Part shown: positions 1 through 64,000 of the stretch, piece after piece | Numbering within the stretch: the stretch's first letter is position 1 | Layout: every line of letters starts with the position of its first letter | Assembly: GCA_002215675.1 (NCBI GenBank) | Contig: NGFH01000004.1 | Span: forward strand, 310,001 to 374,000 | Direction: 5' to 3' | Length of the DNA stretch: 64,000 bases | DNA from: Bacteroidetes bacterium 2013_40CM_41_45 | Lineage (GTDB): Bacteria; Bacteroidota; Bacteroidia; AKYH767-A; 2013-40CM-41-45 | Program-made: the position numbers and the translations under genes | Notes under the pieces: model-generated | Seen by the model: the letters and a program-made list of their open reading frames with translations, nothing else | What the model was told of the DNA's origin: nothing | Database searches by the model: none

Positions 1-546
1 ATAACAGCCGCACAGGCAGAAATAATTTTTTGGAAATAATGAATAAAAAATTTTTTGTCTTTTTTATTTTTCTGAATCATGCGTGCATGTTTTTAACTTT
101 GAAAAAAGAGGAGACTATCAAAGTTGAGTGCTAAAAGTACAATATTTATAGTTACAAAAAATAATTTTTTGGCAAACATATTTTTTTTGTTACGCAGACA
201 AAACTATCCGCTACGCCAGATTAAAAATATTCATAGAGATTAATTTATCAACATAATTTTTTGAAAAAACGCAATTTCTTTTCTTCATGATTCCGCAATG
301 TAATTTTCTGTTTTTCAAATGATAAAATGTACCGGCATTCGTATTATTACTCTGAAATCAGAGGCTAATGTTTAAAATTTCTCTCTTAAAGTTAGACATT
401 CATTTAGGGAATTACGCTGCTTCGTTCAGCGATATTAAAGATACGTAGCCGGAATGGTGGATATTTTTTTTGATAAACGAATAAACCATTATGTTCATTA
501 AATTATTATTGCGTACTATTTAAAACAGTCTTAACATAAAATTATA
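1..546. other. A+T-rich region without a recognisable gene
   Basis: No open frame of useful length lies here on either strand. The stretch is rich in runs of A and T. I found no tRNA, no array of repeats and no clear TAnnTTTG promoter box. It probably contains the upstream region of the SPOR-domain gene that starts at 547. Confidence 0.5.
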
Positions 547-1587
547 ATGAGAAAAAAATTGAAAAGCATTTTGTGGGTGTTTTTATTTTTTGCTTATCCG
601 TATTTCTTTATGCAGCCGGTTTCAGGCCAACGGTACGGCCCGGAGCAGAAAATTAAGGTGGTGCAGAATTTTCCAGCTGCGGTGCGTCCGGGAAGCGACT
701 TTATGATAGAAATCAAAATCGAAAAAGGAAATATTGGCGGGCTTGCAAAGTTTCAGCAGTATATCGCGGCAGGAATGACAGCATCTGCTGTGGAAAATGC
801 CGGTGCCGATTTTTCTTTCGAGTCGCAGAACGTAAAATTCATCTGGACATCGGTTCCTCAGAATGCTGAAATAACACTTCGCTATAAAATTACGGTTGCA
901 TCAACGCTAAGCGGAAAAAAATATTTATCCGGAACATTCTCCTACGTGGAAAACGACCGCACAAAAAAAATATCGCTGGTGCCGAAAGAAATAGAAGTAA
1001 CTCCCACGGCACCCGCCATTGAACTTACAGCAGCAGAATCCAAGCCTGTGCAGAATGAAGTGCAGCCGGAAAAAAAGGAAACTTCTGCTGCAACTCTGCA
1101 TGACGAACCCGAGCCGGAAGAAAAAGAGGAATCTCCGGCAAATAAAGATAAAGCTGTGTCTTCTGAAACCACTCCGGCAATAACTGAAACAAAAAAGCAG
1201 GCAGAGGAAAAGGCCCTGGTTGAAACCACAGAGCCGGCGAAAGCTATTCCCGATACGAAGAAAGAGCAACCCGCTGCATCAATTGATAATGTAACTGCAC
1301 CTGCAAGTTCAGGAATCACTTTTAAAGTTCAGATTGCTGCCATGAATGAAAAACATTTCCGCAAGAAAAATTATTTCCAGGAAAAATTCGGGCTGCAAAT
1401 GGAAGTAACTGCCGAAGACCACGAGGGATTAAAAAAATATACGGTCGGCAATTTTGCATCGTATGCACAGGCGCATAAGCTCCGCGATGACATACTTTCC
1501 AGCGTAAGCGGTTCTTTTGTTGTCGCGTACAAAGACGGAGTAAGAATTCCGGTGCCCGAAGCCATTGAAATGCTGAAGAAGAAGTAG
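547..1587 (+). CDS. SPOR-domain envelope protein
   Basis: 346 aa. A signal peptide covers about residues 1-27 (a basic start, a long hydrophobic stretch, cleavage near SGQ). Residues about 30-150 are a beta-rich domain I do not recognise. Residues about 160-250 are a Pro/Glu/Lys-rich linker, typical of an extended periplasmic spacer. The last 91 residues begin with the pattern FKVQIAA and contain YTVGNFASYAQA, which fits a SPOR domain. SPOR domains bind denuded glycan strands of peptidoglycan, so a periplasmic or outer-membrane-associated cell-wall role is likely. The start is a clean ATG. A degenerate repeat hairpin follows the stop. The exact function is unknown. Confidence 0.8.
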   Translation: MRKKLKSILWVFLFFAYPYFFMQPVSGQRYGPEQKIKVVQNFPAAVRPGSDFMIEIKIEKGNIGGLAKFQQYIAAGMTASAVENAGADFSFESQNVKFIWTSVPQNAEITLRYKITVASTLSGKKYLSGTFSYVENDRTKKISLVPKEIEVTPTAPAIELTAAESKPVQNEVQPEKKETSAATLHDEPEPEEKEESPANKDKAVSSETTPAITETKKQAEEKALVETTEPAKAIPDTKKEQPAASIDNVTAPASSGITFKVQIAAMNEKHFRKKNYFQEKFGLQMEVTAEDHEGLKKYTVGNFASYAQAHKLRDDILSSVSGSFVVAYKDGVRIPVPEAIEMLKKK

Positions 1588-1602
1588 GTAGCAGTAATGG
1601 AG

Positions 1603-1657
1603 TATTGGAATTTAGCGCCATTCATTATTCCATTATTTCGTCATTCCTATTCCAATA
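1603..1657. repeat. Degenerate repeat hairpin between genes
   Basis: TATTGGAAT at 1603-1611 is repeated in inverted orientation as ATTCCAATA at 1649-1657. The region between contains ATTC-type units at roughly 6-8 bp spacing. It looks like a decayed member of the 7-bp-unit hairpins seen elsewhere in this window. It may also act as a transcription end for the SPOR gene. Confidence 0.45.
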
Positions 1658-1774
1658 TTGAGGAGCACGCTTTTCACCCTGATTTTAGCCTTTTATGTAA
1701 GATAATCGGGTAAATTGTTTGTTAACATTTTAGGGCAGCAAACGTATAGAAGTAGCTTAATAATTGAATTCCCC

Positions 1775-3148
1775 ATGAAGGCTGCCCCGATATTCTGTTT
1801 GCTGTTTTGTGCATCATTTTTTGTTTCTGCACAGACGGATAATGATAATAAAAATAAGCCCAAAGAAAGCATGCTACCCACAGTGGGAGCCGGCTACGGC
1901 GTGATGATTTTTTCGGGCGATGTGGGAAAACTTTCCGTTGCCGAACCGATGTATCCACGGAATGGATTATACCTGGAGCTTCAGAAAAAATCAAAATCAA
2001 GAACAGATATTTCTCTTTTCTTCCTTTCAGGAAAATTGTACGGAAATGTTTCAAATGAGGACAGGAACCTTAATTTTCTTTCTTCGGTTACTACCGAAGG
2101 ACTCAACATCCGTTATCACCTATGCAGCAACAAGGAAAAAACTCTTATCCCGTATCTTAGTGTGGGCATTGAAGTTCTTTCATTCGCCACCAAATCAGAT
2201 TTGTATGATGCCAACGGCAATAAATATTATTTCTGGAAAGACGGAACCATACGCAGCCTTGATGAATCGGACCCGCTTGCATCCGGTGCTGTTCTTCTGA
2301 AAAGAGATTACGTTTATGAAACAGATTTAAAATCGGCCAACCTCGATAACCGAAGCAGCTATCCTACTAATTCTATCGCATTTCCGGTAGGAGCGGGATT
2401 AAAATTCCGGTTGTCAGATAAATTTCACATCCGCACTTCCTGCATCTATCATCTCACCAATACAAATCTTATTGACGGCATTGATGAAACCGGTAAAGGA
2501 GAAAGAGCAGGCAGCAGCAAAAAAGATAAGTTTATCTATATCTCCGCATCACTGCATTTCGATTTGTCGGGCAAGGAATTCAAGAAGCCCAATCCTAAAA
2601 TTCCTATAGGCGATGTTTCAAATGTTGACTATGCTGCGCTGGAAAATTCTGATTCCGATAAGGACGGAGTGAATGACATAAACGATGAATGCCCCGGAAC
2701 ACCTGCTGGAATAAAAGTGAACGCGAAAGGATGCCCCATGGATTCTGACAATGATGGTATTCCCGATTACAGGGATAAAGAGCCCAACTCACCTGCCGGC
2801 GCATTGGTTAATGAAGACGGAATTACAATGACCGAAGAATTCATCCGTCAGAAGCTGGAGCGCGATTCGCTCAACGAAGTGCTTTCACACCAAATAGAAA
2901 TGCTGAGAGCTAAAGATGCTGCGGGTGGAAAGAAGGCAGTCTACACTCCTGATTCTACTGCAGTATATAACGGGGAATTTGATAACAGCGGGCACTTGCC
3001 GGAAGATTTCAGGTTCGCAGACAAAAACAGGGACGGATATATTTCGCCCGCAGAAATGAGTGCAGCCATTGATGATTATCTCACAGATAAATCTCCGCTC
3101 GATAAAAGACGCATGCACATGCTGGTTGATTTCTTCTTCGACCAATAG
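1775..3148 (+). CDS. Outer-membrane protein with thrombospondin type 3 repeats and EF-hand
   Basis: 457 aa from the ATG at 1775. That start gives a normal signal peptide (residues 1-19, ending SAQ), whereas an upstream in-frame start at 1715 would put 20 odd residues in front of it. Residues about 25-285 resemble an outer-membrane beta-barrel region. Acidic calcium-binding repeats follow near residues 291 (DSDKDGVND) and 321 (DSDNDGIPD). An EF-hand-like loop lies near 414 (DKNRDGYIS). The C-terminal OmpA peptidoglycan-binding domain that often follows such repeats is absent. It is probably a surface or outer-membrane structural protein. It precedes the phosphorelay genes by 35 bp and may be co-transcribed with them. 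Confidence 0.75.
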   Translation: MKAAPIFCLLFCASFFVSAQTDNDNKNKPKESMLPTVGAGYGVMIFSGDVGKLSVAEPMYPRNGLYLELQKKSKSRTDISLFFLSGKLYGNVSNEDRNLNFLSSVTTEGLNIRYHLCSNKEKTLIPYLSVGIEVLSFATKSDLYDANGNKYYFWKDGTIRSLDESDPLASGAVLLKRDYVYETDLKSANLDNRSSYPTNSIAFPVGAGLKFRLSDKFHIRTSCIYHLTNTNLIDGIDETGKGERAGSSKKDKFIYISASLHFDLSGKEFKKPNPKIPIGDVSNVDYAALENSDSDKDGVNDINDECPGTPAGIKVNAKGCPMDSDNDGIPDYRDKEPNSPAGALVNEDGITMTEEFIRQKLERDSLNEVLSHQIEMLRAKDAAGGKKAVYTPDSTAVYNGEFDNSGHLPEDFRFADKNRDGYISPAEMSAAIDDYLTDKSPLDKRRMHMLVDFFFDQ

Positions 3149-3183
3149 CCATAACAAATTATAAAAGAGTAATCAGAGAAACA

Positions 3184-5535
3184 GTGAAAAACAAGTTACA
3201 TATACTTGTTATTGAAGACGATGAGCTTGACCGCATGATTATTAAGCGTGCGCTCGAGGGTGCCGATATGAATATTGAAGTGGTGTTTGCAGAAAGCATG
3301 GAAAGCGGTAAGCAAGCAGTTGCCAAAAAAAATTACGATTGCATATTTATTGATTACAACCTGCCGGGCGGTAATGGACTTGAGATGATGAAATATACTC
3401 GTGAGGCAGGAAATAACTCTCCTTTAATTGTAGTTACATCACAAGGTGATGAACGGATTGCCGTGGAAATCATGAAAAACGGTGCATCTGACTACATCAC
3501 CAAGAACATGCTTACCGCCGAGAGCTTAAAGCAAATTCTTCGGCATATTTTCCGCCTGAGAGAATCTGAGGGAGAGAAGACAAGGTTTGCTAAAGCGCTG
3601 CAAAATACACAGAAGACCTTGCAGGCTGTAGTGGCCAATGCACCTGTGATTTTATTTTCTACTGATACCAACGGAATTTTAACCATGCTTGAGGGAAAAG
3701 GAATTTCAGAGTTTGACCTTGACCGTAAATCATACCTGATTCCTGAAGGGAACAATTCAGATCGCACGTTGCCTATTTCGCCATCCGCGCTCAAAGAATC
3801 ATTGTCAGGAAAAGACGTGAAGGATATCATTAAAAGAAACGGAAAGTTTTACGAGGTGATGTACTCTCCTATGCACAATCATAATGATGAAATAATTGGC
3901 GTGATGGGCGTTGCAACAGACGTTACCCTGCATAAACTGGCCGAGGAACAACTGCTCACTGAAAAAAGCATAGCTGAGGAAACAGCGCGCATCAAGCAAC
4001 AGTTTCTTGCCAACATGAGTCATGAAATCCGCACGCCTATGAACGGAATCATCGGGCTTGCCGACATCATGCTTCGTACCGAACTGGATGAGGAGCAGAA
4101 AAAATATATGCAGTCTATTATGAGCTGCTCCGATAATCTTTTAGTTATCATCAACGATATTCTTGACCTTTCGAAAATTGAAGCCGGCAGGATGACCATT
4201 GAAAGAACGCCTTTCTGCCTTAGTGATATTATAGAAAATTCTCTTTCTATGTTTTCGCGGAGCGCTTTGAAGAAAAATATCAAACTAACCGCTTCCTGCG
4301 CTGAAAATGTTCCGGTGTTTTTGGTGGGTGACTCAGTTCGCCTTAGCCAGGTGCTGAATAATTTAATAGACAACGCCATTAAATTCACTCCTTCGGGAGA
4401 AGTTGCGGTAAGCATAAGCTGCGCAAGAGAAACAGCAGATAATGCCTCTCTCATTTTCAGTGTAAAGGATTCCGGTATCGGCATACCCAAAGAAAACCGG
4501 CAGGCTATCTTCGATAGTTTTACCCAGGCGCGCAGCGATACCGCCCGTAAGTTTGGCGGAACAGGGCTGGGGCTTACGATTGTTAAAAAACTTTTAGAGA
4601 TGCAGGGCGGTTCAATATCTGTAGAAAGCATTGAAGGAACCGGTACAGTATTTACATTTAATATCAGCTATCCCAAAGCAACCGTAAAGGAAATAGAAGA
4701 CCATCACAGAACATCAGCTGTACTTGCAGTTCCTGATTTTAGCAACCTGAATATTCTTATTGCCGAAGACAATGAAATGAACCGTTTAATCATGCAGAAA
4801 CATTTCAGCGACTGGAAGATTAAATATAAAGTGGCTGCAAACGGAAAAGAAGTGGTAGAGCTTGCAAAACAAAATACTTTCGATTTAATACTGATGGATA
4901 TACAGATGCCTTTGATGGACGGATATGATGCTACAAAAATTATCCGCAGCACTTTGCCCGCAGAGAAAGCGCGGGTTCCCATTATTGCGGTTACTGCCCA
5001 CGCAAGTGACACAGAAAGAATAAAATGCCTGGATGCGGGAATGAACGATTACCTGAGCAAACCGTTCAGGTCAGAAGATTTGCTTAAAAAAATCTGTGGT
5101 TTCTTTGACGGGCCGATGCCTTCGTTAGGAAGCAGGAAAGAAACCCTCTCTGCCGCTAAGGAAAAAGATACATCTTCTCATAACCAGTTTCGCGTTGTAG
5201 ACCTTGATTATCTTAGGCGTGTTGCAGTAGATGAGCCGCAATTTATTCAGGAAATGATTTCCATTTTCCTGCAGCGCACTCCCGAAGCACTGCGTACTAT
5301 TCGTGACAGCATCAATGCAAAGGATATGAAAACGGTTTGGCAAACTGCACACCGGATGAAACCCACTTTCTCTTATATGGGAATGAAAAACACTTCGATT
5401 CTTGCAGCAGACCTTGAAAAATTATGCAAGAATGCCCCCGATGAAGCTAAAGCAGAATTCCTGCTCGGTAACATCGAATACGATTTTAACATTGCTCAAT
5501 CACTTATTGAAAAAGAATTTCTCGTAACCAGATAA
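3184..5535 (+). CDS. Hybrid sensor histidine kinase (REC-PAS-HisKA-HATPase-REC-Hpt)
   Basis: 783 aa from a GTG start. Domains in order: receiver 1 with phosphoacceptor D57 (about 5-122); PAS-like region (about 145-250); HisKA with H280 in MSHEIRTPMNG; HATPase with NNLIDNAIKF, DSGIGIP (429-435) and GGTGLGL (458-464); receiver 2 with D572 (about 522-640); and a C-terminal Hpt domain with H723 in AHRMKP. There is no transmembrane segment, so this is a cytoplasmic multi-step phosphorelay kinase whose input is probably receiver 1 and/or the PAS domain. The sigma-54 activator begins 3 bp after its stop, so the two are surely co-transcribed. The Hpt domain is the likely phosphodonor to that regulator. 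Confidence 0.93.
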   Translation: MKNKLHILVIEDDELDRMIIKRALEGADMNIEVVFAESMESGKQAVAKKNYDCIFIDYNLPGGNGLEMMKYTREAGNNSPLIVVTSQGDERIAVEIMKNGASDYITKNMLTAESLKQILRHIFRLRESEGEKTRFAKALQNTQKTLQAVVANAPVILFSTDTNGILTMLEGKGISEFDLDRKSYLIPEGNNSDRTLPISPSALKESLSGKDVKDIIKRNGKFYEVMYSPMHNHNDEIIGVMGVATDVTLHKLAEEQLLTEKSIAEETARIKQQFLANMSHEIRTPMNGIIGLADIMLRTELDEEQKKYMQSIMSCSDNLLVIINDILDLSKIEAGRMTIERTPFCLSDIIENSLSMFSRSALKKNIKLTASCAENVPVFLVGDSVRLSQVLNNLIDNAIKFTPSGEVAVSISCARETADNASLIFSVKDSGIGIPKENRQAIFDSFTQARSDTARKFGGTGLGLTIVKKLLEMQGGSISVESIEGTGTVFTFNISYPKATVKEIEDHHRTSAVLAVPDFSNLNILIAEDNEMNRLIMQKHFSDWKIKYKVAANGKEVVELAKQNTFDLILMDIQMPLMDGYDATKIIRSTLPAEKARVPIIAVTAHASDTERIKCLDAGMNDYLSKPFRSEDLLKKICGFFDGPMPSLGSRKETLSAAKEKDTSSHNQFRVVDLDYLRRVAVDEPQFIQEMISIFLQRTPEALRTIRDSINAKDMKTVWQTAHRMKPTFSYMGMKNTSILAADLEKLCKNAPDEAKAEFLLGNIEYDFNIAQSLIEKEFLVTR

Positions 5536-5538
5536 AAT

Positions 5539-6801
5539 ATGTTTAAACAAACCATAGCAGCATTACTCGAATCGCGCAGCAACGGTGGCAACGGACATGC
5601 CTCTGAAAAGAAGCAAACTCCGGCTTCCACAATTTATAAAGTATTCATTGTGGAAGACGATGAGTTTCTCGGCAGCGTCCTGAAGCGCACGCTGGAAAAA
5701 ATAAGCGATGCCCAAGTGCATTTATTCAAAACGCCTGAAGAATGTCTCAATAATCTTCACCTGAACCCTGATGTGGTTTCTATTGATTATTACCTGCCGG
5801 GAATGAACGGCCTGGAGATGATGGAGAAAATACGCAACTACAATAATTCCATTAATTGCATTATTGTTTCGGGACAGGAAAAAGTGGACATCGTGCTGGA
5901 ACTTTACAAGAAGGGAGCTGTTGATTACATTATGAAAGATGACAGCGCTGTGGCCAACCTCGAAAATTCTGTAAGGAAAATTTTTGACAACCTGCGCCTT
6001 AGAAAGCAGGTGGAAATATTGCAGGAGCAGATTATAGACCGTAACAAATATTCAAAGATTGTTGGCAATAGCCCTTCCATTTTAAAAGTGCTTAAGATGA
6101 TACAGAAGGTGGAGAACAATAGTATTATGGTGCTCATTAGCGGAGAGAGCGGAACGGGCAAGGAACTTGTTGCGCGGGCTATTCACTACGGCTCACCGCG
6201 CAACCGCAAGCCATTTGTAACGGTGAATATGGGTGCTATTCCTGCTGACTTGATTGAGAGTGAATTATTCGGGCATGAGAAAGGTGCGTTCACCGATGCA
6301 CGCGAGCGCAGAATCGGCAAATTTGAAGAAGCCAGTGAAGGAACTATTTTCCTTGATGAGATAGGGGAGATGGACTTATTTCTCCAGACCAAAATACTGC
6401 GTGTGTTGCAGGAAAAAGAAGTAACACGAATCGGCAGCAACAAAGCTATTAAGCTTGATGTACGCGTAATTGCCGCCACCAATAAAAACCTTTCCCAGGA
6501 AGTTAAGGAAGGGCGTTTCCGCGAAGACCTATTCTACCGCCTGCAAGGGTTCCTGATTCATCTTCCTCCGCTGCGCGAGCGCGGCGAAGACATCATTATC
6601 CTTTCGAAAAGCTTCCTGAATACTTTTTGCAAAGAAAATAATATGCAGGCGGCTTCCATTTCAAAAGAAGCCATCAAAATGCTGCTGGAATATCCCTGGC
6701 CCGGAAACGTGCGCGAAATAAAAGCGGTGATTGAACGTGCCGCCTTGCTTTGCGAGAACGGAACAATTACCACCGAGGATATTGTGTTCGCGAATTCTTA
6801 A
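5539..6801 (+). CDS. Sigma-54-dependent response regulator lacking a DNA-binding domain
   Basis: 420 aa. A receiver domain (about 33-150) has E39/D40/D41 and phosphoacceptor D83. A short coiled linker leads to an AAA+ sigma-54 activation domain (about 172-412) with Walker A GESGTGKE (202-209), a GAFTDA version of the GAFTGA loop (249-254), Walker B FLDEIG (271-276) and arginine-finger region GRFRED. The protein ends just after the AAA+ lid, at the point where NtrC-family members normally carry a Fis-type helix-turn-helix. It should still be able to act on RNA polymerase-sigma-54, but without its own DNA anchor. It is partnered with the hybrid kinase immediately upstream. Residues 1-32 form an unusual polar N-terminal extension. 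Confidence 0.92.
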   Translation: MFKQTIAALLESRSNGGNGHASEKKQTPASTIYKVFIVEDDEFLGSVLKRTLEKISDAQVHLFKTPEECLNNLHLNPDVVSIDYYLPGMNGLEMMEKIRNYNNSINCIIVSGQEKVDIVLELYKKGAVDYIMKDDSAVANLENSVRKIFDNLRLRKQVEILQEQIIDRNKYSKIVGNSPSILKVLKMIQKVENNSIMVLISGESGTGKELVARAIHYGSPRNRKPFVTVNMGAIPADLIESELFGHEKGAFTDARERRIGKFEEASEGTIFLDEIGEMDLFLQTKILRVLQEKEVTRIGSNKAIKLDVRVIAATNKNLSQEVKEGRFREDLFYRLQGFLIHLPPLRERGEDIIILSKSFLNTFCKENNMQAASISKEAIKMLLEYPWPGNVREIKAVIERAALLCENGTITTEDIVFANS

Positions 6802-6814
6802 TGACCAATGACCA
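6801..6814. repeat. Two tandem heptamers (ATGACCA)
   Basis: ATGACCA occurs twice back to back directly at the stop codon of the sigma-54 activator, in the 23-bp gap between two convergent genes. It is the shortest example of the 7-bp units found in other spacers. Confidence 0.35.
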
Positions 6815-6824
6815 CTAGGCAATT

Positions 6825-7433
6825 TTAATTCTTCACAAACACCAGGTTAGCTCTTATAGTTACCTCATCACTTAACATATTGGCAGGGGTCTTTGCTGCA
6901 ATTCCAAAATCGCTGCGCTTAATAACCCCTACCGCTTTCATTCCGGTCAAGGTTTTCTTGCTGTAGTCATCATAACCCATGTTGGCAGTTATCTCGAGGG
7001 TAACAGGTTTTGTTACCCCGTGCAAAGCAAAGTCGCCCGTAACGGTGTACTTTTTATCTCCCGTTTTTTTAAAAGACGTACTGCGGAAAACTGCATCGGG
7101 ATATTGCTTTACATCAAACATATCGGGTCGCTGCAAATGTGCATCACGGTCAGGTACACGGGTGTCAACGGTTGCAACATCAACAACAAGGTATGCCGAT
7201 GCATCGGTAAAATCATCACCCACGGTGTTGAGGGTTGCTTCTTTGATTTGAAAGCTGCCGGTAACATCGCTCACCATAAGGCGCTCTATTGCAAAGTTGA
7301 GATTAGAATGTGCCGCATCAAAAACCCATTTGGGCTGAGCAGATACAGTGACGGCAAAAAAAGAAATTGCTATAGCAGAAAGTATAAGCTTCCAACTTCG
7401 CTGAAGCTTCGATGGATAAATGATTTTTTTCAT
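6825..7433 (-). CDS. YceI family periplasmic protein
   Basis: 202 aa. A signal peptide covers about 1-32 (hydrophobic core, cleavage near VSA). The mature part starts with the YceI pattern WVFDAAHSNLNFAIERL. It continues with regions typical of the family, including DGDLTL-like positions replaced here by ALHGVTKPVTLEI and the ending RSDFGI. YceI proteins are lipocalin-like barrels that bind long isoprenoid or amphiphilic molecules such as polyprenyl chains; the ligand here is unknown. It is a single gene convergent with the sigma-54 activator. Confidence 0.88.
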   Translation of the reverse strand: MKKIIYPSKLQRSWKLILSAIAISFFAVTVSAQPKWVFDAAHSNLNFAIERLMVSDVTGSFQIKEATLNTVGDDFTDASAYLVVDVATVDTRVPDRDAHLQRPDMFDVKQYPDAVFRSTSFKKTGDKKYTVTGDFALHGVTKPVTLEITANMGYDDYSKKTLTGMKAVGVIKRSDFGIAAKTPANMLSDEVTIRANLVFVKN

Positions 7434-7535
7434 AAATTTTTGTTAGTCTATTTTTTTGAATCAGTAAATATAGACAGTGCTGTGGATTTATAGTGAAATT
7501 CTTAAAATCAATACAGTTAATTCACCGTTAAGTAC

Positions 7536-8246
7536 TTAGTATTCCATCGACTCCATACATTTACCATTTTCGTACCGTTCCTGTTTAGATAGTTTGCCGT
7601 CTGCACTGTAATAATTCCACGTTCCGATTTTATTTCCCGGCTGCGCATCATCATAGTATCCCATTATTTTCACGGCTCCGTTTTCGAACCATTCATTATA
7701 TGGTCCTATTTTTAAATGTTGTGTTCCAACCAGCAACAAGGTAAATTCTTCCCTCTTCACGCCACTGCAATAGTATGAAGTGGTCAACTGGGCGCTTCGG
7801 GAATCGGGGTTCAGCGGTGGTGAGTATTTTATCTGTCCGTTATCGCAATAGCTTGCCGAATAAAACAGGTTACGGGGTCCTTTAACAACAAACGCTTCAA
7901 TATCTCTTTTCATCATCACTCCGTTCTGATAATAATAATCGGTAGTGCAGGTATCGTTTTCACATTTCCTTTCCGAAAAAAGTTTGCCGTCCCCATACCA
8001 TTGCGTTTCTCCTCCTACAAGTTTTCCTTTTTTAAAAATTGCTTCCATTGCCTTGTGTTGTTTTTGTTCGTCATAGTACACAATCCAATGCCCATTCAAT
8101 TTTTTCCTGTTCTTAAATGAAAAATGCGTAGCAGAATCTTCAGTCATTTGCGATTCCACATGTGCTGAGTCGGTTACCAGGATTTCATGCACCTGTCCGT
8201 ATGCAGATGAAGCCAGGAATAGCAGCAGATACAATATCCGTTTCAT
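7536..8246 (-). CDS. YwqK/MORN-like repeat protein
   Basis: 236 aa. A signal peptide covers about 1-17. The rest is made of repeated short beta units with Tyr/Trp, Asp-Gly and a following basic residue (for example WYGDGKLFSE, YYQNGVMM, WFENGAVKIMGYY, YYSADGKLSKQ). These are the MORN-variant repeats of the family called YwqK-like antitoxin. With a signal peptide and no toxin partner next to it, a toxin-antitoxin role is doubtful, and a secreted or periplasmic beta-repeat protein is the safer description. A TAGTTTTG -7 box lies just upstream. Confidence 0.75.
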   Translation of the reverse strand: MKRILYLLLFLASSAYGQVHEILVTDSAHVESQMTEDSATHFSFKNRKKLNGHWIVYYDEQKQHKAMEAIFKKGKLVGGETQWYGDGKLFSERKCENDTCTTDYYYQNGVMMKRDIEAFVVKGPRNLFYSASYCDNGQIKYSPPLNPDSRSAQLTTSYYCSGVKREEFTLLLVGTQHLKIGPYNEWFENGAVKIMGYYDDAQPGNKIGTWNYYSADGKLSKQERYENGKCMESMEY

Positions 8247-8256
8247 TTTGTATCCG

Positions 8257-8264
8257 CAAAACTA
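8257..8264 (-). promoter_or_regulatory. -7 promoter box TAGTTTTG
   Basis: Matches the Bacteroidota TAnnTTTG -7 consensus on the minus strand, about 10 bp before the ATG of the YwqK-like gene. No convincing -33 TTTG. Confidence 0.35.
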
Positions 8265-8383
8265 CTCGGAATTTATTTTGACCGCAATTTAAGATTTGAG
8301 TAAGCCGCTCCTAAACGCATCAACTCAGCTTGTTTCGGCTGATTGAAAAAACAAAACATTGCGCCCGTTAAAGGAACCTCTTT

Positions 8384-10075
8384 TTACTCCCTTATTATTT
8401 TCTTGACAACGGTGCTTCCATCCCGGCTAACAATTTTTAGAAAATAAATCCCGGCAGGATGAGTGGAAATATTTAATTGGGTTATGGTTTGGAGGATTGT
8501 TGATGAAAATACTTTTTCTCCCAAAACATTCGAGATTTCAATATGGGATTGCTTTGCTGCGTTTACAATGAAAAATACACCGGGGGTCGGATTCGGAAAG
8601 ACAGAGATTATGACTTTATCAGAAGGTTCATTCACTCCCGTAACAATAGGCGGAATAATATGGCTGTAGTAAACATTCTCCTCTCCGTTAAGGGTATTAG
8701 CCCAGGCAAAGTGCGCACCGGAATTATCCGATATCATATCAAAATAATCACCCATTTTATTCTGGTTAGGATAGCCAACGTGCGGATCGAAAATGCCTGA
8801 CAATATTTCATTGGCAGACCAGGTATTACCCTGGTCGGTGGAATAGGAATAGTAAAGCGCAGACAAATCTGAGCCGGGATTATCACGAGTATCAAGCCAG
8901 ACCGCATCAATTCTCCCATTGGGAGCAACCGACATCGTTCCAAACCACTGAGTACTTACTGAGGCATCATCGTTTATCCGGACCGGTAAGCTCCATGTGA
9001 GCCCGCCATCGGTGCTTCTTGCAAACATTACGTCACCGGGGTCGGAATTTGCTGTCCTTACAACTGAAGCAAGTAAATAAACATTGCCGTGTCCCGGGCC
9101 GTTGGAGCGGTCTACATCAATGCTTGCCTGGCCAAGCAATCCACCCGGGTTAACCGAAGGTTGATAGCCAAGGTCCCCGTCAAGGAAAACCGGGACAGAA
9201 GGTTCCCAGATTATTGTTGAAGCAGGGACTTGGGCATTCAGCGATTTTACAACAGCGGGCCCTGACTGGCTGTCTCCGCCAATGTATAATTCTCCATTAT
9301 TTCCCACCGCCATCGTTCCCCAAAAGGGTTGGCCATTCACCGGGATACAATTTTCATAGCTGATGTTTCCGTTGGTTGAACGGGTAAAAAAACCGGGAAG
9401 ACACGTGCTGAAATTAGATGTCCAGAAGGAATAAATATTTCCGCTGCCCCCTCCAGTCGTTCGGTCAATGGTCATCCATTGCTTATCGCCTCCCTGAGCA
9501 TCGGTTCCATTATCCCACGTAGCACCGCCATCGGTGCTCTTAAACACTTTGCAAAAGTAATCGGGGTTAATGGTCAAACTATTATAATAAAAATTCCCTG
9601 AGCTGTCAAAATCCAGAACGGGGTCAGAGCGGAAAATACCGGGCTGAATCACCCCCGGGGAAATCCAGGTTTGCCCTGCATTGGTAGTATAGCTCCACCC
9701 GGCCTGCCTGAAATTACTGCTCACATTATCAAACTGCCTCCAGCCAATAACAATCATATCAGCATTTAATGGATTCACCGCAATGCTTGGTTCGTTTGCA
9801 GCATCACCCAGTATGTTTTGCCCGCTGGCATCAACATTTACCTGTATTGTGAAGACGCTGCTGTTGAGCATTCTCTTTACAGCGCCACTTTTATATTTAT
9901 ATGCAGGAGAAGTCTTTTTATTTTGATACGCATTGGGAAGATATGCGTCACCGAACGTTTCTTGAGGCGCCTGCAATTTTTTATCTGCCGGTACCGGGGC
10001 ATGCTGGCCCGAAGAAAATAACGGGCTTAAAAGTATGCCCGCTGCAATGAGCGCAAATCCTGCTTTACTTTTCAT
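8384..10075 (-). CDS. Secreted Asp-box (BNR) beta-propeller protein with T9SS sorting tail
   Basis: 563 aa. A signal peptide covers about 1-23. The central part is a sialidase-like propeller with Asp-box motifs of the form S-x-D-x-G-x-T-W (STDGGATW, STDGGLTW, STDQGNTW). The last 75 or so residues form a type A T9SS sorting domain: FPNPTPGVF near its start, then GIYFLKIVSRDG and a basic end. The protein is therefore exported to the cell surface or medium by the type IX system. Asp-boxes are structural, so sialidase activity cannot be claimed; I do not see the full arginine triad of sialidases. Substrate unknown. A TATATTTG box lies 30 bp upstream. Confidence 0.85.
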   Translation of the reverse strand: MKSKAGFALIAAGILLSPLFSSGQHAPVPADKKLQAPQETFGDAYLPNAYQNKKTSPAYKYKSGAVKRMLNSSVFTIQVNVDASGQNILGDAANEPSIAVNPLNADMIVIGWRQFDNVSSNFRQAGWSYTTNAGQTWISPGVIQPGIFRSDPVLDFDSSGNFYYNSLTINPDYFCKVFKSTDGGATWDNGTDAQGGDKQWMTIDRTTGGGSGNIYSFWTSNFSTCLPGFFTRSTNGNISYENCIPVNGQPFWGTMAVGNNGELYIGGDSQSGPAVVKSLNAQVPASTIIWEPSVPVFLDGDLGYQPSVNPGGLLGQASIDVDRSNGPGHGNVYLLASVVRTANSDPGDVMFARSTDGGLTWSLPVRINDDASVSTQWFGTMSVAPNGRIDAVWLDTRDNPGSDLSALYYSYSTDQGNTWSANEILSGIFDPHVGYPNQNKMGDYFDMISDNSGAHFAWANTLNGEENVYYSHIIPPIVTGVNEPSDKVIISVFPNPTPGVFFIVNAAKQSHIEISNVLGEKVFSSTILQTITQLNISTHPAGIYFLKIVSRDGSTVVKKIIRE

Positions 10076-10104
10076 AACGCACTTATATTTTGATTATAGC
10101 TTAA

Positions 10105-10112
10105 CAAATATA
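10105..10112 (-). promoter_or_regulatory. -7 promoter box TATATTTG
   Basis: Perfect TAnnTTTG match on the minus strand, about 30 bp before the ATG of the Asp-box protein. No clear -33 element. Confidence 0.45.
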
Positions 10113-10157
10113 GGGAATTATTCTGTTACTCTCCTATTTAAGTCACTTTAATTCATG

Positions 10158-10847
10158 TCATTTCTTTTTCTCCACCATTCTGAAACCAATTCCAAACTGG
10201 TTCACAATTTCAATGCTGTCATCTTCATTTAAATATTTTCTTAGCTTGGAAATAAATACATCCAGGCTTCTTCCAAGGAAATAATCATCACTGCCCCATA
10301 CAGATTTTAATATGTCATCCCGTTTTATGAGCTGTTCACGGTTTGTATAAAATAATTTCAGGAGGTCTGCTTCTTTCTGCGTAAGTGCTGTTTGCTTATT
10401 TTTTCTTTCCAAAATTAAATTCGCTGCATCAAATCTGTACGTGCCGATTTGAAAAACAGTTTGAGACGTATTTTTAGTACTGCTGCGCTTTAAAAATACT
10501 TCTACCCGGTATGTTAATTCTTCGATGCTAAAGGGTTTGGTGATGTAATCATCCGCGCCTTTCTTAAACCCTTCTAATTTATCTTTCTGACCTGCTTTAG
10601 CAGTCAAAAACAAAACAGGTACTTGTTGATTTTGCTTCCTGATATTCTCAATCAATGTAAAGCCATCTTTCCTGGGAAGCATAACATCAAAAATACACAG
10701 GTCATAATTTTTTGTTTTGAATGCCTTCCATCCATTTTCACCGTCAGTAAAAAGGTCAACGTCATGTCCTTTCATTTCAAGATTATCCTTGATAATAAAG
10801 CCAAGTGAATCATCGTCCTCTACCAATAAGAGCTGTGCTTTTTCCAT
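10158..10847 (-). CDS. OmpR-family response regulator
   Basis: 229 aa. Receiver domain with acidic pair E10/D11-D13 and phosphoacceptor D54 in CIFDVMLPRKDG, followed by a winged-helix Trans_reg_C domain (about 130-225) with the ending IEIVNQFGIGFRMVE typical of the wing. It lies 3 bp downstream of the histidine kinase gene on the same strand, so the two form a classical two-component operon. The targets are not evident from the sequence. Confidence 0.93.
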   Translation of the reverse strand: MEKAQLLLVEDDDSLGFIIKDNLEMKGHDVDLFTDGENGWKAFKTKNYDLCIFDVMLPRKDGFTLIENIRKQNQQVPVLFLTAKAGQKDKLEGFKKGADDYITKPFSIEELTYRVEVFLKRSSTKNTSQTVFQIGTYRFDAANLILERKNKQTALTQKEADLLKLFYTNREQLIKRDDILKSVWGSDDYFLGRSLDVFISKLRKYLNEDDSIEIVNQFGIGFRMVEKKK

Positions 10848-10850
10848 GAA

Positions 10851-12116
10851 CTATTCTATTGGAAGGAATAAAATGAACCGGCTTCCTTTCCCCGATTCTC
10901 CGCTATAAACATCAATCATTCCATTGTGAATTTTTGTAAGCAACGAAACATAGCTTAAACCAAGCCCGAATCCTTTTGCCTGATGTAAATTCCCCATGGG
11001 AATACGGTAAAATTTTTCAAAAACTTTTTTCTGCTGATCCGCTCTTATTCCTATGCCTTTGTCGGCAACGCTAATCACAATTCCATTGCGTTCGTTACGG
11101 GAACTAATTTTTATTTCAGGAACGTCCTCTGAATATTTTACAGCATTATCAAGTAAATTGTAAATAATGTTCTCGATATGAATTTTGTCTGCCATTAATT
11201 GCGGGTGCTGTGTCAGCAAATCAAGTTGGATGCAACTCTCCGGAATTCCTGACGATTGAACTATTTTTTCTTTCACCGAAACAATTAGATCATGAATATT
11301 GATAAGCTCTTTATTCAAGCGGATTTCATTGTTCTCCATGCTCGACATTTCCAAAACTCGTTCCACCTGATATTTGAGCTTATATATTTCTTTATGAATA
11401 ACTGAAGCATATTGAGTCAGGCGCTTAGGGGTAGAAATTATGTCGGGGTTTTGTAATATTTCAGATGAAATGGCGATGGAAGAAATAGGTGTTTGAAATT
11501 CATGCGTCATGTTATTCACAAAATCACTCTGAATTTCTGATAATCTTTTTTGCTTGAGAATAATGTACAAAGTGTAAGCAAAAAACACGATAACAACTAG
11601 CAGCACTGCACTTGAAAATATCCAGATACTCATTTGATTGGCTATACTGCTCCCCTTACCGGGAAAATAAATACCAAAATAAATACTGTTTCCCTTCCAA
11701 CCGGGAAGTGAATTAAGAGTGCTGGCATCCATAGTGGTATTATTGAATGTGATGCACTTTCCGTAAACCATTTTGTCGTCATTATAAATCACCATTCCGA
11801 AGTTGATGGCCAGTCCCCGCTTAATAAATTCTTGTTTCAATAAACGCTCTAATATTTGCGGCTCAATGAACTGGTTTATGCTCACCACAAAATAATTCGA
11901 TGAAAGCTGGTTAACGGGATTATCCATTTCAGCATTTACATGATTGATTTTAAAAACTGAATCAGCCACATTTTTCAATCCCAAACTTACATTCACATTA
12001 AATTGTTTTTCGTTCAAATCAAATGCTTTCTTAACCCAATAGATTTGAGTTACAACGATTCCTATAATGCAGATAGTTGCAAGAACAATAATAAGGCGAA
12101 TGCTATTGCGATTCAT
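10851..12116 (-). CDS. Membrane sensor histidine kinase
   Basis: 421 aa. TM1 lies at about 8-28, a periplasmic sensor region of about 130 residues follows, and TM2 is at about 163-188. HisKA has H205 in NNMTHEFQTPISSI. The HATPase domain has LLDNAVKY, DKGIGI and GFGLGLSYV. The start ATG is 5 bp from a TAATTTTG box, so the 5' leader must be very short. It is the cognate kinase of the OmpR-type regulator that follows it. The periplasmic domain is not one I recognise. Confidence 0.93.
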   Translation of the reverse strand: MNRNSIRLIIVLATICIIGIVVTQIYWVKKAFDLNEKQFNVNVSLGLKNVADSVFKINHVNAEMDNPVNQLSSNYFVVSINQFIEPQILERLLKQEFIKRGLAINFGMVIYNDDKMVYGKCITFNNTTMDASTLNSLPGWKGNSIYFGIYFPGKGSSIANQMSIWIFSSAVLLVVIVFFAYTLYIILKQKRLSEIQSDFVNNMTHEFQTPISSIAISSEILQNPDIISTPKRLTQYASVIHKEIYKLKYQVERVLEMSSMENNEIRLNKELINIHDLIVSVKEKIVQSSGIPESCIQLDLLTQHPQLMADKIHIENIIYNLLDNAVKYSEDVPEIKISSRNERNGIVISVADKGIGIRADQQKKVFEKFYRIPMGNLHQAKGFGLGLSYVSLLTKIHNGMIDVYSGESGKGSRFILFLPIE

Positions 12117-12120
12117 GTTT

Positions 12121-12128
12121 CAAAATTA
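12121..12128 (-). promoter_or_regulatory. -7 promoter box TAATTTTG
   Basis: TAnnTTTG match on the minus strand, 4 bp from the kinase ATG, consistent with a leaderless or nearly leaderless transcript. Confidence 0.35.
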
Positions 12129-12235
12129 GTTTAAAAAATGCTTGTTGCCTCTCTGTTAGGAATTCGATAAGAAATATTTGAAATTGAATAACAAGCAAGC
12201 TGGTTTTGGCGATTCATCTTTGCAAAAAAAATCAA

Positions 12236-12730
12236 ATGAAAAAACAAATCAATTGGCTGCTGAATACTCCTACAAACGGAGCAAAGCAAATTATTATTTT
12301 ACGCCTTATGGCAGGCGGTGTGTTTCTGTGGGAAGGAATACTTAAATTCGTTTATGTAAATCAAGGTGTCGGACGATTTACGAAACTCGGCTTTCCCATG
12401 CCTGATGTCCTTGCTCATTTTGTAGGAGTAGGGGAAATAATCGGTGGACTCTTTCTTATATTCGGATTGATGACCCGGGTAGTTTCGCTTTATTTTATCC
12501 TCGAGATGATTGTTGCAATTTTGTCGACAAAAATTACTCTTTACCTCGGAACATATCCGCTGCCGTTACCATCGGCACCTCCGCAAGTTGGTATTTGGGC
12601 AGTGTTTCATGAGATTCGTTCTGATTATGCACAACTGCTTACCTGCTTATTCCTTATGCTAATCGGCCCCGGAATTCTTTCTTTGGATGAATGGTTGGCT
12701 AAGAAGAACCGAAAGGAATTGCTAAAATAG
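12236..12730 (+). CDS. DoxX family membrane protein
   Basis: 164 aa from the ATG at 12236. An upstream in-frame start at 12206 overlaps likely promoter sequence and adds no conserved residues. There are four transmembrane segments. The start has the DoxX pattern IIILRLMAGGVFLWEGILKF, followed by FTKLGFP and GVGEIIGGLFLIFGL. DoxX proteins are small inner-membrane proteins linked to quinone or thiol redox functions in some organisms; the role here is unknown. Transcribed divergently from the kinase operon. Confidence 0.85.
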   Translation: MKKQINWLLNTPTNGAKQIIILRLMAGGVFLWEGILKFVYVNQGVGRFTKLGFPMPDVLAHFVGVGEIIGGLFLIFGLMTRVVSLYFILEMIVAILSTKITLYLGTYPLPLPSAPPQVGIWAVFHEIRSDYAQLLTCLFLMLIGPGILSLDEWLAKKNRKELLK

Positions 12731-12779
12731 AATCACTCAGTGAGACCTAATAATATGTCGAAGTTACGGCCTTCAAAAG

Positions 12780-13145
12780 TCATAGCTCCGGAACAACTTT
12801 ATTAATGGACAGCCATAATAAAACAACTTCAACCGGGATTCTGACCGTGTGCAAAATCGTTAAGGTCTTTACGTCTAAACTGTCAATGTACTGTCTGCCT
12901 TTTGAAGTTGTAAAAAGCGCGATGATTAATAATAAAGGTGGTAAGACCAGCAGCATAAATCTTGGGGGAGTTGTATTTGTCAGAGTATAAAAACCCGAAA
13001 GCCCAATAACAGTTTGAAGCGCTAACCAAATCAATAAAATTATCAAAGTGGTTTTAGAGTTGCGGGTCGCTTTGTAAAAAAGCGCAACGGTTATAATTGT
13101 TGTTAGCCCGAAGACTACGCTAATATATGATGGTAAATTCTCCAT
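12780..13145 (-). CDS. Hypothetical four-helix membrane protein
   Basis: 121 aa. Four hydrophobic segments (about 5-23, 32-52, 58-78 and 98-118) with short loops. Positive residues cluster after helix 1 (KATRNSK) and around 80-90. I do not recognise the family. It lies convergent to DoxX and downstream of the ppk2 gene pair, with a 14-bp gap to the next gene upstream, so it may be the last gene of that operon. Confidence 0.65.
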   Translation of the reverse strand: MENLPSYISVVFGLTTIITVALFYKATRNSKTTLIILLIWLALQTVIGLSGFYTLTNTTPPRFMLLVLPPLLLIIALFTTSKGRQYIDSLDVKTLTILHTVRIPVEVVLLWLSINKVVPEL

Positions 13146-13159
13146 AACAAAATTTCATC

Positions 13160-13519
13160 TTACTTTTTAGTTGCTTTCGGTTTTAATGAATTTACATACG
13201 CAAAGCTCATGTCAAAATAAGGTCTTAGTTCTTTTGTATTCTTTAAAAGTTCATCGGGCACAACAACATATTCTTTCCTGACGATTCCATACGCCTTGAC
13301 CAAACCGGTTTTATATTTTTTCAGAAAAGCATCAATCTGGTCAGGAGGCAAACGAAGCCCTAATGTTTCATCGGGATTAAAGTTTGAAAACATGTGCCCG
13401 TTGTGAGAAGTGTAAGGAATTGCAGCGCCCTTCAGCTTAACTTTCGGATTGGTTGCGACAAGTTTTTCATATTGAGCAAACTTGTCCGGTGAAATTGAGT
13501 TACCTTTTTTTGTCGCCAT
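13160..13519 (-). CDS. Small conserved protein, possibly TfoX-like fold
   Basis: 119 aa from the ATG at 13519. A TTG at 13543 overlapping the ppk2 stop is in frame, but the ATG gives a natural N terminus (MATKKG). The sequence has PYTSHNGHMFSNF, LGLRLPPDQIDAFLKKY and YGIVRKEYVVVPDELLKN. This resembles small proteins sometimes labelled TfoX/Sxy-like, but the similarity is recalled, not tested. It is soluble, without a signal peptide. It directly follows ppk2 and is likely co-transcribed. No function is assigned. Confidence 0.65.
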   Translation of the reverse strand: MATKKGNSISPDKFAQYEKLVATNPKVKLKGAAIPYTSHNGHMFSNFNPDETLGLRLPPDQIDAFLKKYKTGLVKAYGIVRKEYVVVPDELLKNTKELRPYFDMSFAYVNSLKPKATKK

Positions 13520-13539
13520 TATTTTATTATGTACAGGAA

Positions 13540-14283
13540 TCAATAAAGTTTTTCATTTATATTTTCAGGCGTAGCCGGATACACCAATCCATAATTATGT
13601 GAAACTAATTTTTTATTCTTCTTACGATATTTCAAACGCTTCAGCAAATGTGATATCAAAGCTACATGAGCAGGTTTTTTCTCCTCGGCATTCACTACAA
13701 ACCAGGGAGCATGTTTAAAATTTGTTTTAAGCAACATTACGTTCCTTGCTTCCGAATAATCCTTCCAGCGTTTCTGCGCTTGTTTATCAACGGGGCTAAC
13801 CTTCCACTGCTTCAGCGGGTTTTTCCTGCGGTCTTTCAATCTTCTTTTTTGTTCTTCTTTACTGATGTCGAGATAATATTTCAAGATGATGATTTCAGCA
13901 TCAATCAGCATTTTTTCAAACAACTCCACGTCTTTAAAAAATGATTTGTATTCCTTATCGGTGCAGAAGCCCATTACTTTTTCAACTCCTGCCCGGTTAT
14001 ACCAGCTGCGGTTGAACAATACAAACTCACCGGAAGCAGGCATGTGTTCAGAGAAACGCTGAAAATACCATTCATGCTCCTCTCTGTCGGAGGGTTTTCC
14101 CAAAGCCACAATCCGCGTCTCGCGGGGACTAAGATGTTTTGTAATTTCTTTGATGGTTCCGTCTTTGCCGGCCGCATCTCTTCCCTCAAGAATGATAAGC
14201 AGCTTAAGGCCCGATGAAATAATTTCCTTTTGCAACTTAACCAATTCTACGTAAAGTTGGTGCAGCGTTTTCTTCCTTTTCAT
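13540..14283 (-). CDS. ppk2: Polyphosphate kinase 2
   Basis: 247 aa. Walker A-type loop EGRDAAGKDG (33-42), Walker B region FNRSWYNRAGVE (89-100) and basic lid RLKDRRKNPLKQWKVS (about 148-165), in the order expected for PPK2. These enzymes move phosphate between polyphosphate and nucleotides (ADP/GDP or AMP depending on class). The single-domain length is near the usual size for class I or III; the class cannot be set by eye. It sits between an acyltransferase and two small genes, 11 bp after the acyltransferase, with no ppk1 in the window. Confidence 0.93.
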   Translation of the reverse strand: MKRKKTLHQLYVELVKLQKEIISSGLKLLIILEGRDAAGKDGTIKEITKHLSPRETRIVALGKPSDREEHEWYFQRFSEHMPASGEFVLFNRSWYNRAGVEKVMGFCTDKEYKSFFKDVELFEKMLIDAEIIILKYYLDISKEEQKRRLKDRRKNPLKQWKVSPVDKQAQKRWKDYSEARNVMLLKTNFKHAPWFVVNAEEKKPAHVALISHLLKRLKYRKKNKKLVSHNYGLVYPATPENINEKLY

Positions 14284-14294
14284 TTTCTGCGGCG

Positions 14295-15464
14295 TCAGCT
14301 ACCTGCCTTCATTGGTGTCGTTACCGGTAAGGGCTGGGATTTATCATAATCTTCCTGTGTGTAGTGCTTTGTTCCCGAGCTATGTATAACGCTGATATTT
14401 CTTTTAAGCCTCAGGAAATATTTTTCAATGTATTCATAGGATAAATAAGATATCAAAACAGTTGCAACGGTACTAGAACTATAAACAATAATATATTTAT
14501 ATATGCTTTGCGTTTCCATCCCGGAAAGTACTTTAGAAACAAAAAAGATTACTAACGGATGATATACATAGATGCCGTAAGAAATTTTTCCTAAAAAGTC
14601 TAAAACATCTGAATCCAGGTTAAGCATCCTGTTCTTAATATTAATTTGGCCGATAATCAATACAACAGTTACTGCGCTGACAATCTCATTGTCCAGTACA
14701 GATGCAATATGAAATTTATTTATGATTAGCGCTAAAATAATTGCTAATGAGATTGCTTGAGATAATTTGTTATCTGCAAACTTCAGGAAAAATTTGTTTT
14801 TCTGCTTATATAGAATGGCGCCCAGCGCTCCAATAAGCATACAATGGAACCTGGTTATATGAATAATCCTTTCAATTATGGAATGGGGGTAAAAAAAGTG
14901 AAGGAATAATTTTATACCAATTAAAATAACAATTGCCGGTACTATAAAAAGTATTATTCTGTTAATCTTTTTGTTTACCCATGGCCAAAATAAATAAAAC
15001 TGCTCTTCTACACCTAAGGACCAATAATGTGTCACAAACTTTAACGGGATGTATAAAATGTACGGAATATTTGCCGCAAAAAACAAGTAAAGAAATAAGG
15101 ACTTAATATTTAAGTCGAATCCAAATACCAAAATAGTTAGTATAGCTATAGACAGGTATAAATAATATAAAGGCCAGATTCTAAGAATTCTCCGCAGGTA
15201 AAAGTTCTTGATGTTAATAGGTTGTACCTCCTTTTCATTTTGAAGTAAGAAAGTTATAAGAAACCCGCTTATTGCAAAAAAGATACTGACTCCAAATCCT
15301 GCAAGGTCAATTCCGCGGGGCATTCCGTTTTTATTAGTGCCGAGAATAAAAGGGTCTAAATTAAATGACTCTAGATCGAACGTAATATGAGTTATTACAA
15401 CTGCTAATGCAGCTATAGCTCTCAAACCATTTAGTCCTGGTAAGTATACTGTACGACTGTTCAT
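14295..15464 (-). CDS. Acyltransferase 3 family membrane protein
   Basis: 389 aa, about ten hydrophobic segments. The N-terminal motif LNGLRAIAALAVVITHI contains the catalytic-type His. It is followed by FFAISGFLITFLLQNE and HYWSLGVEEQFYLFWPW, both hallmarks of the Acyl_transf_3 family (OafA/WecH-like). Members O-acetylate sugars of LPS, peptidoglycan or capsule. There is no SGNH domain at the C terminus. No polysaccharide cluster surrounds it, so the acceptor is unknown. Confidence 0.9.
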   Translation of the reverse strand: MNSRTVYLPGLNGLRAIAALAVVITHITFDLESFNLDPFILGTNKNGMPRGIDLAGFGVSIFFAISGFLITFLLQNEKEVQPINIKNFYLRRILRIWPLYYLYLSIAILTILVFGFDLNIKSLFLYLFFAANIPYILYIPLKFVTHYWSLGVEEQFYLFWPWVNKKINRIILFIVPAIVILIGIKLFLHFFYPHSIIERIIHITRFHCMLIGALGAILYKQKNKFFLKFADNKLSQAISLAIILALIINKFHIASVLDNEIVSAVTVVLIIGQINIKNRMLNLDSDVLDFLGKISYGIYVYHPLVIFFVSKVLSGMETQSIYKYIIVYSSSTVATVLISYLSYEYIEKYFLRLKRNISVIHSSGTKHYTQEDYDKSQPLPVTTPMKAGS

Positions 15465-15498
15465 AGTTTTTGCAAAGCCGGCAGAAAGGATTTCTTCT

Positions 15499-17463
15499 CT
15501 ACTTACTCAATATCTTAAACTCCGTTCTGCGGTTAAGCTGCCTGCCTTCATCGGTGTCGTTGCTTGCCACGGGCTGCGTTTTGCCATAGCCCTTTGCAAT
15601 TACACGGTCTGCGCTTATGCCTTTGCTTATGAGGTAATCCACCACACTTTGTGCCCGCGCCTGTGAGAGTTTCTGGTTGTATTCATCGCTGCCGCGGTTA
15701 TCGGTATGGCTGCTCACTTCTATTTTAAGCGATGGCATTTCATTAAGCACTTCCAGCACGCGCGTAAGCTCGCTCATGGATTCCATGCGCAGGTTTGCTT
15801 TGTCAAAGTCGTAGAAAATATTGTTGAGGATAATTTTCTTTCCCACTTCCGGTTTGCGCAATACCACCGGCTTGTTTATTTCCACGTATCCTTTCGATGC
15901 AGGGATGTCTATATTTTCAGAATGGAACAAATGCCCTTCTTTGCGCACCACAATCCCGTAGTTTCTTCCCGATGGAAGTGACACGAGATATTTTCCGGTC
16001 TCGCTGTTGGATTCAAACTTCGCAACCGACTGCGCTTTGAGATTATCTATTACCTCAATATTAGCTCCCAGCGGCTGGCCGGTGGCTTCGTCCGTTATAG
16101 TTCCACTCAAAAGCGTTAGCTGCGGCTGGGCTTTTACCACCGTATCATTAACGAACGTTACCATATAAATATCACGCTTGCCCAAGCTTCCTTCGCGTGC
16201 CGAGGCGTAATACGCATGCTTTCCGCTGGCCGATATTACAAAGCTCACATCGTTTTCCGGTGTGTTAATCGGGTAACCGATGTTCTGCGGCTCGCTCCAT
16301 TTTCCGCCTTCCAAAACAGTTACAAAAATATCGAAGCCGCCCATAGTGTTATGTCCGTTGGAACAGAAGTACAGCGTTTTTCCATCAGGATGCATGAACA
16401 CGGCATCCTCGTCCATTTCAGTATTCACAGGCGGTCCCAGATTTTCTGCCGGCCCCCAGTCGCCTTTGGCAGTTAGCCGTGAAACGTAAATGTCTTTGCC
16501 TCCGTGTCCACCTTCCTTATTGCTCACAAAATAGATTGCCTTTTCATCGGGTGTAAACGCTGCTGATGTTTCCTGCAGCTTCGTGTTTATGTTACTTGAA
16601 AGTCTCTGAGGCGCGCTCCACTGTTTGCCCCTGAGCCGCGATTCGGAGATATCCGCATCTACATTGCTAGCATCGCGATAAACAAACAAACGCTGCCCGT
16701 CCACACTCAGGTTAACGGTTGCATCATTACGCTCGGAGTTTACCGGAGGACCCAGGTTTTTTGCAGGCGTCCATTTCCCGTTTTTGTTTTCCGAAAAATA
16801 AATGTCTTCGTAATACTCGCCCGATTCGTTTTCCAGCCCGCCTGTAGTGCCTTCTCTTTTTGAAGTGAAATAAAGAACCGATTCATCGGCAGAAATTACC
16901 GGGCAGTATTCATCATATTCTGTATTGATAGCGGAGCCCAGGCTTTCAATTTTAACATTGAGTGGTGCCGCCATCAGTTTCTTTCCGACTTTGCACTCTT
17001 CTATTTTTCTTTTTGCCGTTACAATCTCCGCATCATTGCTTTCTGATTTTTTACCCAGGCACCGCGAATATTCTTCAATCGCCTTATCCCATTCAAGGTT
17101 AAAGTGGTATGCTTTTGCTAGTAAAAAGTGTGCATCAATATCCACATCGGGTTTCAGCTGGATAGCTTTCTCAATGAGTTCAATGGCTTTCTTTTTCTTA
17201 ACAGAATGAATGTAACAGTTGCCCATTTTCAGGTCCAACTCTGCATTGTCGGGATTAAATTTGTAAGCAATTTGATAATGCAGGACCGCTTCATCATATT
17301 GTAAATCATAATAAAAGGAGTCGCCTTCTTTAATCGCTTTTTGTGCTTCCTTCAATCCTTGCTTATCGTTGGGAAAATTGGCAGAATTGAATTCCTTGCT
17401 CTGCGCATAGGCTGTAAAATGAGTTAAAGCGAAAATTACGGTTATCAATAAAATATTTTTCAT
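15499..17463 (-). CDS. PorE-like TPR/PD40/CarboxypepD_reg/OmpA protein
   Basis: 654 aa from the ATG at 17463; an upstream start at 17493 would overlap a TACTTTTG promoter box. A signal peptide covers about 1-21. Then come TPR-like helices (about 30-150), a PD40/WD40-type propeller (about 190-430, with repeats such as SADESVLYFTSKREG and HPDGKTLYFCSNG), a carboxypeptidase-regulatory-like beta domain (about 445-535) and an OmpA C-terminal peptidoglycan-binding domain (about 545-650, with NIFYDFDKANLR and SHTDNRG). This architecture matches PorE of the type IX secretion system, but several paralogues share it. No other T9SS core gene is nearby, so the PorE role is an inference. Confidence 0.85.
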   Translation of the reverse strand: MKNILLITVIFALTHFTAYAQSKEFNSANFPNDKQGLKEAQKAIKEGDSFYYDLQYDEAVLHYQIAYKFNPDNAELDLKMGNCYIHSVKKKKAIELIEKAIQLKPDVDIDAHFLLAKAYHFNLEWDKAIEEYSRCLGKKSESNDAEIVTAKRKIEECKVGKKLMAAPLNVKIESLGSAINTEYDEYCPVISADESVLYFTSKREGTTGGLENESGEYYEDIYFSENKNGKWTPAKNLGPPVNSERNDATVNLSVDGQRLFVYRDASNVDADISESRLRGKQWSAPQRLSSNINTKLQETSAAFTPDEKAIYFVSNKEGGHGGKDIYVSRLTAKGDWGPAENLGPPVNTEMDEDAVFMHPDGKTLYFCSNGHNTMGGFDIFVTVLEGGKWSEPQNIGYPINTPENDVSFVISASGKHAYYASAREGSLGKRDIYMVTFVNDTVVKAQPQLTLLSGTITDEATGQPLGANIEVIDNLKAQSVAKFESNSETGKYLVSLPSGRNYGIVVRKEGHLFHSENIDIPASKGYVEINKPVVLRKPEVGKKIILNNIFYDFDKANLRMESMSELTRVLEVLNEMPSLKIEVSSHTDNRGSDEYNQKLSQARAQSVVDYLISKGISADRVIAKGYGKTQPVASNDTDEGRQLNRRTEFKILSK

Positions 17464-17490
17464 AAGAAGTTTCCTGTAACAGTGAATAAA

Positions 17491-17498
17491 CAAAAGTA
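17491..17498 (-). promoter_or_regulatory. -7 promoter box TACTTTTG
   Basis: TAnnTTTG match on the minus strand, about 28 bp before the ATG at 17463 of the PorE-like gene. It supports that start over the one at 17493, which would fall inside the box. Confidence 0.4.
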
Positions 17499-17633
17499 GA
17501 AATATTCTTTACCCTGCTTGTCCAATTACTTCATAAACAATGAATAAATTGCATTAAAAAAGGACTCAACCGATTTATGTTAGTAAATTTTCACTGCTTA
17601 AAAATTCTTACAGGCTCTTACACAACTTTTTGT

Positions 17634-17641
17634 TAATTTTG
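17634..17641 (+). promoter_or_regulatory. Possible -7 promoter box TAATTTTG
   Basis: TAnnTTTG match in the 257-bp divergent spacer, about 80 bp before the TPR gene. The region is A+T-rich, so chance occurrence is possible. Confidence 0.25.
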
Positions 17642-17720
17642 TTTTCAAAGATTTTTGGAGTTGTGATGTGCGGCCATGAACAGAACCTTTTTACGTATAA
17701 CTTAAACGTATAATTCTCCC

Positions 17721-19133
17721 ATGGAAGATTTTGATTTCAGTTACGACAGCGAAGAGATAAAACAATCCGTTAAGCGGTATGAGGATATGATTCGAAGCCG
17801 CAGTATCGGCTTTTTCGATACGGATGTTTTTATCAGCATTGTTGACCATTACATAGACCGCAACGAGCCCTATAAGGCGTTGCAGGTTACCGAGCATGCC
17901 ATATCGCAGCATCCATATTCAGTGGAAATCATGCTGAAGCAGGCGCAGCTTTATTCCCTTGTGAACGACTATAACGGTGCTCTTAGAGTGCTGGACCGCG
18001 CTGAAAGTATTTCGCCTTCCGAGGCAGGCGTGTATATGATTCGCGGAAGCATTTATAGCCAACAGGCAAAATACGATGCCGCTATTGACAGCTTTAAAAA
18101 AGCTATCCCTTATAGTGAAGCTCTTGATGAACTCTTTCTTAACATGGCTTTTGTTTATGAGAGTTCCGGAAGCTATCGTAATGCCATTTCAAGCTTGAAA
18201 AAGTCGCTCGAGGAAAATCCTGATAACGAAGAAGCCATGTATGAGCTTGCTTTTTGTTTTGAAGCCAGCGGGCAGTTGAAAGAAAGCGTTGAGTTTTACA
18301 AGCAATTCATAGATAAAGACCCGTATTCATACAATGCCTGGTATAATCTTGGAAACGTGCATCACCGTCTCGCTAATTTCGAAGACGCATTGGAAGCGTA
18401 TGATTATTGTATCCTGATTCGCGAAGACTTTTCTTCGGCTTACTTCAATAAAGGCAATACATTGGCAAGTATGAAAAGATATGCCGAAGCTATTGAATGT
18501 TACCGCGAAACGTTTGACTACGAGCAGCCCGAGTCGCTTACTTATTACAATATTGGCAAGTGTTATGAAGCGCAGGGCGAAACCGGTAACGCACGCAAGG
18601 CATACCGAAAGTCGGTAAAGCTTCGTCCTGCTCTTGCTGAAGCATGGTGCGGTATAGGATGTACTTTGCAGGATGAAGAACGCTGGTATGAGAGCTTATT
18701 TTATTTTAAGAAAGCGATAGACCTTGAAGCAGACCAGGCGGATTTCTGGTATTGCCTGGGCGACTCGCTTTTCCAGATGAGTAATTTGCCCGAAGCTGCC
18801 AAAGCGTATCTTAAAGTTATTGAGCTGGATTCTGACAATCCCGATATACGCCTAGATTATTCTCACCTTCTCATGTCCGTCAGCCGCTATGATGAGGCCG
18901 TTGACGTGCTTGCAAAAGGATTAATAAAAAACCCTTCCAATGCCGAATATCTCTACCGTTTGTCCTGTTATCATTTTGATGAACACAACCTTGAAAAATC
19001 CATGGCCTGTCTCAAAGAAGCGTTGCTCATCGATTACAACAAACATGTTCAGTTATATGAATACCTTCCCCGAATGAAGCGCGATAGGAATATCACTGCC
19101 CTGGTAGAACAATATTCAACACATACTTTATGA
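17721..19133 (+). CDS. Tetratricopeptide repeat protein
   Basis: 470 aa, almost entirely TPR units of about 34 residues with the expected small/aromatic pattern (for example AWYNLGNVHHRLANFEDALEAYDYCI and AYFNKGNTLASMKRYAEAIECY). There is no signal peptide, so it is probably a cytoplasmic scaffold. The stop overlaps the ATG of the phosphosulfolactate synthase gene by 4 bp (ATGA), showing translational coupling. The partner is unknown; the operon position suggests a link to the enzymes that follow or to general assembly functions. Confidence 0.9.
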   Translation: MEDFDFSYDSEEIKQSVKRYEDMIRSRSIGFFDTDVFISIVDHYIDRNEPYKALQVTEHAISQHPYSVEIMLKQAQLYSLVNDYNGALRVLDRAESISPSEAGVYMIRGSIYSQQAKYDAAIDSFKKAIPYSEALDELFLNMAFVYESSGSYRNAISSLKKSLEENPDNEEAMYELAFCFEASGQLKESVEFYKQFIDKDPYSYNAWYNLGNVHHRLANFEDALEAYDYCILIREDFSSAYFNKGNTLASMKRYAEAIECYRETFDYEQPESLTYYNIGKCYEAQGETGNARKAYRKSVKLRPALAEAWCGIGCTLQDEERWYESLFYFKKAIDLEADQADFWYCLGDSLFQMSNLPEAAKAYLKVIELDSDNPDIRLDYSHLLMSVSRYDEAVDVLAKGLIKNPSNAEYLYRLSCYHFDEHNLEKSMACLKEALLIDYNKHVQLYEYLPRMKRDRNITALVEQYSTHTL

Positions 19134-19912
19134 ATTTCGACCTGAACCAGGTTCCCAAACGCACTGTCAAACCGAGAACCCATGGGCTGACTATGGTTAT
19201 GGACAAGGGCTTGAGCTTGCGCGAGGCAGAAGATATGCTTTCGGTAAGCGGTGATTATATAGACATTCTAAAGCTTGGCTTTGGCACGGCATACGTTACT
19301 CCGCAGCTCGACAAAAAAATTTCTCTCTACCGCAGCGCGGGCCTTGCTGTTTATTTTGGTGGAACTTTACTGGAAGCGTTTCTTATCCGCAACCAATTAG
19401 AGGATTATATTAAGCTGGTTGAAAAATATAAGATGGAACACCTCGAAATTTCTGACGGTTCCGTCATTATGCCTCACGAAAAAAAAATCCAGCTTATCCG
19501 GCGGTTAAGCAAAATTGCTACTGTGATTACAGAAGTGGGCTCCAAAGAAGAAGGTATTCTCATTCATCCCAACGTGTGGATAAGCATGATGCAGGAAGAG
19601 ATAAAAGCCGGCGCATGGAAAGTAATTGCCGAAGCGCGCGAAAGCGGAACAGTAGGAATCTTTCGTCCCAGCGGTAAGGCGCATGTTGTGCTCATTAATA
19701 AAATCGTTGCAAAAGTTCCGCAGGAAAAAATTATCTGGGAAACACCATCCAAATCACAACAGGCATATTTTATCAAGCTTCTCGGAGCCAATGTTAATCT
19801 GGGAAATATTGCTCCTGCCGATGTACTTCCGCTGGAAACGCTCCGCCTTGGCCTGCGCAGCGATACCTTTTTCAGTTTTCTCGACAACAAGAATTCAAAA
19901 ACAGTTCAATGA
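19130..19912 (+). CDS. comA: Phosphosulfolactate synthase (ComA family)
   Basis: 260 aa, a TIM-barrel enzyme of the ComA family, which adds sulfite to phosphoenolpyruvate to give phosphosulfolactate. Recognisable stretches are KPRTHGLTMVMDKGLS, YIDILKLGFGTAYV, EHLEISDGSV, the E-x-G pattern TEVGSKEEG and IWETPSKSQQAYFIKLLGANVNLGNI. Length is normal for the family. It overlaps its neighbours on both sides by 4 bp, so it is part of a TPR-comA-rhodanese operon. The genes for the next coenzyme M steps (comB, comC) are not in the window. In bacteria such genes may feed sulfolactate, cysteate or sulfonolipid routes; that is inference. Confidence 0.9.
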   Translation: MNFDLNQVPKRTVKPRTHGLTMVMDKGLSLREAEDMLSVSGDYIDILKLGFGTAYVTPQLDKKISLYRSAGLAVYFGGTLLEAFLIRNQLEDYIKLVEKYKMEHLEISDGSVIMPHEKKIQLIRRLSKIATVITEVGSKEEGILIHPNVWISMMQEEIKAGAWKVIAEARESGTVGIFRPSGKAHVVLINKIVAKVPQEKIIWETPSKSQQAYFIKLLGANVNLGNIAPADVLPLETLRLGLRSDTFFSFLDNKNSKTVQ

Positions 19913-20226
19913 AGGAAATAACGGTAAAGGAATTAAAGGAAAAGATAGACAGGAAAGAAACGTTTCAGCTTATTGACGTGCGCGAACCGTATGAGCATGA
20001 ATTTGCAAACATTTCCGGTGAGTTGATTCCTATGAGCCAGATTATAAACGAGAAAGAAAAAATTCAGAGTGATAAACCGGTTGTTATTTATTGCCGCTCG
20101 GGCAACAGAAGCGCTGTGGTCATCCAGGCATTGGAGCAGCGCTTCGGGTTTACAAATCTTTACAACCTGAAAGGCGGCATCCTGGCATGGGCAAAGGAAA
20201 TAGACCCTTCGGTTCCACAATATTAG
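19909..20226 (+). CDS. Rhodanese-like domain protein
   Basis: 105 aa, a single rhodanese domain. The active-site loop is YCRSGNRSA with catalytic C62, preceded by LIDVREPYEHEFANI. Single-domain rhodaneses carry sulfane sulfur as a cysteine persulfide. The ATG overlaps the stop of the phosphosulfolactate synthase gene, so a sulfur-related function in the same pathway is plausible but unproven. The start codon choice is clear from the 4-bp ATGA overlap. Confidence 0.92.
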   Translation: MKEITVKELKEKIDRKETFQLIDVREPYEHEFANISGELIPMSQIINEKEKIQSDKPVVIYCRSGNRSAVVIQALEQRFGFTNLYNLKGGILAWAKEIDPSVPQY

Positions 20227-20249
20227 TTAATCCTGAATCTTATTTATTA

Positions 20250-20320
20250 TTGCGGATTACGAATTGATGATTTCGGATTAAAAATAAATTCGCAATTTAA
20301 AATTCGCAATCCGAAATTGC
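20250..20320. repeat. Two-armed heptamer hairpin
   Basis: Left arm 20250-20284: five 7-bp units beginning TT (TTGCGGA, TTACGAA, TTGATGA, TTTCGGA, TTAAAAA). Right arm 20289-20316: units TTCGCAA, TTTAAAA, TTCGCAA, TCCGAAA, largely reverse complements of the left units. CGGATTACGAATT (20253) pairs with AATTCGCAATCCG (20301) with one mismatch. It fills the gap between the rhodanese and DedA genes, both on the plus strand. Confidence 0.7.
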
Positions 20321-20329
20321 TTTTAGCCA

Positions 20330-20974
20330 ATGGAACTTCTTTCATCAATCATTGACTTTGTTCTGCATATCGACAAGCACCTTGTTGAAATAACGACGGA
20401 GTACCAAAAGCTTACATATATAATTCTTTTCCTAATTATATTTTGCGAGACCGGTTTGGTTGTTACTCCTTTTCTTCCTGGTGATTCGCTTTTATTTGCA
20501 GCCGGAAGCGTAGCCGCCCTCGATGGCTCACCGCTCGATGTGAATTTACTTGCGCTTATTGTTTTTCTTGCTGCATTCAGCGGAGACAATTCAAATTTTT
20601 TTATCGGCAAACTCATCGGGCACAAAGTGTATGAGAGAAATTACCGCTTTATAAAAAGAGAATACCTTGACCGTACTCATGCTTTCTACGAAAAGCACGG
20701 AGGCAAAACAGTCATCATCGCCCGCTTTATTCCTATCATCAGAACATTTGCTCCGTTTGTTGCGGGAGTGGGAAGCATGAAATATCCGCGCTTCATTATA
20801 TTCAGCATGGCAGCTTCTTTACTTTGGATATCTTTATTCATTACAGCAGGTTATAAATTCGGGCAGCTGCCTGTAGTGAAGAATAATTTTTCGCTGGTGA
20901 CTATCGGCATTATACTGGTATCAATACTGCCAATAATCATCGGTTTTATCCGGAGCCGCATTAAAAAGACATGA
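20330..20974 (+). CDS. DedA family membrane protein
   Basis: 214 aa with several hydrophobic segments. Family signatures are FCETGLVVTPFLPGDSLLFAAG near residue 43 and ARFIPIIRTFAPFVAGVG near 130, which form the two re-entrant regions of DedA (VTT/SNARE-associated) proteins. Some members recycle undecaprenyl phosphate or flip phosphatidylethanolamine; the substrate here is not known. The stop overlaps the aroE ATG by 4 bp, so aroE is translated with it. Confidence 0.9.
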   Translation: MELLSSIIDFVLHIDKHLVEITTEYQKLTYIILFLIIFCETGLVVTPFLPGDSLLFAAGSVAALDGSPLDVNLLALIVFLAAFSGDNSNFFIGKLIGHKVYERNYRFIKREYLDRTHAFYEKHGGKTVIIARFIPIIRTFAPFVAGVGSMKYPRFIIFSMAASLLWISLFITAGYKFGQLPVVKNNFSLVTIGIILVSILPIIIGFIRSRIKKT

Positions 20975-21702
20975 GAACATTCGGCCTCATTGGTTTTCCG
21001 ATTGGTCATTCGTTTTCTCAAAAATATTTTTCTGAAAAGTTTAAGCGAGCAAACATCAGCGATGCTGAATTCAAAAACTTCCCTCTTGAAAATATAAATG
21101 ATTTTCCCGGGTTGATTGAAGACAATTCCAATCTGCTTGGTTTAAGTGTTACCATCCCTCACAAACAAAGCGTGATGAAATTTTTGAATGCAATAGATTC
21201 AGTTGCAAGTGAAACAGGAGCAGTGAATTGTATTAAAGTTAGTGAGACATTAAAAGGATTTAACACCGATGTTTATGGATTTGAAAAGTCTTTGCTGCCG
21301 CTTTTAAAAAATCATCATATCAAAGCATTAATACTCGGCAGTGGGGGAGGAGCAAAAGCAGTTAAATATGTTCTGAAGAAATCAGGAATTGAATATATGT
21401 TTGTTTCAAGAAGCCAAAAGCCGAAAGTCAAAAGCTACCATGATTTGAACAGTGAAATAATTTCATCGCACATGCTCATCATTAACACAACCCCTCTTGG
21501 TATGTTTCCTGATGTTGGTTCACGTCCAAAAATTCCTTACGAACACCTCACGGAAAAACATTTGCTGTATGATTTGGTATATAATCCGCAGGAAACTTTG
21601 TTTCTGAAAAAGGGAAAAGAAAGAGGGGCACAGGTAAAGAATGGTTTAGAAATGCTGCAACTACAGGCAGATAAAGCATGGGAGATATGGAATGGTCATT
21701 AG
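20971..21702 (+). CDS. aroE: Shikimate dehydrogenase
   Basis: 243 aa. Reduces 3-dehydroshikimate to shikimate with NADPH in the aromatic amino acid pathway. Motifs: FPIGHSFSQKYF at the N terminus, LSVTIPHKQSV with the catalytic Lys, GFNTDVYGF with the catalytic Asp, nucleotide loop GSGGGAKAV and NTTPLGMFP. It is somewhat shorter than the usual 270 or so residues, mainly in loops, with all key residues present. It overlaps dedA by 4 bp. The stop codon TAG lies inside a heptamer array, so the last residues (NGH) are encoded by repeat sequence. Confidence 0.93.
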   Translation: MRTFGLIGFPIGHSFSQKYFSEKFKRANISDAEFKNFPLENINDFPGLIEDNSNLLGLSVTIPHKQSVMKFLNAIDSVASETGAVNCIKVSETLKGFNTDVYGFEKSLLPLLKNHHIKALILGSGGGAKAVKYVLKKSGIEYMFVSRSQKPKVKSYHDLNSEIISSHMLIINTTPLGMFPDVGSRPKIPYEHLTEKHLLYDLVYNPQETLFLKKGKERGAQVKNGLEMLQLQADKAWEIWNGH

Positions 21703-21736
21703 TCATTGGTCATTGGTCATTAGTCATTGGTTATTC
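21695..21736. repeat. Single-armed heptamer array (GTCATTR)
   Basis: Six tandem 7-bp units: GTCATTA, GTCATTG, GTCATTG, GTCATTA, GTCATTG, GTTATTC. The first two units contain the end and stop codon of aroE. No inverted second arm is visible; TATTCGT-type motifs follow up to the uvrB start. Confidence 0.75.
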
Positions 21737-21777
21737 ATCTGTATTCGTATATTCGTAAAGATTAGCTATTCGTACCC

Positions 21778-23802
21778 ATGGAATTTAAGATAGTATCCGA
21801 TTTCAAACCAACAGGCGACCAGCCGGAAGCAATTCAACAGCTTGCCGAAGGTATTATGCGTGGTGACAAAGCACAGACCCTGCTTGGTGTAACAGGTTCG
21901 GGGAAGACATTCACGATTGCTAACGTGGTCGAGAAAGTGCAGATGCCAACATTGGTTCTTAGTCACAATAAAACACTTGCGGCACAGTTGTACGGAGAGT
22001 TCAAACAATTCTTCCCGAATAACCTCGTGGAATATTTTGTTTCCTACTACGATTATTACCAGCCCGAAGCATATCTTCCATCAACAAATACATACATTGA
22101 AAAAGATTTAGCTATCAATGATGAAATTGAGAAGCTGCGCCTCAGCACAACCTCTTCGCTGCTTTCAGGAAGAAAAGATGTGCTGGTGGTGAGTTCCGTA
22201 TCGTGCATTTACGGCATGGGCAATCCCGATGATTTTGTAGAGAACCTGGTGAGAATTGAAGTAGGGCAGAAGATTTCGCGAAATGCTTTCCTGCACAAAC
22301 TTGTAACAGCTCTTTACTCACGTACGGAAGCAGAATTTAACCGCGGCAATTTTCGTGTGCGCGGAGAATCGGTAGATGTATTTCTTGCTTATGGTGACAT
22401 TGCCAACCGTATTATTTTTTTTGGTGACGAGGTGGAAGAAATTTCTTCTTTCGACCCTGCCAATGGAAAAACCATTGAGCGCCTTGACTCGGCCGCCATT
22501 TATCCTGCCAATCTTTTTATAACCTCACCTGGCCGGCAGCTCACTGCAATTTTTAATATCCAGGAAGACATGGTAAAGCAGGTGGATTATTTCAAATCGC
22601 TCGGGCATATGAACGAAGCAAAACGGCTTGAAGAAAGAGTTACGTATGATTTGGAAATGATTCGTGAACTGGGCTATTGTGCGGGCATTGAAAATTACTC
22701 GCGCTACTTTGACGGGCGGAAACAGGGCGCGCGGCCGTTCTGCCTTCTCGATTATTTTCCAAAAGATTTTCTTATGGTGATTGACGAGAGCCACGCGACC
22801 ATTCCGCAAGTCCGCGCTATGTATGGTGGCGACCGCTCGAGGAAACAAAATCTAGTGGAATATGGTTTTCGTTTGCCTGCTGCTTTGGATAACCGCCCGC
22901 TTAAGTTTGATGAGTTTGAAGCGCTGTTAAACCAGGTAATTTTTGTGAGCGCCACTCCTTCGGAGTACGAGCTAAAACTAAGCGAAGGAATTCTTGTCGA
23001 GCAAGTAATACGCCCTACAGGCTTGCTTGAACCCCTGATTGAAGTTCGTCCCAGCATAAACCAGGTGGATGATTTGATGGACGAAATTGATAAAGTAGTA
23101 GCACGGGGAGAACGCGCCCTGGTAACAACGCTCACTAAGCGTATGGCTGAAGAGCTTGCAAAATATCTCGCCAAGCTCGGCATCAAATGCCGCTATATAC
23201 ATTCTGAAGTGGTAACGCTTGAACGCGTTGAAATTCTGCGCGACCTCCGTCTCGGAAAATTTGATGTACTCATTGGCATTAATCTTTTGCGCGAGGGATT
23301 GGATTTGCCCGAAGTTTCTCTCGTAGCAATTCTTGATGCCGATAAAGAAGGGTTCCTCCGTTCCAACCGTTCGCTTACCCAAACGGCAGGCCGGGCTGCC
23401 AGGAACCTGAACGGCAAAGTGATTTTCTATGCCGACACTGTAACAGAGTCCATGCGGCTTACCATTGAGGAAACCAACCGCAGGCGCGAAAAGCAGCTTG
23501 CCTATAATGAAACGTATAACATTACGCCAACCGCAATTGTTAAATCCAAACAAAGCATTCTCGGGCAGACGGCCGTGATGGATATAAAGAATTACGAGAA
23601 TGAATTTTACCCGCAGGAACAAGGCATTGCTGCAGACCCTGTAGTACAATACATGAGCCGTGACCAATTGCAGAAAGCTATTTCCAATGCACGCAAACAA
23701 ATGGAAAAGGCAGCAAAAGAATTAGACTTCGTCATGGCTGCTCATTACCGCGATGAAATGATGGCCTACGAAAAAGTTATCTCCGAGAAACCGGCCAATT
23801 AA
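21778..23802 (+). CDS. uvrB: Excinuclease ABC subunit B
   Basis: 674 aa, full length. UvrB verifies DNA damage delivered by UvrA and recruits UvrC. Motifs: FKPTGDQPEAIQQL at the start, Walker A GVTGSGKT, beta-hairpin region YYDYYQPEAYLP, DEXD-type VIDESHATIPQ, helicase motif VI region LTQTAGRAARN, and the C-terminal UVR coiled-coil (RDQLQKAISNARKQMEKAAKEL) that contacts UvrC. It is separated from aroE by a repeat array. No uvrA or uvrC in the window. Confidence 0.98.
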   Translation: MEFKIVSDFKPTGDQPEAIQQLAEGIMRGDKAQTLLGVTGSGKTFTIANVVEKVQMPTLVLSHNKTLAAQLYGEFKQFFPNNLVEYFVSYYDYYQPEAYLPSTNTYIEKDLAINDEIEKLRLSTTSSLLSGRKDVLVVSSVSCIYGMGNPDDFVENLVRIEVGQKISRNAFLHKLVTALYSRTEAEFNRGNFRVRGESVDVFLAYGDIANRIIFFGDEVEEISSFDPANGKTIERLDSAAIYPANLFITSPGRQLTAIFNIQEDMVKQVDYFKSLGHMNEAKRLEERVTYDLEMIRELGYCAGIENYSRYFDGRKQGARPFCLLDYFPKDFLMVIDESHATIPQVRAMYGGDRSRKQNLVEYGFRLPAALDNRPLKFDEFEALLNQVIFVSATPSEYELKLSEGILVEQVIRPTGLLEPLIEVRPSINQVDDLMDEIDKVVARGERALVTTLTKRMAEELAKYLAKLGIKCRYIHSEVVTLERVEILRDLRLGKFDVLIGINLLREGLDLPEVSLVAILDADKEGFLRSNRSLTQTAGRAARNLNGKVIFYADTVTESMRLTIEETNRRREKQLAYNETYNITPTAIVKSKQSILGQTAVMDIKNYENEFYPQEQGIAADPVVQYMSRDQLQKAISNARKQMEKAAKELDFVMAAHYRDEMMAYEKVISEKPAN

Positions 23803-23805
23803 TAT

Positions 23806-24342
23806 TTAAAATATCGAATCAATATGCGTGATTGCAGCAGCCGTTCTCGCTTCTCCGCTGCCGCTGACGATTCTGAAAACAAAATTTCTCTTCTCCAACT
23901 CCTTTTTATAAAGGTCGAAAAAATATTCTCTCCGGTGCGGATTTTCTCTTACCGCTTCATGCACCCATTCCAGGTCGGGAGATGTGAGCAGGTATAAATC
24001 GTATTTTCTTTTTATGATTTCTCCTTCCATCCAGTCAGGAGTTTTTTTGAATTTGTCTTCAAACCATATTTTATAATTAATCAGCTCAGTATCACAGAAC
24101 AAAAATCGGTTTGCCTTGACTGCTGCTGCATCTTCTGCTTTCATTTGTTCATGGGCGCAATAAATCACATCTTCATACGTGTACGCACGGCTAAGATTTT
24201 CCATAAACGTTCTGGCATATTCAGGAACCCAAACTGTTTTGTAATGCCCGGCAAGCTGCATGCATAAGGTTGTCTTGCCCGAGGATTCAGGTCCGATTAA
24301 TGCGATGCGCTTAATGGTTTTTTGCTCATATCTTTTTTCCAT
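23806..24342 (-). CDS. NadR-like nicotinamide riboside kinase
   Basis: 178 aa. Walker A GPESSGKTTL at residues 15-24, then VPEYARTF and the substrate-binding stretch FCDTELINYKIWFE, as in the C-terminal kinase domain of NadR. It would phosphorylate nicotinamide riboside to NMN. Only the kinase part is present; the adenylyltransferase and DNA-binding parts of enterobacterial NadR are absent. Its start overlaps the end of pnuC by 46 bp, so transporter and kinase form a salvage pair that traps the imported riboside. Confidence 0.87.
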   Translation of the reverse strand: MEKRYEQKTIKRIALIGPESSGKTTLCMQLAGHYKTVWVPEYARTFMENLSRAYTYEDVIYCAHEQMKAEDAAAVKANRFLFCDTELINYKIWFEDKFKKTPDWMEGEIIKRKYDLYLLTSPDLEWVHEAVRENPHRREYFFDLYKKELEKRNFVFRIVSGSGEARTAAAITHIDSIF

Positions 24343-24896
24343 TCGAGATATCCTTTAAGGGCCAGGATTAAAAAAACAAAATATAATACAGCCGTTAGAT
24401 ACAATGATTGATGCACATACATCCCGACATAAATTACGTCTGCAACAATCCAGAGCAGCCAGTTTTCAATTTTTTTTCTTGCTACCATCCATTGCGCAAT
24501 CAAACTCATAGATGTTGTAGTGGCATCCCAGTAGGGCAGGGGAGCATCGGTGGTTTTCTTCATAAGGTATCCGAGTAAAATAGAAGCCGTCACGCCAAAG
24601 ATGAGAAGTACAAAACCCAAAGACCTGTTTGTATTGGTTACCGGGAATTCATCTGAAGCCGTTTTACTTTTCCAGTGAATCCAGCCGTAAATTAAAAGTG
24701 CAATGTATACGAGCTGAAGCACGGCATTTGAATACAACTTTGAATTAAAAAAAATAAAAGAATAGATTCCTACGTTGATAATGCCGATGGGAAAACACAA
24801 GATATTTTGCCGGATAGTAAGCCAAACCCCTGCAATGCCGAAAACAAAGCCAATGCATTCAGATACGCTTACCTGCTGTTGAAACAACTCAAACAT
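24297..24896 (-). CDS. pnuC: Nicotinamide riboside transporter PnuC
   Basis: 199 aa from the ATG at 24896. A possible TTG start at 24914 falls inside a TACATTTG promoter box and is rejected. About seven transmembrane segments. Family patterns are GIAGVWLTIRQNILCFPIGIIN, YGWIHWKS and YWDATTTSMSLIAQWMVARKKIENWLLWI. The Trp/Asn/Gln-rich binding sites are those of PnuC-type facilitators. PnuC relatives can carry riboflavin or thiamin (PnuX, PnuT), but the overlapping NadR-like kinase points to nicotinamide riboside. I see no riboswitch upstream. Confidence 0.9.
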   Translation of the reverse strand: MFELFQQQVSVSECIGFVFGIAGVWLTIRQNILCFPIGIINVGIYSFIFFNSKLYSNAVLQLVYIALLIYGWIHWKSKTASDEFPVTNTNRSLGFVLLIFGVTASILLGYLMKKTTDAPLPYWDATTTSMSLIAQWMVARKKIENWLLWIVADVIYVGMYVHQSLYLTAVLYFVFLILALKGYLEWKKDMSKKPLSASH

Positions 24897-24911
24897 CTGT
24901 ATATATTGCGG

Positions 24912-24919
24912 CAAATGTA
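24912..24919 (-). promoter_or_regulatory. -7 promoter box TACATTTG (pnuC)
   Basis: TAnnTTTG match on the minus strand, 15 bp before the pnuC ATG at 24896. It decides against the TTG start at 24914. Confidence 0.45.
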
Positions 24920-24948
24920 TTTTTAACTTTCATCAATTTGCATATAAA

Positions 24949-24956
24949 TAAATTTG
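24949..24956 (+). promoter_or_regulatory. -7 promoter box TAAATTTG (AraC gene)
   Basis: TAnnTTTG match on the plus strand, 28 bp before the ATG at 24985. The divergent spacer to pnuC is only 88 bp, so both promoters are packed here. Confidence 0.35.
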
Positions 24957-24984
24957 AATATTTTTGAATGCTTTTTTGATACCT

Positions 24985-25911
24985 ATGAGTGTGCTTTCCA
25001 AAATAATAGAATCAGTAAATGTAACGGTTCATACTGCCGAAATAAGAGAGGTCTTGCAACCTCTGAGCTTTTCGAAAGTTATTCTTCCCGTTAATTACCT
25101 TACCCAGCTTAACAAAGGATATTTTGTTAATGATGAAGACACGACTCCGATGAAAGAGGGCTCTTTCTTTTTCAGGCCTGCCGGCTTCGAGATAACGACA
25201 AAGCATCAGAAGGCCTCGGACTATTATATGGTCGGGCCGGAGCCGTTCAAATCGGAAGAGGAAAGGATAAAATTTTTCAAGACACTTAATCCTTTTGAAG
25301 ATATATCTGCAAAAAAAGAAATCTTCAGTTTTGTTGCCTTTGATGTGCTGCTGTATGATTCCATTCCTTTTTTTAAAGTTCTTGACATAGCGGGATTTCC
25401 GGTGCCGTACGATAATGAATTATCCATATTGATGCGTAACCTGTGCGCTGAATTTGCCCAGGACAAGATTGGCAGGGCCCGGTTGCTGAAGAATTATTGC
25501 GAGGAGATGGTGATTCAACTCTTCAGGCATATTGCATCTCAGCCCCAGTTCGAGAAGAAAATTGAAAAAATAATTTACCTTACTGATAAGCGGTTGGTTA
25601 AGATTATTCAATACATAAGCGAAAACCTGGAGAAAGATTTATCCAACAAGCGGCTGGCAGAAGTTGCCTTTTTGTCTGAAGATTATATCGGGCAATTTTT
25701 CAAATCACTTACCAATAATAATATCCAGGATTATGTGGAAGGCAAACGCCTTGAAAAAGCCCGTTACCTGTTGAACACTACTTCAGACAACGTTCAGGAA
25801 ATTGCTTTTGCTGTGGGTTTCAAAGACCCCGCTTATTTCAGCAGGAGATTTAAAATGAAATTTAATATAAATGCCAATAACATCCGCAAGTATGAAAGCG
25901 GGGCTATCTGA
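24985..25911 (+). CDS. AraC family transcriptional regulator
   Basis: 308 aa from the ATG at 24985; a TTG at 24964 is too close to the promoter box. The N-terminal 190 or so residues are a sensor-type region similar to cupin-like AraC N-domains, with no clear ligand motif. The last 100 residues are the double helix-turn-helix, with LAEVAFLSEDYIGQFFKSLTNNNIQDYVEGKRLEKARYLL and the second-helix signature IAFAVGFKDPAYFSRRFKMKF. It is divergent from pnuC and overlaps the GGGP synthase gene by 8 bp tail to tail. Targets unknown. Confidence 0.9.
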   Translation: MSVLSKIIESVNVTVHTAEIREVLQPLSFSKVILPVNYLTQLNKGYFVNDEDTTPMKEGSFFFRPAGFEITTKHQKASDYYMVGPEPFKSEEERIKFFKTLNPFEDISAKKEIFSFVAFDVLLYDSIPFFKVLDIAGFPVPYDNELSILMRNLCAEFAQDKIGRARLLKNYCEEMVIQLFRHIASQPQFEKKIEKIIYLTDKRLVKIIQYISENLEKDLSNKRLAEVAFLSEDYIGQFFKSLTNNNIQDYVEGKRLEKARYLLNTTSDNVQEIAFAVGFKDPAYFSRRFKMKFNINANNIRKYESGAI

Positions 25912-26662
25912 TGTTTTTCTGCAAAGCTGCCGAATGAACGGCATCGGCAATTTCATAAATCAAATCCCGGTTTTTTTCTATTGAGTTTCCGACAACAATC
26001 ACATCAGCCCCTGCGTGGCATTTTTCTACAGCGAGTTCTGCTGAGCGTATGCCTCCTCCTGCAATCACAGGAATCCCGGTTTTTTTTCTCACCGCTCTGA
26101 TAATCTCTGTGTTCAGCGGTTCTTTTGCTCCGCTGCCTGCGTCCAGGTAAATAAATTTTAATCCGAGCATCTCTCCCGCCATTGCTGTAGATGCGGCTAT
26201 ATCAGTTTTGTCGCGGGGAATAGGTGTGCTGTTACTCATATACGAGACGGAAGTCGGCACACCGCTTTCAATCAGCATATAGCCGGTAGGAATCACTTCG
26301 ATATTGCTTTGCCTAAGCATGGGCGCAGCAATAACATGGTTGCCAATCAACATCTCGGCATTTCTCCCTGAGATAAGGGAAAGAAATAAAATAGCATCTG
26401 CACTTTTAGAGACCTGCAAAGTATTACCGGGAAAAAGCACAATAGGTTTGCGAAATTTTTTTCGAATCGTCCTGATACAGGAATCAAGGTTGTCGCGTGT
26501 GAGTAAACTGCTTCCTACAAAAGCAAAATCGGCACCGGCATCCTCGCAGGCGGCTGCCGTCTCAGATAATTTTTTTCCTGATAATTTATCGGGGTCGAAG
26601 AGAACGGCAAAGAGTTTCTTGCCCTTATTGCGTGCAGACAATATTTTCTCGTAAACTTTCAT
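25904..26662 (-). CDS. Geranylgeranylglyceryl phosphate synthase family protein (PcrB/GGGPS)
   Basis: 252 aa TIM-barrel. Recognisable stretches are LFAVLFDPDKL near the start, the phosphate and chain region SNSTPIPRDKTDIA, IYLDAGSGA and VIAGGGIRSAE with VIVVGNSIE at the end. The family joins sn-glycerol-1-phosphate to a polyprenyl diphosphate, making archaeal-type ether lipid precursors; members in Bacteroidota are known to make GGGP. Chain length cannot be read by eye. It overlaps the AraC gene tail to tail. A geranylgeranyl-reductase-like flavoprotein lies elsewhere in the window (59727-60971). Confidence 0.9.
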   Translation of the reverse strand: MKVYEKILSARNKGKKLFAVLFDPDKLSGKKLSETAAACEDAGADFAFVGSSLLTRDNLDSCIRTIRKKFRKPIVLFPGNTLQVSKSADAILFLSLISGRNAEMLIGNHVIAAPMLRQSNIEVIPTGYMLIESGVPTSVSYMSNSTPIPRDKTDIAASTAMAGEMLGLKFIYLDAGSGAKEPLNTEIIRAVRKKTGIPVIAGGGIRSAELAVEKCHAGADVIVVGNSIEKNRDLIYEIADAVHSAALQKNIR

Positions 26663-26681
26663 TGCAGTTTTTCGTGCCCGA

Positions 26682-26689
26682 CAAATGTA
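26682..26689 (-). promoter_or_regulatory. -7 promoter box TACATTTG (GGGPS gene)
   Basis: TAnnTTTG match on the minus strand, 19 bp before the ATG of the GGGP synthase gene. Confidence 0.4.
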
Positions 26690-26736
26690 TCTATTGTTTT
26701 GTTTTAGGAACGCAGATGATTTTTTCCGCGATAAAG

Positions 26737-26766
26737 CACCCCCCTCTCCTTTAGGAGGGGGTGAGG
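26737..26766. repeat. Interspersed CCCCTCTCC palindrome, copy 1
   Basis: The sequence CACCCCCCTCTCCT is followed after a short loop by AGGAGGGGGTGAGG, an imperfect stem of about 12 bp. It lies in the gap between two minus-strand genes (phosphopantetheinyl transferase and GGGP synthase). The core is shared with copies at 29848-29885 and 50868-50900. It can also act as a terminator-like hairpin, though no T-run follows. Confidence 0.6.
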
Positions 26767-26767
26767 T

Positions 26768-27448
26768 TCAGCTGCTCGCATAAACCACAATCAGTTTTCC
26801 CGAGAAAAAATAGTGTATTTTGAAATGGGAAATCTTACCATCCGTTTTCAGTTCCGCATCAACGCTGCCTCCCCAAACTGCAGGAACAAATGGATGAACA
26901 TGCATTTGTTTTTTAAAATCCAGTCCTCCTTTGCCGTGAATTTTAAACAATACTTCTTTGGCGCCCCAGATGACATGAAGTGTTTCTATGCGCTTTTCAT
27001 TTTGAATACCTGCCTGCCATTGGTGTACGGCTGGCGCGTTGGCAGGCAGGTATTTTATTTCATCGTCATTCAAAAACTTGTGCGAAATTTTTTCGATACG
27101 CTCACGAACCGTTTCAATATCAATCCCCATATTTTTTGAATTATGAAAAACAACAGCAGCAAAATTTTTGGTGTGCGAAAAAGAAATATATCCGCTGCCA
27201 TTCTTAAGATGCGGCTTGCCTTTTTCATCATAAATAATGTCGTCATAATGTGCCACATTGAGAACATCTTTCAATAAAATTCTGAGTGTGAGCCATTCTT
27301 TCCTGCGTGTTTCACTGCGGAAACCCTTCACTTCGCTTTTTAATTCTTCCGAAAGAGCGGCCATCGAAAAAAATTCTTCCTCCGTTTCCGTCATTTGCCA
27401 TACGGCAAGGCGGCTTCCGTTAATCCTCTTTTCTAAATATAATGGCAT
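26768..27448 (-). CDS. 4'-phosphopantetheinyl transferase family protein
   Basis: 226 aa, Sfp-like. It transfers phosphopantetheine from CoA to a carrier-protein serine. Motifs: YISFSHTKNFAAVVF, GIDIETVRERIEKISHKFLNDDE with the metal-binding Asp, and WGAKEVLFKIHGKGGLDF with the W-x-x-K-E-x-x-x-K core. Size and order fit the pseudo-dimeric Sfp type. No polyketide or peptide synthase cluster is nearby, so the acyl carrier protein of fatty acid synthesis or a distant cluster could be its target. Confidence 0.9.
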   Translation of the reverse strand: MPLYLEKRINGSRLAVWQMTETEEEFFSMAALSEELKSEVKGFRSETRRKEWLTLRILLKDVLNVAHYDDIIYDEKGKPHLKNGSGYISFSHTKNFAAVVFHNSKNMGIDIETVRERIEKISHKFLNDDEIKYLPANAPAVHQWQAGIQNEKRIETLHVIWGAKEVLFKIHGKGGLDFKKQMHVHPFVPAVWGGSVDAELKTDGKISHFKIHYFFSGKLIVVYASS

Positions 27449-27487
27449 TTTAAAATAATTCTAAACTATAAACCTCAAACTAACTTT

Positions 27488-27495
27488 TATCTTTG
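27488..27495 (+). promoter_or_regulatory. -7 promoter box TATCTTTG (ahcY)
   Basis: Perfect TAnnTTTG match, 21 bp before the ahcY ATG. No TTTG at the -33 distance. Confidence 0.5.
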
Positions 27496-27516
27496 CGCCT
27501 GTAAAATAACAATCAT

Positions 27517-28833
27517 ATGATAAAAACAACAGAAGATTACGTTAAATATAAAGTTAAAGACCTTTCGCTTGCTGAATGGGGTCGCAAGGAAATCATGCTT
27601 GCTGAAGCTGAAATGCCCGGCTTAATGGCACTTAGGAAAGAATATGGCGCTTCCAAACCATTGAAAGGCGCCCGTATTACCGGGTGTCTTCACATGACTA
27701 TTCAAACTGCCGTGCTCATCGAAACGCTTATCGAGCTTGGCGCAGAGGTGAATTGGTCATCCTGCAATATTTTTTCTACACAAGACCATGCCGCTGCCGC
27801 TATTGCTGCCAAAGGAATTTCTGTTTATGCATGGAAGGGTGAAACGCTTGAAGAATACGACTGGTGTATTGAGCAGACACTTTTCTTCGGTAAAGACCGC
27901 AAGCCGCTCAATATGATTCTGGATGATGGTGGAGATTTAACGAACATCGTTCTCGATAAATATCCTGAGATGATTTCAGGTGTGCGGGGTATTTCGGAAG
28001 AAACCACAACGGGCGTTCACCGTCTTTATGAGCGGATGAAAAAAGGCACGCTGCCTATTCCTTGTTTTAATGTGAACGATTCGGTTACTAAATCGAAGTT
28101 CGACAATAAATATGGCTGCCGCGAATCATTAGTGGATGCCATACGCAGAGCTACCGATATTATGATGGCAGGAAAAGTTGCTGTAGTGGCGGGTTACGGA
28201 GACGTAGGAAAAGGTTCGGCACAATCGCTTCGTGCTGCAGGTGCAAGAGTTATTGTTACAGAGATTGACCCCATCTGCGCTTTACAGGCTGCGATGGAAG
28301 GTTACGAAGTGAAGAAGATGGACAACGCCATTCCTGAGTGCGACATTATTGTTACTGCAACGGGCTGCTACAATGTAATTACGGAAAAACACTTCCGCTT
28401 GATGAAAGATAAAGCCATCGTTTGCAACATTGGGCATTTCGATAACGAAATAGATGTAGCATGGCTCACTGAAAATTACGGCAACACGCGCGACACTATT
28501 AAACCGCAAGTTGATTTGTATAACATCAATGGTAACGACATTATCCTTCTTGCTGAAGGGCGCCTTGTGAACCTTGGATGCGCAATGGGACACCCCTCAT
28601 TCGTGATGTCGAACTCGTTTTCCAACCAGGTGCTGGCGCAAATTGAGCTGTGGGCAAATCATAAGAACTATGAGAACAAAGTGTACACGCTTCCCAAACA
28701 TCTTGACGAAAAAGTCGCACGACTGCACCTCGCTAAAATAGGAGTAGAGCTGGATACGCTTTCTCCTGAGCAGGCCAAATATATTGGTGTAAACCCTAAT
28801 GGCCCCTTTAAGCCGGATTATTACAGGTACTAG
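27517..28833 (+). CDS. ahcY: Adenosylhomocysteinase
   Basis: 438 aa, full length. Hydrolyses S-adenosylhomocysteine to adenosine and homocysteine in the methyl cycle, with bound NAD. Motifs: [57 protein letters not shown], the NAD loop [12 protein letters not shown] near residues 222-233 and the C-terminal KPDYYRY that reaches the neighbouring subunit. It has its own promoter box and a strong terminator at 28854, so it is a single-gene unit. Confidence 0.98.
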
Positions 28834-28853
28834 TTTTTGATTTGACTCTCTTG

Positions 28854-28886
28854 AAACTCCCACACTTCTACGGGAGTTTTTCTTTT
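28854..28886 (+). terminator. Rho-independent terminator after ahcY
   Basis: AAACTCCC (28854-28861) pairs perfectly with GGGAGTTT (28872-28879) around a 10-base loop, followed by a T-rich run. It begins about 20 bp after the ahcY stop and ends before the M1 peptidase gene. Confidence 0.8.
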
Positions 28887-28908
28887 CGTGTATCTTCGTT
28901 TCCAAATT

Positions 28909-31900
28909 ATGCAAATGAGAAACCGCATTGTGCTTTTTTTGGTTGTGCAGTTTTTCTTTTCAATTCAGTTACCAGCGCAAACTGCTTTTCCTCCGAATAC
29001 ATACCGCACCGCAGAAAATATTTATTACTGGAAAAACCGTCCTCCCTTTGCCGGCTACTGGCAGCAGGATGTGCACTATCATATCACAGCCTCGCTTGAT
29101 GATAAGGAGGACATCATCACAGGAAATCTTGAGCTCATCTATTGGAATAATTCTCCCGACACGCTCACATATGTTTACTTTCATCTTTATCAGAATGCTT
29201 TTCAGCCCTGTTCTTATTTAGACCGCCTAACGCGCGAAAACGGTGTTACTCCCGTTTACAGCAAGCACGAGTGTGAAGGTCACGGCACGGTAGTGGATTT
29301 TGTAAAGTCAGGAAAAGATAGTTTAAAGACAACGCTCGATAATACGATCCTCAAAGTCTTTCTTAATTCTCCCCTTCTCCCCAATACCTCCGCTTCGTTT
29401 TCCATCAGCTTCAAAACATATTACGGGTCCGGCAGCCAGCGCAGGCGAATGAAAATGTTTGACGTGTGGGGAAACAAGCATTATGACGTGGTGCACTGGT
29501 ATCCGCGCATCTCAGTTTACGACCGCAAGTTCGGCTGGACAGCAGACCAGCACTTGGGCAAAGAATTTTATGGCGACTTCGGAACGTATGATGTAGAGTT
29601 CACGATTCCTTCGCATTATGTTCTTGATGCAACGGGTAATCTCCTTAATAGAAACGAAGTGCTTCCGGATTCACTACGACAAAAGCTCGACCTAAAAAAC
29701 TTTGCGGATAAAAAACCGGGCTCACCGCCTTCCGTAATTATTCCTGCAGATGGCAGAACCAAAACCTGGAAGTTCCATGCGGAAAATGTTCACGACTTTG
29801 CTCTTACGGCAGACCCTACCTACCGTATAGGAGAAGTGATTCTCGATCTCCCCTCTCCTTTGGAGAGGGGAGCAAGGGGTGAGGCGAATAAAATTCGTTG
29901 CATCGCTCTTGCCCAGGAACCCGATGCGCCCGGATGGCAAACCGCTCCACAGTTAGTAGCTGATGTGGTGAAGGTTTATTCAGAAGACTTCGGAATGTAC
30001 GCATATCCGAAAATTATTGCTGCCGATGCGCGTGATGGAATGGAATACCCGATGCTCACCCTTGACGGGGGCAGCGAGCCGGGATACCGTTATGTGATTT
30101 CACATGAAATAGGGCACAACTGGTTTTTTGGAATGGTGGGCAACAACGAAACATACCGTGCGCTGATGGATGAAGGGTTCACCCAGTTTCTTACTGCATG
30201 GTCGCTCACAAAAATTTTTGGCGATTATTCGTCCTTAGTTGATAAGAAGAAATATGCTGACAGGTTTCATATACCCACTACCTACCGTGAAGAGAGAGCA
30301 TATCTTCCTTACCTGGGCGAAGCCATTCGCGGCAGGGATGGATTTCTGAATACACATTCCGATGATTTCAACGGAGCGCTTGGGCACGAGGGTGGCTACC
30401 GCATGGTTTATTACAAAACGGCAACCATGCTTTATAACCTGCAGTATGTTCTGGGCGATGAATTGTTCCTGGTGGCAATGAAAAATTATTTCAACCAGTG
30501 GAAGTTCTGCCATCCCTACCCCGAGGACTTCTGCAATTCAATCATTCATTTCACTCATACAGACCTCAATTGGTTTTTTGACCAATGGCTTGAGACTGAT
30601 AAAAAAATTGATTACGGAATTAAATCAGTAAAGCATGAAGGAGAGGATGAATATAAAATCACTTTCAAACGAAAAGGGCGCATGCAGATGCCTCTGGATT
30701 TTACCGTTATTGACCACAACGGAGATGCACACAACTATCATGTCCCTAACAGGGATTTTGTAAAGAAGACTGATGCCCAGGTGTTGCCCAAATGGTTCGG
30801 TTGGGATAAACTGAATCCCGAATACTCAGCTAAGGTTAAGATTCCGTCAGGAATCGAGGATGTATTTATTGACCCAAGTCACCGCCTTGCCGATATAAAT
30901 ATGCTCAACAATGCATGGAAGTTTCCTGCACATCTGGGTTTCGATTCAAAAATATATAACGCTCCAGACCCTTATCAATACAGGGCTTACGCCCGACCTG
31001 ATTTGTGGTACAATAATTATGACGGCTTCAAGGCAGGGGTACATCTCAACGGAAATTATTTTAACTACAGTCACTTTATTGATTTTTATTTCTGGCTCAA
31101 CACAGGAATTCTGCAAAGAAATCTTTCAAACGAAGCTGATATTAATGGCTACGACCCGGTTTCTTTTTCTTTGAAATATTCTACACCCACAGAAAAATTT
31201 ATCCGTAAGTCAATGCTAAGATTGGGTGCGAAGTATCTCGATGGCTTTCAGAATTTTTCAGGAAGCATGGAAATAAAAAGTAACGATGAGAAAAATACTA
31301 TCTCCGTTTCATACCATTCATTATTCAGGAGAGACCAAAATGCTCTTGAATATCTTTTATATCCTGGTGAATGGAATGCAGAACGATACAACAACTACCT
31401 GAAACTTTCGTTGGAGCATGTATACGATTACTCATACGGTAGTGGCAATATAAATCTTTCCCTGCGCACAAGCTCTCTCAAAAGCAGCTACGATTATTCG
31501 TATCTCTCGCTTAATGTAATCAACCATAATCACTTTGGTAAATTTGAATTCAGCACCAGGACATTTGCTCAGTATGCTTCGGGAGAAAATTTTGCTAATG
31601 AAAATGCGTTGTTCCTGGCGGGTGCAAATCCCGAAGAGCTGATGAAGGATAAATTCACCCGTTCTCGTGCCTATGTTCCGCCTGACTGGTTGGGTTATGG
31701 GGCAGAAACAAATCATTTTCAGCAGGGCGGTGGATTAAATCTTCGCGGCTATGCGGGTTATCTTGTTCCTGAGGATGATAAAAATGGAAAGATGCGTTTT
31801 GTGTATAAAGGAACTTCCGGTGCGGCAGTCAATGCAGAATTGGATTTCGCAAAACTTTTTCGCATCCGCCCCTCGTTCACGCGTAAATGGCTGAGCATTG

Positions 31901-32148
31901 ACTCCTATTTATTTGCCGATGCAGGTACCATCAATTACAATACTCCCGACGAGGATTTGGCTCTCGCAGGCATCCGTGCCGATGCCGGACTCGGCTTTGC
32001 AGCAACCATAAAAAAATTTGGGCCATTGCAAACCGTTCAGCCGTTTACATTGCGGATTGATTTTCCGCTGCTGCTGAGCAGGACTCCAGCCGTTAAGCCC
32101 GATTATTTTGATTTGAGATGGGTGATAGGAGTGGGAAGAGCATTTTAA
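28909..32148 (+). CDS. M1 family metallopeptidase with C-terminal barrel-like domain
   Basis: 1079 aa from the ATG at 28909 (28915 is also possible). A signal peptide covers about 1-22 (ending LPAQ). The gluzincin core has HEIGH at residues 399-403 and the third zinc ligand E422 in MDEGF, exactly the HEXXH-18-E spacing of M1 aminopeptidases. The GxMEN-type exopeptidase region is seen as DGMEYPML. After about residue 690 the sequence changes to alternating, aromatic-rich beta strands with NLRGYAGY and a final strand ending in Phe, as in outer-membrane barrels. Residues about 314-326 (SPLERGARGE) come from an inserted palindromic repeat. It is probably a peptidase anchored in the outer membrane. 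Confidence 0.9.
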   Translation: MQMRNRIVLFLVVQFFFSIQLPAQTAFPPNTYRTAENIYYWKNRPPFAGYWQQDVHYHITASLDDKEDIITGNLELIYWNNSPDTLTYVYFHLYQNAFQPCSYLDRLTRENGVTPVYSKHECEGHGTVVDFVKSGKDSLKTTLDNTILKVFLNSPLLPNTSASFSISFKTYYGSGSQRRRMKMFDVWGNKHYDVVHWYPRISVYDRKFGWTADQHLGKEFYGDFGTYDVEFTIPSHYVLDATGNLLNRNEVLPDSLRQKLDLKNFADKKPGSPPSVIIPADGRTKTWKFHAENVHDFALTADPTYRIGEVILDLPSPLERGARGEANKIRCIALAQEPDAPGWQTAPQLVADVVKVYSEDFGMYAYPKIIAADARDGMEYPMLTLDGGSEPGYRYVISHEIGHNWFFGMVGNNETYRALMDEGFTQFLTAWSLTKIFGDYSSLVDKKKYADRFHIPTTYREERAYLPYLGEAIRGRDGFLNTHSDDFNGALGHEGGYRMVYYKTATMLYNLQYVLGDELFLVAMKNYFNQWKFCHPYPEDFCNSIIHFTHTDLNWFFDQWLETDKKIDYGIKSVKHEGEDEYKITFKRKGRMQMPLDFTVIDHNGDAHNYHVPNRDFVKKTDAQVLPKWFGWDKLNPEYSAKVKIPSGIEDVFIDPSHRLADINMLNNAWKFPAHLGFDSKIYNAPDPYQYRAYARPDLWYNNYDGFKAGVHLNGNYFNYSHFIDFYFWLNTGILQRNLSNEADINGYDPVSFSLKYSTPTEKFIRKSMLRLGAKYLDGFQNFSGSMEIKSNDEKNTISVSYHSLFRRDQNALEYLLYPGEWNAERYNNYLKLSLEHVYDYSYGSGNINLSLRTSSLKSSYDYSYLSLNVINHNHFGKFEFSTRTFAQYASGENFANENALFLAGANPEELMKDKFTRSRAYVPPDWLGYGAETNHFQQGGGLNLRGYAGYLVPEDDKNGKMRFVYKGTSGAAVNAELDFAKLFRIRPSFTRKWLSIDSYLFADAGTINYNTPDEDLALAGIRADAGLGFAATIKKFGPLQTVQPFTLRIDFPLLLSRTPAVKPDYFDLRWVIGVGRAF
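29848..29885. repeat. Interspersed CCCCTCTCC palindrome, copy 2, inside a coding sequence
   Basis: CTCCCCTCTCC, loop TTT, GGAGAGGGGAG: an 11-bp perfect inverted repeat, followed by CAAGGGGTGAGG. It lies in frame within the M1 peptidase gene and encodes the residues SPLERGARGE between the TYRIGE and IRCIAL stretches. Confidence 0.75.
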
Positions 32149-32150
32149 AA

Positions 32151-32178
32151 GTTGAGAATTAAAAATTAAAAATCAAGT
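32151..32178. repeat. Heptamer array (GTTGAGA, ATTAAAA)
   Basis: Four tandem 7-bp units: GTTGAGA, ATTAAAA, ATTAAAA, ATCAAGT, in the short gap between the M1 peptidase and TPR genes. No clear second arm. Confidence 0.5.
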
Positions 32179-32185
32179 ACCAGGA

Positions 32186-32950
32186 ATGAAGAGATGTTTG
32201 ATAATATTTTTAATGCTTGCATCAATTCAATTTGCAGTTGGACAGGATAAAGCTGCAATGTTTGACGAAGCCCGAAGGCTAAGAAATGAGAGTAAGTTTT
32301 TGGAATCGCTTATATTATTCCAGGCGCTTTTGAAAAATGATTCTGCTAATGTGGATTACCTTTATAACACAGCTTACCTGCTTTGCAAAACCGGTATTCT
32401 GAAAAAAGATGAAGCGGAACGCCAGAAAAATTATCATGTTGCAGAATATCTTTCCCGCAAGGCAATTGCCCTAAATAAAAACAGCGCGGATGCGCATTAC
32501 ACCTGGGCTTTGGCATTGGGCCGAATCAACGAGAACGCTCCTACCAAACAAAAAATTGCGAATGCTAAATTGATTAAGACCGAATGCGAAACAGCCATTA
32601 AGCTTGACCCAAAGCTTGCAGGCGCCTGGCATATCCTGGGCCGCTGGCACCGTACTGTAGCTGGGTTCAATGTCATAGAAAAGGTCATGATTAATACCAT
32701 GTTTGGCGGAGTGCCCGAAGGCGGTTCGTATAACGCAGCCATTGATTGTTTCGCAAAAGCCGTGGAGCTTGAACCAAAATCATTGCTTCATTCCTATGAA
32801 CTTGCCGTTTCATATCACGAGCGCGGAAACAAAATGGATGATGTCTATGCCAAAGTTTGGCTTAAGAAAACCATTGCGCTGCCCGTTTTATCTGAAGAAG
32901 ATTCTGAAATAATAAAGAAGAGCAAAGAGCTTCTGAAAAAAATTGAATGA
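32186..32950 (+). CDS. Secreted TPR-like protein
   Basis: 254 aa. A signal peptide covers about 1-19 (ending VGQ). The rest is helical repeats: an N-terminal pair, then AEYLSRKAIALNKNSADAHYTWALALGR and AETAIKLDPKLAGAWHILGRWHR-type units, then YNAAIDCFAKAVELEPKSLLHSYELAVSYH. The middle part resembles the RMD1-like (regulator of microtubule dynamics) TPR family found in many bacteria, though function there is unknown. It follows the M1 peptidase gene on the same strand. Confidence 0.78.
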   Translation: MKRCLIIFLMLASIQFAVGQDKAAMFDEARRLRNESKFLESLILFQALLKNDSANVDYLYNTAYLLCKTGILKKDEAERQKNYHVAEYLSRKAIALNKNSADAHYTWALALGRINENAPTKQKIANAKLIKTECETAIKLDPKLAGAWHILGRWHRTVAGFNVIEKVMINTMFGGVPEGGSYNAAIDCFAKAVELEPKSLLHSYELAVSYHERGNKMDDVYAKVWLKKTIALPVLSEEDSEIIKKSKELLKKIE

Positions 32951-33066
32951 ATATTTTCTGATTACGATTATGGAAAATAGAAGTGTTTGCATCTCCATAT
33001 GGATGATAAATGATGGCTGGTGTTGAAGACTGCCCGCCAAAAAATTACTTTTTAAATAATCAGGAT

Positions 33067-34665
33067 ATGAAAAAGTGCCTTATTGTTTTATTTCTAGCGT
33101 ATACAACACTTCATGCTACAGAGCAACCCCGGATTCTTTCTTCAGACATCAATGAAGTAGAAGCATTCCTAAGCGGAGCCATTGTTAAACGTAATGCAAA
33201 AGCAACGGTGGATGCCGGGGTTACCGAGCTTGTTTTCGAAAAGCTTCCGGGCACCATTAACCAGAATAATATAGGTGTTACCGGCACAGGCGATGCCATG
33301 ATTTTATCTGTTGTTCACCGCCTCAATTATCTCGACCCCGAAAAGAAAAATCCTGAAATCAAAAAGTTGGAAAGTATTCTCGATTCACTCAACAGAAACC
33401 TCGATGATTTGCTCGATGTGAAATCTGTTTACACCGAGGAGCAGAACCTTATTCTTGCTAACAAATCCATTGGCGGGCAAAACACGGGGGTAACGTTTGA
33501 CAACCTGGAAAAGATGGCCGACTTTTTCCGCAAGCGACTTGCCGATGTAAAAGATAAGCTCACCGGTATTAAATACAAAGAGAAAAAGCTTCGCGAAGAA
33601 ATGGATAAGTATAGCAGGCAGCTTGCCGATAAAAATGCGCGTTATTCAAAACCTACTTCATCGGTAACAATAACCGTTTCTGCTAAAACAAGAACGTCCA
33701 TAAACCTTGAGCTTACTTATTTTGTTCCTGATGCAGGGTGGAAACCCATGTACGACCTGCGTGCAAAGGACAGCAACAATCCCCTCACGGTTAATTTCAA
33801 AGCAGATGTTTTTCAGAACACAGGTGAGGATTGGGATAAGGTGAATCTTACCCTCTCTACAGGCAATCCTACAAGCGGTGGCAACAAACCCGAGCTCACA
33901 CCCTGGTACCTGGATTTTGTTACGATTTATAAAGCTTCGGGGAATAATTATCGCGCAATGCCTTCGGCAGCGATAGAGGCTCCTGCAATGCCTGAATCAA
34001 AAGTTATGCAGGAAGAAATTTCTACCCTCAAGGATATGATTACTGAAAACTCCGGGCGCTTTATTGCAAGCTACACCATTTCGGCTCCATACACGATTCC
34101 TTCGGATGGAAAATATTATTCCGCAGAAATTAAACGCTTCGAGATGCCGGCAGAGTATACATATTTTGCGGTGCCCAAGCTTGATAAAGATGCTTTCCTT
34201 GCCGCACGCAGCACCGGTTGGGGTGAGCTGAATCTTTTGCCGGGCGAAGCCAATGTTTATTTCGAAGGTTCTTTCGTGGGTGCCACATTCCTGAATACTG
34301 TAAGCACGGACGATACGCTCGATATTTCATTGGGCAGGGACAAACGCATTATCATTGAGCGTGAAAAAAATAAAGATGTTACCGGCTCGGGAATTTTCGG
34401 AGGAAATAAGACAAGGCAGTTTTCCTACACGATTTCTTTGCGAAACATCCGCAAGGAATCCGTTAAGCTGATTCTTGAAGAGCAAATTCCGGTCAGCAAA
34501 CAAAAAGACATTGATGTAAAAGTTCTTGAACTTTCAGGCGGAGAATTGAATGCTGAAACAGGAAAAGTAACCTGGAGAATTGATTTGCCGTCTTCCACAA
34601 CGGTTAAGAAAGCGTTTTCCTTCAGTGTTAAATATCCGAAAGATAAAACGATAAGTAACCTATAA
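33067..34665 (+). CDS. DUF4139 (mucoidy inhibitor MuiA-like) protein
   Basis: 532 aa from the ATG at 33067, which begins a proper signal peptide (1-16, ending LHA); an earlier start at 33010 would bury it. N-terminal DUF4140-like part (VEAFLSGAIVKRNAKATVDAGVTELVFEKLP), a coiled-coil segment (about 90-185), then the DUF4139 beta domain (LELTYFVPDAGWKPMYDLRA, QNTGEDWDKVNLTLSTGNP) running to the C terminus. The name comes from a mucoidy effect of one homologue; the molecular role is unknown. It is probably periplasmic or surface-exposed. Confidence 0.88.
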   Translation: MKKCLIVLFLAYTTLHATEQPRILSSDINEVEAFLSGAIVKRNAKATVDAGVTELVFEKLPGTINQNNIGVTGTGDAMILSVVHRLNYLDPEKKNPEIKKLESILDSLNRNLDDLLDVKSVYTEEQNLILANKSIGGQNTGVTFDNLEKMADFFRKRLADVKDKLTGIKYKEKKLREEMDKYSRQLADKNARYSKPTSSVTITVSAKTRTSINLELTYFVPDAGWKPMYDLRAKDSNNPLTVNFKADVFQNTGEDWDKVNLTLSTGNPTSGGNKPELTPWYLDFVTIYKASGNNYRAMPSAAIEAPAMPESKVMQEEISTLKDMITENSGRFIASYTISAPYTIPSDGKYYSAEIKRFEMPAEYTYFAVPKLDKDAFLAARSTGWGELNLLPGEANVYFEGSFVGATFLNTVSTDDTLDISLGRDKRIIIEREKNKDVTGSGIFGGNKTRQFSYTISLRNIRKESVKLILEEQIPVSKQKDIDVKVLELSGGELNAETGKVTWRIDLPSSTTVKKAFSFSVKYPKDKTISNL

Positions 34666-34671
34666 GGGTAT

Positions 34672-35346
34672 TTAAAAAAGACCGTAAATCTCTGCGTTAA
34701 CTTTCTGGACAATCTTGGCAAGATGCTCGCGCTTCTCAGCAAAATTGAGTTCATCAATATCAAAAATCAAAATCTTTCCGAGCTCGTATGTTGAAATCCA
34801 TGCCTCGTATCGTTCATTAAGCCGCGCCAGGTAATCTATCCGGATTGAATTTTCATAATCGCGCCCGCGTTTCTGGATTTGTTTTACCAATGCGGGAACG
34901 GAGCCTCTCAGGTATATAAGCAAATCGGGCGGCTGAATAAACGTGCTCATCAGGTCGAACAGCGAGATGTAATTGTTAAAGTCGCGTGTAGTCATCAACC
35001 CCATAGCATGAAGATTGGGCGCAAAGATGTACGCGTCTTCATAGATAGTCCGGTCTTGTACAACAGGTTTGTTGTTCCTGCGGATGCGCGTTACCTGGCT
35101 GAAGCGGTTATTAAGAAAATGGATTTGCAGGTTAAACGACCAGCGCTGCATGTCTGAATAAAAATCATTGAGATACGGATTGTCGTCCGCGTCTTCATAC
35201 TGCGCCTCCCAGCGGTAATTTTTTGCCAGCAGTCCTGTCAGTGTTGTTTTCCCCGAGCCGATGTTACCGGCAATTGCAATATGCTTGACTAGTGTCTTTT
35301 TTGCCTGGCCAGGTTTTGAGGCCATAAGAATTTTTGTTCCTTCCAT
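34672..35346 (-). CDS. Deoxynucleoside kinase
   Basis: 224 aa. Walker A GNIGSGKTTL follows IAIA near residue 25. Then the family patterns WSFNLQIHFLNNRF, QDRTIYEDAYIFA (DRS/DRT-type catalytic motif) and the lid region KRGRDYENSIRIDYLARLNERYEAW appear. It phosphorylates deoxynucleosides (dA/dG/dC type) for nucleotide salvage. Two ATG starts (35346 and 35325) are possible. It converges on the DUF4139 gene with a 6-bp gap. Confidence 0.92.
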   Translation of the reverse strand: MEGTKILMASKPGQAKKTLVKHIAIAGNIGSGKTTLTGLLAKNYRWEAQYEDADDNPYLNDFYSDMQRWSFNLQIHFLNNRFSQVTRIRRNNKPVVQDRTIYEDAYIFAPNLHAMGLMTTRDFNNYISLFDLMSTFIQPPDLLIYLRGSVPALVKQIQKRGRDYENSIRIDYLARLNERYEAWISTYELGKILIFDIDELNFAEKREHLAKIVQKVNAEIYGLF

Positions 35347-35369
35347 AATGCAAAGTAAAGAAAAGACTG

Positions 35370-36161
35370 CTAATGAGAAAAGATTTTTAATTCATTATTT
35401 CCGGTCAGGAACAACCGGTTCTGCTCTACGCGGGCTGCCGTAAGCGAGTCGTTTACAGGCAAACCGGCTTTTTGTTCTGCCAGTGTTTTAAAATTGTAAG
35501 TGTAAAATGCACCGTTGCTCACGTAATATAGCTCATCTTCTGTTGCCTGCATGTAATAAACATTTTTTACCGGGTAGGTTTTGAAATAAGTTCCGTACTG
35601 GTCGAAAAATAAAATACCTAAATCGGGGTCAGACATCAAAAGAAATTTTCCTCCTTCCGTCATAAATCGCGGATTGATTTCTTTTCCGATGAGCTGAGGT
35701 ATATTCCCGCTTTCGCGTGTCACCTGCAGGTTTAAATCAACTTTTTTCAATTTAAAATCCTGGCGGTCGTAAACCCAGATACTGTAGTCAACTTTTGAAT
35801 TACAGATAAGCACCGGTTGTTCAATGCCTATTCCGCGAAGCTGTATGGTGGATTGAAGGACCAGTTTCGAGCTAAGAATATTGATTTGAGCAAAGTCGGG
35901 ATAAAATGCAAGGAGCTTCAGAGGGTTTTGAGCATCAACATATGCAAGCCGCCCCAGGTTTTTTTCATCGTAGTGATTCAGAGGACTGCCGTTATTATCA
36001 AATTGCAACAACAGGTTTTCGCTTACAACATATGCACTGCCGAGGTTGTCAGTTGTAAAAGCAGAGATTTCTGTAAATGGAATTTGTTTTACCAGCTGCC
36101 ACTCACCCGTAAAGGAAGTGAGGATAAAAAAAGTTAAAACGTATAAAAATATTTTTTTCAC
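35370..36161 (-). CDS. Hypothetical exported beta-propeller-like protein
   Basis: 263 aa from a GTG start. A signal peptide covers about 1-19 (ending TSFTG). The body consists of repeated beta stretches (for example AFTTDNLGSAYVVSENLLLQFDNNG, GGKFLLMSDPDLGILFFDQYG, LYYVSNGAFYTYNF) like blades of a small propeller. I know no function. The start lies 2 bp after the GH3-family stop codon, so the two genes are almost certainly translated from one mRNA. No lipobox. Confidence 0.72.
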   Translation of the reverse strand: MKKIFLYVLTFFILTSFTGEWQLVKQIPFTEISAFTTDNLGSAYVVSENLLLQFDNNGSPLNHYDEKNLGRLAYVDAQNPLKLLAFYPDFAQINILSSKLVLQSTIQLRGIGIEQPVLICNSKVDYSIWVYDRQDFKLKKVDLNLQVTRESGNIPQLIGKEINPRFMTEGGKFLLMSDPDLGILFFDQYGTYFKTYPVKNVYYMQATEDELYYVSNGAFYTYNFKTLAEQKAGLPVNDSLTAARVEQNRLFLTGNNELKIFSH

Positions 36162-36163
36162 GA

Positions 36164-37678
36164 CTATACGTTCACCGTTGCAAGGATTTCATCCACAATG
36201 CTCCTGTCGTTGCTCAGGCGCGGAACTTTATGCTGTCCTCCTAATTTTCCCTTTGACCTGAGCCAGTGGAAAAAAGTATCCTGCGGCAACAGCCGGATAA
36301 TGGGTTTTCTCAGCGCCATATCATTATATCTCTTCGCCTCGTAATCGGAGTTGAGCGACTTGAGCGCATTGTCGAGCACCTCGGAAAAAAACTCCAGGCT
36401 CACAGGGGGTTTTTCAAATTCAATGAGCCACTCATGTGCGCCTTTTTCATTGCCGGAAAAATAAACAGGGGCAACCGTATAATCCTTTATGGATGAACCG
36501 GTTTTTTCGCATGCAATACGCACAGCATTTTCGGCATTATCAATAATAACCTCTTCTCCAAAAGCATTGATGAAAAGCTTTGTGCGCCCTGTAATTTTTA
36601 TTCTGAAAGGAGAGAGGGAAGTGAATTTAACAGTGTCTCCAATCATATAACGCCACAATCCTGCGTTGGTAGAAATAACAAGCGCATAATTTTTTTCCAT
36701 CTCAACATCCTCCAGTCCCAGCGCTTTTGGGTTTTCTTTTCCTATTTCTTCCATCGGAATAAACTCATAAAAAATTCCGTAGTCAAGCATCAGCAGCATC
36801 TCGTTCAGGTCTTCCGTATCCTGGATGCCAAAAAAACCTTCAGAAGCGTTGTATGTTTCGAGGTAATGCATGTTGCCGGACGGAATGAGGCGATGAAATT
36901 GCTCTCGGTAGGGAACAAAACTCACAGCCCCGTGAATAAACAACTCGAGATTTGGCCATACTTCAGTAAGATTATTTTTTCCTGTTATTTCCAGAATGCG
37001 CTTGGCAAGCACCACTGCCCAGGTAGGAACTCCTGAAATATTAGTAACGTTTTCCTGCGCTGTTGTGCGAGCCATCATTTCAATTTTTTCTTCCCACTTT
37101 TCCATGAGGGCAATGCTGATATCCGGTGTTCGTATAAAATCAGCCCATAGCGGAATGTTTTGAAGAAGGATTGCTGAAATGTCGCCATAGAACGATTCGT
37201 TGCTGAGAGAATTAATATGATTGCTTCCGCCCAGCGTAAGTCCTTTGCCGGTAAAAATTTTTGTCTCGGGATGATTGTTGCAATAAATAGAAAGCAAGTC
37301 TTTCGCTCCTTTAAAGTGGCAATCCTCAATGGCTTCATAGCTTACAGGAATAAACTTGCTTTTATCGCTCGTAGTGCCCGATGATTTTGCAAACCATTTT
37401 ATTTCGCTGGACCAAAGAATATTTTGCTCTCCGCTCATCAGCCGTTGGATATCCGGCTTCAATGAATCGTAATCCTGCAATGGAACTCTGTTCCGGTAAT
37501 CCTGAACCGTCTTTATGGAATGATAGTCGTACTTTTTTCCCCACTCCGTATTTTGTGCCGATGAAATAAGTTTCTGAAAAACATCCTGCTGCACCTCATG
37601 CGGATACTTCACAAAAAGTTCTATCTGGTGAATTCTTTTTTTCATCCACCACGACAGAAGGGAGTTCAACAGAGGCAT
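36164..37678 (-). CDS. GH3 family acyl-adenylate-forming protein
   Basis: 504 aa. Fits the GH3 fold, first known from plant enzymes that join amino acids to auxin or jasmonate: NTEWGKKYDYHSIKTVQDYRNRVPLQDYD near the start, FAKSSGTTSDKSKFIPVS as the nucleotide-binding P-loop-like motif, YNASEGFFGIQ, YEFIPMEE and LWRYMIGDTVKF. The substrates of bacterial members are largely unknown. It is followed 2 bp later by a small exported protein and preceded by a heptamer hairpin and fabD. Confidence 0.87.
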   Translation of the reverse strand: MPLLNSLLSWWMKKRIHQIELFVKYPHEVQQDVFQKLISSAQNTEWGKKYDYHSIKTVQDYRNRVPLQDYDSLKPDIQRLMSGEQNILWSSEIKWFAKSSGTTSDKSKFIPVSYEAIEDCHFKGAKDLLSIYCNNHPETKIFTGKGLTLGGSNHINSLSNESFYGDISAILLQNIPLWADFIRTPDISIALMEKWEEKIEMMARTTAQENVTNISGVPTWAVVLAKRILEITGKNNLTEVWPNLELFIHGAVSFVPYREQFHRLIPSGNMHYLETYNASEGFFGIQDTEDLNEMLLMLDYGIFYEFIPMEEIGKENPKALGLEDVEMEKNYALVISTNAGLWRYMIGDTVKFTSLSPFRIKITGRTKLFINAFGEEVIIDNAENAVRIACEKTGSSIKDYTVAPVYFSGNEKGAHEWLIEFEKPPVSLEFFSEVLDNALKSLNSDYEAKRYNDMALRKPIIRLLPQDTFFHWLRSKGKLGGQHKVPRLSNDRSIVDEILATVNV

Positions 37679-37685
37679 ATCTGAA

Positions 37686-37768
37686 ATTGAAAATTGAAAA
37701 TTAATAATTAATAATTAATGGTTGTGAATGCTTTGTTTTCATTCTCAATTCTCAATTCTCAATTTTAA
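37686..37768. repeat. Two-armed heptamer hairpin (ATTGAAA / ATTCTCA)
   Basis: Left arm 37686-37720: ATTGAAA twice, ATTAATA twice, ATTAATG. Right arm 37741-37768: ATTCTCA three times, then ATTTTAA. The right arm read in reverse complement gives TGAGAAT units that resemble the left arm. It fills the GH3-fabD gap and includes the fabD stop codon. Confidence 0.75.
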
Positions 37769-38649
37769 AAATTTATTGCTTCAGCATCCTTATTTATCTT
37801 CTTCACCAATCCTTGTAAAACCTTTCCGGGGCCGACTTCGATAAATGTTTTTGCCCCGTTAGCAATCATGTTTTGTATGGTTTGTGTCCACCGTACCGGA
37901 GCAGTGAGCTGCGCAATCAGGTTCTTTTTAATTTCTTCTATATCCGTAACACCTTTAGCGGTTACATTTTGATAAATGGGACAAACGGGTTTTTGGAAAG
38001 CCGTGGACTGAATGGCTTTTTCCAGTTCGGCGCGGGCAGGCTCCATCAATGGAGAGTGAAATGCACCGCCAACGTTCAGCACAACAGCACGCTTTGCCCC
38101 GGCTGCCTTCATTTTTTCACAGGCAATGTTTATTCCGTTGATTGTGCCGGAAATCACAATTTGCCCCGGGCAGTTGTAATTTGCAGCCACAACAATTTCG
38201 CCCTGTGCGGAAACTTCAGCGCAGATTCTTTCCACCACCTCATCGTCCAGCATTAGTATTGCCGCCATCGTTGAAGGGTTTATTTCGCAGGCATGCTGCA
38301 TAGCATCGGCTCTTTTCTTTACAAGCATGAGTCCGTCTTCGAACGTAAGCGATTTAGAAGCAACAAGAGCAGAAAATTCTCCGAGTGAATGCCCTGCAGT
38401 CATATCCGGATGAAATTCTGAAGCACGTACAGTTGCAAGAACTACGGAGTGCAAAAAAATTGCCGGCTGGGTTACGCGCGTTTGTTTCAAATCCTCCTCT
38501 GTTCCGTTGAACATTACATCGGTGATACGGAAGCCAAGAAGAGAATTTGACTTTTCAAAAAGTTCTTTTGCCCGCGGAGAACTGTCGTAAAGTTCTTTGC
38601 CCATGCCGGGAAACTGTGAGCCCTGCCCGGGGAAGATGTATGCTTTCAT
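37765..38649 (-). CDS. fabD: ACP S-malonyltransferase
   Basis: 294 aa. Moves malonyl from CoA to acyl carrier protein in fatty acid synthesis. Motifs: FPGQGSQFPGMGKELYD at the start, GHSLGEFSALV with nucleophile S88, GGAFHSPLM with the catalytic His near 199, and the substrate-binding Arg region in the RADAMQ stretch. Full length. A TACATTTG box lies upstream and a heptamer hairpin reaches its stop codon. No other fab genes are adjacent. Confidence 0.96.
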   Translation of the reverse strand: MKAYIFPGQGSQFPGMGKELYDSSPRAKELFEKSNSLLGFRITDVMFNGTEEDLKQTRVTQPAIFLHSVVLATVRASEFHPDMTAGHSLGEFSALVASKSLTFEDGLMLVKKRADAMQHACEINPSTMAAILMLDDEVVERICAEVSAQGEIVVAANYNCPGQIVISGTINGINIACEKMKAAGAKRAVVLNVGGAFHSPLMEPARAELEKAIQSTAFQKPVCPIYQNVTAKGVTDIEEIKKNLIAQLTAPVRWTQTIQNMIANGAKTFIEVGPGKVLQGLVKKINKDAEAINF

Positions 38650-38680
38650 AAGTGCGAGGTAGGGAGTTGGGGTTCGGAGA

Positions 38681-38688
38681 CAAATGTA
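38681..38688 (-). promoter_or_regulatory. -7 promoter box TACATTTG (fabD)
   Basis: TAnnTTTG match on the minus strand, about 31 bp before the fabD ATG. Between them are degenerate G-rich 7-bp-spaced units. Confidence 0.4.
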
Positions 38689-38702
38689 TAATGTCTGTCG
38701 AT

Positions 38703-38990
38703 TTACTTCTTCTTCTCAAACCACCGGGCAATAAAAAATTTTCTTCTCCCGGTATTCCAGCGGTCGGCTTCTTTGGCGCTTTGTTTCATTCGCTTGCGCA
38801 CTTCTTTGGTCTGGATGGCTTTGTGCATTTTGCGCCCTTCAATCTCCGCTTTCTTTTCATTCATCGCCTGTTCCTGCTTTTTGTCATCAGCTTTCTTCTG
38901 CGCTTTCGTTGCCTTAGGGCTTTCCTGCGCCAATGCAAAAACAGGAAGAAACAGCATAAGAGCAAATATTTTTATCCAAGCTTTTTTCAT
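38703..38990 (-). CDS. Small basic exported protein
   Basis: 95 aa from the ATG at 38990; a start at 39068 would run through a promoter box and repeat sequence. A signal peptide covers about 1-20 (ending ALAQ). The mature part is highly charged, rich in Lys and Glu (AQKKADDKKQEQAMNEKKAE), probably helical, and ends in RRKFFIARWFEKKK. Similar small Lys-rich exported proteins are common in this phylum; the function is unknown. Confidence 0.7.
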   Translation of the reverse strand: MKKAWIKIFALMLFLPVFALAQESPKATKAQKKADDKKQEQAMNEKKAEIEGRKMHKAIQTKEVRKRMKQSAKEADRWNTGRRKFFIARWFEKKK

Positions 38991-39006
38991 TTCTGTAATT
39001 CTAATA

Positions 39007-39014
39007 CAAAAGTA
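39007..39014 (-). promoter_or_regulatory. -7 promoter box TACTTTTG
   Basis: TAnnTTTG match on the minus strand, 16 bp before the ATG at 38990. It supports that start. Confidence 0.4.
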
Positions 39015-39025
39015 CGGCATAACCT

Positions 39026-39100
39026 CCTTCGGTCGCCATAGGCTTGCCGAAGGCGATGCAAACTTCAAACTCCAAACCTCAAACCCCTAACGCTAAACCG
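39026..39100. repeat. Palindrome plus heptamer array before sucC
   Basis: CCTTCGG (39026) and CCGAAGG (39047) form a 7-bp inverted repeat. It is followed by six 7-bp units at 39059-39100: CAAACTT, CAAACTC, CAAACCT, CAAACCC, CTAACGC, TAAACCG. The array lies between divergent genes, close to the sucC start. Confidence 0.65.
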
Positions 39101-39135
39101 ATTCTTTTTATTTTAGCCCGATAATTTAAACCGAC

Positions 39136-40338
39136 ATGAATATTCACGAATACCAGGGAAAAGAAATTTTACAGCGTTTTGGTGTGGCAGTGCAAGAGGG
39201 TATTGTTGCCGAAACTCCGGAGCAGGCAGTTGATGCAGCAAAAAAACTTCAGCAGAAAACAGGAACACAGTGGTGGGTAGTTAAGGCGCAGATTCATGCA
39301 GGAGGAAGGGGTAAGGGCGGAGGCGTAAAGCTTGCCAAATCTCTCGATGAGGTAAAAGAAAAGGCCGGCAACATCATCGGCATGCAGCTGGTTACTCCGC
39401 AGACGGGCGCGCATGGAAAAAAAGTTCACAAGGTTTTGATTGCGCAGGATGTGTATTACCCGGGAGCAAATCCAACCAAAGAATTTTACATGAGTGTTTT
39501 GCTTAACCGGCAGACCGGGCGTAATATAATCATGTATTCTACCGAGGGTGGAATGGACATTGAGCACGTTGCAGCAACCACACCGCATCTTATTTTCAAA
39601 GAAGAAATAAATCCTTCTGTGGGATTGCAGCCGTACCAGGCGAGGAAGATTGCTTTTAATCTTGGTGTTTCGGGAAATGCTTTTAAAGAGATGACAAAAT
39701 TTGTTTCATCGCTTTACCGCGCTTATGTTGAAACCGATTCATCGCTGTTTGAAATTAACCCGGTGCTGAAAACATCGGACGATAAAATTCTTGCGGTAGA
39801 TGCTAAAGTAAATCTCGATGACAACGCTCTTGACCGTCATCCCGATTACAAGGCGTTGCGTGACCTGAATGAAGAGGACCCCACAGAAGTGGAAGCAAGT
39901 GAGCACAACCTCAACTATGTGAAGCTGGATGGCAACGTGGGCTGCATGGTGAATGGCGCAGGGCTTGCTATGGCAACGATGGATATTATAAAATTAGCGG
40001 GCGGAGAGCCGGCAAATTTTTTGGATGTGGGCGGAACGGCTAATGCGCAGCGTGTTGAAGCCGCGTTCAGAATTATTTTGAAAGACAAAAATGTAAAAAC
40101 GATTCTCGTAAACATCTTTGGAGGCATTGTCCGTTGCGACAGGGTGGCGCAGGGAATCATAGATGCTTACAACAGTATTGGCGAGCTTCCGGTGCCGGTT
40201 ATTGTGCGGCTTGAAGGGACGAATGCCAAAGAAGCCAAAGAGCTGATTGATAAATCAGGATTGAAAGTTTACTCTGCAATTCTCTTGAAAGAAGCAGCGG
40301 AACTTGTAACTAAAGTTTTGAAAAAAATAAACGGTTGA
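39136..40338 (+). CDS. sucC: Succinyl-CoA synthetase beta subunit
   Basis: 400 aa, full length. ATP-grasp N-terminal part beginning [19 protein letters not shown], grasp region [17 protein letters not shown], and the C-terminal CoA-ligase part with [17 protein letters not shown] and [16 protein letters not shown]. With the alpha subunit it makes succinyl-CoA or ATP/GTP in the citric acid cycle. sucD is not next to it; hisS follows and overlaps the stop codon instead. Confidence 0.97.
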
Positions 40339-41714
40339 AACCTTCTATTCCCAAAGGCACACGCGATTTTTCTCCTGCAGAAATGCAGCGGAGGAATTAC
40401 ATTTTTGAAACCATCAAAAGTGTTTTTCTTCTCCACGGATTTCAGCAGATTGAAACACCGGCAATGGAAAATCTTTCTGTGCTGGAAGGAAAATATGGGG
40501 AAGAAGGGGATAAATTGTTGTTTAGGATTTTAAATTCCGGCCCTGTACTTGAACAAATCCGAAATTCGAAATCCGAAATTCGAAATGCAGATGTTACAGA
40601 AAAAGGTTTACGTTACGACCTCACTGTTCCCTTTGCACGTTATGTTGTCCAGCATCGCAACGAAATAACTTTTCCCTTCAAGCGCTTTCAAATACAACAG
40701 GTGTGGAGGGCGGATAGACCGCAGAAGGGAAGGTATAGAGAATTTTACCAATGTGATGCGGATATTATAGGCAGCAATTCACTGCTTAATGAAGTGGAAC
40801 TGATTCAGATTGTTGATAAAGTATTTACTCAATTCAAAATTCCAGTCACCATAAAAGTTAATAATAGAAAAATCTTGCAAGGAATTGCTGAATTATATAA
40901 TCTGAAAGAAAAATTTAAGGATTTTATTATTGTGCTGGATAAGATTGAGAAGATCGGATTAGAAGGTGTGGAGAATGAATTAAAAGAAAAAGGATTAACC
41001 CAAATAAATATTAGGACAGTTTTAATTCGACAGTCGATAGCAAGGGGATTAAAATTTACTGACGGTTCTGATATGGCATTATCAGATATTAATAATGCAT
41101 TCCAAAAATGTGAGTCCGAGGTTGGAATGAAAGGAATCACGGAAGTTGTCGCTATTGCTAACACTGTTTATGAAACAACTGAATTGAAGAATTCAATTGA
41201 ATTCGATATTTCATTGGCACGGGGGCTAGATTACTATACAGGTGCCATCATAGAAGTAAAAGCAAAAGATGTTCAGATAGGAAGTGTTTGTGGTGGCGGG
41301 CGCTATGATGACCTAACAGGGATTTTCGGTTTGCCCAACGTAAGCGGTGTAGGAATTTCCTTTGGCGTTGACCGGATTTATGACGTAATGGAAGAGCTGA
41401 AATTGTTTGATGCGTTGCAGACAGAACAGTCATCAACCGAAATTCTTTTTGTGAATTTCGGGGAAAAGGAAGAAATTTTTTGCCTGAAACTGGTTACCGA
41501 ACTGCGCAGTGCGGGCATTGCCGCTGAGCTTTATCCCGACCGAGACAAAATAAAAAAGCAGATGTCGTATGCCAACGACAGGAAAATTCCTTTCGTAGCT
41601 CTGGTTGGCGAAGAGGAAATGAAATCGGGCAAAGTGAAGCTGAAAGATATGAATTCGGGAGAAGAGAAGTTGGTTGGAAAAGAACAAATCGCAGAGATGA
41701 TTGGAAAAAAATAA
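40335..41714 (+). CDS. hisS: Histidyl-tRNA synthetase
   Basis: 459 aa from a TTG start whose last two bases are the first two of the sucC stop (TTGA). The protein then begins with the canonical [13 protein letters not shown], so TTG is the true start. Class II motifs: motif 2 region [26 protein letters not shown], HisA signatures [15 protein letters not shown] and [13 protein letters not shown], then the anticodon-binding domain. Residues about 75-84 ([10 protein letters not shown]) are encoded by four tandem heptamers. This loop varies in the family, so function should be kept. Confidence 0.97.
40556..40583. repeat. Heptamer array inside hisS
   Basis: AATCCGA, AATTCGA, AATCCGA, AATTCGA: four 7-bp units forming two exact tandem 14-bp copies. 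The same unit type occurs in the hairpin at 20250-20320. It is in frame and encodes part of a variable loop. Confidence 0.8.
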
Positions 41715-41742
41715 GAAGCGGGAGAGGAGTACGTCAAAAACA

Positions 41743-41774
41743 TTTGTCATTCAGAAAAACTTTCGATATATTTG
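41743..41774 (+). promoter_or_regulatory. Full promoter TTTG-N20-TATATTTG
   Basis: TTTG at 41743-41746 and TATATTTG at 41767-41774, 20 bp apart, the canonical spacing for Bacteroidota. It precedes the PAS sensor gene and overlaps a possible TTG start at 41772, which is therefore rejected. Confidence 0.65.
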
Positions 41775-41792
41775 TGTTTAAGGCTGGCCAAG

Positions 41793-43241
41793 GTGTTTTC
41801 ATTTAAGATAAAATCTTTTAAAAGCTCCGAGAAAAAAATTCTAATCGGGCTGCTTTCCATTCTCACCATTCTTGTTGCCATAACCTTTCTGACGCACCGC
41901 AACAGCAAGCGCGTAATTGCATCGGCCGAAAAAGTAGACCGCTCGCAGGAGATTAAATATCACATAGAACAAGTGCTTACCGAAATAACCGGCATTGAGA
42001 CGGGAGTACGAGGATATGTAATTACGGGAGACATACAATACCTGAAACCCAATAACGATGCAACGGCCGATATTTATGCACACCTTTCCAATCTTAGCCT
42101 CCTGGTGCAGGATGATTCTCTTATGGCAAGCCGCGTTGAAGAGCTGACGGACCTGGCTGACCAGCAAATAGATGTTTCGCGGAATATAATTTTTGCAAGA
42201 ACGAGCAGCGGTGACGCAGAAGCGGTTGAAATGATTAAATCGGGTGAGGGCAAAATTTTAATGGACCAGATAAGGGCGCAGACGGCTTCAATGCTTTGGA
42301 CTGAAGACAAAAAACTTAAAGAGGAAAAGGCCGAAAACCAGAACAGCATCAGGAATTTTAACTGGTCATTTGACGGGCTCATTTTGAAAATCGCCATCTC
42401 GGTGCTCATTGTTTTTTTTGTGCTCAGGTTTTATTTCCGCATGCGTAGAAATGCTGAAGAAGAGCTTAAAGAAAACAAAGAACTTCTGCAGCGCATCATA
42501 GATAATACAACAGCGGTGATTTTTATCAAAGACCTTGAAGGGCGTTATATGCTGGTGAACAACCGCTACGAAAAATTATTCTGCGTCTCGCAGGAAGAGG
42601 TGAAAGGAAAAACCGATTACGATTTTTTTTCTAAAGAAATTGCCGATGTTGTTCGCCTTGATGACATGGAAGTGATAAGGAATAACAAACTTATAGAATT
42701 TGAGGAAAGCGTTCCAAGCAACGGGGCCATGCGGAATTATATTTCTATTAAATTCCCCTTGCATGATGAACATAATAAACCGTATGCAGTATGCGGTATG
42801 GCAACGGATATTACCGAGAGAAAAGAAATTGAAAACCTGCTGCGGCTGCGCAATCATGAAATCCTCGATTTGTTCAACAATGCACCGTGCGGATATCATT
42901 CCATTAATAGAGACGGAACTGTTATTGAAATGAATCAAACCGAGCTGAACTGGCTGGGATATTCAAGAGAAGAAATTATTGGAATAAAAAATATACGCGA
43001 GTTAATTAATTTCGAGAGCGCTATAATTTTCAATACACTTTTTCCTGAGCTCGTATCCGGCCAAACCGAATCCATTCTGGGTGTACAGGTTACTATGAAA
43101 CGCAAAAACGGAACTGAATTTCTTGTGGAAGTGAATGCTATTGCGGTGTATGATGAAGAGGGAAACTTCCGCCATACGCGTTCAAGCACTTTTGACGTTA
43201 CGCACCGCAGGCAGGCTGAGGCAATTATTTTTCAGAATTGA
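41793..43241 (+). CDS. CHASE3-PAS-PAS sensor without an output domain
   Basis: 482 aa from a GTG at 41793, chosen because a TTG at 41772 is part of the -7 box. TM1 is at about 15-35, a CHASE3-like periplasmic domain follows (with TEITGIETGVRGYVITGD), then TM2 near 200. Two PAS domains follow (about 230-350, ending GMATDITERKEIENLL, and about 355-475, ending STFDVTHRRQAEAIIFQN). At the point where a HisKA domain should start, the frame stops. No kinase frame continues in the next 30 bp before the convergent gene. It could be a truncated histidine kinase or a protein acting through a partner. Confidence 0.85.
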   Translation: MFSFKIKSFKSSEKKILIGLLSILTILVAITFLTHRNSKRVIASAEKVDRSQEIKYHIEQVLTEITGIETGVRGYVITGDIQYLKPNNDATADIYAHLSNLSLLVQDDSLMASRVEELTDLADQQIDVSRNIIFARTSSGDAEAVEMIKSGEGKILMDQIRAQTASMLWTEDKKLKEEKAENQNSIRNFNWSFDGLILKIAISVLIVFFVLRFYFRMRRNAEEELKENKELLQRIIDNTTAVIFIKDLEGRYMLVNNRYEKLFCVSQEEVKGKTDYDFFSKEIADVVRLDDMEVIRNNKLIEFEESVPSNGAMRNYISIKFPLHDEHNKPYAVCGMATDITERKEIENLLRLRNHEILDLFNNAPCGYHSINRDGTVIEMNQTELNWLGYSREEIIGIKNIRELINFESAIIFNTLFPELVSGQTESILGVQVTMKRKNGTEFLVEVNAIAVYDEEGNFRHTRSSTFDVTHRRQAEAIIFQN

Positions 43242-43269
43242 TGCAGGAGTCGCGGCGGGCTGTAAACTT

Positions 43270-45495
43270 TTAATGAACCAGCAGCTTTCTTACCAGGGAG
43301 TTTGTTCCATCTTCGAGCCGTAATATATACAAACCCGAACTCAACGAACCAAGATTCAATGTTTGGGAAGGAGCTTTGCACGTGGTTGTAAAAATCTTTT
43401 CACCGGTGGCGCTAAACATGCTCAGCAAAGTTTTTGCAGAAGTGTTCAGATTTGAAAATTGAACAACAGCGCTGCCGCTTGCCGGATTGGGAAATACATC
43501 GAATGATGGTTTAGCTGCAATGAGAGGAAAATTGGTAGCAAGCGGATTATCGCGGTAAAATAATGCAACGCCACCGGCATAATTTCCCACCAGCAAATCC
43601 AAAAGCCCATCACCGTTGATGTCGCCCATTGCCACATTTACCCTACCACCTTCGGTACGGCTGATAACGGTATCAATCAATGTAAAAGTTCCGGTCAGGT
43701 TGCCGTCAATATTTCCATAAAGAAAAACATAACCCTGCTCGTTTCCCACCAGCATTTTATAGCTGCCGGAATCGTCAAACACAAAGGGAGAAGCGTATCC
43801 GCTGCTTAAATAGCTTACATCCACATGGCCCAATGAATCTTCAGTAAGACTAAAAACAGGATTGTTTACCGTTCCCGTATTGTGATAATAGCTGATGAAT
43901 CCGTTTTTTCTTCCAATTACCAAATCCAGTTTTCCGTCACGGTCAAGATCAATCAATTGAGGCGCGGCATTGCTGCCAATATCTATATTCTGGTAGTTGG
44001 CCCCGGTAAAAACAAAGTTTGCAGGATTGCCCGGTCCGGCAGTGTTAGAGAAATATTGCAACTTACCGTTATAGTCGCCAACAATCATGTCGAGGTCTCC
44101 ATCACCATCCACATCTCCAAAAGTGGGGTGAACATCGTTACCATACCCGGCAGCAAAAGAGTAACTGAAAAGGCCGGCATAATCGCGTGTAATGAGCTGG
44201 AATGACGGAGCTGCACTAGTACCTATATTCCTATAAAGTGATAAACCGCTCTTGAACCCTCCTGCCGGCTGGTAATATGTATAATTACCAATCAGCATGT
44301 CGGTAAGTCCATCGCCATCATAATCGAAAAATGCGGGGTAGGCCGCTGTGCCTGTTTCAATCATATCGTGCTGCAAAAAATTATTTGTTTGGTAATTAAA
44401 TACCGGCACCGCAGTAGTACCTGTGTTTTTATAAAACCAGATTCCTGAAAAATCTTCCTCGTAAGTCGGTGAAACAAGCAAATCCTTTTTCCCGTCATTA
44501 TCCACATCAATGTAAGCATGGGTTGTAAATGAATTTACCTGTGAAGAGGTGTTATACGATGGGAATAAAGAATCCTGGGCTATCATATTTGCCGCATTCG
44601 GTGTTCCACCATTGGTAAGCATCAGCGAGTTTTTATCTCCCAGTCCACCCACCAGCAAATCTTTGTCTCCGTCACCGTCTATATCAATAATGCACATGCT
44701 CGACATAGTATCATCGTGCCTTGCTGCATCCGAAGGGTCGTAATTTTTAAAAGGCTCATCTGAAGAAAAGGAACCGGTCCTGCAGGCGATCCCTAACTGC
44801 GCCCTGTTGACACTGGTCTGCAGCACAAAATTTCCCCAGCAGCTTGTAATGAACTGAAACTGCAGAGAGTCGCACCCGAATCCATTTTCAACCGACATGT
44901 TTTTATTGTATTCAACATAACCGCCCATGGAGTTATTCCAACAGAGAATATCAACATCGCCATCGTTATCAATGTCGCCCAGCGCGGGAACCAGCCCATA
45001 CGATGCCGGTATATTGGCAGAGTTAGTTGGAGGCGGATGTATCGACTGGAGCATCGGGCTGAAAAGTGTAAACTGCAAAGGTCCTGATGCAGGGGAAGTA
45101 TTGCGGTAAACTTTTATCCCGGTGTACGTATCAGCGAGTGTGAAGAAGTCATTTCTGCCGTCACAATCAAAGTCGTACGTAAATGCCCACATTCGCGGCG
45201 GAGGAAGTAATTTAACGTATTCAGAAGCGTAAGTATAATCAACCTGGTTAGGTGTGCCGCCATTAATGAGGGGAATAATTCGGTTGTTGACGCGGTCCAT
45301 CACCAATAAATCCATGATGCCGTCAAGGTTGAAATCAAATTCCGAAAACATGGGGTAGTTAACCCCGCCTGCCCAGGGTAACTTAAGAGTATTAGTCCCC
45401 ACCTGTACGGGCACATTCTGCTGCCTCGTAAAAGTTTGTGCTGATGAGAATTGAAAAAGAAAAAGAGCAATTAAAAGTGGACACAGCTTTCTCAT
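43270..45495 (-). CDS. Secreted FG-GAP/VCBS repeat protein with T9SS sorting tail
   Basis: 741 aa from the ATG at 45495, just after a TATCTTTG box. A signal peptide covers about 1-19 (ending SSAQ). There are many calcium-type FG-GAP units (DIDNDGDVDILCWN, DIDGDGDKDLLVGG, DVDGDGDLDMIVGDYNG, DLDRDGKLDLVIGRKNG) forming a propeller like integrin alpha chains. The C-terminal 75 or so residues are a T9SS type A domain (FDVFPNPASGSAVV to LRLEDGTNSLVRKLLVH). It is exported to the surface or medium; a role in adhesion or binding is plausible but not shown. Confidence 0.9.
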   Translation of the reverse strand: MRKLCPLLIALFLFQFSSAQTFTRQQNVPVQVGTNTLKLPWAGGVNYPMFSEFDFNLDGIMDLLVMDRVNNRIIPLINGGTPNQVDYTYASEYVKLLPPPRMWAFTYDFDCDGRNDFFTLADTYTGIKVYRNTSPASGPLQFTLFSPMLQSIHPPPTNSANIPASYGLVPALGDIDNDGDVDILCWNNSMGGYVEYNKNMSVENGFGCDSLQFQFITSCWGNFVLQTSVNRAQLGIACRTGSFSSDEPFKNYDPSDAARHDDTMSSMCIIDIDGDGDKDLLVGGLGDKNSLMLTNGGTPNAANMIAQDSLFPSYNTSSQVNSFTTHAYIDVDNDGKKDLLVSPTYEEDFSGIWFYKNTGTTAVPVFNYQTNNFLQHDMIETGTAAYPAFFDYDGDGLTDMLIGNYTYYQPAGGFKSGLSLYRNIGTSAAPSFQLITRDYAGLFSYSFAAGYGNDVHPTFGDVDGDGDLDMIVGDYNGKLQYFSNTAGPGNPANFVFTGANYQNIDIGSNAAPQLIDLDRDGKLDLVIGRKNGFISYYHNTGTVNNPVFSLTEDSLGHVDVSYLSSGYASPFVFDDSGSYKMLVGNEQGYVFLYGNIDGNLTGTFTLIDTVISRTEGGRVNVAMGDINGDGLLDLLVGNYAGGVALFYRDNPLATNFPLIAAKPSFDVFPNPASGSAVVQFSNLNTSAKTLLSMFSATGEKIFTTTCKAPSQTLNLGSLSSGLYILRLEDGTNSLVRKLLVH

Positions 45496-45499
45496 TGAA

Positions 45500-45507
45500 C
45501 AAAGATA
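45500..45507 (-). promoter_or_regulatory. -7 promoter box TATCTTTG
   Basis: Perfect TAnnTTTG match on the minus strand, 4 bp before the ATG of the FG-GAP gene, which suggests a leaderless or near-leaderless mRNA. Confidence 0.45.
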
Positions 45508-45549
45508 GGGAATAAAAAGTGACAAGTAAACAGTGGCCGTTGAGCCGCC

Positions 45550-45582
45550 AGAACCCTAAACCTGAACCCTAAAGTCTAAACC
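45550..45582. repeat. Heptamer array (AGAACCC, TAAACCT)
   Basis: Degenerate 7-bp units AGAACCC, TAAACCT, GAACCCT, AAAGTCT, AAACC in the divergent spacer between the FG-GAP gene and the ABC gene. It resembles the CAAACCT arrays at 39059 and 51588. Confidence 0.45.
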
Positions 45583-45595
45583 AATTCATTATTTC

Positions 45596-45603
45596 TACTT
45601 TTG
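45596..45603 (+). promoter_or_regulatory. -7 promoter box TACTTTTG
   Basis: TAnnTTTG match ending 5 bp before the ATG of the ABC transporter gene, again implying a very short or absent leader. Confidence 0.4.
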
Positions 45604-45608
45604 CCGCC

Positions 45609-46307
45609 ATGCCCCTTATAGAACTGAAGAACATAGCAAAAAAATATATCATGGGAGCGGAAATCATTCATGCCATCCGTTCCATTTCGCTTACTGTAAA
45701 TAAGAACGAATATGTGGCGCTGATGGGCCCATCGGGTTCAGGAAAATCAACGCTCATGAATATTATCGGATGCCTCGATTCACCTACATCGGGAGAGTAC
45801 TTTCTCAATGGCACCGAAGTAAGCCGTATGAGCGATAACGAGCTTGCCGAAGTGCGCAACCGCGAAATAGGTTTTGTGTTTCAAACGTTTAATCTTTTGC
45901 CTCGCAATACAGCGCTGGAAAATGTAGCGCTGCCCTTGCTATACGCAGGATTGAGAAAACAAAAACGCATTGAGCAGGCAACTGCCATTATGAGCGATGT
46001 GGGACTTGCAGACCGGATGAAGCACCGCCCCAACGAACTATCGGGAGGGCAGAGGCAAAGAGTGGCTATAGGAAGAGCGTTGGTGAACCATCCTTCTATT
46101 ATCCTTGCTGATGAGCCTACAGGAAACCTGGATACAAAGACATCAGAAGAAATTATGGGACTGTTTCAGGCTATCCACCAAAAAGGAAATACGATTGTTG
46201 TAGTAACGCACGAAGAAGATATTGCCTTGCACGCACACCGTATTGTTCGCCTGCGCGATGGGCTGGTAGAATCAGATGAAATAAACAGGAACATTAAAAA
46301 GCTTTAG
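45609..46307 (+). CDS. ABC transporter ATP-binding protein (LolD/MacB type)
   Basis: 232 aa. Walker [11 protein letters not shown]-loop [27 protein letters not shown], signature [15 protein letters not shown], Walker [18 protein letters not shown] and switch His in VVTHEEDIA. The sequence around the Q-loop is typical of the MacB/LolD/FtsE group, which powers lipoprotein release or efflux permeases. No permease gene is adjacent; the adenosyltransferase gene follows after 6 bp. The partner must be encoded elsewhere. Confidence 0.93.
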
Positions 46308-46313
46308 CGTCAG

Positions 46314-46865
46314 ATGACGGAGAAGATTTATACTAAAAAGGGCGACACAGGAAAAACATCGCTCATTGGCGGAACGCGTGTTTCAAAAAATCATATCCGC
46401 ATAGAGGCATACGGAACAGTGGATGAACTTAACTCATGGATTGGGTTGGTGAGAGATGAAACAAAAGATAAGGCGACAAAAGATATTCTTTTCCGTGTTC
46501 AGAATAAATTATTTGATACCGGTTCACTGCTTGCCGCTGACCCGGAAAATAACAAGATGAAACTTCCGCAGCTTTCGGAAGCTGATGTGGTGCTGCTCGA
46601 AAAAGAAATTGACAAGATGAATGAAGCGCTTCCACCTATCAAAAATTTTCTTTTGCCGGGAGGGCATACAGCGGTTTCGCATTGCCACATTGCTCGGTGT
46701 GTTTGCCGCAGGGCAGAACGAAGAGTTACCGACCTGGCTGAAGCAAGTGCCGTAGAACCTGTCATTATTAAATACCTTAACCGGCTGTCAGATTATTTGT
46801 TTGTCCTTTCAAGGAAGCTGGCTGCTGATTACCATGCAGAGGAAATTCTCTGGAAACCGTCATAA
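46314..46865 (+). CDS. Cob(I)alamin adenosyltransferase, PduO type
   Basis: 183 aa. The N-terminal signature is YTKKGDTGKTSLIGGTRVSKNHIRIEAYGTVDELNSWIG. It also has FLLPGGHTAVSHCHIARCVCRRAERRV and the ending LNRLSDYLFVLSRKLA, which form the ATP and cobalamin sites of PduO-type enzymes. It makes adenosylcobalamin from cob(I)alamin and ATP, for instance for methylmalonyl-CoA mutase. It is probably co-transcribed with the ABC ATPase 6 bp upstream, though their functions are not obviously linked. Confidence 0.95.
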   Translation: MTEKIYTKKGDTGKTSLIGGTRVSKNHIRIEAYGTVDELNSWIGLVRDETKDKATKDILFRVQNKLFDTGSLLAADPENNKMKLPQLSEADVVLLEKEIDKMNEALPPIKNFLLPGGHTAVSHCHIARCVCRRAERRVTDLAEASAVEPVIIKYLNRLSDYLFVLSRKLAADYHAEEILWKPS

Positions 46866-46961
46866 GCACGGAGTTATTAAGATACACAGTTATTAAATAA
46901 TTCAGCGCTGCATTTTTTTCATCCAGAATTGTTTTTACGTTTGAAAAAGAAATTTTAACCA

Positions 46962-47705
46962 TTGGAAAAAGTATTTGAAATAAAGCTTCCACAGTTTGAA
47001 GGCCCCTTTGACCTGCTCCTGTTTTTTATTGAGCGCGATGAAGTGGACATTTACAATATTCCCATCGCTACCATCACCAACGATTTCCTGGCATACATCC
47101 GGCAGATGAACCAGCTTAACCTGGAAGTTGCAGGAGAATTTATCCTGGTCGCTTCAACACTCATGCGCATTAAGGCGAAAATGCTGCTGCCCCGCCCCGA
47201 GCTTGACGAAGCAGGAAATGAGCTGGACCCGCGGCAGGACCTTATAAACCAACTTTTGCTTTATAAGCAGTTTAAAGAAGCAGCAGGTGAGATGAAAACT
47301 CTTGAGGAGAACAGGGCGTTACGTGAAGTGCGCGGAAATATTTCAAACGAGCTGATGCGTATTGCGCAAAGCACTGCATATGCCGATGAGCTTGCAAACC
47401 TGAGCATGTATCACCTGATGACCGCTTTTGAAAAAGTAATGAAGCGGTTTGAACAGGAACAAAATAAAACCCATCATACCGTTGAGCAGTATCCTTATAC
47501 CATGGAAGAACAGCGCAACTTTGTGACTACCTTCATTACCGGCAAAGGCAGAATTTCATTTACCGATGTATTAATGACATCGAAGAGTAAGGTGGAAGTT
47601 ATTTTTACTTTTCTTGCCATTCTTGAACTGCTTCAGGAGCAGGTTCTTAAAATCACCGTAGGCACGGGCTTCAACAATTTCTGGCTTGCCTTAAAGCAGG
47701 AGTGA
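46962..47705 (+). CDS. scpA: Segregation and condensation protein A
   Basis: 247 aa from a TTG start. No ATG lies near, and the protein begins with the family pattern FEIKLPQFEGPFDLLLFFIERDEVDIYNIPIATIT. It continues with FILVASTLMRIKAKMLLPRPE and a C-terminal winged-helix-like part (ISFTDVLMTSKSKVEVIFTFLAILELLQEQVLKI). ScpA is the kleisin that bridges SMC heads with ScpB in chromosome organisation. scpB and smc are not in the window. Confidence 0.94.
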   Translation: MEKVFEIKLPQFEGPFDLLLFFIERDEVDIYNIPIATITNDFLAYIRQMNQLNLEVAGEFILVASTLMRIKAKMLLPRPELDEAGNELDPRQDLINQLLLYKQFKEAAGEMKTLEENRALREVRGNISNELMRIAQSTAYADELANLSMYHLMTAFEKVMKRFEQEQNKTHHTVEQYPYTMEEQRNFVTTFITGKGRISFTDVLMTSKSKVEVIFTFLAILELLQEQVLKITVGTGFNNFWLALKQE

Positions 47706-47771
47706 TTTTTTCAACCCCGGTTTTCATTTTTCAGATTAGTACAGTAAAATATTTTAAGATTACTTTGCTTT

Positions 47772-48848
47772 ATGGTTACCACTTCCGATAAAGTACTGAA
47801 AGCCCTTTCAGTCAGGAGAATTATCCTCCCGATAATCCTGGGTCTGTCAGCGGCAACCTGGCTTCTTGCCCGCAATTTTGATAGCGAAGCATTCCGTCAT
47901 TTGCACTGGTCGTGGAATTCTACCTTCTGGATTATAATGGCGGCATTTATGGTTCTCATCCGCGACCTTGCATATATAGGCAGAATACGCGTGCTTACTG
48001 ATAGTGAGATTTCTTGGTACCGGTGTTTCATCATTATTATGCTTTGGGAATTTGCATCAGCGCTTGCTCCTGGAATTTTAGGCGGAGGTTTTTTTGTCGC
48101 CATATTTATCCTGAACCGTGAGAAGGTGAACATGGGTAAAAGCATCACCGCGGTTTTATATTCTTCTTTCCTGGATGGGTTGTTTCTTGCTGTGATGGGA
48201 CCACTTGTGTATTTTTCTATAGGGAAAGAAAAACTTTTTTCAAATATCAACCCCGAAAGTTTACACCAGGTTCAGTTCGGGCAGGGATTGTATTATTCCT
48301 TTTGGGTGGTTTACTTTATCATTCTTGCTTACAAATTGCTGGTTGCATACGCACTTTTCATCAACCCAAAAACTATTCAATGGTTGCTGTTAAAGATTTT
48401 CTCATTGCCATTCCTGGAGCGCTGGAGAACCGCGGCTGTTGAAACCGGCGAACAACTGCTTATTGCATCCAAAGGACTGAAGCATAAAAATTTCAATTAT
48501 TGGTTTTTGTCACTGGCTACAACTTTTATTTCCTGGACGGCACGTTACAGCATTGTAAACTGTCTTGTACTTGCCATTAACAACGCTCCCGTTGATAATT
48601 TTATTCTGTATGGGCGGCAGGTTGTTATGGGCATCATCATTTTAGTAAGCCCTACACCGGGGGGAAGCGGGTTGGCAGAATTTGTTTTCAGTGACTTTCT
48701 CGGTGAATTTATTCCCACAGGGCTGTCGGCTTCTCTTGCGTTGCTTTGGCGGCTTATGAGTTATTACCCATACTTGTTTGTGGGCGCCATTATACTTCCC
48801 GGCTGGCTGCAAAGCGTATTCGTCAAGCATCCCGAACAAATAAAATGA
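47772..48848 (+). CDS. Lysylphosphatidylglycerol synthase-like flippase domain protein
   Basis: 358 aa with about eight transmembrane segments. It resembles the N-terminal membrane domain of MprF (UPF0104/LPG_synthase_TM): LWEFASALAPGILGGGFFVAIFILNREKVNMGKSITAVL and the C-terminal ILVSPTPGGSGLAEFVFSDFL, which is the most conserved stretch. No cytoplasmic synthase domain is present. Such proteins are thought to move lipids across the membrane; the lipid is unknown. The stop overlaps the ATG of the following alkyltransferase-like gene. Confidence 0.88.
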   Translation: MVTTSDKVLKALSVRRIILPIILGLSAATWLLARNFDSEAFRHLHWSWNSTFWIIMAAFMVLIRDLAYIGRIRVLTDSEISWYRCFIIIMLWEFASALAPGILGGGFFVAIFILNREKVNMGKSITAVLYSSFLDGLFLAVMGPLVYFSIGKEKLFSNINPESLHQVQFGQGLYYSFWVVYFIILAYKLLVAYALFINPKTIQWLLLKIFSLPFLERWRTAAVETGEQLLIASKGLKHKNFNYWFLSLATTFISWTARYSIVNCLVLAINNAPVDNFILYGRQVVMGIIILVSPTPGGSGLAEFVFSDFLGEFIPTGLSASLALLWRLMSYYPYLFVGAIILPGWLQSVFVKHPEQIK

Positions 48849-49198
48849 GCAGGAAAAGTGATTCATTTTTTTTGAAAGTGTATGATGTGGCAAGAAAAAT
48901 TCCTTTTGGCCGTGTAACTACCTATGGCGCCATTGCCCGGTACCTGGGCACTGCCCGCTCCGCAAGAATGGTGGGATGGGCTATGAATCAATGCGGAAAT
49001 GTTTATCCTCCCGTTCCGGCTCACCGGGTAGTGAACCGCACTGGGCTGCTCACCGGCAAACATCATTTTGACTCTCCCAACCTTATGCAACAGTTGCTGG
49101 AAAACGAGGGAATAAAAATTGAGGATAACCGTGTTATTGATTTTAAAAAAGTGCTTTGGGAACCCGGCAAAAAGCAAGGAAAAAGAAAAAGACGCTGA
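48845..49198 (+). CDS. Alkyltransferase-like (ATL) protein of the MGMT family
   Basis: 117 aa from the ATG at 48845, which overlaps the previous stop by 4 bp; an earlier in-frame start at 48746 would overlap that gene by 100 bp. Helix-turn-helix region FGRVTTYGAIARYLGTARSARMVGWAMNQC. The site PVPAHRVVNRTG corresponds to the PCHRV active site of O6-methylguanine-DNA methyltransferases, but Ala replaces the acceptor Cys. Such ATL proteins bind O6-alkylguanine without repairing it and direct it to nucleotide excision repair. The Lys/Arg-rich C terminus (KKQGKRKRR) may help DNA binding. Confidence 0.92.
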   Translation: MSRKSDSFFLKVYDVARKIPFGRVTTYGAIARYLGTARSARMVGWAMNQCGNVYPPVPAHRVVNRTGLLTGKHHFDSPNLMQQLLENEGIKIEDNRVIDFKKVLWEPGKKQGKRKRR

Positions 49199-49258
49199 AT
49201 CTTATTTCATCATCTTTAGTTAAAGCAGAAATCGTAAATTAGCATCATCTTAAAAACT

Positions 49259-49765
49259 ATGTTTCCAAGAAATTGTTTGTTTGCCCTGATAGCAGTACCT
49301 CTTCTTTTTGCAGGATGTAAAAAGTCGGACGAATACCCGATAGAACCGGTTATTGCATTTAAGTCACTGACCACAACAAAAGATGCTCAAGGACTCGATC
49401 ATTATGGCGTTTTGGAGATTTCATTTACAGATGGTGACGGAGATATCGGTATTAATGATTCCGAAATAAACATCCCTCCATTTACCGGTGAGTACGCCAA
49501 TAATGTGCATGTTATTTTCTATCGAAAGGTGAATGGGGTCTGGACTGCGGACAGCCAGTATAATGACATAGGAAGAATAAAGGTAATTACTCCCGAGGGA
49601 AACCATAAGGCCATTCGCGGAGATATCCGCAAAGAATCATTAGGCTTGCCGCCCTTCATGACCAATCTCCATATACGCTTTGATGTGTATATTTATGACC
49701 GGGCATTACATAAAAGCAACGTTATAAGTACGTCAGAAATTGTTGTCACTACCGGAGCGCCTTGA
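49259..49765 (+). CDS. Hypothetical lipoprotein
   Basis: 168 aa. Lipoprotein signal with lipobox LLFAGC (Cys near residue 20) followed by KKSDEYP, a normal start for Bacteroidota outer-membrane lipoproteins. The mature part is beta-rich with an acidic stretch FTDGDGDIGINDSEI, possibly a metal-binding loop. Such sequences occur widely in the phylum, but I know of no function. The stop overlaps the end of the convergent glycosyltransferase gene by 17 bp. Confidence 0.75.
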   Translation: MFPRNCLFALIAVPLLFAGCKKSDEYPIEPVIAFKSLTTTKDAQGLDHYGVLEISFTDGDGDIGINDSEINIPPFTGEYANNVHVIFYRKVNGVWTADSQYNDIGRIKVITPEGNHKAIRGDIRKESLGLPPFMTNLHIRFDVYIYDRALHKSNVISTSEIVVTTGAP

Positions 49766-50846
49766 TGTTTTTAAGTAACAATTCCACGGCTTTGCCGATT
49801 GTTGTTACAAATTTTATTTCAGAAAGACCATTATAATTACCGGACGCTGCAAGCGCTTTATCAAGCTCGAATTTTTTTTGAGATGATGAATAATATTTTT
49901 TCTTTTTCATCAGCTCTACTGCAAGGTATTCTTGCTCGGTTTGTCCCGGAGTGGGAATGAGGATAGCTTTTTTTCCTGTCGCCACCAGGTCCATGAGTGA
50001 TGAATATCCCGGGCGGCAGATGATAGTATCCGACACACGCATCATTTCAAAAAGCTCTTTGCTGCCGAGGTAGGGAACGGTTGTTAAATTGTTTTGCCGG
50101 CTGAATTCCTTTTGTTCTTCTGTTGCGCCGCGAACCATTAACGCATTCTGGTTGCTCCTTTGAATTTGTTCGGCCAGATTTTTTTCCAGTTCAGTCCGCA
50201 GTGGTTCTGTGCCCGAAAGCAAAACCAGCAAGTCATATTTTTTTGCGGGCGCTTCGTTTTTATCTTCAGAATTAAACCTCGATAGCCAGCCAATGTATTT
50301 TGCATTTGCCGGCAGCGGATATTTATGAGATAAATCACCGGAAATATTTTCTTCTCCGGCAACGTCCGGTATCCAGCATTTATTGTAACGCTTTATAAAT
50401 GACACAATGATTTTGTGAAGAAGCGGCTCTAAAAATGAAATTGGCTTTGGACACTTGACCATTAGTTGATGTGTGATAAAAATAGAATGAGTTTTGTCAT
50501 TCCATAAACCGTATCGATTGTCGCTTATAATTACATCCGGCTTATATTCTTTAATAATTTTTTTTAGTTGAAAATGTTCCCGTACAACCGCAAAAATTAT
50601 TTTCGGAACCTGAAGTGCAATGGACATGACTGTATTGAGATTGGAGGAGTAACGAACACGATATCCTTTTAAATAGATGTGTGTTAGTTGTGGAAATTCT
50701 TCTTTGAGAAGAATCGCTCCTCTTCCGTCAGCGGCAATAATGATTTCGGCATCGTGTTTTATAAGTTCCCTGATGATGGGAATACATCTAGCGGCATGAC
50801 CCAGTCCCCAATCGAGCGGAGCAACAATAACCCGTTTCGTTATCAC
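49749..50846 (-). CDS. MurG-like glycosyltransferase family protein
   Basis: 365 aa from a GTG at 50846. The alternative ATG at 50957 would run through the trmB start and a palindromic repeat, so it is rejected. The N terminus RVIVAPLDWGLGHAARCIPIIREL is the GT-B type start with the glycine-rich loop and His. The C-terminal half has VPYLGSKELFEMMRVSDTIICRPGYSSLMDLVATGKKAILIPTPGQTEQEYLA, the nucleotide-sugar site of GT28/MurG-like enzymes. It is related to a family annotated only as glycosyltransferase; donor and acceptor are unknown. Divergent from trmB. Confidence 0.85.
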   Translation of the reverse strand: MITKRVIVAPLDWGLGHAARCIPIIRELIKHDAEIIIAADGRGAILLKEEFPQLTHIYLKGYRVRYSSNLNTVMSIALQVPKIIFAVVREHFQLKKIIKEYKPDVIISDNRYGLWNDKTHSIFITHQLMVKCPKPISFLEPLLHKIIVSFIKRYNKCWIPDVAGEENISGDLSHKYPLPANAKYIGWLSRFNSEDKNEAPAKKYDLLVLLSGTEPLRTELEKNLAEQIQRSNQNALMVRGATEEQKEFSRQNNLTTVPYLGSKELFEMMRVSDTIICRPGYSSLMDLVATGKKAILIPTPGQTEQEYLAVELMKKKKYYSSSQKKFELDKALAASGNYNGLSEIKFVTTIGKAVELLLKNIKALR

Positions 50847-50867
50847 TCTCCAAAAATAGATAACATT

Positions 50868-50900
50868 TTCCCCTCCCCTTTGGGGAGGACGGGAGGGGTC
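50868..50900. repeat. Interspersed CCCCTCCCC palindrome, copy 3
   Basis: CCCCTCCCC, loop TTT, then GGGGAGG and further GGGAGGGG on the plus strand; an imperfect inverted repeat of the same type as 26737 and 29848. It lies between the divergent glycosyltransferase and trmB genes, so it is close to both promoters. Confidence 0.6.
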
Positions 50901-50914
50901 GTTACTTTTACCCC

Positions 50915-51583
50915 ATGACAAAGCGAAAGCTTCAGCGGTTTGCGGAGAATAAAACATTCTCGAATGTTTTTCAGCCGAAGTTCAAATATCCGTTTCACGA
51001 TTTTGAGCTGAAAGGCAAATGGAATAAAGAATACTTTGGAAATAATAATCCTATAGTGCTTGAACTTGGCTGCGGACGCGGAGAATATACAACCCGGTTG
51101 TCAGAAATTTTTCCTCAAAAAAATTTTATAGGTATAGATATCAAAGGCGCGCGGCTATGGCGGGGTGCAAAGACAGCTACAGAAAATAAAATGCCCAACG
51201 TTTGTTTTATCCGTGCACAAATTCAACTGCTCCGCCATTTTTTTGCCGCCGGTGAAGTTTCAGAAATCTGGCTTACGTTTCCTGACCCCCAGCCGCAGAA
51301 GAGCCGTGAAAGAAAACGCCTCACCAGCCCGCGTTTTTTAGAAATGTACCGTAACATCCTTATATCCGAGGGCATTATTCATTTAAAGACAGACAACAAA
51401 CCGCTGTTTGAATACACGATTGAAACTGCGGTATCGAATAATTTTATTCTCTCCTGCGGAACGGATGATCTTTATTCTTCCCTGTTAAAAAAATCCGTTC
51501 CTGATATTCAAACTAAATATGAAAATATCTTTCTGAAAGAAGGCGCTGCAATTTGTTACCTGAAACTCATTTCCAAGAAGTAA
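50915..51583 (+). CDS. trmB: tRNA (guanine-N7)-methyltransferase
   Basis: 222 aa. Makes m7G46 in tRNA using SAM. Motifs: VLELGCGRGEYTTRLSEIFP (SAM motif I), FIGIDIKGARLWRGA, EIWLTFPDPQPQKSRERKRLTSPRFLEMY (the family-defining FPDPW-like region with R/K cluster) and HLKTDNKPLFEYTIE. Usual size. Starts right after the palindromic repeat; a heptamer array follows its stop. Confidence 0.96.
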   Translation: MTKRKLQRFAENKTFSNVFQPKFKYPFHDFELKGKWNKEYFGNNNPIVLELGCGRGEYTTRLSEIFPQKNFIGIDIKGARLWRGAKTATENKMPNVCFIRAQIQLLRHFFAAGEVSEIWLTFPDPQPQKSRERKRLTSPRFLEMYRNILISEGIIHLKTDNKPLFEYTIETAVSNNFILSCGTDDLYSSLLKKSVPDIQTKYENIFLKEGAAICYLKLISKK

Positions 51584-51587
51584 CCCC

Positions 51588-51608
51588 CAAACTTCAAACC
51601 TCAAACCG
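51588..51608. repeat. Three tandem heptamers (CAAACYN)
   Basis: CAAACTT, CAAACCT, CAAACCG directly after the trmB stop, before the OPT transporter promoter. Confidence 0.45.
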
Positions 51609-51614
51609 TTCCAG

Positions 51615-51645
51615 TTTGCACAGTGACAAAATTTATTTACGTTTG
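51615..51645 (+). promoter_or_regulatory. Full promoter TTTG-N19-TACGTTTG
   Basis: TTTG at 51615-51618 and TACGTTTG at 51638-51645, 19 bp apart. It places the start of the OPT transporter at the ATG at 51665, about 20 bp downstream, rather than at 51623. Confidence 0.65.
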
Positions 51646-51664
51646 GCACACCAAAAGAACAGGT

Positions 51665-53710
51665 ATGGAAAATAACCAAAGCACCTTTAAGCCGTATATT
51701 TCGGCTACCGATAACGTTGCAGAGTTCACGGTTAAATCGGTTCTGCTCGGGGCAGTATTCGGAATCATTTTCGGCATGAGCACCGTGTATCTTGCACTTA
51801 AAGCAGGGCTTACGGTTTCTGCATCTATTCCCATTTCTGTAATTGCCATTTCACTGGGAAAAAAATTCCTGAAGACAACCATACTTGAAAATAATATCAT
51901 CCAGACCACGGGCTCCGCTGGAGAATCCATAGCTGCCGGAGTGGTGTTTACGCTTCCGGCATTTTTGTTTTTATCTCCTGATGAAACCGGTAAAAGCATC
52001 GGCTTTGATTATTTCAATTACTGGACGATTTTAACCCTTGCCATTTTTGGCGGCATGCTCGGAACGCTGATGATGATTCCGCTTCGAAGGTCTTTGATTG
52101 TAAAAGAGCACGGACAGCTTCCGTATCCCGAAGGGACGGCTTGCGCGCAGGTGCTTATAGCAGGGGAGAAGGGTGGTGATTTCTCCAAGACCGCTTACCA
52201 GGGGCTTGGTTTTGCAGTGGCATATGCGCTGCTTCAAAAAGTATTTCATGTGATTGCTGAAGTGCCTGCATGGGTAACGCACCAGACGAATAAATATTTT
52301 CCATCAGCTACCGTTAACGGTGAAATCACTCCTGAATATATGGGCGTAGGTTACATCATCGGCCCCAAGATTGCCGGAGTGCTTGTTGCGGGCGGTGTGC
52401 TGGCATGGTTGGGATTAATTCCGCTGCTGGCTTCCATTGTTCCGCCTGATACCATTGCGCTGCAGTTGATGAAGCTGGGCTACCTTAAAGATTTAATGAC
52501 TCCGGGCGGACCGGGCGGCTGGAACCCCGGAACGCATATGTTCAATGATTTTGCTCCTGCCGTTTACCGCGCCTATGTAAGGCAGATTGGTGCCGGTGCT
52601 GTAGCTGCCGGTGGTTTCATCACGCTTCTCAAAACCATTCCTACCATCGTTTCTTCTTTCCGCGAAAGTGTTGCATCGCTCAAAGAAAAAGGCACTGCTG
52701 CTGTATCGCGCACCGAAAATGATTTGTCATTCAAAACCGTAATCATAGGCAGCATAGCGCTGGTGGTGCTTATGTCATTTCTTCCGCAGATTCCCGGTGA
52801 CTCCATTGGCAAGAAGCTTTTAATTGGATTGCTTGTGGTGATTTTTGGATTCTTCTTCGTCACCGTTTCATCGCGCATCGTGGGGATTATTGGTTCAAGC
52901 AATAACCCCATTTCAGGAATGACGATTGCTACCATTATGGGAACAGCGCTGGTATTTATTGCTGTGGGCTGGACGGGGCATTTTTATGAGCCGCTCGCTT
53001 TGGTAGTGGGAGGAATGATTTGCATTGCCGCTGCCAATGCAGGCGCTACATCGCAGGATTTGAAAACCGGGTACATCGTAGGCGCTACTCCGCGTTACCA
53101 GCAGATAGCTCTCTTTATCGGGGCTATTGTTTCTTCTCTTGTCATCGGATTCACCGTAAAATATCTCGATACACCTCCGCCCGATTTAGCTGCGCAGGGC
53201 ATCAAGCACGCTATAGGTGAGAAGTTCGCTGCACCGCAGGCAACGCTCATGGCTACCCTCATCAAAGGGTTGCTTTCATTTAATCTCGACTGGCAGTTTG
53301 TGCTCGTGGGAGTGTTCATTGCCGTTGTTGTTGAGCTGATGAATGTAAAATCACTTTCGTTTGCCGTGGGATTATATCTTCCTCTTGCCACCACCCTTCC
53401 TATTTTCCTTGGAGGCGCCATCAAAGGAATTGTTGACTGGAGAGCAAAGAAATCGCAGCAGAAATCCGAAGGCGATGATGAGCTTGGTAAAGGCAACCTG
53501 TTTGCAACCGGGCTTGTTGCCGGTGGCGCGTTACTGGGTGTTTTAATTGCGTTCCTGCAGGCAGGTGAAAACTCTTCGAAGCTTATGAACGCTTTAAGCC
53601 TGGAGCATGGCATCACCGGTATTTTCGGTGCAGGCGGATACCAGGTGCTTGGCGCTCTGTTCTTTGCACTTATGGGCCTGGCGCTGTATAGAGTGGCGAG
53701 GAAGAAGTAA
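51665..53710 (+). CDS. OPT family oligopeptide transporter
   Basis: 681 aa from the ATG at 51665, supported by the promoter. Some 14-16 hydrophobic segments. Family patterns: [39 protein letters not shown], the conserved [43 protein letters not shown] and [22 protein letters not shown] proteins import small peptides or metal-siderophore complexes with protons. The bacterial branch here is the OppT/peptide type; exact substrate unknown. A hairpin follows the stop at 53711. Confidence 0.94.
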
Positions 53711-53736
53711 TTAACCACCTCAAAGTGAGGAGTTAA
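53711..53736 (+). terminator. Possible terminator hairpin after the OPT gene
   Basis: TTAAC-CA-CCTCA and TGAGG-A-GTTAA pair around an AAG loop, making two short stems of five with a small bulge. It is followed by an A-rich rather than a T-rich run on this strand, so termination strength is uncertain. Confidence 0.4.
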
Positions 53737-53826
53737 AAATTGTTACAATTTCCTTGCAACTCTTCACCTGATATTCGTAGAATACACAGGATTTTTCGCG
53801 ACCTTTGGCCACATAACTCTCAGCAA

Positions 53827-54579
53827 ATGTTTTGGTATATCATCCTGTTTTTCTTTGTGCATTGGTTTTTGTCGTTGTTCTTTCATACTTCATTTCTGCA
53901 CCGCTACGCATCGCACCGCATGTTTACCATGGGTAAAACAACGGAGCGGGTGTTCTATTTTTTCACCTGGTTTTTCCAGGGCTCATCATTTCTTGTACCC
54001 CGCGCCTATGCCGTTATGCACCGCATGCACCATGCATACAGCGATACCAAAGAAGACCCGCACTCACCGCATTTCTTCAAGGATGTTTTCGGCATGATGA
54101 TGCAGACTAAAAAAATTTATCAATCTTTTGTAGCGGGTACACTTAAACCCGAGCCACAGTTTCAAAATAATCTCCCGGTATGGGAATCTTTAGACCGCTT
54201 TGGCGATATGAATATTGTCCGTTTTGGATGGGGAACCCTATATAGCTTTTTCTATTTATGGCTTGTGTTTTTTCACGGAGTATCTGCATGGTGGCTGTTG
54301 CTGCTGCCGGTTCATTATCTTATTGGCCCCGTGCAGGGAGCAACCGTAAACTGGTGCGGGCATAAGTATGGCTACCGCAACTTCGATAATGGCGACCACT
54401 CTCGTAACACCGGAAACATCGGCATCTTTTTGTTTGGAGAATTGTTTCAGAATAATCATCATCGCTATCCCGATTCTCCCAACTTTGCAAAGCGCTGGTT
54501 TGAATTAGACCCTACTTATGTTATCCTGAAAGTGCTGAACAGGATAAAGGTTATCCGCTTTAAAAAACTGCAAACTTGA
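53827..54579 (+). CDS. Membrane fatty acid desaturase
   Basis: 250 aa from the ATG at 53827; a TTG at 53740 would add 29 residues without family features. Four or so transmembrane segments and three histidine boxes: HRYASHR near residue 24, HRMHHAYSDTKEDPHS near 70 and NNHHRYPDS near 215. This is the di-iron arrangement of acyl-CoA/acyl-lipid Delta9-type desaturases (OLE1-like). It probably introduces a double bond into membrane fatty acids. Electron donor not encoded nearby. Confidence 0.9.
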   Translation: MFWYIILFFFVHWFLSLFFHTSFLHRYASHRMFTMGKTTERVFYFFTWFFQGSSFLVPRAYAVMHRMHHAYSDTKEDPHSPHFFKDVFGMMMQTKKIYQSFVAGTLKPEPQFQNNLPVWESLDRFGDMNIVRFGWGTLYSFFYLWLVFFHGVSAWWLLLLPVHYLIGPVQGATVNWCGHKYGYRNFDNGDHSRNTGNIGIFLFGELFQNNHHRYPDSPNFAKRWFELDPTYVILKVLNRIKVIRFKKLQT

Positions 54580-54588
54580 TGTATGATA

Positions 54589-54630
54589 ATGGAAAATTGA
54601 AAATCCAATTATCAATTATTAACTATCAAT
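54589..54630. repeat. Two-armed heptamer hairpin between convergent genes
   Basis: Left units ATGGAAA, ATTGAAA, ATCCAAT; right units TATCAAT, TATTAAC, TATCAAT, followed by a T-rich tract. The arms are roughly reverse complementary. It lies between the convergent desaturase and DUF6089 genes and could end both transcripts. Confidence 0.55.
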
Positions 54631-54638
54631 TTTTTATT

Positions 54639-55475
54639 TCATTGTGATATTCTATGCCTGTTAAACGGCTTGCATGAATATTTGAATTTGTTTCCGATGC
54701 CTATATATGCTGAAACCCCGGTGAACATATACCAGTCAGGGTCTTTGGAATTACCTCGCTTTTTTCCTTCGTTCAGAAGGGGGTCGGAACCAAGAGTCCG
54801 GTCTGACAGGGCTTCGGCCTCCGCTCCATTAGTAGCAAGAAGAGCAACAGGGTTAGGATATGTTGTGCTTACGTCATCCAGGTAGTCAGTATACGCTCTT
54901 CTTACGCCCATCTCTATGGTGAAGCCGATGTTGTCTCCATTGATTTTAAATCCGCCCCCAAACAGGAATGCTGCGCTATATAAGCTATATGGCTGCCGGT
55001 CGGCATATACTCCCTGGCCTTCGGTTCCCAAGGGCTGAAGTTCTATTTCTTGCCCCCTCAATTCCGCCTTCGGATTGAAGTGAAAAACCGATAACCCCGA
55101 GTACATAAACGGGGTAAACAGGTAATTGTAATTACCTAATTCATAGGGCATAAAATTAAATTCAAAGCTGCCTTCAATTTCCTGGATGGAGGAGGAGAAT
55201 GATAAATTACGGTTTACCTCAAAATCGTATTTAGAATAGGCATCATCGCCCGAAACTTTTCCGATGGTTGCTCCTATCCTGAAACTCCAGTGCTTATTAA
55301 AATTATCGCGGTAATAGGCGCCAAAAGCAGGGTGAATAAAATGGAAAGTGAAAAAACTATTGGATAGCTCTCCCTTATACTTCGAAACGCCCAGGAACAA
55401 GCCAATATCGTTTCGCTGGGCGGAAATATCCCCCCATGTAAAAAATACCAGGAAAATCAGTACTAATCTTTTCAT
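54639..55475 (-). CDS. DUF6089 outer-membrane beta-barrel protein
   Basis: 278 aa. A signal peptide covers about 1-19 (ending DISAQ). The body alternates hydrophobic and aromatic residues as in an outer-membrane barrel, with the family stretches RNDIGLFLGVSKYKGEL, KVSGDDAY, FHFNPKA and LQPLGTEGQGVYADR. It shares these blocks with the next gene upstream (55543-56448), so the two are tandem paralogues. Function unknown; the family is widespread in Bacteroidota. Confidence 0.85.
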   Translation of the reverse strand: MKRLVLIFLVFFTWGDISAQRNDIGLFLGVSKYKGELSNSFFTFHFIHPAFGAYYRDNFNKHWSFRIGATIGKVSGDDAYSKYDFEVNRNLSFSSSIQEIEGSFEFNFMPYELGNYNYLFTPFMYSGLSVFHFNPKAELRGQEIELQPLGTEGQGVYADRQPYSLYSAAFLFGGGFKINGDNIGFTIEMGVRRAYTDYLDDVSTTYPNPVALLATNGAEAEALSDRTLGSDPLLNEGKKRGNSKDPDWYMFTGVSAYIGIGNKFKYSCKPFNRHRISQ

Positions 55476-55542
55476 TCAGCAAGCCTGAGCAGATGAATAA
55501 CGTAAAAATACGAAAATTGTTATTTCCGGGAAAGAAGAAAAA

Positions 55543-56448
55543 TCAGAATCGGGGCAGGCCACCGGCTCTTTTAGAGCGCATTTTATAATTAATGCTGAAA
55601 AGGGCAAACATATATGCATCCAGGTCGCGTGGGTCTCCGCGTTGCGCCTCAGGGGCTGTTATGCCGGGATTGGTTTTTGGGGAACGGTCTGCCAATGCCG
55701 CGGCAACGCTTCCATAAGCATTGCGTATTGCATCATTGTCAAAATAAGACGTGCTCACGTCATCAATGTAATCGGTAAATGTTTTGCGCATTCCATACTC
55801 AATGCCAACTCCCCACTTTGCATCAATAGTATACTTAAACCCGAACCCGATTGGAATACACATCTGCCAGAGCGAATATTTTTTCCTCGACGGAACAAGC
55901 CCCTCACCTTCGGTTCCCAACGGCTGAAGGCGGTATGCAACGCCTTTGTAATCGGTCTTTGGGTCGAAATGAAAAACACCCACACCTACAAATCCATACG
56001 CATAAATTTCATATCCCTTCTGGCCTTTTACTCTCCTGAGGCGATAGCGGTGTCCCACCTGTTCCTGCTGGAATGCCGCTTCAAAGTTCAGGTTCCATTC
56101 AAAGATGTGAGAGTGGAAATTCAAATTGCGGTAGTGGCGGTAAAATTCTTCGGTAAGCTTATCATCACCCGAAACAGAACCATATGTGATGTGAGAGTTG
56201 AGAGCAAAAAATTCGCTCAGCCTGTACCTAAGCCCGATGGCAGTTCCGAAGCGCGTCTGCGACCATTCAAAGTCTCTGAAATAATTGGTGCCAATCTGGT
56301 TAGCACCGCCCAGCTCGCCAAGAAAATTACTTGCTCCAGCGCCAACGCTTAGCTCCCAACGCACCATTTTCCATCGGCTGCGCTGTGCGTCAGTTTCGAC
56401 AGAACTAATGATGAGTAGAATTGAAAAAACTAAAAGCGCCCGTTTCAA
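55543..56448 (-). CDS. DUF6089 outer-membrane beta-barrel protein
   Basis: 301 aa from a TTG at 56448 (reads MKRALLVFSILLII, a typical signal peptide start). A TTG at 56478 is the end of a TATATTTG promoter box and is rejected. The barrel-like body has LSVGAGASNFLGELGGANQIG, GSVSGDDKL, FHFDPKT and YRLQPLGTEGEGLVP. It is the paralogue of the gene at 54639-55475 and about 20 residues longer. The two probably form one operon with a 67-bp gap. Function unknown. Confidence 0.83.
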   Translation of the reverse strand: MKRALLVFSILLIISSVETDAQRSRWKMVRWELSVGAGASNFLGELGGANQIGTNYFRDFEWSQTRFGTAIGLRYRLSEFFALNSHITYGSVSGDDKLTEEFYRHYRNLNFHSHIFEWNLNFEAAFQQEQVGHRYRLRRVKGQKGYEIYAYGFVGVGVFHFDPKTDYKGVAYRLQPLGTEGEGLVPSRKKYSLWQMCIPIGFGFKYTIDAKWGVGIEYGMRKTFTDYIDDVSTSYFDNDAIRNAYGSVAAALADRSPKTNPGITAPEAQRGDPRDLDAYMFALFSINYKMRSKRAGGLPRF

Positions 56449-56475
56449 AGGTGGTTGGTTGTTTTTTGGGAGCGG

Positions 56476-56505
56476 CAAATATAATTTTTTTTGGCCATGA
56501 ACAAA
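56476..56505 (-). promoter_or_regulatory. Promoter TTTG-N18-TATATTTG
   Basis: On the minus strand, TTTG (plus positions 56502-56505) and TATATTTG (56476-56483) are 18 bp apart. It drives the DUF6089 pair and decides the start at 56448. Confidence 0.55.
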
Positions 56506-56551
56506 TAATTTATAGCTTCATGAAGCCCCGGTAAGCAACAAAAAATTAAAA

Positions 56552-56559
56552 TACTTTTG
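56552..56559 (+). promoter_or_regulatory. -7 promoter box TACTTTTG
   Basis: TAnnTTTG match whose last three bases form a false TTG start at 56557. It supports the ATG at 56596 of the epimerase gene. Confidence 0.4.
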
Positions 56560-56595
56560 GAAATTATTGAAATTATCTCTATTACGCAAAAGAAC

Positions 56596-57597
56596 ATGAT
56601 TCTGGTTACGGGAGCAACAGGACTACTTGGCTCTAATTTGCTTGCAAAGCTGGCAGGCCGTGGACAAATGGTAAAAGCCATTCGGAGAACCGGCGGCAAT
56701 TTAAACCTGGCAGAGAAAACCCTTAGGAGAAATAAATTATCACCACAGGATATTACCTGGGTTGAAGCAGATGTAACAGATTATTTTTCATTGCTTGAAG
56801 CCATGAAAGGCGTGGAGCAGGTTTATCACTGTGCTGCTGTGGTTTCATTTAATCCTGAGGCAGCATCGCATATGATGAAGGTAAATGTATCGGGCACGGC
56901 AAATGTTGTAAATGCTGCCTTGGAATCCGGCATAAAAAAACTTTGCCATGTAAGTTCAACGGCTGCGCTGGGAAGAACAGATGAATCGAAAATTATGGAC
57001 GAAGAAAGCCACTGGCAGAATTCAAGATATAATTCCACGTATGCAATCAGCAAATATGGTGCAGAGAGAGAAGTGTGGCGTGGAATTGAGGAGGGGCTTA
57101 ACGCAGTAATTGTAAACCCATCTGTTATTATCGGCCCGGGTGATTGGAAGACCGACAGTTCGCGAATTATAGGACAGGTATGGAAAGGATTACATTTTTA
57201 TCCTGAAGGCGGAAATGCCTTTGCCGATGTAAGAGATGTTGCAGATGTCATGATTAAGCTCATGGAAGGACCGTTCAGTAAAAACCGGTACCTGGTTCTT
57301 TCCGAAAATAAATCTTACCTCGAAATATTCAATATTGCTGCAGTTGCCTTCGGTAAAAAAAGGCCCTCAATAAAAATCAACAAATTTATGTCAGCGGCTG
57401 CGTGGAGGGCGGAGTGGCTTCGCTCAAAAATTACAGGTTCGTCTCCTGTAGTGACTAAAGAAATGCTACGTTCTTCTGCGCGCAATTACTCGTATTCCAA
57501 CAACAAAATCAAAACAGAGCTGAAGCATGATTTCATTTCTGTTCAGCAAGCCATACAAGATACGTGCAAAATTTTTCTGGATGAACTTAATAGATGA
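56596..57597 (+). CDS. NAD-dependent epimerase/dehydratase family protein
   Basis: 333 aa. Extended short-chain dehydrogenase: Rossmann loop VTGATGLLGSNLL at the start, YHCAAVVSFNP, catalytic Y-x-x-x-K in YAISKYGAEREVW and VNPSVIIGPGDW. It looks like the dihydroflavonol-4-reductase-like branch, which acts on many substrates; no specific substrate can be given. Single gene with its own promoter box; ends next to a heptamer hairpin. Confidence 0.9.
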   Translation: MILVTGATGLLGSNLLAKLAGRGQMVKAIRRTGGNLNLAEKTLRRNKLSPQDITWVEADVTDYFSLLEAMKGVEQVYHCAAVVSFNPEAASHMMKVNVSGTANVVNAALESGIKKLCHVSSTAALGRTDESKIMDEESHWQNSRYNSTYAISKYGAEREVWRGIEEGLNAVIVNPSVIIGPGDWKTDSSRIIGQVWKGLHFYPEGGNAFADVRDVADVMIKLMEGPFSKNRYLVLSENKSYLEIFNIAAVAFGKKRPSIKINKFMSAAAWRAEWLRSKITGSSPVVTKEMLRSSARNYSYSNNKIKTELKHDFISVQQAIQDTCKIFLDELNR

Positions 57598-57598
57598 A

Positions 57599-57664
57599 GT
57601 TATCAGTTATACGTTATTAGTTATTAGAAAAAAAGCGTATAACTTATAACATGTAACTTGTAAC
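57599..57664. repeat. Two-armed heptamer hairpin (GTTATNN)
   Basis: Left arm: GTTATCA, GTTATAC, GTTATTA, GTTATTA (57599-57626). Right arm: GTATAAC, TTATAAC, ATGTAAC, TTGTAAC (57637-57664), that is, four units read in reverse complement. The outer 15 bases of the left arm pair with 57636-57650 with one mismatch. It lies between convergent genes and is the cleanest two-armed hairpin without cargo. Confidence 0.85.
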
Positions 57665-57669
57665 ACCCT

Positions 57670-58014
57670 TCACGGCTTCCCCGATTCACTTTCTCTTTTG
57701 CTTAATTCATCGAGCACTTTCTCATAAATCGCTTCGAGTTTTTCGGGATGTTTTAAATAATAATCGAAGCTGCTGTGAAATATAGTACTGTCCGTTTGAT
57801 GCGACTTAAAAATTGCAGGGTACAGTTGTTGTGCTTTGAATGATTGAACATCGTTGATACGCGTAATGTTTACAGCTGCCTCGGCAAGATGTATATCAAC
57901 AAGTATGGAAACCATAGAATCGGGCGAAATTAATTTATCCGGAACCGCTTCCCGTGGTTTGCTGCAACCAATGAAGAAGACAACAACTGATGATAAAAAA
58001 ATAATATGTTTCAT
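57670..58014 (-). CDS. DUF4296 lipoprotein
   Basis: 114 aa. Lipoprotein signal with lipobox FFIGC (Cys near residue 17), then LISPDSMVSILVDIHLAEAAVN and the C-terminal helical YDYYLKHPEKLEAIYEKVLDELSK-type block that defines DUF4296. Function unknown. Its ATG overlaps the stop of the threonine aldolase gene by 4 bp, so it is the third gene of the O-methyltransferase/aldolase operon. Confidence 0.88.
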   Translation of the reverse strand: MKHIIFLSSVVVFFIGCSKPREAVPDKLISPDSMVSILVDIHLAEAAVNITRINDVQSFKAQQLYPAIFKSHQTDSTIFHSSFDYYLKHPEKLEAIYEKVLDELSKRESESGKP

Positions 58015-59030
58015 TTAATTTTTTTCAATGCCGAAATCACTTCGGTAAGCATATCATCGGTGAAATCAAGATGCGTCACCAGCCGGATGGTTTGGGTTCC
58101 AAATGCAACCGCTTTTATATTTTGCTCTGCAAGTTTTTTTATAAACGCATTGCTGTCCAGTTTTTCATTAAGTGTAAAGATGATAATGTTGGTTTCAACG
58201 GGAAGCATACTTTTTACGTAAGGCATCCCCTCCAATGTTTTCCCGATTGCTGCTGCACGCTTGTGGTCTTCCTTCAACCGTGCAATGTTATGGTCGAGTG
58301 CATAAATGCAGGCGGCAGCCAGGTATCCGGCTTGCCTCATTCCACCTCCAAACCGTTTACGGATTCTCCTGGCCCTTGCAATAAATTCTTTGCTGCCCAA
58401 AAGCGCAGAGCCCACAGGCGATCCAAGCCCTTTGGAGAAACACACCGATACGGAATCGAACAGAGCTCCTGTATTTTTTGGCTTGTCGCCTGTTATGGTA
58501 AGCGCATTAAAGATTCTAGCGCCATCAAGATGAGTTTTTAAATTTTTTACTCTGCACAAATCAGAAATTTCTTTCATCTGCTGAAATGTGTACACGCTTC
58601 CCCCTGCGCGGTTTGCAGTATTTTCGAGGGACACAAGTGCAGTGCGGGTAAGCCAGTCAAAATCCAGGTTGATGTTTTCTTCAATTTGTTTTGCGTTGAG
58701 CCGCCCCCTGTCACCCTGCAAAAGTTTTGCCTGCACTCCTGAATTTGCAGCAGTGCCTCCAGATTCATAGTGATAAATATGAGAAGTGGAGTCGCATATC
58801 ACCTCATCACCGGGGCGGGTGTGCACGTTTATAGCAACCTGGTTTGTCATAGTTCCCGAGGCGCAATACACTGCCGCTTCCTTTCCGAACATAGAAGCAA
58901 TTTTATTTTCAAGACTGATTACTGCAGGGTCTTCACCAAACACATCGTCTCCAACCTCTGCTTTCATCATGGCATCCAGCATGGCCGGGGATGGGCGGGT
59001 TACCGTATCGCTGCGTAAATCAATAAGCAT
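58011..59030 (-). CDS. Low-specificity L-threonine aldolase
   Basis: 339 aa, PLP-dependent fold type I. Splits L-threonine or allo-threonine to glycine and acetaldehyde. Motifs: LRSDTVTRPSPAMLDAM at the start, DDVFGEDPAV, HIYHYESGGTAA, HLDGARIFNA with the PLP-binding Asp, SVCFSKGLGSPVGS with the PLP Lys and RKRFGGGMRQAG. Full length. It follows the O-methyltransferase by 11 bp and overlaps the DUF4296 gene by 4 bp. Confidence 0.95.
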   Translation of the reverse strand: MLIDLRSDTVTRPSPAMLDAMMKAEVGDDVFGEDPAVISLENKIASMFGKEAAVYCASGTMTNQVAINVHTRPGDEVICDSTSHIYHYESGGTAANSGVQAKLLQGDRGRLNAKQIEENINLDFDWLTRTALVSLENTANRAGGSVYTFQQMKEISDLCRVKNLKTHLDGARIFNALTITGDKPKNTGALFDSVSVCFSKGLGSPVGSALLGSKEFIARARRIRKRFGGGMRQAGYLAAACIYALDHNIARLKEDHKRAAAIGKTLEGMPYVKSMLPVETNIIIFTLNEKLDSNAFIKKLAEQNIKAVAFGTQTIRLVTHLDFTDDMLTEVISALKKIK

Positions 59031-59041
59031 AATTTCTCGGG

Positions 59042-59683
59042 CTATTTTTTTCTCAGAATCATGACTCCGTCACGAACAGGGAGTAAAACATTTTCCACCC
59101 TGGTGTCTGCCTGCACCTTTTTATTGAACTCAACAATACCAAGCGTCTCCTTATCATTCGGGTCAACGGGCTCAAGAACTTTTCCGTTCCACAGCGTATT
59201 GTCGGCAAAAATGTACCCCCCCTTGCGAAGCATTGGAAACACAAGTTCAAAGTATGTAGAATAATTTTCCTTATCCGCATCAATAAAAATCAAATCAAAA
59301 GTTTCATGGAGAGTAGGAATTATTTTTTTTGCATTGCCTATATGCAAAGTAATTTTTTTCTCTGCGCCGGCCTTTCTGAAATATTTGCGAATCCTTTCTT
59401 CATGCTCTGGATTCAGTTCAATGGTGTGGAGCATGCCCCCATCCTGCATCCCTTCGCTCAGGCAAAGAGCAGAATACCCAGTATAAGTTCCGATTTCAAG
59501 AATCCTTTCAGGTCGAATCATTTTACTCATCATGCCCAGCAAGCGGCCCTGCAAATGCCCCGACAGCATCCGGGGAAACAATACATTGGCATTGGTGTCG
59601 CGGTTCAGTTCGGCGAGCAGTTCACTTTCAGGTGAAGTATGCGCTTCTGCGTAGGCATTAATCTTTACATCTGGAAATTCCAT
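59042..59683 (-). CDS. O-methyltransferase (class I, COMT-like)
   Basis: 213 aa. SAM-binding motif ILEIGTYTGYSALCL, LHTIELNPEHEERI and the metal-site region DLIFIDADKENYSTYFE with VFADNTLWNG, the Mg-dependent catechol O-methyltransferase-like family (Methyltransf_3). It methylates small phenolic or unknown hydroxylated compounds; substrate not known. A TATCTTTG box lies 21 bp upstream, and it leads the operon with threonine aldolase and DUF4296. Confidence 0.92.
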   Translation of the reverse strand: MEFPDVKINAYAEAHTSPESELLAELNRDTNANVLFPRMLSGHLQGRLLGMMSKMIRPERILEIGTYTGYSALCLSEGMQDGGMLHTIELNPEHEERIRKYFRKAGAEKKITLHIGNAKKIIPTLHETFDLIFIDADKENYSTYFELVFPMLRKGGYIFADNTLWNGKVLEPVDPNDKETLGIVEFNKKVQADTRVENVLLPVRDGVMILRKK

Positions 59684-59703
59684 ATCAAAAAAATTCAGGA
59701 TGC

Positions 59704-59711
59704 CAAAGATA
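59704..59711 (-). promoter_or_regulatory. -7 promoter box TATCTTTG
   Basis: Perfect TAnnTTTG match on the minus strand, about 20 bp before the ATG of the O-methyltransferase gene. Confidence 0.45.
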
Positions 59712-59726
59712 GTTCAGTGCAGGCAA

Positions 59727-60971
59727 TCAGTGACCAAAAATGAGTTTAAGATAGGAACGGACGTTGACCAATATTTTCCTGTTATCAGGATTATAAAGGA
59801 CAACCGGCAAGTATTCACGCAATGTTTTGCTGCGGTTCGCTTTATTAAAAAATAAATTGATGAGCCATGCATGCCTGCTCAGCTTTTGCAGCCGGTGGCT
59901 CAGTTTTAATTCATCACCGCAATTGCGAAATACCTCTTCATCATATTGCTTAAGAAAATCTTTTCCGAAATTTTTTTCTTCCATGCAGCGCTTTGCCTGT
60001 TCTGCTGCTTTCATTCCGCTGAGCATGGCATTGCCGATGCCTTCGCCCGTAAATGGGTCAATCAGTGACGCTGCATCACCTGCAAGTAAAAAATTATCGC
60101 CCGAAATTTTTCTTCGCTTCGAGCCCAGAGGTAATCCCCATCCTTTTATTTCTCCAACAAGCTCTGCATTATGAAATCTTTCCCTGAAAACCGGGTGCTC
60201 ATTGATAATTTTTTGCATCGCGTCTTTCAGGTTTATTTTTTTCTGTGATACGATATGCGATGGAATGCCGACCCCCACATTAGCATCTCCATTGGGCAAA
60301 GGAAAAATCCAGAAATAACCGGGTAAAATTTCTCTGATAAAATGAAGTTCAATAAAATTCTGACTGTGCATTCCTTTTACATTCCTGTAATAGGCACGTA
60401 CTGCCGCGGAATAATTTTCGGGGTTCATTTTATATCCACCCAGAGAGCGGGCTGCTAAAGAGCGGTCACCTTCAGCTGCGATAAGCAGCTTACAAGTGAG
60501 GATTTTATTTTTTCCCTCATGAAAATAATGCAGTTCAATCCCTTCCTGAACGTGAGCAACATATTTTATTTCAGCACCTTCAATCACCGAGGCAAAATCT
60601 CTGTCAAGCTTCCTGAAAAGGAAATGGTCAAAGTCAAAACGTTTTGAAACATAACCGGCAGCGTATTTCAACTGTGATAAATCATTGCTGAACGGAACTT
60701 CCAGCGTTTTTCCATTCGGTGCGGAAAATAAAATTCCGTTACATGGCAAAAATTTATCTGTATTCAGTTTAAACTCCCGATGTATCGCAGAATCGATTTT
60801 ATGCAAAATGTCTGAAGCTTTTCCGCTGATAGCATCTCCGCAGATTTTATCTCTTGGAAAAACAGACTTGTCTAAAATAAGATGTGGAATTTTTTCCCTA
60901 CAAAGAAACAGCGAAGCAGTCGTACCCGCAGGGCCCGCCCCGATAATCGCGATATCTACACTATCCTTCAC
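59727..60971 (-). CDS. Geranylgeranyl reductase family FAD-dependent oxidoreductase
   Basis: 414 aa from a GTG start. FAD-binding GAGPAGTTASLFL at residues 11-23, FPRDKICGDAISG (the CGD pattern of geranylgeranyl reductases), and the second FAD motif LLAGDAASLIDPFTGEGIGNAMLSG. These enzymes saturate double bonds of polyprenyl chains in archaeal lipids and menaquinone or chlorophyll side chains. Given a GGGP synthase in the same window, a role in polyprenyl lipid reduction is possible. Substrate is not provable here. Confidence 0.9.
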   Translation of the reverse strand: MKDSVDIAIIGAGPAGTTASLFLCREKIPHLILDKSVFPRDKICGDAISGKASDILHKIDSAIHREFKLNTDKFLPCNGILFSAPNGKTLEVPFSNDLSQLKYAAGYVSKRFDFDHFLFRKLDRDFASVIEGAEIKYVAHVQEGIELHYFHEGKNKILTCKLLIAAEGDRSLAARSLGGYKMNPENYSAAVRAYYRNVKGMHSQNFIELHFIREILPGYFWIFPLPNGDANVGVGIPSHIVSQKKINLKDAMQKIINEHPVFRERFHNAELVGEIKGWGLPLGSKRRKISGDNFLLAGDAASLIDPFTGEGIGNAMLSGMKAAEQAKRCMEEKNFGKDFLKQYDEEVFRNCGDELKLSHRLQKLSRHAWLINLFFNKANRSKTLREYLPVVLYNPDNRKILVNVRSYLKLIFGH

Positions 60972-60996
60972 CGAAAATTTATTTTGTTTGATGAAA

Positions 60997-61004
60997 CAAA
61001 CATA
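60997..61004 (-). promoter_or_regulatory. -7 promoter box TATGTTTG
   Basis: TAnnTTTG match on the minus strand, 25 bp before the GTG of the reductase gene. Confidence 0.4.
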
Positions 61005-61098
61005 AAGTTTCTTTTGAAGTATTGTTTTTTTGCTTCAAAATTTGTAATTTTAATTTTTATTTCAAATTATGTGAATAGTAATTTTAAAATCTTGACTT

Positions 61099-61560
61099 AT
61101 GAACAGCCAAAAATTAGTGCCCCTGATTATAAGGTATTCGGGATTCACTTCACTCGCATTTCTTGCTTATTTTTTATTGATGAAGCTGTTAAATCTCGAA
61201 ACTATCGTTGAGCTTCGCCTTCTGAATTTTTTTATTATGTTACTGGGAATCCGTTTTTTTCTTTTGCGTTTAAAGCGGGAGCATGACGGCCGGTTAGAAT
61301 ATCTCCAATCTCTTGGTTACGGTTTTGTGGTTGCGGTTTTTGCTTCTGTATTTTTCTCAGCTTTCATGTTTATATACCTTGCCTACATTGACCATGCTAT
61401 GATGCAACATATTCAAACCAACCAGCCATTTGGTGAATATCTTACTCCCGGTTCCGCAGCAATAGTTTTAATATTAGAGGGCTGCTCCTCTGGTGCAATC
61501 ATTTCTTTTGCCCTTGCACAGTTTATTAGCAAGGAATCAGAAATGAAACAAGCAGATTGA
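61099..61560 (+). CDS. DUF4199 membrane protein
   Basis: 153 aa with four hydrophobic segments (about 10-27, 38-54, 72-95 and 118-140). The layout and the stretches RYSGFTSLAFLAYFL and YLQSLGYGFVVAVFASVFFSAFMFIYLAYIDH fit DUF4199, small membrane proteins of Bacteroidota without known function. Transcribed divergently from the reductase gene; converges on serA with a 5-bp gap. Confidence 0.8.
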   Translation: MNSQKLVPLIIRYSGFTSLAFLAYFLLMKLLNLETIVELRLLNFFIMLLGIRFFLLRLKREHDGRLEYLQSLGYGFVVAVFASVFFSAFMFIYLAYIDHAMMQHIQTNQPFGEYLTPGSAAIVLILEGCSSGAIISFALAQFISKESEMKQAD

Positions 61561-61565
61561 TTTTT

Positions 61566-62540
61566 TTATTTAAGGTTTCGAAAAAACTCAACTACTTTTT
61601 CAGCAAGCTCAATGCCGATACGCTCCTGTGCTTCGCGTGTAGAGCCACCTATGTGGGGTGACATAGAAATTTTTGCGTGTGAACGGATTTCTTTATTTAC
61701 GAGTGGCTCTCCTTCAAAAACATCAAGAGCTGCATAAGAAACTTTACCAGAATTCAAGGCTGCAATCAAATCATTTTCTGAAATAACCCCGGCACGTGCC
61801 GTATTTACAAGCCCTACACCATTTTTCATTATCCCGAATTCTTTTGTAGTGATAACAGGGGAAGTTCCTTTTGGAAACGGAATATGCACCGTGACAAAAT
61901 CGCTTCCGGTCAGGAGCTTTTCAAGCGAAACGCATTGAAATGCAAGCGAAATTTTCTGAGATGAAACACCCTGATGAAAACTCAAATCGAATTTAACATC
62001 CGTAACAAAAGCGTCATGAAAAATAATATTCATTCCCAGCCCTGCAGCCATTTTTGCAACGGCTTTACCAATCATTCCGGCACCTATGATGCCTAGTGTT
62101 TTTCCTGACAGCTCAATTCCCTCTGAATATTTTTTCTTGAGCGCGTTGAATTTTTCCTTTGAGTCGCACAGCGGCATGGCGCGGTTTGAATCATGCAGGT
62201 AACGTGCCATGGTGAAGAGATGTGCAAAAACAAGTTCGGCTACTGATTGCGAACTTGCCGCAGGTGTGTTAACCACGTTAATACCTTTTTGCTCTGCATA
62301 CTTCACATCAATGTTATCCATACCAACACCTGCTCTTCCTATTAATTTCAGATTTGGAGCTGCATCCATATTTTCTTTCCGCACCTGTGTAGCACTGCGC
62401 ACAAGAATTGCATCAAAATTCTTAAGAGCATCGTTAAGGTTTTCCTGCGCAACTTTTTCAGTTACCACCTGGTGATTTGCTGCTTCAAGAATTTTTTTTC
62501 CTGCAGCATCTATGCCATCGTTTGCGAGTATGGTTGCCAT
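61566..62540 (-). CDS. serA: D-3-phosphoglycerate dehydrogenase-like protein
   Basis: 324 aa, D-2-hydroxyacid dehydrogenase fold. NAD loop GIIGAGMIGKAVAKMAAGLGM; catalytic Arg in NTARAGVISENDL, Glu in VFEGEPL and His in SPHIGGST. There is no C-terminal ACT domain, as in short SerA forms. It oxidises 3-phosphoglycerate to start serine synthesis; other hydroxyacid substrates are possible. An aminotransferase gene lies upstream on the same strand and would do the next step. A heptamer arm ends 4 bp from its ATG. Confidence 0.9.
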   Translation of the reverse strand: MATILANDGIDAAGKKILEAANHQVVTEKVAQENLNDALKNFDAILVRSATQVRKENMDAAPNLKLIGRAGVGMDNIDVKYAEQKGINVVNTPAASSQSVAELVFAHLFTMARYLHDSNRAMPLCDSKEKFNALKKKYSEGIELSGKTLGIIGAGMIGKAVAKMAAGLGMNIIFHDAFVTDVKFDLSFHQGVSSQKISLAFQCVSLEKLLTGSDFVTVHIPFPKGTSPVITTKEFGIMKNGVGLVNTARAGVISENDLIAALNSGKVSYAALDVFEGEPLVNKEIRSHAKISMSPHIGGSTREAQERIGIELAEKVVEFFRNLK

Positions 62541-62543
62541 AAT

Positions 62544-62578
62544 AGTTAGTATTCAGTAATCAGTGTTCAGTTCGGAGT
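62544..62578. repeat. Left heptamer arm of the four-helix-bundle cassette
   Basis: Five 7-bp units, each ending AGT: AGTTAGT, ATTCAGT, AATCAGT, GTTCAGT, TCGGAGT. The last unit is nearest to the enclosed gene. Its inverted counterpart is at 62958-62999. Confidence 0.8.
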
Positions 62579-62597
62579 AAGAGAGATAAAGAATGAA

Positions 62598-62957
62598 TTA
62601 TGAGATTGATTTTATCAATCCATTTAACATTTTTGAAATTTCTACACATGAAGAGCGTAATTTTTGATGGTCGTTTTCGTGAAGATATTTTTGATTACCA
62701 GCAATCGTCATGCAGACAACGCATTCACGAACAGAACGCTTGGAAATACGAAGAAAGTTTTTGAATTCTGGTTTTGTTCCACCTGTGCCTTCACCGATGT
62801 TCAAAGCAATGGAGTGAGCAGCGCGAATAAATTGCTGCGCCAAGGAATATTTTTCACTTGTAGGAAATTTTTCTGTTACAAAATGTACAAGCTGAATAAA
62901 ATCCAGACTCTTCTGATAAACCAATAATCCTTCAAATTCAAACTTATAATCTTCCAT
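62598..62957 (-). CDS. Four-helix-bundle protein (23S rRNA intervening-sequence protein type)
   Basis: 119 aa, all helical. Family patterns: LLVYQKSLDFIQLVHFVTEKFP at the N terminus, SLAQQFIRAAHSIALNIGEG and NFLRISKRSVRECVVCMTIAG. These are the TIGR02436/S23-type proteins first found in spacers of 23S rRNA and related to the Avd accessory proteins of diversity-generating retroelements. It sits alone between two serine-biosynthesis genes, enclosed by inverted arrays of 7-bp units, and so looks like an inserted cassette. The molecular role is unknown. Confidence 0.92.
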   Translation of the reverse strand: MEDYKFEFEGLLVYQKSLDFIQLVHFVTEKFPTSEKYSLAQQFIRAAHSIALNIGEGTGGTKPEFKNFLRISKRSVRECVVCMTIAGNQKYLHENDHQKLRSSCVEISKMLNGLIKSIS

Positions 62958-62999
62958 ACTTATAACTCCGAACTGATTACTGGGTACTGATTACTTTAA
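62958..62999. repeat. Right heptamer arm of the four-helix-bundle cassette
   Basis: Six 7-bp units, each beginning ACT: ACTTATA, ACTCCGA, ACTGATT, ACTGGGT, ACTGATT, ACTTTAA. The second to fifth are reverse complements of TCGGAGT, AATCAGT, ACCCAGT and AATCAGT. ACTCCGAACTG (62965-62975) is a perfect 11-bp inverted match of 62568-62578. The array reaches into the end of the aminotransferase gene. Confidence 0.8.
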
Positions 63000-64000
63000 C
63001 TTTAGTATTTCCACAATCGCCCCCGTCACTTCAACCATATCATCCATGGTAAGCTCGCCCATGTGAGCAATGCGGAACGTTTTATCCTTCAAGTCTCCAT
63101 AACCGTTGGAGATTTGCATGTTCCTTTTTGCTAGTTCCTTGTTTAGATCACCAACATTGATGTTGCGCGTGTTATCAATGCAGGTTACAGTCATAGACTC
63201 AAAACCCGGTTTTGCAAATTGCTTGAAATATTTATTCGCCCATTCAATGGTAAACTCAGCCATTTCCAGGTGCCGGTCAAAACGACTTTCAAGCCCTTCC
63301 TTGAAAATTCTGTCGAGCTGAAAATCGAGCGCAAACATGTGCGACAGCGATGGCGTTGAAGAATACTGGTAGTCCTTTTTATCCACATACTTGACCAAGT
63401 TTTTCAAATCGAGATAATATCCCTTGTTCCCCACCTTCTCAAAACGCGCTTCAGCTTTGGGAGAAATGGACGCTATAGACAAGCCGGGAGGCAGCGCTAA
63501 TGCTTTCTGAGATGACGTGATACATATGTCGAAACCGAGCTTATCCACTTCCACTTTTGTTCCTCCCAGTGAACTGACGCAGTCAACCAGGTACACCACA
63601 TCAGGATATTTTTTAATCACGTCCGTTATAGCATAAGCGGGATTCATTATTCCTACCGAAGTTTCGTTGTGCGTAATGGTGACCGTATCATATTTGCCTG
63701 TTAAAAGATATTTGTCAACGGTTTCAGGAAGTGTAGGCTGCCCGGGAGTTTCTTCATGAAGGTCTGCCTCAACACCGTTCAGTTTTGCGAGCTCGTACCA
63801 GCGTTTGCCGAAAGCACCGATGGAAAAAACAATCGCGCGTTTTGCTGTTGCACTGCGGATGGCGCCTTCCATAAGCCCTGTGCCGGAAGATGTGCTGAGA
63901 ATAATTTTTCCGGTCGTGTACATGAGCGTGCGCATTTTTTCAGAAATGCTTCTCTGTAAATCCGATGCGTCTTTGCCGCGGTGACCAATCATTGGGGTTG
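62991..64000 (-). CDS. Class V aminotransferase, probable phosphoserine aminotransferase (partial)
   Basis: The frame is open to the window edge; the visible part is about 336 residues and lacks the true N terminus (the reading continues upstream of TPMIGHRGKDA). PLP fold type I with ILSTSSGTGLMEGAIRS, VYLVDCVSSLGGTKVEVDKLGFDICITSSQKALALPPG (PLP Lys in SSQKAL) and the C-terminal FRIAHMGELT. It is of the alanine-glyoxylate/archaeal SerC-like type rather than the classical SerC. The serA-like gene downstream suggests it acts as phosphoserine aminotransferase. Confidence 0.85.
   Translation of the reverse strand, partial: TPMIGHRGKDASDLQRSISEKMRTLMYTTGKIILSTSSGTGLMEGAIRSATAKRAIVFSIGAFGKRWYELAKLNGVEADLHEETPGQPTLPETVDKYLLTGKYDTVTITHNETSVGIMNPAYAITDVIKKYPDVVYLVDCVSSLGGTKVEVDKLGFDICITSSQKALALPPGLSIASISPKAEARFEKVGNKGYYLDLKNLVKYVDKKDYQYSSTPSLSHMFALDFQLDRIFKEGLESRFDRHLEMAEFTIEWANKYFKQFAKPGFESMTVTCIDNTRNINVGDLNKELAKRNMQISNGYGDLKDKTFRIAHMGELTMDDMVEVTGAIVEILKLK

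Follow-up and report, generated by a model that had tools for sequence, protein, structure and literature searches.

Phosphosulfolactate synthase homologue ComA as a probable source of cysteate for sulfonolipids in Bacteroidota, alternating with CapA

Introduction

What does a homologue of phosphosulfolactate synthase (ComA), the enzyme with which archaea start coenzyme M synthesis, do in a bacterium of the phylum Bacteroidota? The question is raised by a stretch of 64,000 nucleotides (C6:310001-374000; here called the window) from the genome of Bacteroidetes bacterium 2013_40CM_41_45 (3.38 Mb, 11 contigs, 99.5% complete), in which a comA gene, present as a single copy in this genome, lies between genes for a TPR protein and a rhodanese. 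According to excerpts of PMC5695019, ComA forms (R)-phosphosulfolactate from phosphoenolpyruvate (PEP) and sulfite, ComB yields (R)-sulfolactate and ComC yields sulfopyruvate, oxaloacetate also being accepted by the last enzyme, at 31%; cysteate and sulfopyruvate are linked by an aspartate aminotransferase. The consulted part of a review (PMC10191378) assigns cysteate formation to CapA in Capnocytophaga and to an archaeal-type synthase in Alistipes and Odoribacter. A sequence-only reading of the window had taken the three genes for an operon and proposed a sulfonate pathway in which ComA makes the C3-sulfonate and the rhodanese handles sulfur, and had pointed to the sulfonolipids that many Bacteroidota make from cysteate.

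Results

The central gene of the row, comA (19130..19912, + strand; 260 aa, PF02679), is preceded by its syntenic neighbor, the gene for a TPR superhelix protein (17721..19133, +; 470 aa, Pfam TPR families), and followed by that for a single-domain rhodanese (19909..20226, +; 105 aa, PF00581), an optional neighbor. As had been described from the sequence alone, both junctions are 4-bp overlaps of open reading frames on the plus strand, each with ATGA. The row continues with a DedA family membrane protein (20330..20974, +; NF008102, 269.5 bits, above the cut-off) and then aroE, encoding shikimate dehydrogenase (20971..21702, +), which matches PF08501 and scores 157 bits with TIGR00507, below the cut-off of 200. 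On the other side of the TPR gene, a 664-aa ORF on the minus strand (15499-17493) has, by eye, the look of an OmpA-type Bacteroidota outer-membrane protein.

The proposed identity of ComA is well borne out. The protein matches PF02679 with 290 bits (cut-off, 25.2) over profile positions 1-243 of 243, and among the solved phosphosulfolactate synthases phmmer gives 173 bits with that of Bacillus subtilis (1u83) and 145 bits with that of Methanocaldococcus jannaschii (1qwg). Its AlphaFold2 model is of moderate confidence (pLDDT 73.7), and the best Foldseek matches are the same two structures (1qwg, E 2.2e-19; 1u83, E 2.8e-19). Positions invariant in 25 Bacteroidota ComAs were then compared with 1qwg and 1u83: D25, D45, K48, E82, E106, E135, K139, E168, R170, E171, E204 and K208 are identical in all three proteins, and R239, R243 and D245 are also common to them, with the 1u83 side read by eye. 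We take K139 to be the counterpart of K137 of archaeal ComA, a proposed catalytic residue. Loss of the sulfite-binding residues would have counted against the sulfonate role, and by alignment these charged residues appear to be retained. Against the NCBIfam equivalog of archaeal ComA (TIGR03849) the protein scores 255.3 bits, below the cut-off of 280, and it is therefore filed under the ComA family and not under the archaeal equivalog. Overall, it is a convincing phosphosulfolactate synthase homologue by sequence, with catalysis predicted.

Conservation of the gene row was followed in 80 named ComA loci kept out of 566 relatives; adjacency was counted over 79 of them, since L120 has no gene call for ComA. 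In 67 of the 79 loci the gene immediately preceding comA, on the same strand, encodes a TPR protein, with the same 4-bp overlap in 15 of these 67, and the two genes are adjacent in 32 of the 37 ComA genomes of the window's class. The rhodanese directly follows comA in 27/79 loci, DedA occurs in 25/80 and aroE, which also marks rows lacking ComA, in 41/80. The gene order is conserved and not a product of chance. Such close and often overlapping pairing might mean that ComA and the TPR protein act together as a different functional unit, such as a pair of stress proteins like HSA32, a plant relative of ComA that is a stress protein, joined by the rhodanese. This explanation is very improbable, as genomes that lack ComA still have the TPR orthologue: it gives a single match in 65 of the 80 genomes searched, among them every one of the 16 CapA genomes and the ComA-less genomes G261, G349, G361, G002 and G346 of family f2. 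The low count of loci in which the rhodanese follows ComA also speaks against such a unit.

Twenty TPR loci from ComA-less genomes were read for their gene order. ComA is absent from an otherwise intact TPR-to-aroE row in seven CapA genomes and in two that lack the cysteate-C-fatty acyltransferase (CFAT): aroE comes immediately after the TPR gene in the CFAT-less G002 and G346, two DUF368-like genes stand between them in G118, G226, G103, G130, G134 and G198, and the row of G021 consists of TPR and aroE. The other 11 loci, including those of G261, G349 and G361, have a different downstream side. The ComA-less rows suggest that ComA came or went in an otherwise stable row. The TPR protein, modeled as a superhelix (pLDDT 93.8) whose closest solved fold is the TPR domain of O-GlcNAc transferase, is thus probably a neighbor with a job of its own, and a dedicated TPR-ComA partnership was rejected as the main reading. 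For the rhodanese (62.8 bits with PF00581), a CRSGNR loop with its cysteine is present in the window's protein, and 22 of 27 relatives have a motif that matches it; none of the specific NCBIfam rhodanese equivalogs was reached at its cut-off. This protein may have a putative part in supplying sulfite. With the TPR protein persisting without ComA and the rhodanese following it in a minority of loci, neither is tied to the pathway, and as members of a sulfonate pathway they are not supported.

A search of the genome for other sulfonate genes, suggested along with that reading, returned ComB and CFAT, and no ComC or CapA. ComB (PF04029, 259 bits) is encoded on the same contig, about 68 kb upstream of ComA, and scores below the cut-offs of the NCBIfam 2-phosphosulfolactate phosphatase equivalogs. 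Its gene stands after gcvT (L033:8377-10303); gcvT and comB are neighbors in 27 of 30 ComB loci (L033-L062), ComA-less genomes included, and give no lead on a dehydrogenase. A 413-aa protein, L196, scores 613 bits with 7u7h, 573 bits with 28eh, an entry named cysteate-C-fatty acyltransferase, and 246 bits with serine palmitoyltransferase. By these scores it is assigned as CFAT, the CapB/SulA orthologue and committed enzyme of sulfonolipid synthesis. Sulfonate genes besides ComA are thus present in the genome, whose lack would have spoken against the proposed role. No match to the ComC family (PF02615) was found in the window's genome, with controls matching in 4 of 14, and coenzyme M synthesis was rejected on this ground. 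No recurrent candidate for a sulfolactate dehydrogenase emerged from 80 ComA, 60 CFAT and 30 ComB loci, in which many clusters were judged by start sequence. The aspartate-aminotransferase-like protein L192 scores below its equivalog cut-off.

CapA is a relative of cystathionine beta-synthase (CBS), and the best CapA match in the window's genome, at about 472-474 of the required 600 bits, is a CBS-like protein, L206, that also falls short of the CBS equivalog (503 of 510 bits). In the tree, L206 groups with CBS and off the CapA side, with split support of 100/99, and it shares 53-61% identity with 18 of the CapA proteins. It is one of two PALP-family enzymes in this genome, the second being an ACC-deaminase-like protein. 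The archaeal-type cysteate synthase (TIGR03844) has no match in the window's genome and none above the cut-off in the 80 genomes searched, and a Methanosarcina-class control gave one above it.

For the DISCRIMINATING test, one set of 392 genomes from the phylum was screened for ComA, ComB, CFAT and CapA. ComA matched in 104 genomes, of which G019, below the Pfam cut-off, was removed to leave 103; ComB was found in 223, CFAT in 148 at E 1e-100, and CapA in 45 above the curated cut-off. The line for CapA was drawn at 500 bits after the data had been seen, 45 genomes scoring above 600 bits, nine 508-552 and the others 493 or less. CFAT is encoded by 98 of the 105 genomes of the window's class, and among these 98, 37 have ComA only, 54 have CapA only, none has both and 7 have neither; ComA and CapA are likewise absent from the 7 genomes of the class that lack CFAT. 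Counted by genus, the CFAT holders of the class comprise 27 with ComA, 20 with CapA, 3 with neither and none with both. ComB is present in 36 of the 37 ComA genomes versus 4 of the 68 other genomes of the class. Fisher values for the class table are tiny and, given the relatedness of the genomes, are not to be taken literally. With ComB and CFAT in the genome and ComA alternating with CapA among CFAT genomes, both a role in sulfonate metabolism and the connection with sulfonolipids made from cysteate gain support at the sequence level. We consider it rather likely that (R)-sulfolactate from ComA and ComB is used as a cysteate precursor for sulfonolipids and that CapA replaces them in one large clade.

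On a tree of 60 CFAT proteins the CapA holders stand together, apart from the ComA lineages, suggesting that the swap was mainly one event; as the alternation amounts mainly to one swap plus a few others, its independent support is limited. One of the others may be G362, the sole CFAT genome of family f25 in the draw that lacks ComA. It carries a gene pair in which CFAT groups with the CFAT proteins of CapA holders and the CapA-like partner lies on the CapA side, on a long, flagged branch; the partner scores below the 500-bit line, and G362 is therefore tabulated as CapA-less. In genus g2 of family f2 (G002 and G346), CFAT, ComA and ComB are missing together, and family relatives have them. 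Of the seven CFAT genomes with neither ComA nor CapA, G261, G349 and G361 (family f2) retain ComB, and G064, G158, G162 and G178 (family f6) lack it as well. The archaeal-type cysteate synthase was rejected as the source in these seven, none scoring above the cut-off. G261, G349 and G361 offer a natural test for a further cysteate source.

Since CapA is close to CBS, L206 might itself make cysteate. If L206, with 472 of the 600 bits for CapA, or another enzyme did so, the alternation of ComA and CapA would be a phylogenetic accident of one clade, as the essentially single group of CapA holders on the CFAT tree and the seven CFAT genomes with neither gene would allow. However, CapA holders also retain a CBS-like enzyme, the CFAT-adjacent CapA proteins are split from the CBS-like ones with the support given above, and the association is repeated outside the CapA clade by G362 and by genus g2. 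We regard this explanation as quite unlikely.

A different fate of the ComA product is indicated by relatives of ComA elsewhere. G286 encodes a second ComA, 44% identical to that of the window, in a surface-polysaccharide-like cluster (L182, C15:21000-33700; 3583-6736, - strand) together with a PAPS reductase (130 bits), a histidine phosphatase (4-bp overlap) and an ATP-grasp protein. It is plausible that this row unites a sulfite maker, a phosphosulfolactate synthase and a phosphatase, in agreement with a ComA that uses sulfite, and the cluster perhaps serves a sulfolactate-like sugar decoration. The row also shows that what ComA makes can be put to other uses. Divergent ComAs, 26-27% identical, also occur in polysaccharide-like clusters at L183 (G390:C27:25000-37600; 5910-7293) and L184 (G200:C154:2800-15500; 5954-6835), and at L183 the ComA gene overlaps a short ComB-family gene (PF04029, 118.7 bits). 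In family f25, a second divergent ComA (21-23% identical) stands beside an MmgE/PrpD-family protein in 5 of 5 loci (L173-L177; Pfam on L174).

In Bacillus spores, sulfolactate is the end product of ComA and ComB. The same could apply here, with (R)-sulfolactate serving as a solute, as a metabolite for export or as a group that decorates surface polysaccharide, apart from sulfonolipids. The polysaccharide clusters of L182, L183 and L184 are in line with such a role, as are the lack of a ComC-family sulfolactate dehydrogenase in the window's genome and 18 ComA genomes outside the class that have no CFAT match at 1e-100. Nevertheless, it would leave unexplained why ComA never occurs with CapA, why CFAT is present in 37 of 37 ComA genomes of the class and why ComA, ComB and CFAT are jointly absent from G002 and G346, and we consider it unlikely.

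Discussion

In the route to cysteate that we favor, ComA would join sulfite and PEP into (R)-phosphosulfolactate, and ComB would take off the phosphate to give (R)-sulfolactate. Oxidation to sulfopyruvate would fall to malate dehydrogenase or another unrecognized 2-hydroxyacid dehydrogenase, and an aspartate-type aminotransferase would convert sulfopyruvate into L-cysteate, which CFAT would condense with a fatty acyl group to start the synthesis of sulfonolipid (capnine). Like L-malate, (R)-sulfolactate is of L configuration; it is for this reason, together with the absence of the ComC family, that a malate-type dehydrogenase is put forward. The presence of the genes and their alternation are what sequence supports; the catalysis of each step here, and which enzymes act as dehydrogenase and aminotransferase, we infer.

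It is conceivable, with the chances somewhat short of even, that ComA and ComB are an old cysteate supply of sulfonolipid-making Bacteroidota, starting from PEP and sulfite, that housekeeping malate dehydrogenase and aspartate aminotransferase finish the route by acting on the sulfonate analogues of malate and aspartate, and that CapA took over in one clade and, independently, in the G362 lineage.

The window's ComA shares family, fold and charged residues with those of Methanocaldococcus jannaschii and Bacillus subtilis, and ComB is present alongside it. In contrast to the coenzyme M pathway, a ComC-family enzyme is absent, comA lies 68 kb from comB, and the proposed fate of the product is cysteate and sulfonolipid. 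The CFAT orthologue (613 bits to 7u7h) is common to this genome, to the CapA-CapB-CapC system of Capnocytophaga and Ornithobacterium, and to SulA of Alistipes, whereas CapA is absent here and cysteate would stem from PEP via ComA and ComB instead of from phosphoserine. The archaeal-type cysteate synthase, a published alternative to CapA that feeds the same acyltransferase step, was not found in the window's genome.

Excerpts of PMC3463246 describe RIF-1, a sulfonolipid of Algoriphagus, as a trigger of rosette development in a choanoflagellate and report positive rosette induction for Cyclobacterium marinum and Dyadobacter fermentans; other sulfonolipids have been linked to inflammation, according to the part of PMC11211663 consulted. 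Other members of Cyclobacterium and Dyadobacter carry ComA (L129 and L139), and the coincidence of rosette-inducing genera with ComA is no more than suggestive of a link to sulfonolipids. Among the titles and opening passages searched, no paper joined ComA or sulfolactate with sulfonolipid synthesis; most subscription journals were outside this scope, and a prior mention is possible. The ComA family itself is already known. Its assignment to the cysteate supply of sulfonolipids appears to be new and is, at the sequence level, well supported by gene distribution.

If this assignment is true, ComA and ComB would constitute a third source of cysteate in Bacteroidota, beside CapA and the archaeal-type synthase. 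They would account for a possible synthesis of sulfonolipids in many CFAT genomes that lack CapA, and they would give a function to genes annotated merely as phosphosulfolactate synthase.

Follow-up and report, generated by a model that had tools for sequence, protein, structure and literature searches.

Comparative evidence for a class of small, putatively mobile cassettes built from an S23 gene and inverted heptamer arrays in Bacteroidota

A four-helix-bundle gene enclosed by inverted arrays of a 7-bp word, found in the 64,000-nucleotide stretch of DNA analysed here (the window), would belong to a large class of mobile elements of very small size. Each such element would consist of a single S23 gene with a short word repeated in inverted arrays on either side, the word usually being 7 bp long and sometimes 8 or 9 bp. 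Taken together, the anatomy of the cassette, its generality, its insertion between genes and the correlation between word and protein are well supported, and we have little doubt about them; recognition of the word by the S23 protein is likely from the sequence comparisons, and mobility driven by S23 is the best explanation of the comparative data, which we hold with moderate confidence.

Results

The gene, located on the minus strand at 62598..62957, encodes a 119-aa protein that belongs to family PF05635 (100.7 bits, cut-off 33.8) and also scores above the cut-off of TIGR02436 (101.6 bits, cut-off 24); both models describe the '23S rRNA intervening sequence' (S23) family. Solved relatives of the protein are PDB entries 2gsc and 2rld. 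On its upstream side, the gene is bordered by an arm of period 7 (62965..62995, minus strand), which reads AGTAATCAGTACCCAGTAATCAGTTCGGAGT in the sense of the gene, and on its downstream side by an arm (62548..62578, plus strand) in which the 7-bp unit of the upstream arm is inverted (AGTATTCAGTAATCAGTGTTCAGTTCGGAGT on the plus strand). The two arms form a 31-nt inverted repeat that is 84% complementary, with 386 nt between them. In gene sense, the units are AGTAATC, AGTACCC, AGTAATC and AGTTCGG, followed by AGT, in the upstream arm, and AGTATTC, AGTAATC, AGTGTTC and AGTTCGG, followed by AGT, in the downstream arm. This amounts, in register, to about 4.4 heptamer units per arm; the initial annotation, made from the sequence alone, had recognised the inverted arrays correctly and was slightly generous in counting five and six tandem units. 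The perfect inversion that it described is present, with CAGTTCGGAGT at 62568–62578 and its exact reverse complement at 62965–62975.

The whole inserted cassette of arm, gene and arm (62541..62990, minus strand) was delimited from the gap relative to other genomes and from its RNA fold. Upstream of it lies a class-V aminotransferase gene (62991..63998, minus strand, PF00266) that runs off the window, and downstream a serA-like D-2-hydroxyacid dehydrogenase gene (61566..62540, minus strand, PF02826/PF00389), which scores below the cut-off of TIGR01327. The reported placement between the aminotransferase stop and the serA start is thus confirmed, with the upstream arm overlapping the stop codon itself (62991–62993) and the downstream arm ending 7 nt from the start codon of the serA-like gene. 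Folding of the cassette RNA gave −115.5 kcal/mol, compared to −89.3 ± 5.0 kcal/mol for shuffled sequences (z = −5.2), and the closing stem of the fold is formed by the two arms.

Between the aminotransferase and serA-like genes, the gap measures 453 nt here, compared to only 12–87 nt in all eight relatives in which the two genes adjoin (87, 60, 12, 22, 19, 15, 26 and 24 nt), which identifies the window cassette as an insertion. The two nearest relatives are not bare at this gap: one (G006) contains a short palindrome of another heptamer, GAGGTTCGAAGTT ... AACCTCGAACCTCAAACTTC, and the other (G002) a heptamer-like run.

The arrangement in the window is general among S23 genes. Ten PF05635 genes are present in this genome (G000), and upon inspection all ten bear inverted repeat arrays at both ends, each with a word of its own; in two of them (L007 and L008), the 3′ end of the ORF reads through the downstream array. 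We compared 80 S23 genes from G000 and its relatives with an equal number of control genes located on the same contigs, and found a lag-7 array within 120 bp of 78% of the S23 genes versus 24% of the controls (Fisher p = 1e-11), with other lags from 4 to 12 reaching at most 17%. True arm pairs gave an inverted match with a score of at least 15 in 45% of cases, compared to 2% for mispaired arms and 3% for control genes. Of 30 loci in further families of the phylum, 60% showed lag 7 and 33% lag 8. In named genomes, including Pontibacter, Flavobacterium, Pedobacter, Algoriphagus and Tenacibaculum, 77% of 93 S23 genes showed lag 7, with an inverted match in 66% versus 4% for mispaired arms. The scan of the collection used a narrower S23 alignment, the broad one being insufficiently conserved, and the set is biased to one S23 subgroup. 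In all three sets, strong 7-bp periodicity and inversion mark the regions bordering further four-helix-bundle genes, contrary to the refuting outcome that the initial annotation had named, and the arm arrays of the window are not due to chance.

Most of the 202 S23 genes checked across Bacteroidota bear arms, mostly of period 7 and less often of period 8 or 9. The best period among the first 110 was 7 in 78 genes, 8 in 19 and 9 in three, ruling out a fixed period of 7; seven of the 110 had no clear array. S23 genes occur in 157 of 198 sampled Bacteroidota genomes, with up to 16 per genome. Read in the sense of the gene, the arms are G-rich and C-poor, with G exceeding C in 164 cassettes and falling below it in 17, a strand rule that suggests a single-stranded ligand.

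Several observations extend the range of forms. Some downstream arrays (L014, L037 and L099) are self-palindromic, as if two arrays had been joined head to head. Just past the aminotransferase stop at L053 in G008, a run of GTGAATA/GTGAACA units is followed by two copies of the inverted repeat GCCGTAGCTWTAGCGAAGGC, then by more heptamer-like arrays and the next start codon. Close S23 relatives are also found under labels outside Bacteroidota proper, in a Patescibacteria MAG (L242), an Ignavibacteriae MAG (L226) and a Chlorobiota MAG (L196), reflecting either horizontal transfer or binning error. In Flavobacterium columnare 94-081 and ATCC 49512, a four helix bundle gene with guanylate kinase on one side and nicotinate-nucleotide adenylyltransferase on the other has been listed as a phage element (PMC5524665, Table 5) and may be such a cassette.

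Next, we compared word and protein across 184 cassettes with arms. Mean arm similarity in gene orientation rises with S23 identity, from 6.5 at 20–40% through 12.1 at 60–70% to 22.2 at 70% and above, whereas similarity in reverse orientation stays flat at 5–8 (5.3–7.9); none of 1000 permutations reached the observed word-protein correlation. Among S23 pairs with at least 60% identity, 201 of 298 share neighbours, and at high identity part of the correlation is common descent at the same locus. Six of the eight pairs at 70–80% identity without shared neighbours nevertheless have a common word.

The pairing of word and protein is also seen at unrelated loci. Cassette L006 has the word GTCATT(A/G) (arms GGTCATTAG), and its five homologues, in four other genera and at 40–55% identity, have related arms: GTTCATTG, with a period of 8 bp, in G006; GTCATTGG in G046; GTCATTAAT/GTCATTGG in G027 and G022, which share a site; and GCTTCATTG in G005. 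These genes occupy five independent sites with no other neighbours in common, and all six carry at least four TCATT in their sense arms, while at least three are found in only three of the 202 S23 genes, L006 and its homologue in G006 accounting for two of them. In one genus with a conserved cassette, the arms are AAGATTT or AGTATTN depending on the species, and both arms change together as the protein diverges. Genome-wide word or base composition was rejected as a cause of the arm match, because mispaired arms fail to match and unrelated S23 genes of one genome differ in word; sharing of a word within a genome is confined to related S23 genes. In an exploratory analysis only, protein columns 2, 108, 109 and 112 (window numbering) co-vary with the word (z 2.1–3.1).

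Heptamer arrays are also found without the gene. The window contains 14 lag-7 arrays with a score of at least 10, compared to 0–3 at other lags except the harmonic 14, and only the array at 62.5 kb flanks an S23 gene. Four of the 13 gene-less arrays match a G000 S23 arm far better than the best of ten foreign-genome arms; the other nine have no significant match to any G000 S23 arm, so that some arrays are orphans or their words were missed. The array at 21695..21735 (plus strand, score 29) carries the L006 word GTCATT(A/G), and the one at 40555..40586 (plus strand) matches the arm of cassette L009 with AAATCCGAAATTCG. A partly palindromic array between two genes at 20229..20317 is closest to the L008 word and an inverted array at 54585..54639 to the L007 word, neither being assigned to a strand. 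Between convergent genes at 57598..57664, AGTTATT and TATAACT form an inverted pair with a 10-nt spacer, for which we found no matching S23 word in G000, and a pair of AAATTGA and ATTCTCA between two genes at 37684..37769 (no strand assigned) has no clear S23 word. The orphan words CAAACTT/CAAACCT/AACCCTA, at 39059–39098, 51588–51607 and 45552–45580, likewise match no G000 S23 arm.

Outside the window, the L006 word illustrates how such arrays are dispersed. Three successive copies of GTCATTN occur as 25 matches at 11 dispersed sites in G000, one of them the array at 21695, and in two of 60 relatives, there only as GTCATTC. The dispersed sites are mostly single arrays between genes, with one hairpin (L418), and two of the arrays are open in frame within ORFs: L415 (G000:C2:394050-394550) and L420 (G000:C7:348000-348500). 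Both of these adjoin a sorting-domain-like sequence (YPNPATNELL/FPNPADESL), their units encode ...VIGHWSL or VISHWSF, and since three 7-bp units add 21 bp, the frame would be kept. In other genomes, GAGATNT arrays were found in all three genomes with an S23 protein at least 65% identical to L011 versus 10 of 195 others (Fisher p = 2e-4), and G180 and four genomes of genus g87 (G158, G221, G086 and G098) contain scattered arrays, some of them inverted pairs with spacers of 15–68 nt and no S23 gene near.

In genome samples, we counted two arrays in 309 kb from 11 S23-free genomes and 19 in 341 kb from 11 genomes with 6–12 copies (Mann-Whitney p = 0.006), compared to 14 per 100 kb in the window. 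This difference bears on the simplest alternative, that 7-bp arrays are slippage hot spots at which S23 genes collect without any recognition. Heptamer arrays without a partner protein are indeed known in several phyla (PMC4679880), and most arrays of the window have no S23 gene; however, genomes without S23 are nearly free of arrays, and a passive association would account neither for a word that tracks the protein at unrelated loci nor for different words at the S23 genes of one genome. We therefore rejected it as highly improbable.

The arrays without the gene also bear on an RNA-level alternative, in which the arms form an RNA stem around the ORF that RNase III excises or insulates, as in rRNA intervening sequences, and in which S23 binds this stem to protect or process the transcript, with movement being rare and incidental. 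The fold of the window cassette with its arms as closing stem and the strong strand rule of the arms are in line with such a role, as is the case of Coxiella burnetii, where RNase III cuts a stem that carries heptamers in the 5′ arm and has the S23 ORF in its loop (PMC4990558). It does not explain why single, unpaired arrays with a given word are dispersed through the genome away from the gene, or why two of them are in frame inside coding sequence, and we consider this reading unlikely.

Occupied and empty versions of the same site are found at several loci, and cassettes are therefore insertions between genes. Aside from the aminotransferase/serA junction, empty sites of the kind suggested for verification in the initial annotation were found in two genera. 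Seven of the eight g87 genomes carry the cassette, and the eighth, G127, has an empty site at the DNA level (57 nt versus 406). In g47, where 101 genomes were searched and 20 slots read, one intergenic slot is either short (29 nt in G305), occupied by an arms-only hairpin (AATCAAGAGCCAAGA ... TCTTGGCTCTTGGCT, in seven of the genomes read), or filled by an L178-type cassette or by another kind of S23 cassette, whose arms are made of GTTTAAA. The S23 gene of the latter has in-frame stops in G302 (L372) and G281 (L375) with the arms kept, and these two genes are decaying copies. At the same slot, an unrelated inverted-repeat element, CCTCTCCCCGACCCTCTCCAAAGGAGAGGGAG ... GGGGGTTGGGGGGAGG, is also found (L363, L364, L365 and L369). 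Among seven orthologous S23 genes of g87, dN/dS is about 0.02–0.30, with synonymous sites near saturation in many pairs, so the protein appears to be maintained where the element persists. Neither in the window nor between G127 and G233 could a target-site duplication be seen, the array edges being fuzzy; no fixed end sequence of the cassettes was found, and their outer boundaries are fuzzy as well. The proposal that gene and arms form one inserting unit gains support from the empty sites together with the word being kept at unrelated loci, and neither of the two refuting outcomes named in the initial annotation was observed. That annotation had not foreseen that words are specific to each cassette and follow the protein, or that arrays spread on their own; all evidence on mobility is comparative, and points to cassettes that probably move.

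Gain and loss of this kind also weigh against a reading in which S23 is a sequence-specific DNA or RNA binder that regulates itself through its own arrays and a regulon through the dispersed ones. The frequent position of arrays between stop and start codons and the co-variation of word and protein would fit a regulator, but the presence or absence of cassettes at orthologous sites, the inverted arrays on both sides of the gene, the arrays within coding sequence and the arms retained by the decayed genes L372 and L375 would not, and we regard this reading as improbable.

We know of no enzymatic activity or catalytic motif in PF05635 proteins, and host functions or a helper must therefore cut and join. 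No reverse transcriptase (PF00078) was found in G000, and these enzymes are absent from 12 of the 19 genomes with at least five S23 genes, on which grounds a reverse transcriptase or diversity-generating retroelement (DGR) helper was rejected. S23 copy number correlates with that of Y1_Tnp (rho 0.42, p = 7e-4); however, heptamer arrays flank only one of 19 Y1_Tnp genes versus 22 of 28 S23 genes, G050 has 12 S23 genes and no Y1_Tnp, and the single Y1 copy of G000 has an internal stop, so that a Y1/RAYT helper was set aside as well, the correlation in copy number still leaving some probability to a helper role. Neither type of enzyme is a good candidate for moving the cassettes. These results also address the possibility that the arrays are read by some other transposase or recombinase, with S23 as cargo or as a regulatory subunit. 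The missing catalytic motif and the correlation with Y1_Tnp speak for it, but besides the poor fit of Y1 and reverse transcriptase genes, the word tracks the S23 protein itself, which makes a cargo role rather doubtful. With reverse transcriptases and Y1 transposases not fitting, we infer that S23 is the specificity factor, with the chemistry carried out by others.

Discussion

According to our preferred reading, the S23 protein would recognise, in single strands or hairpins of nucleic acid, the word that belongs to it, and would thereby spread both the cassette that encodes it (in cis) and arrays lacking the gene (in trans), with cutting and joining left to host functions or a further helper; template switching at hairpins is our guess at how this might happen. 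A solved S23 relative is a pentameric ring (PMC4990558). In the transcript, pairing of the arms would enclose the ORF in a stem, and the element could therefore sit inside operons, while words and proteins would diversify together. As a whole, a selfish system similar to REPIN/RAYT, with a non-catalytic S23 protein as its specificity factor, is the reading that we favour with moderate confidence. A more specific proposal, which we consider about evenly balanced, would place the cassettes in a mobile-element class of a new kind. There, a non-catalytic S23 ring protein would read a word of 7–8 nt and direct host machinery to copy arrays, accompanied or not by the S23 gene, into new sites; each protein lineage would have its word, and rRNA intervening sequences would be included.

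Genes for S23 or 'four helix bundle protein' are common in Bacteroidota yet unexplained, and the pairing of protein and word gives the family a testable function, the binding of its own word. Many 7-bp arrays in these genomes would thereby be explained, and a new code of nucleic-acid recognition could come to light from so compact a protein if its target word changes with its sequence. In the open-access literature, we found no report that links S23 genes to heptamer arrays outside rRNA.

Tandem 7-bp arrays as such have been described. The TAACTGA arrays of Beggiatoaceae, cyanobacteria and Bacteroidetes (PMC4679880) resemble the cassette arrays in being intergenic and often near start codons, and that report neither proposes an S23 partner nor contains the terms S23, four-helix or intervening sequence; cyanobacterial STRRs are likewise heptamer repeats. 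MITEs resemble the gene-less hairpins in that they are inverted-repeat miniatures of a gene-bearing form located between genes, and as with transposons and MITEs, both empty and occupied sites are found for the cassettes. Unlike MITEs, the cassettes have no known transposase, with reverse transcriptase and Y1 as the types examined, no target-site duplication could be seen at their fuzzy edges, and their ends differ from one cassette to the next within a genome.

The kinship with Avd of DGRs stated in the initial annotation stands as a distant sequence relation: scores against the Avd models NF033474 (26.9 bits, cut-off 80) and bAvd PF22296 (35 bits) are under the cut-off, and no reverse transcriptase was found in G000.

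REPIN/RAYT systems (PMC3116915) are closer in their way of life. Short repeats flank the gene in both, with gene-less hairpins and single repeats scattered in the genome, each repeat family has a protein partner to itself, and the partner proteins within a genome are single copies that differ from one another. Partner-specific doublets and singlets in trans are found here with S23 in place of RAYT, the singlets predominating at the sites read. RAYT transposases are thought to spread REPINs (PMC3116915). The differences are that RAYT is a Y1 HUH transposase and S23 an unrelated four-helix bundle, that no Y1 HUH transposase is linked to the repeats described here, and that REPs are fixed palindromes while S23 arrays are tandem 7-bp units. 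If the preferred reading is right, S23 would be a second, unrelated protein solution to the same way of life.

Intervening sequences of rRNA have been known since about 1990 and have, to our knowledge, no accepted origin. In anatomy, they are the near precedent for the cassette: those of 23S rRNA in Coxiella and Leptospira, of about 430–450 nt, likewise place an S23 ORF between stem-forming inverted repeats, and they have been called selfish and suspected to be mobile. The window cassette has its S23 ORF inside stem-forming terminal inverted repeats and also tandem heptamers in the arm, although heptamers are not known to define all intervening sequences. In Coxiella burnetii, the S23 ORF lies in a stem-loop with a 28-bp closing stem, and the 5′ arm contains GACAGAT heptamers, two or three depending on the strain, with RNase III cutting at the first (PMC4990558); our link to Coxiella rests on that publication rather than on Coxiella sequence analysed here. 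The two differ in location, as intervening sequences sit in 23S rRNA helices and the cassettes between protein-coding genes, with many per genome and with different words; a word-protein link and gene-less arrays have not been described for intervening sequences. No Rfam match was found in 33 kb around the ten G000 copies, none of which (0/10) lies in rRNA, and formally the window cassette is thus not an intervening sequence. By analogy, S23-bearing intervening sequences of 23S rRNA would stem from copies inserted at an rRNA loop that tolerates them, and hence be a special case of the cassette class described here, which, if so, may also explain inserts in bacterial rRNA genes.
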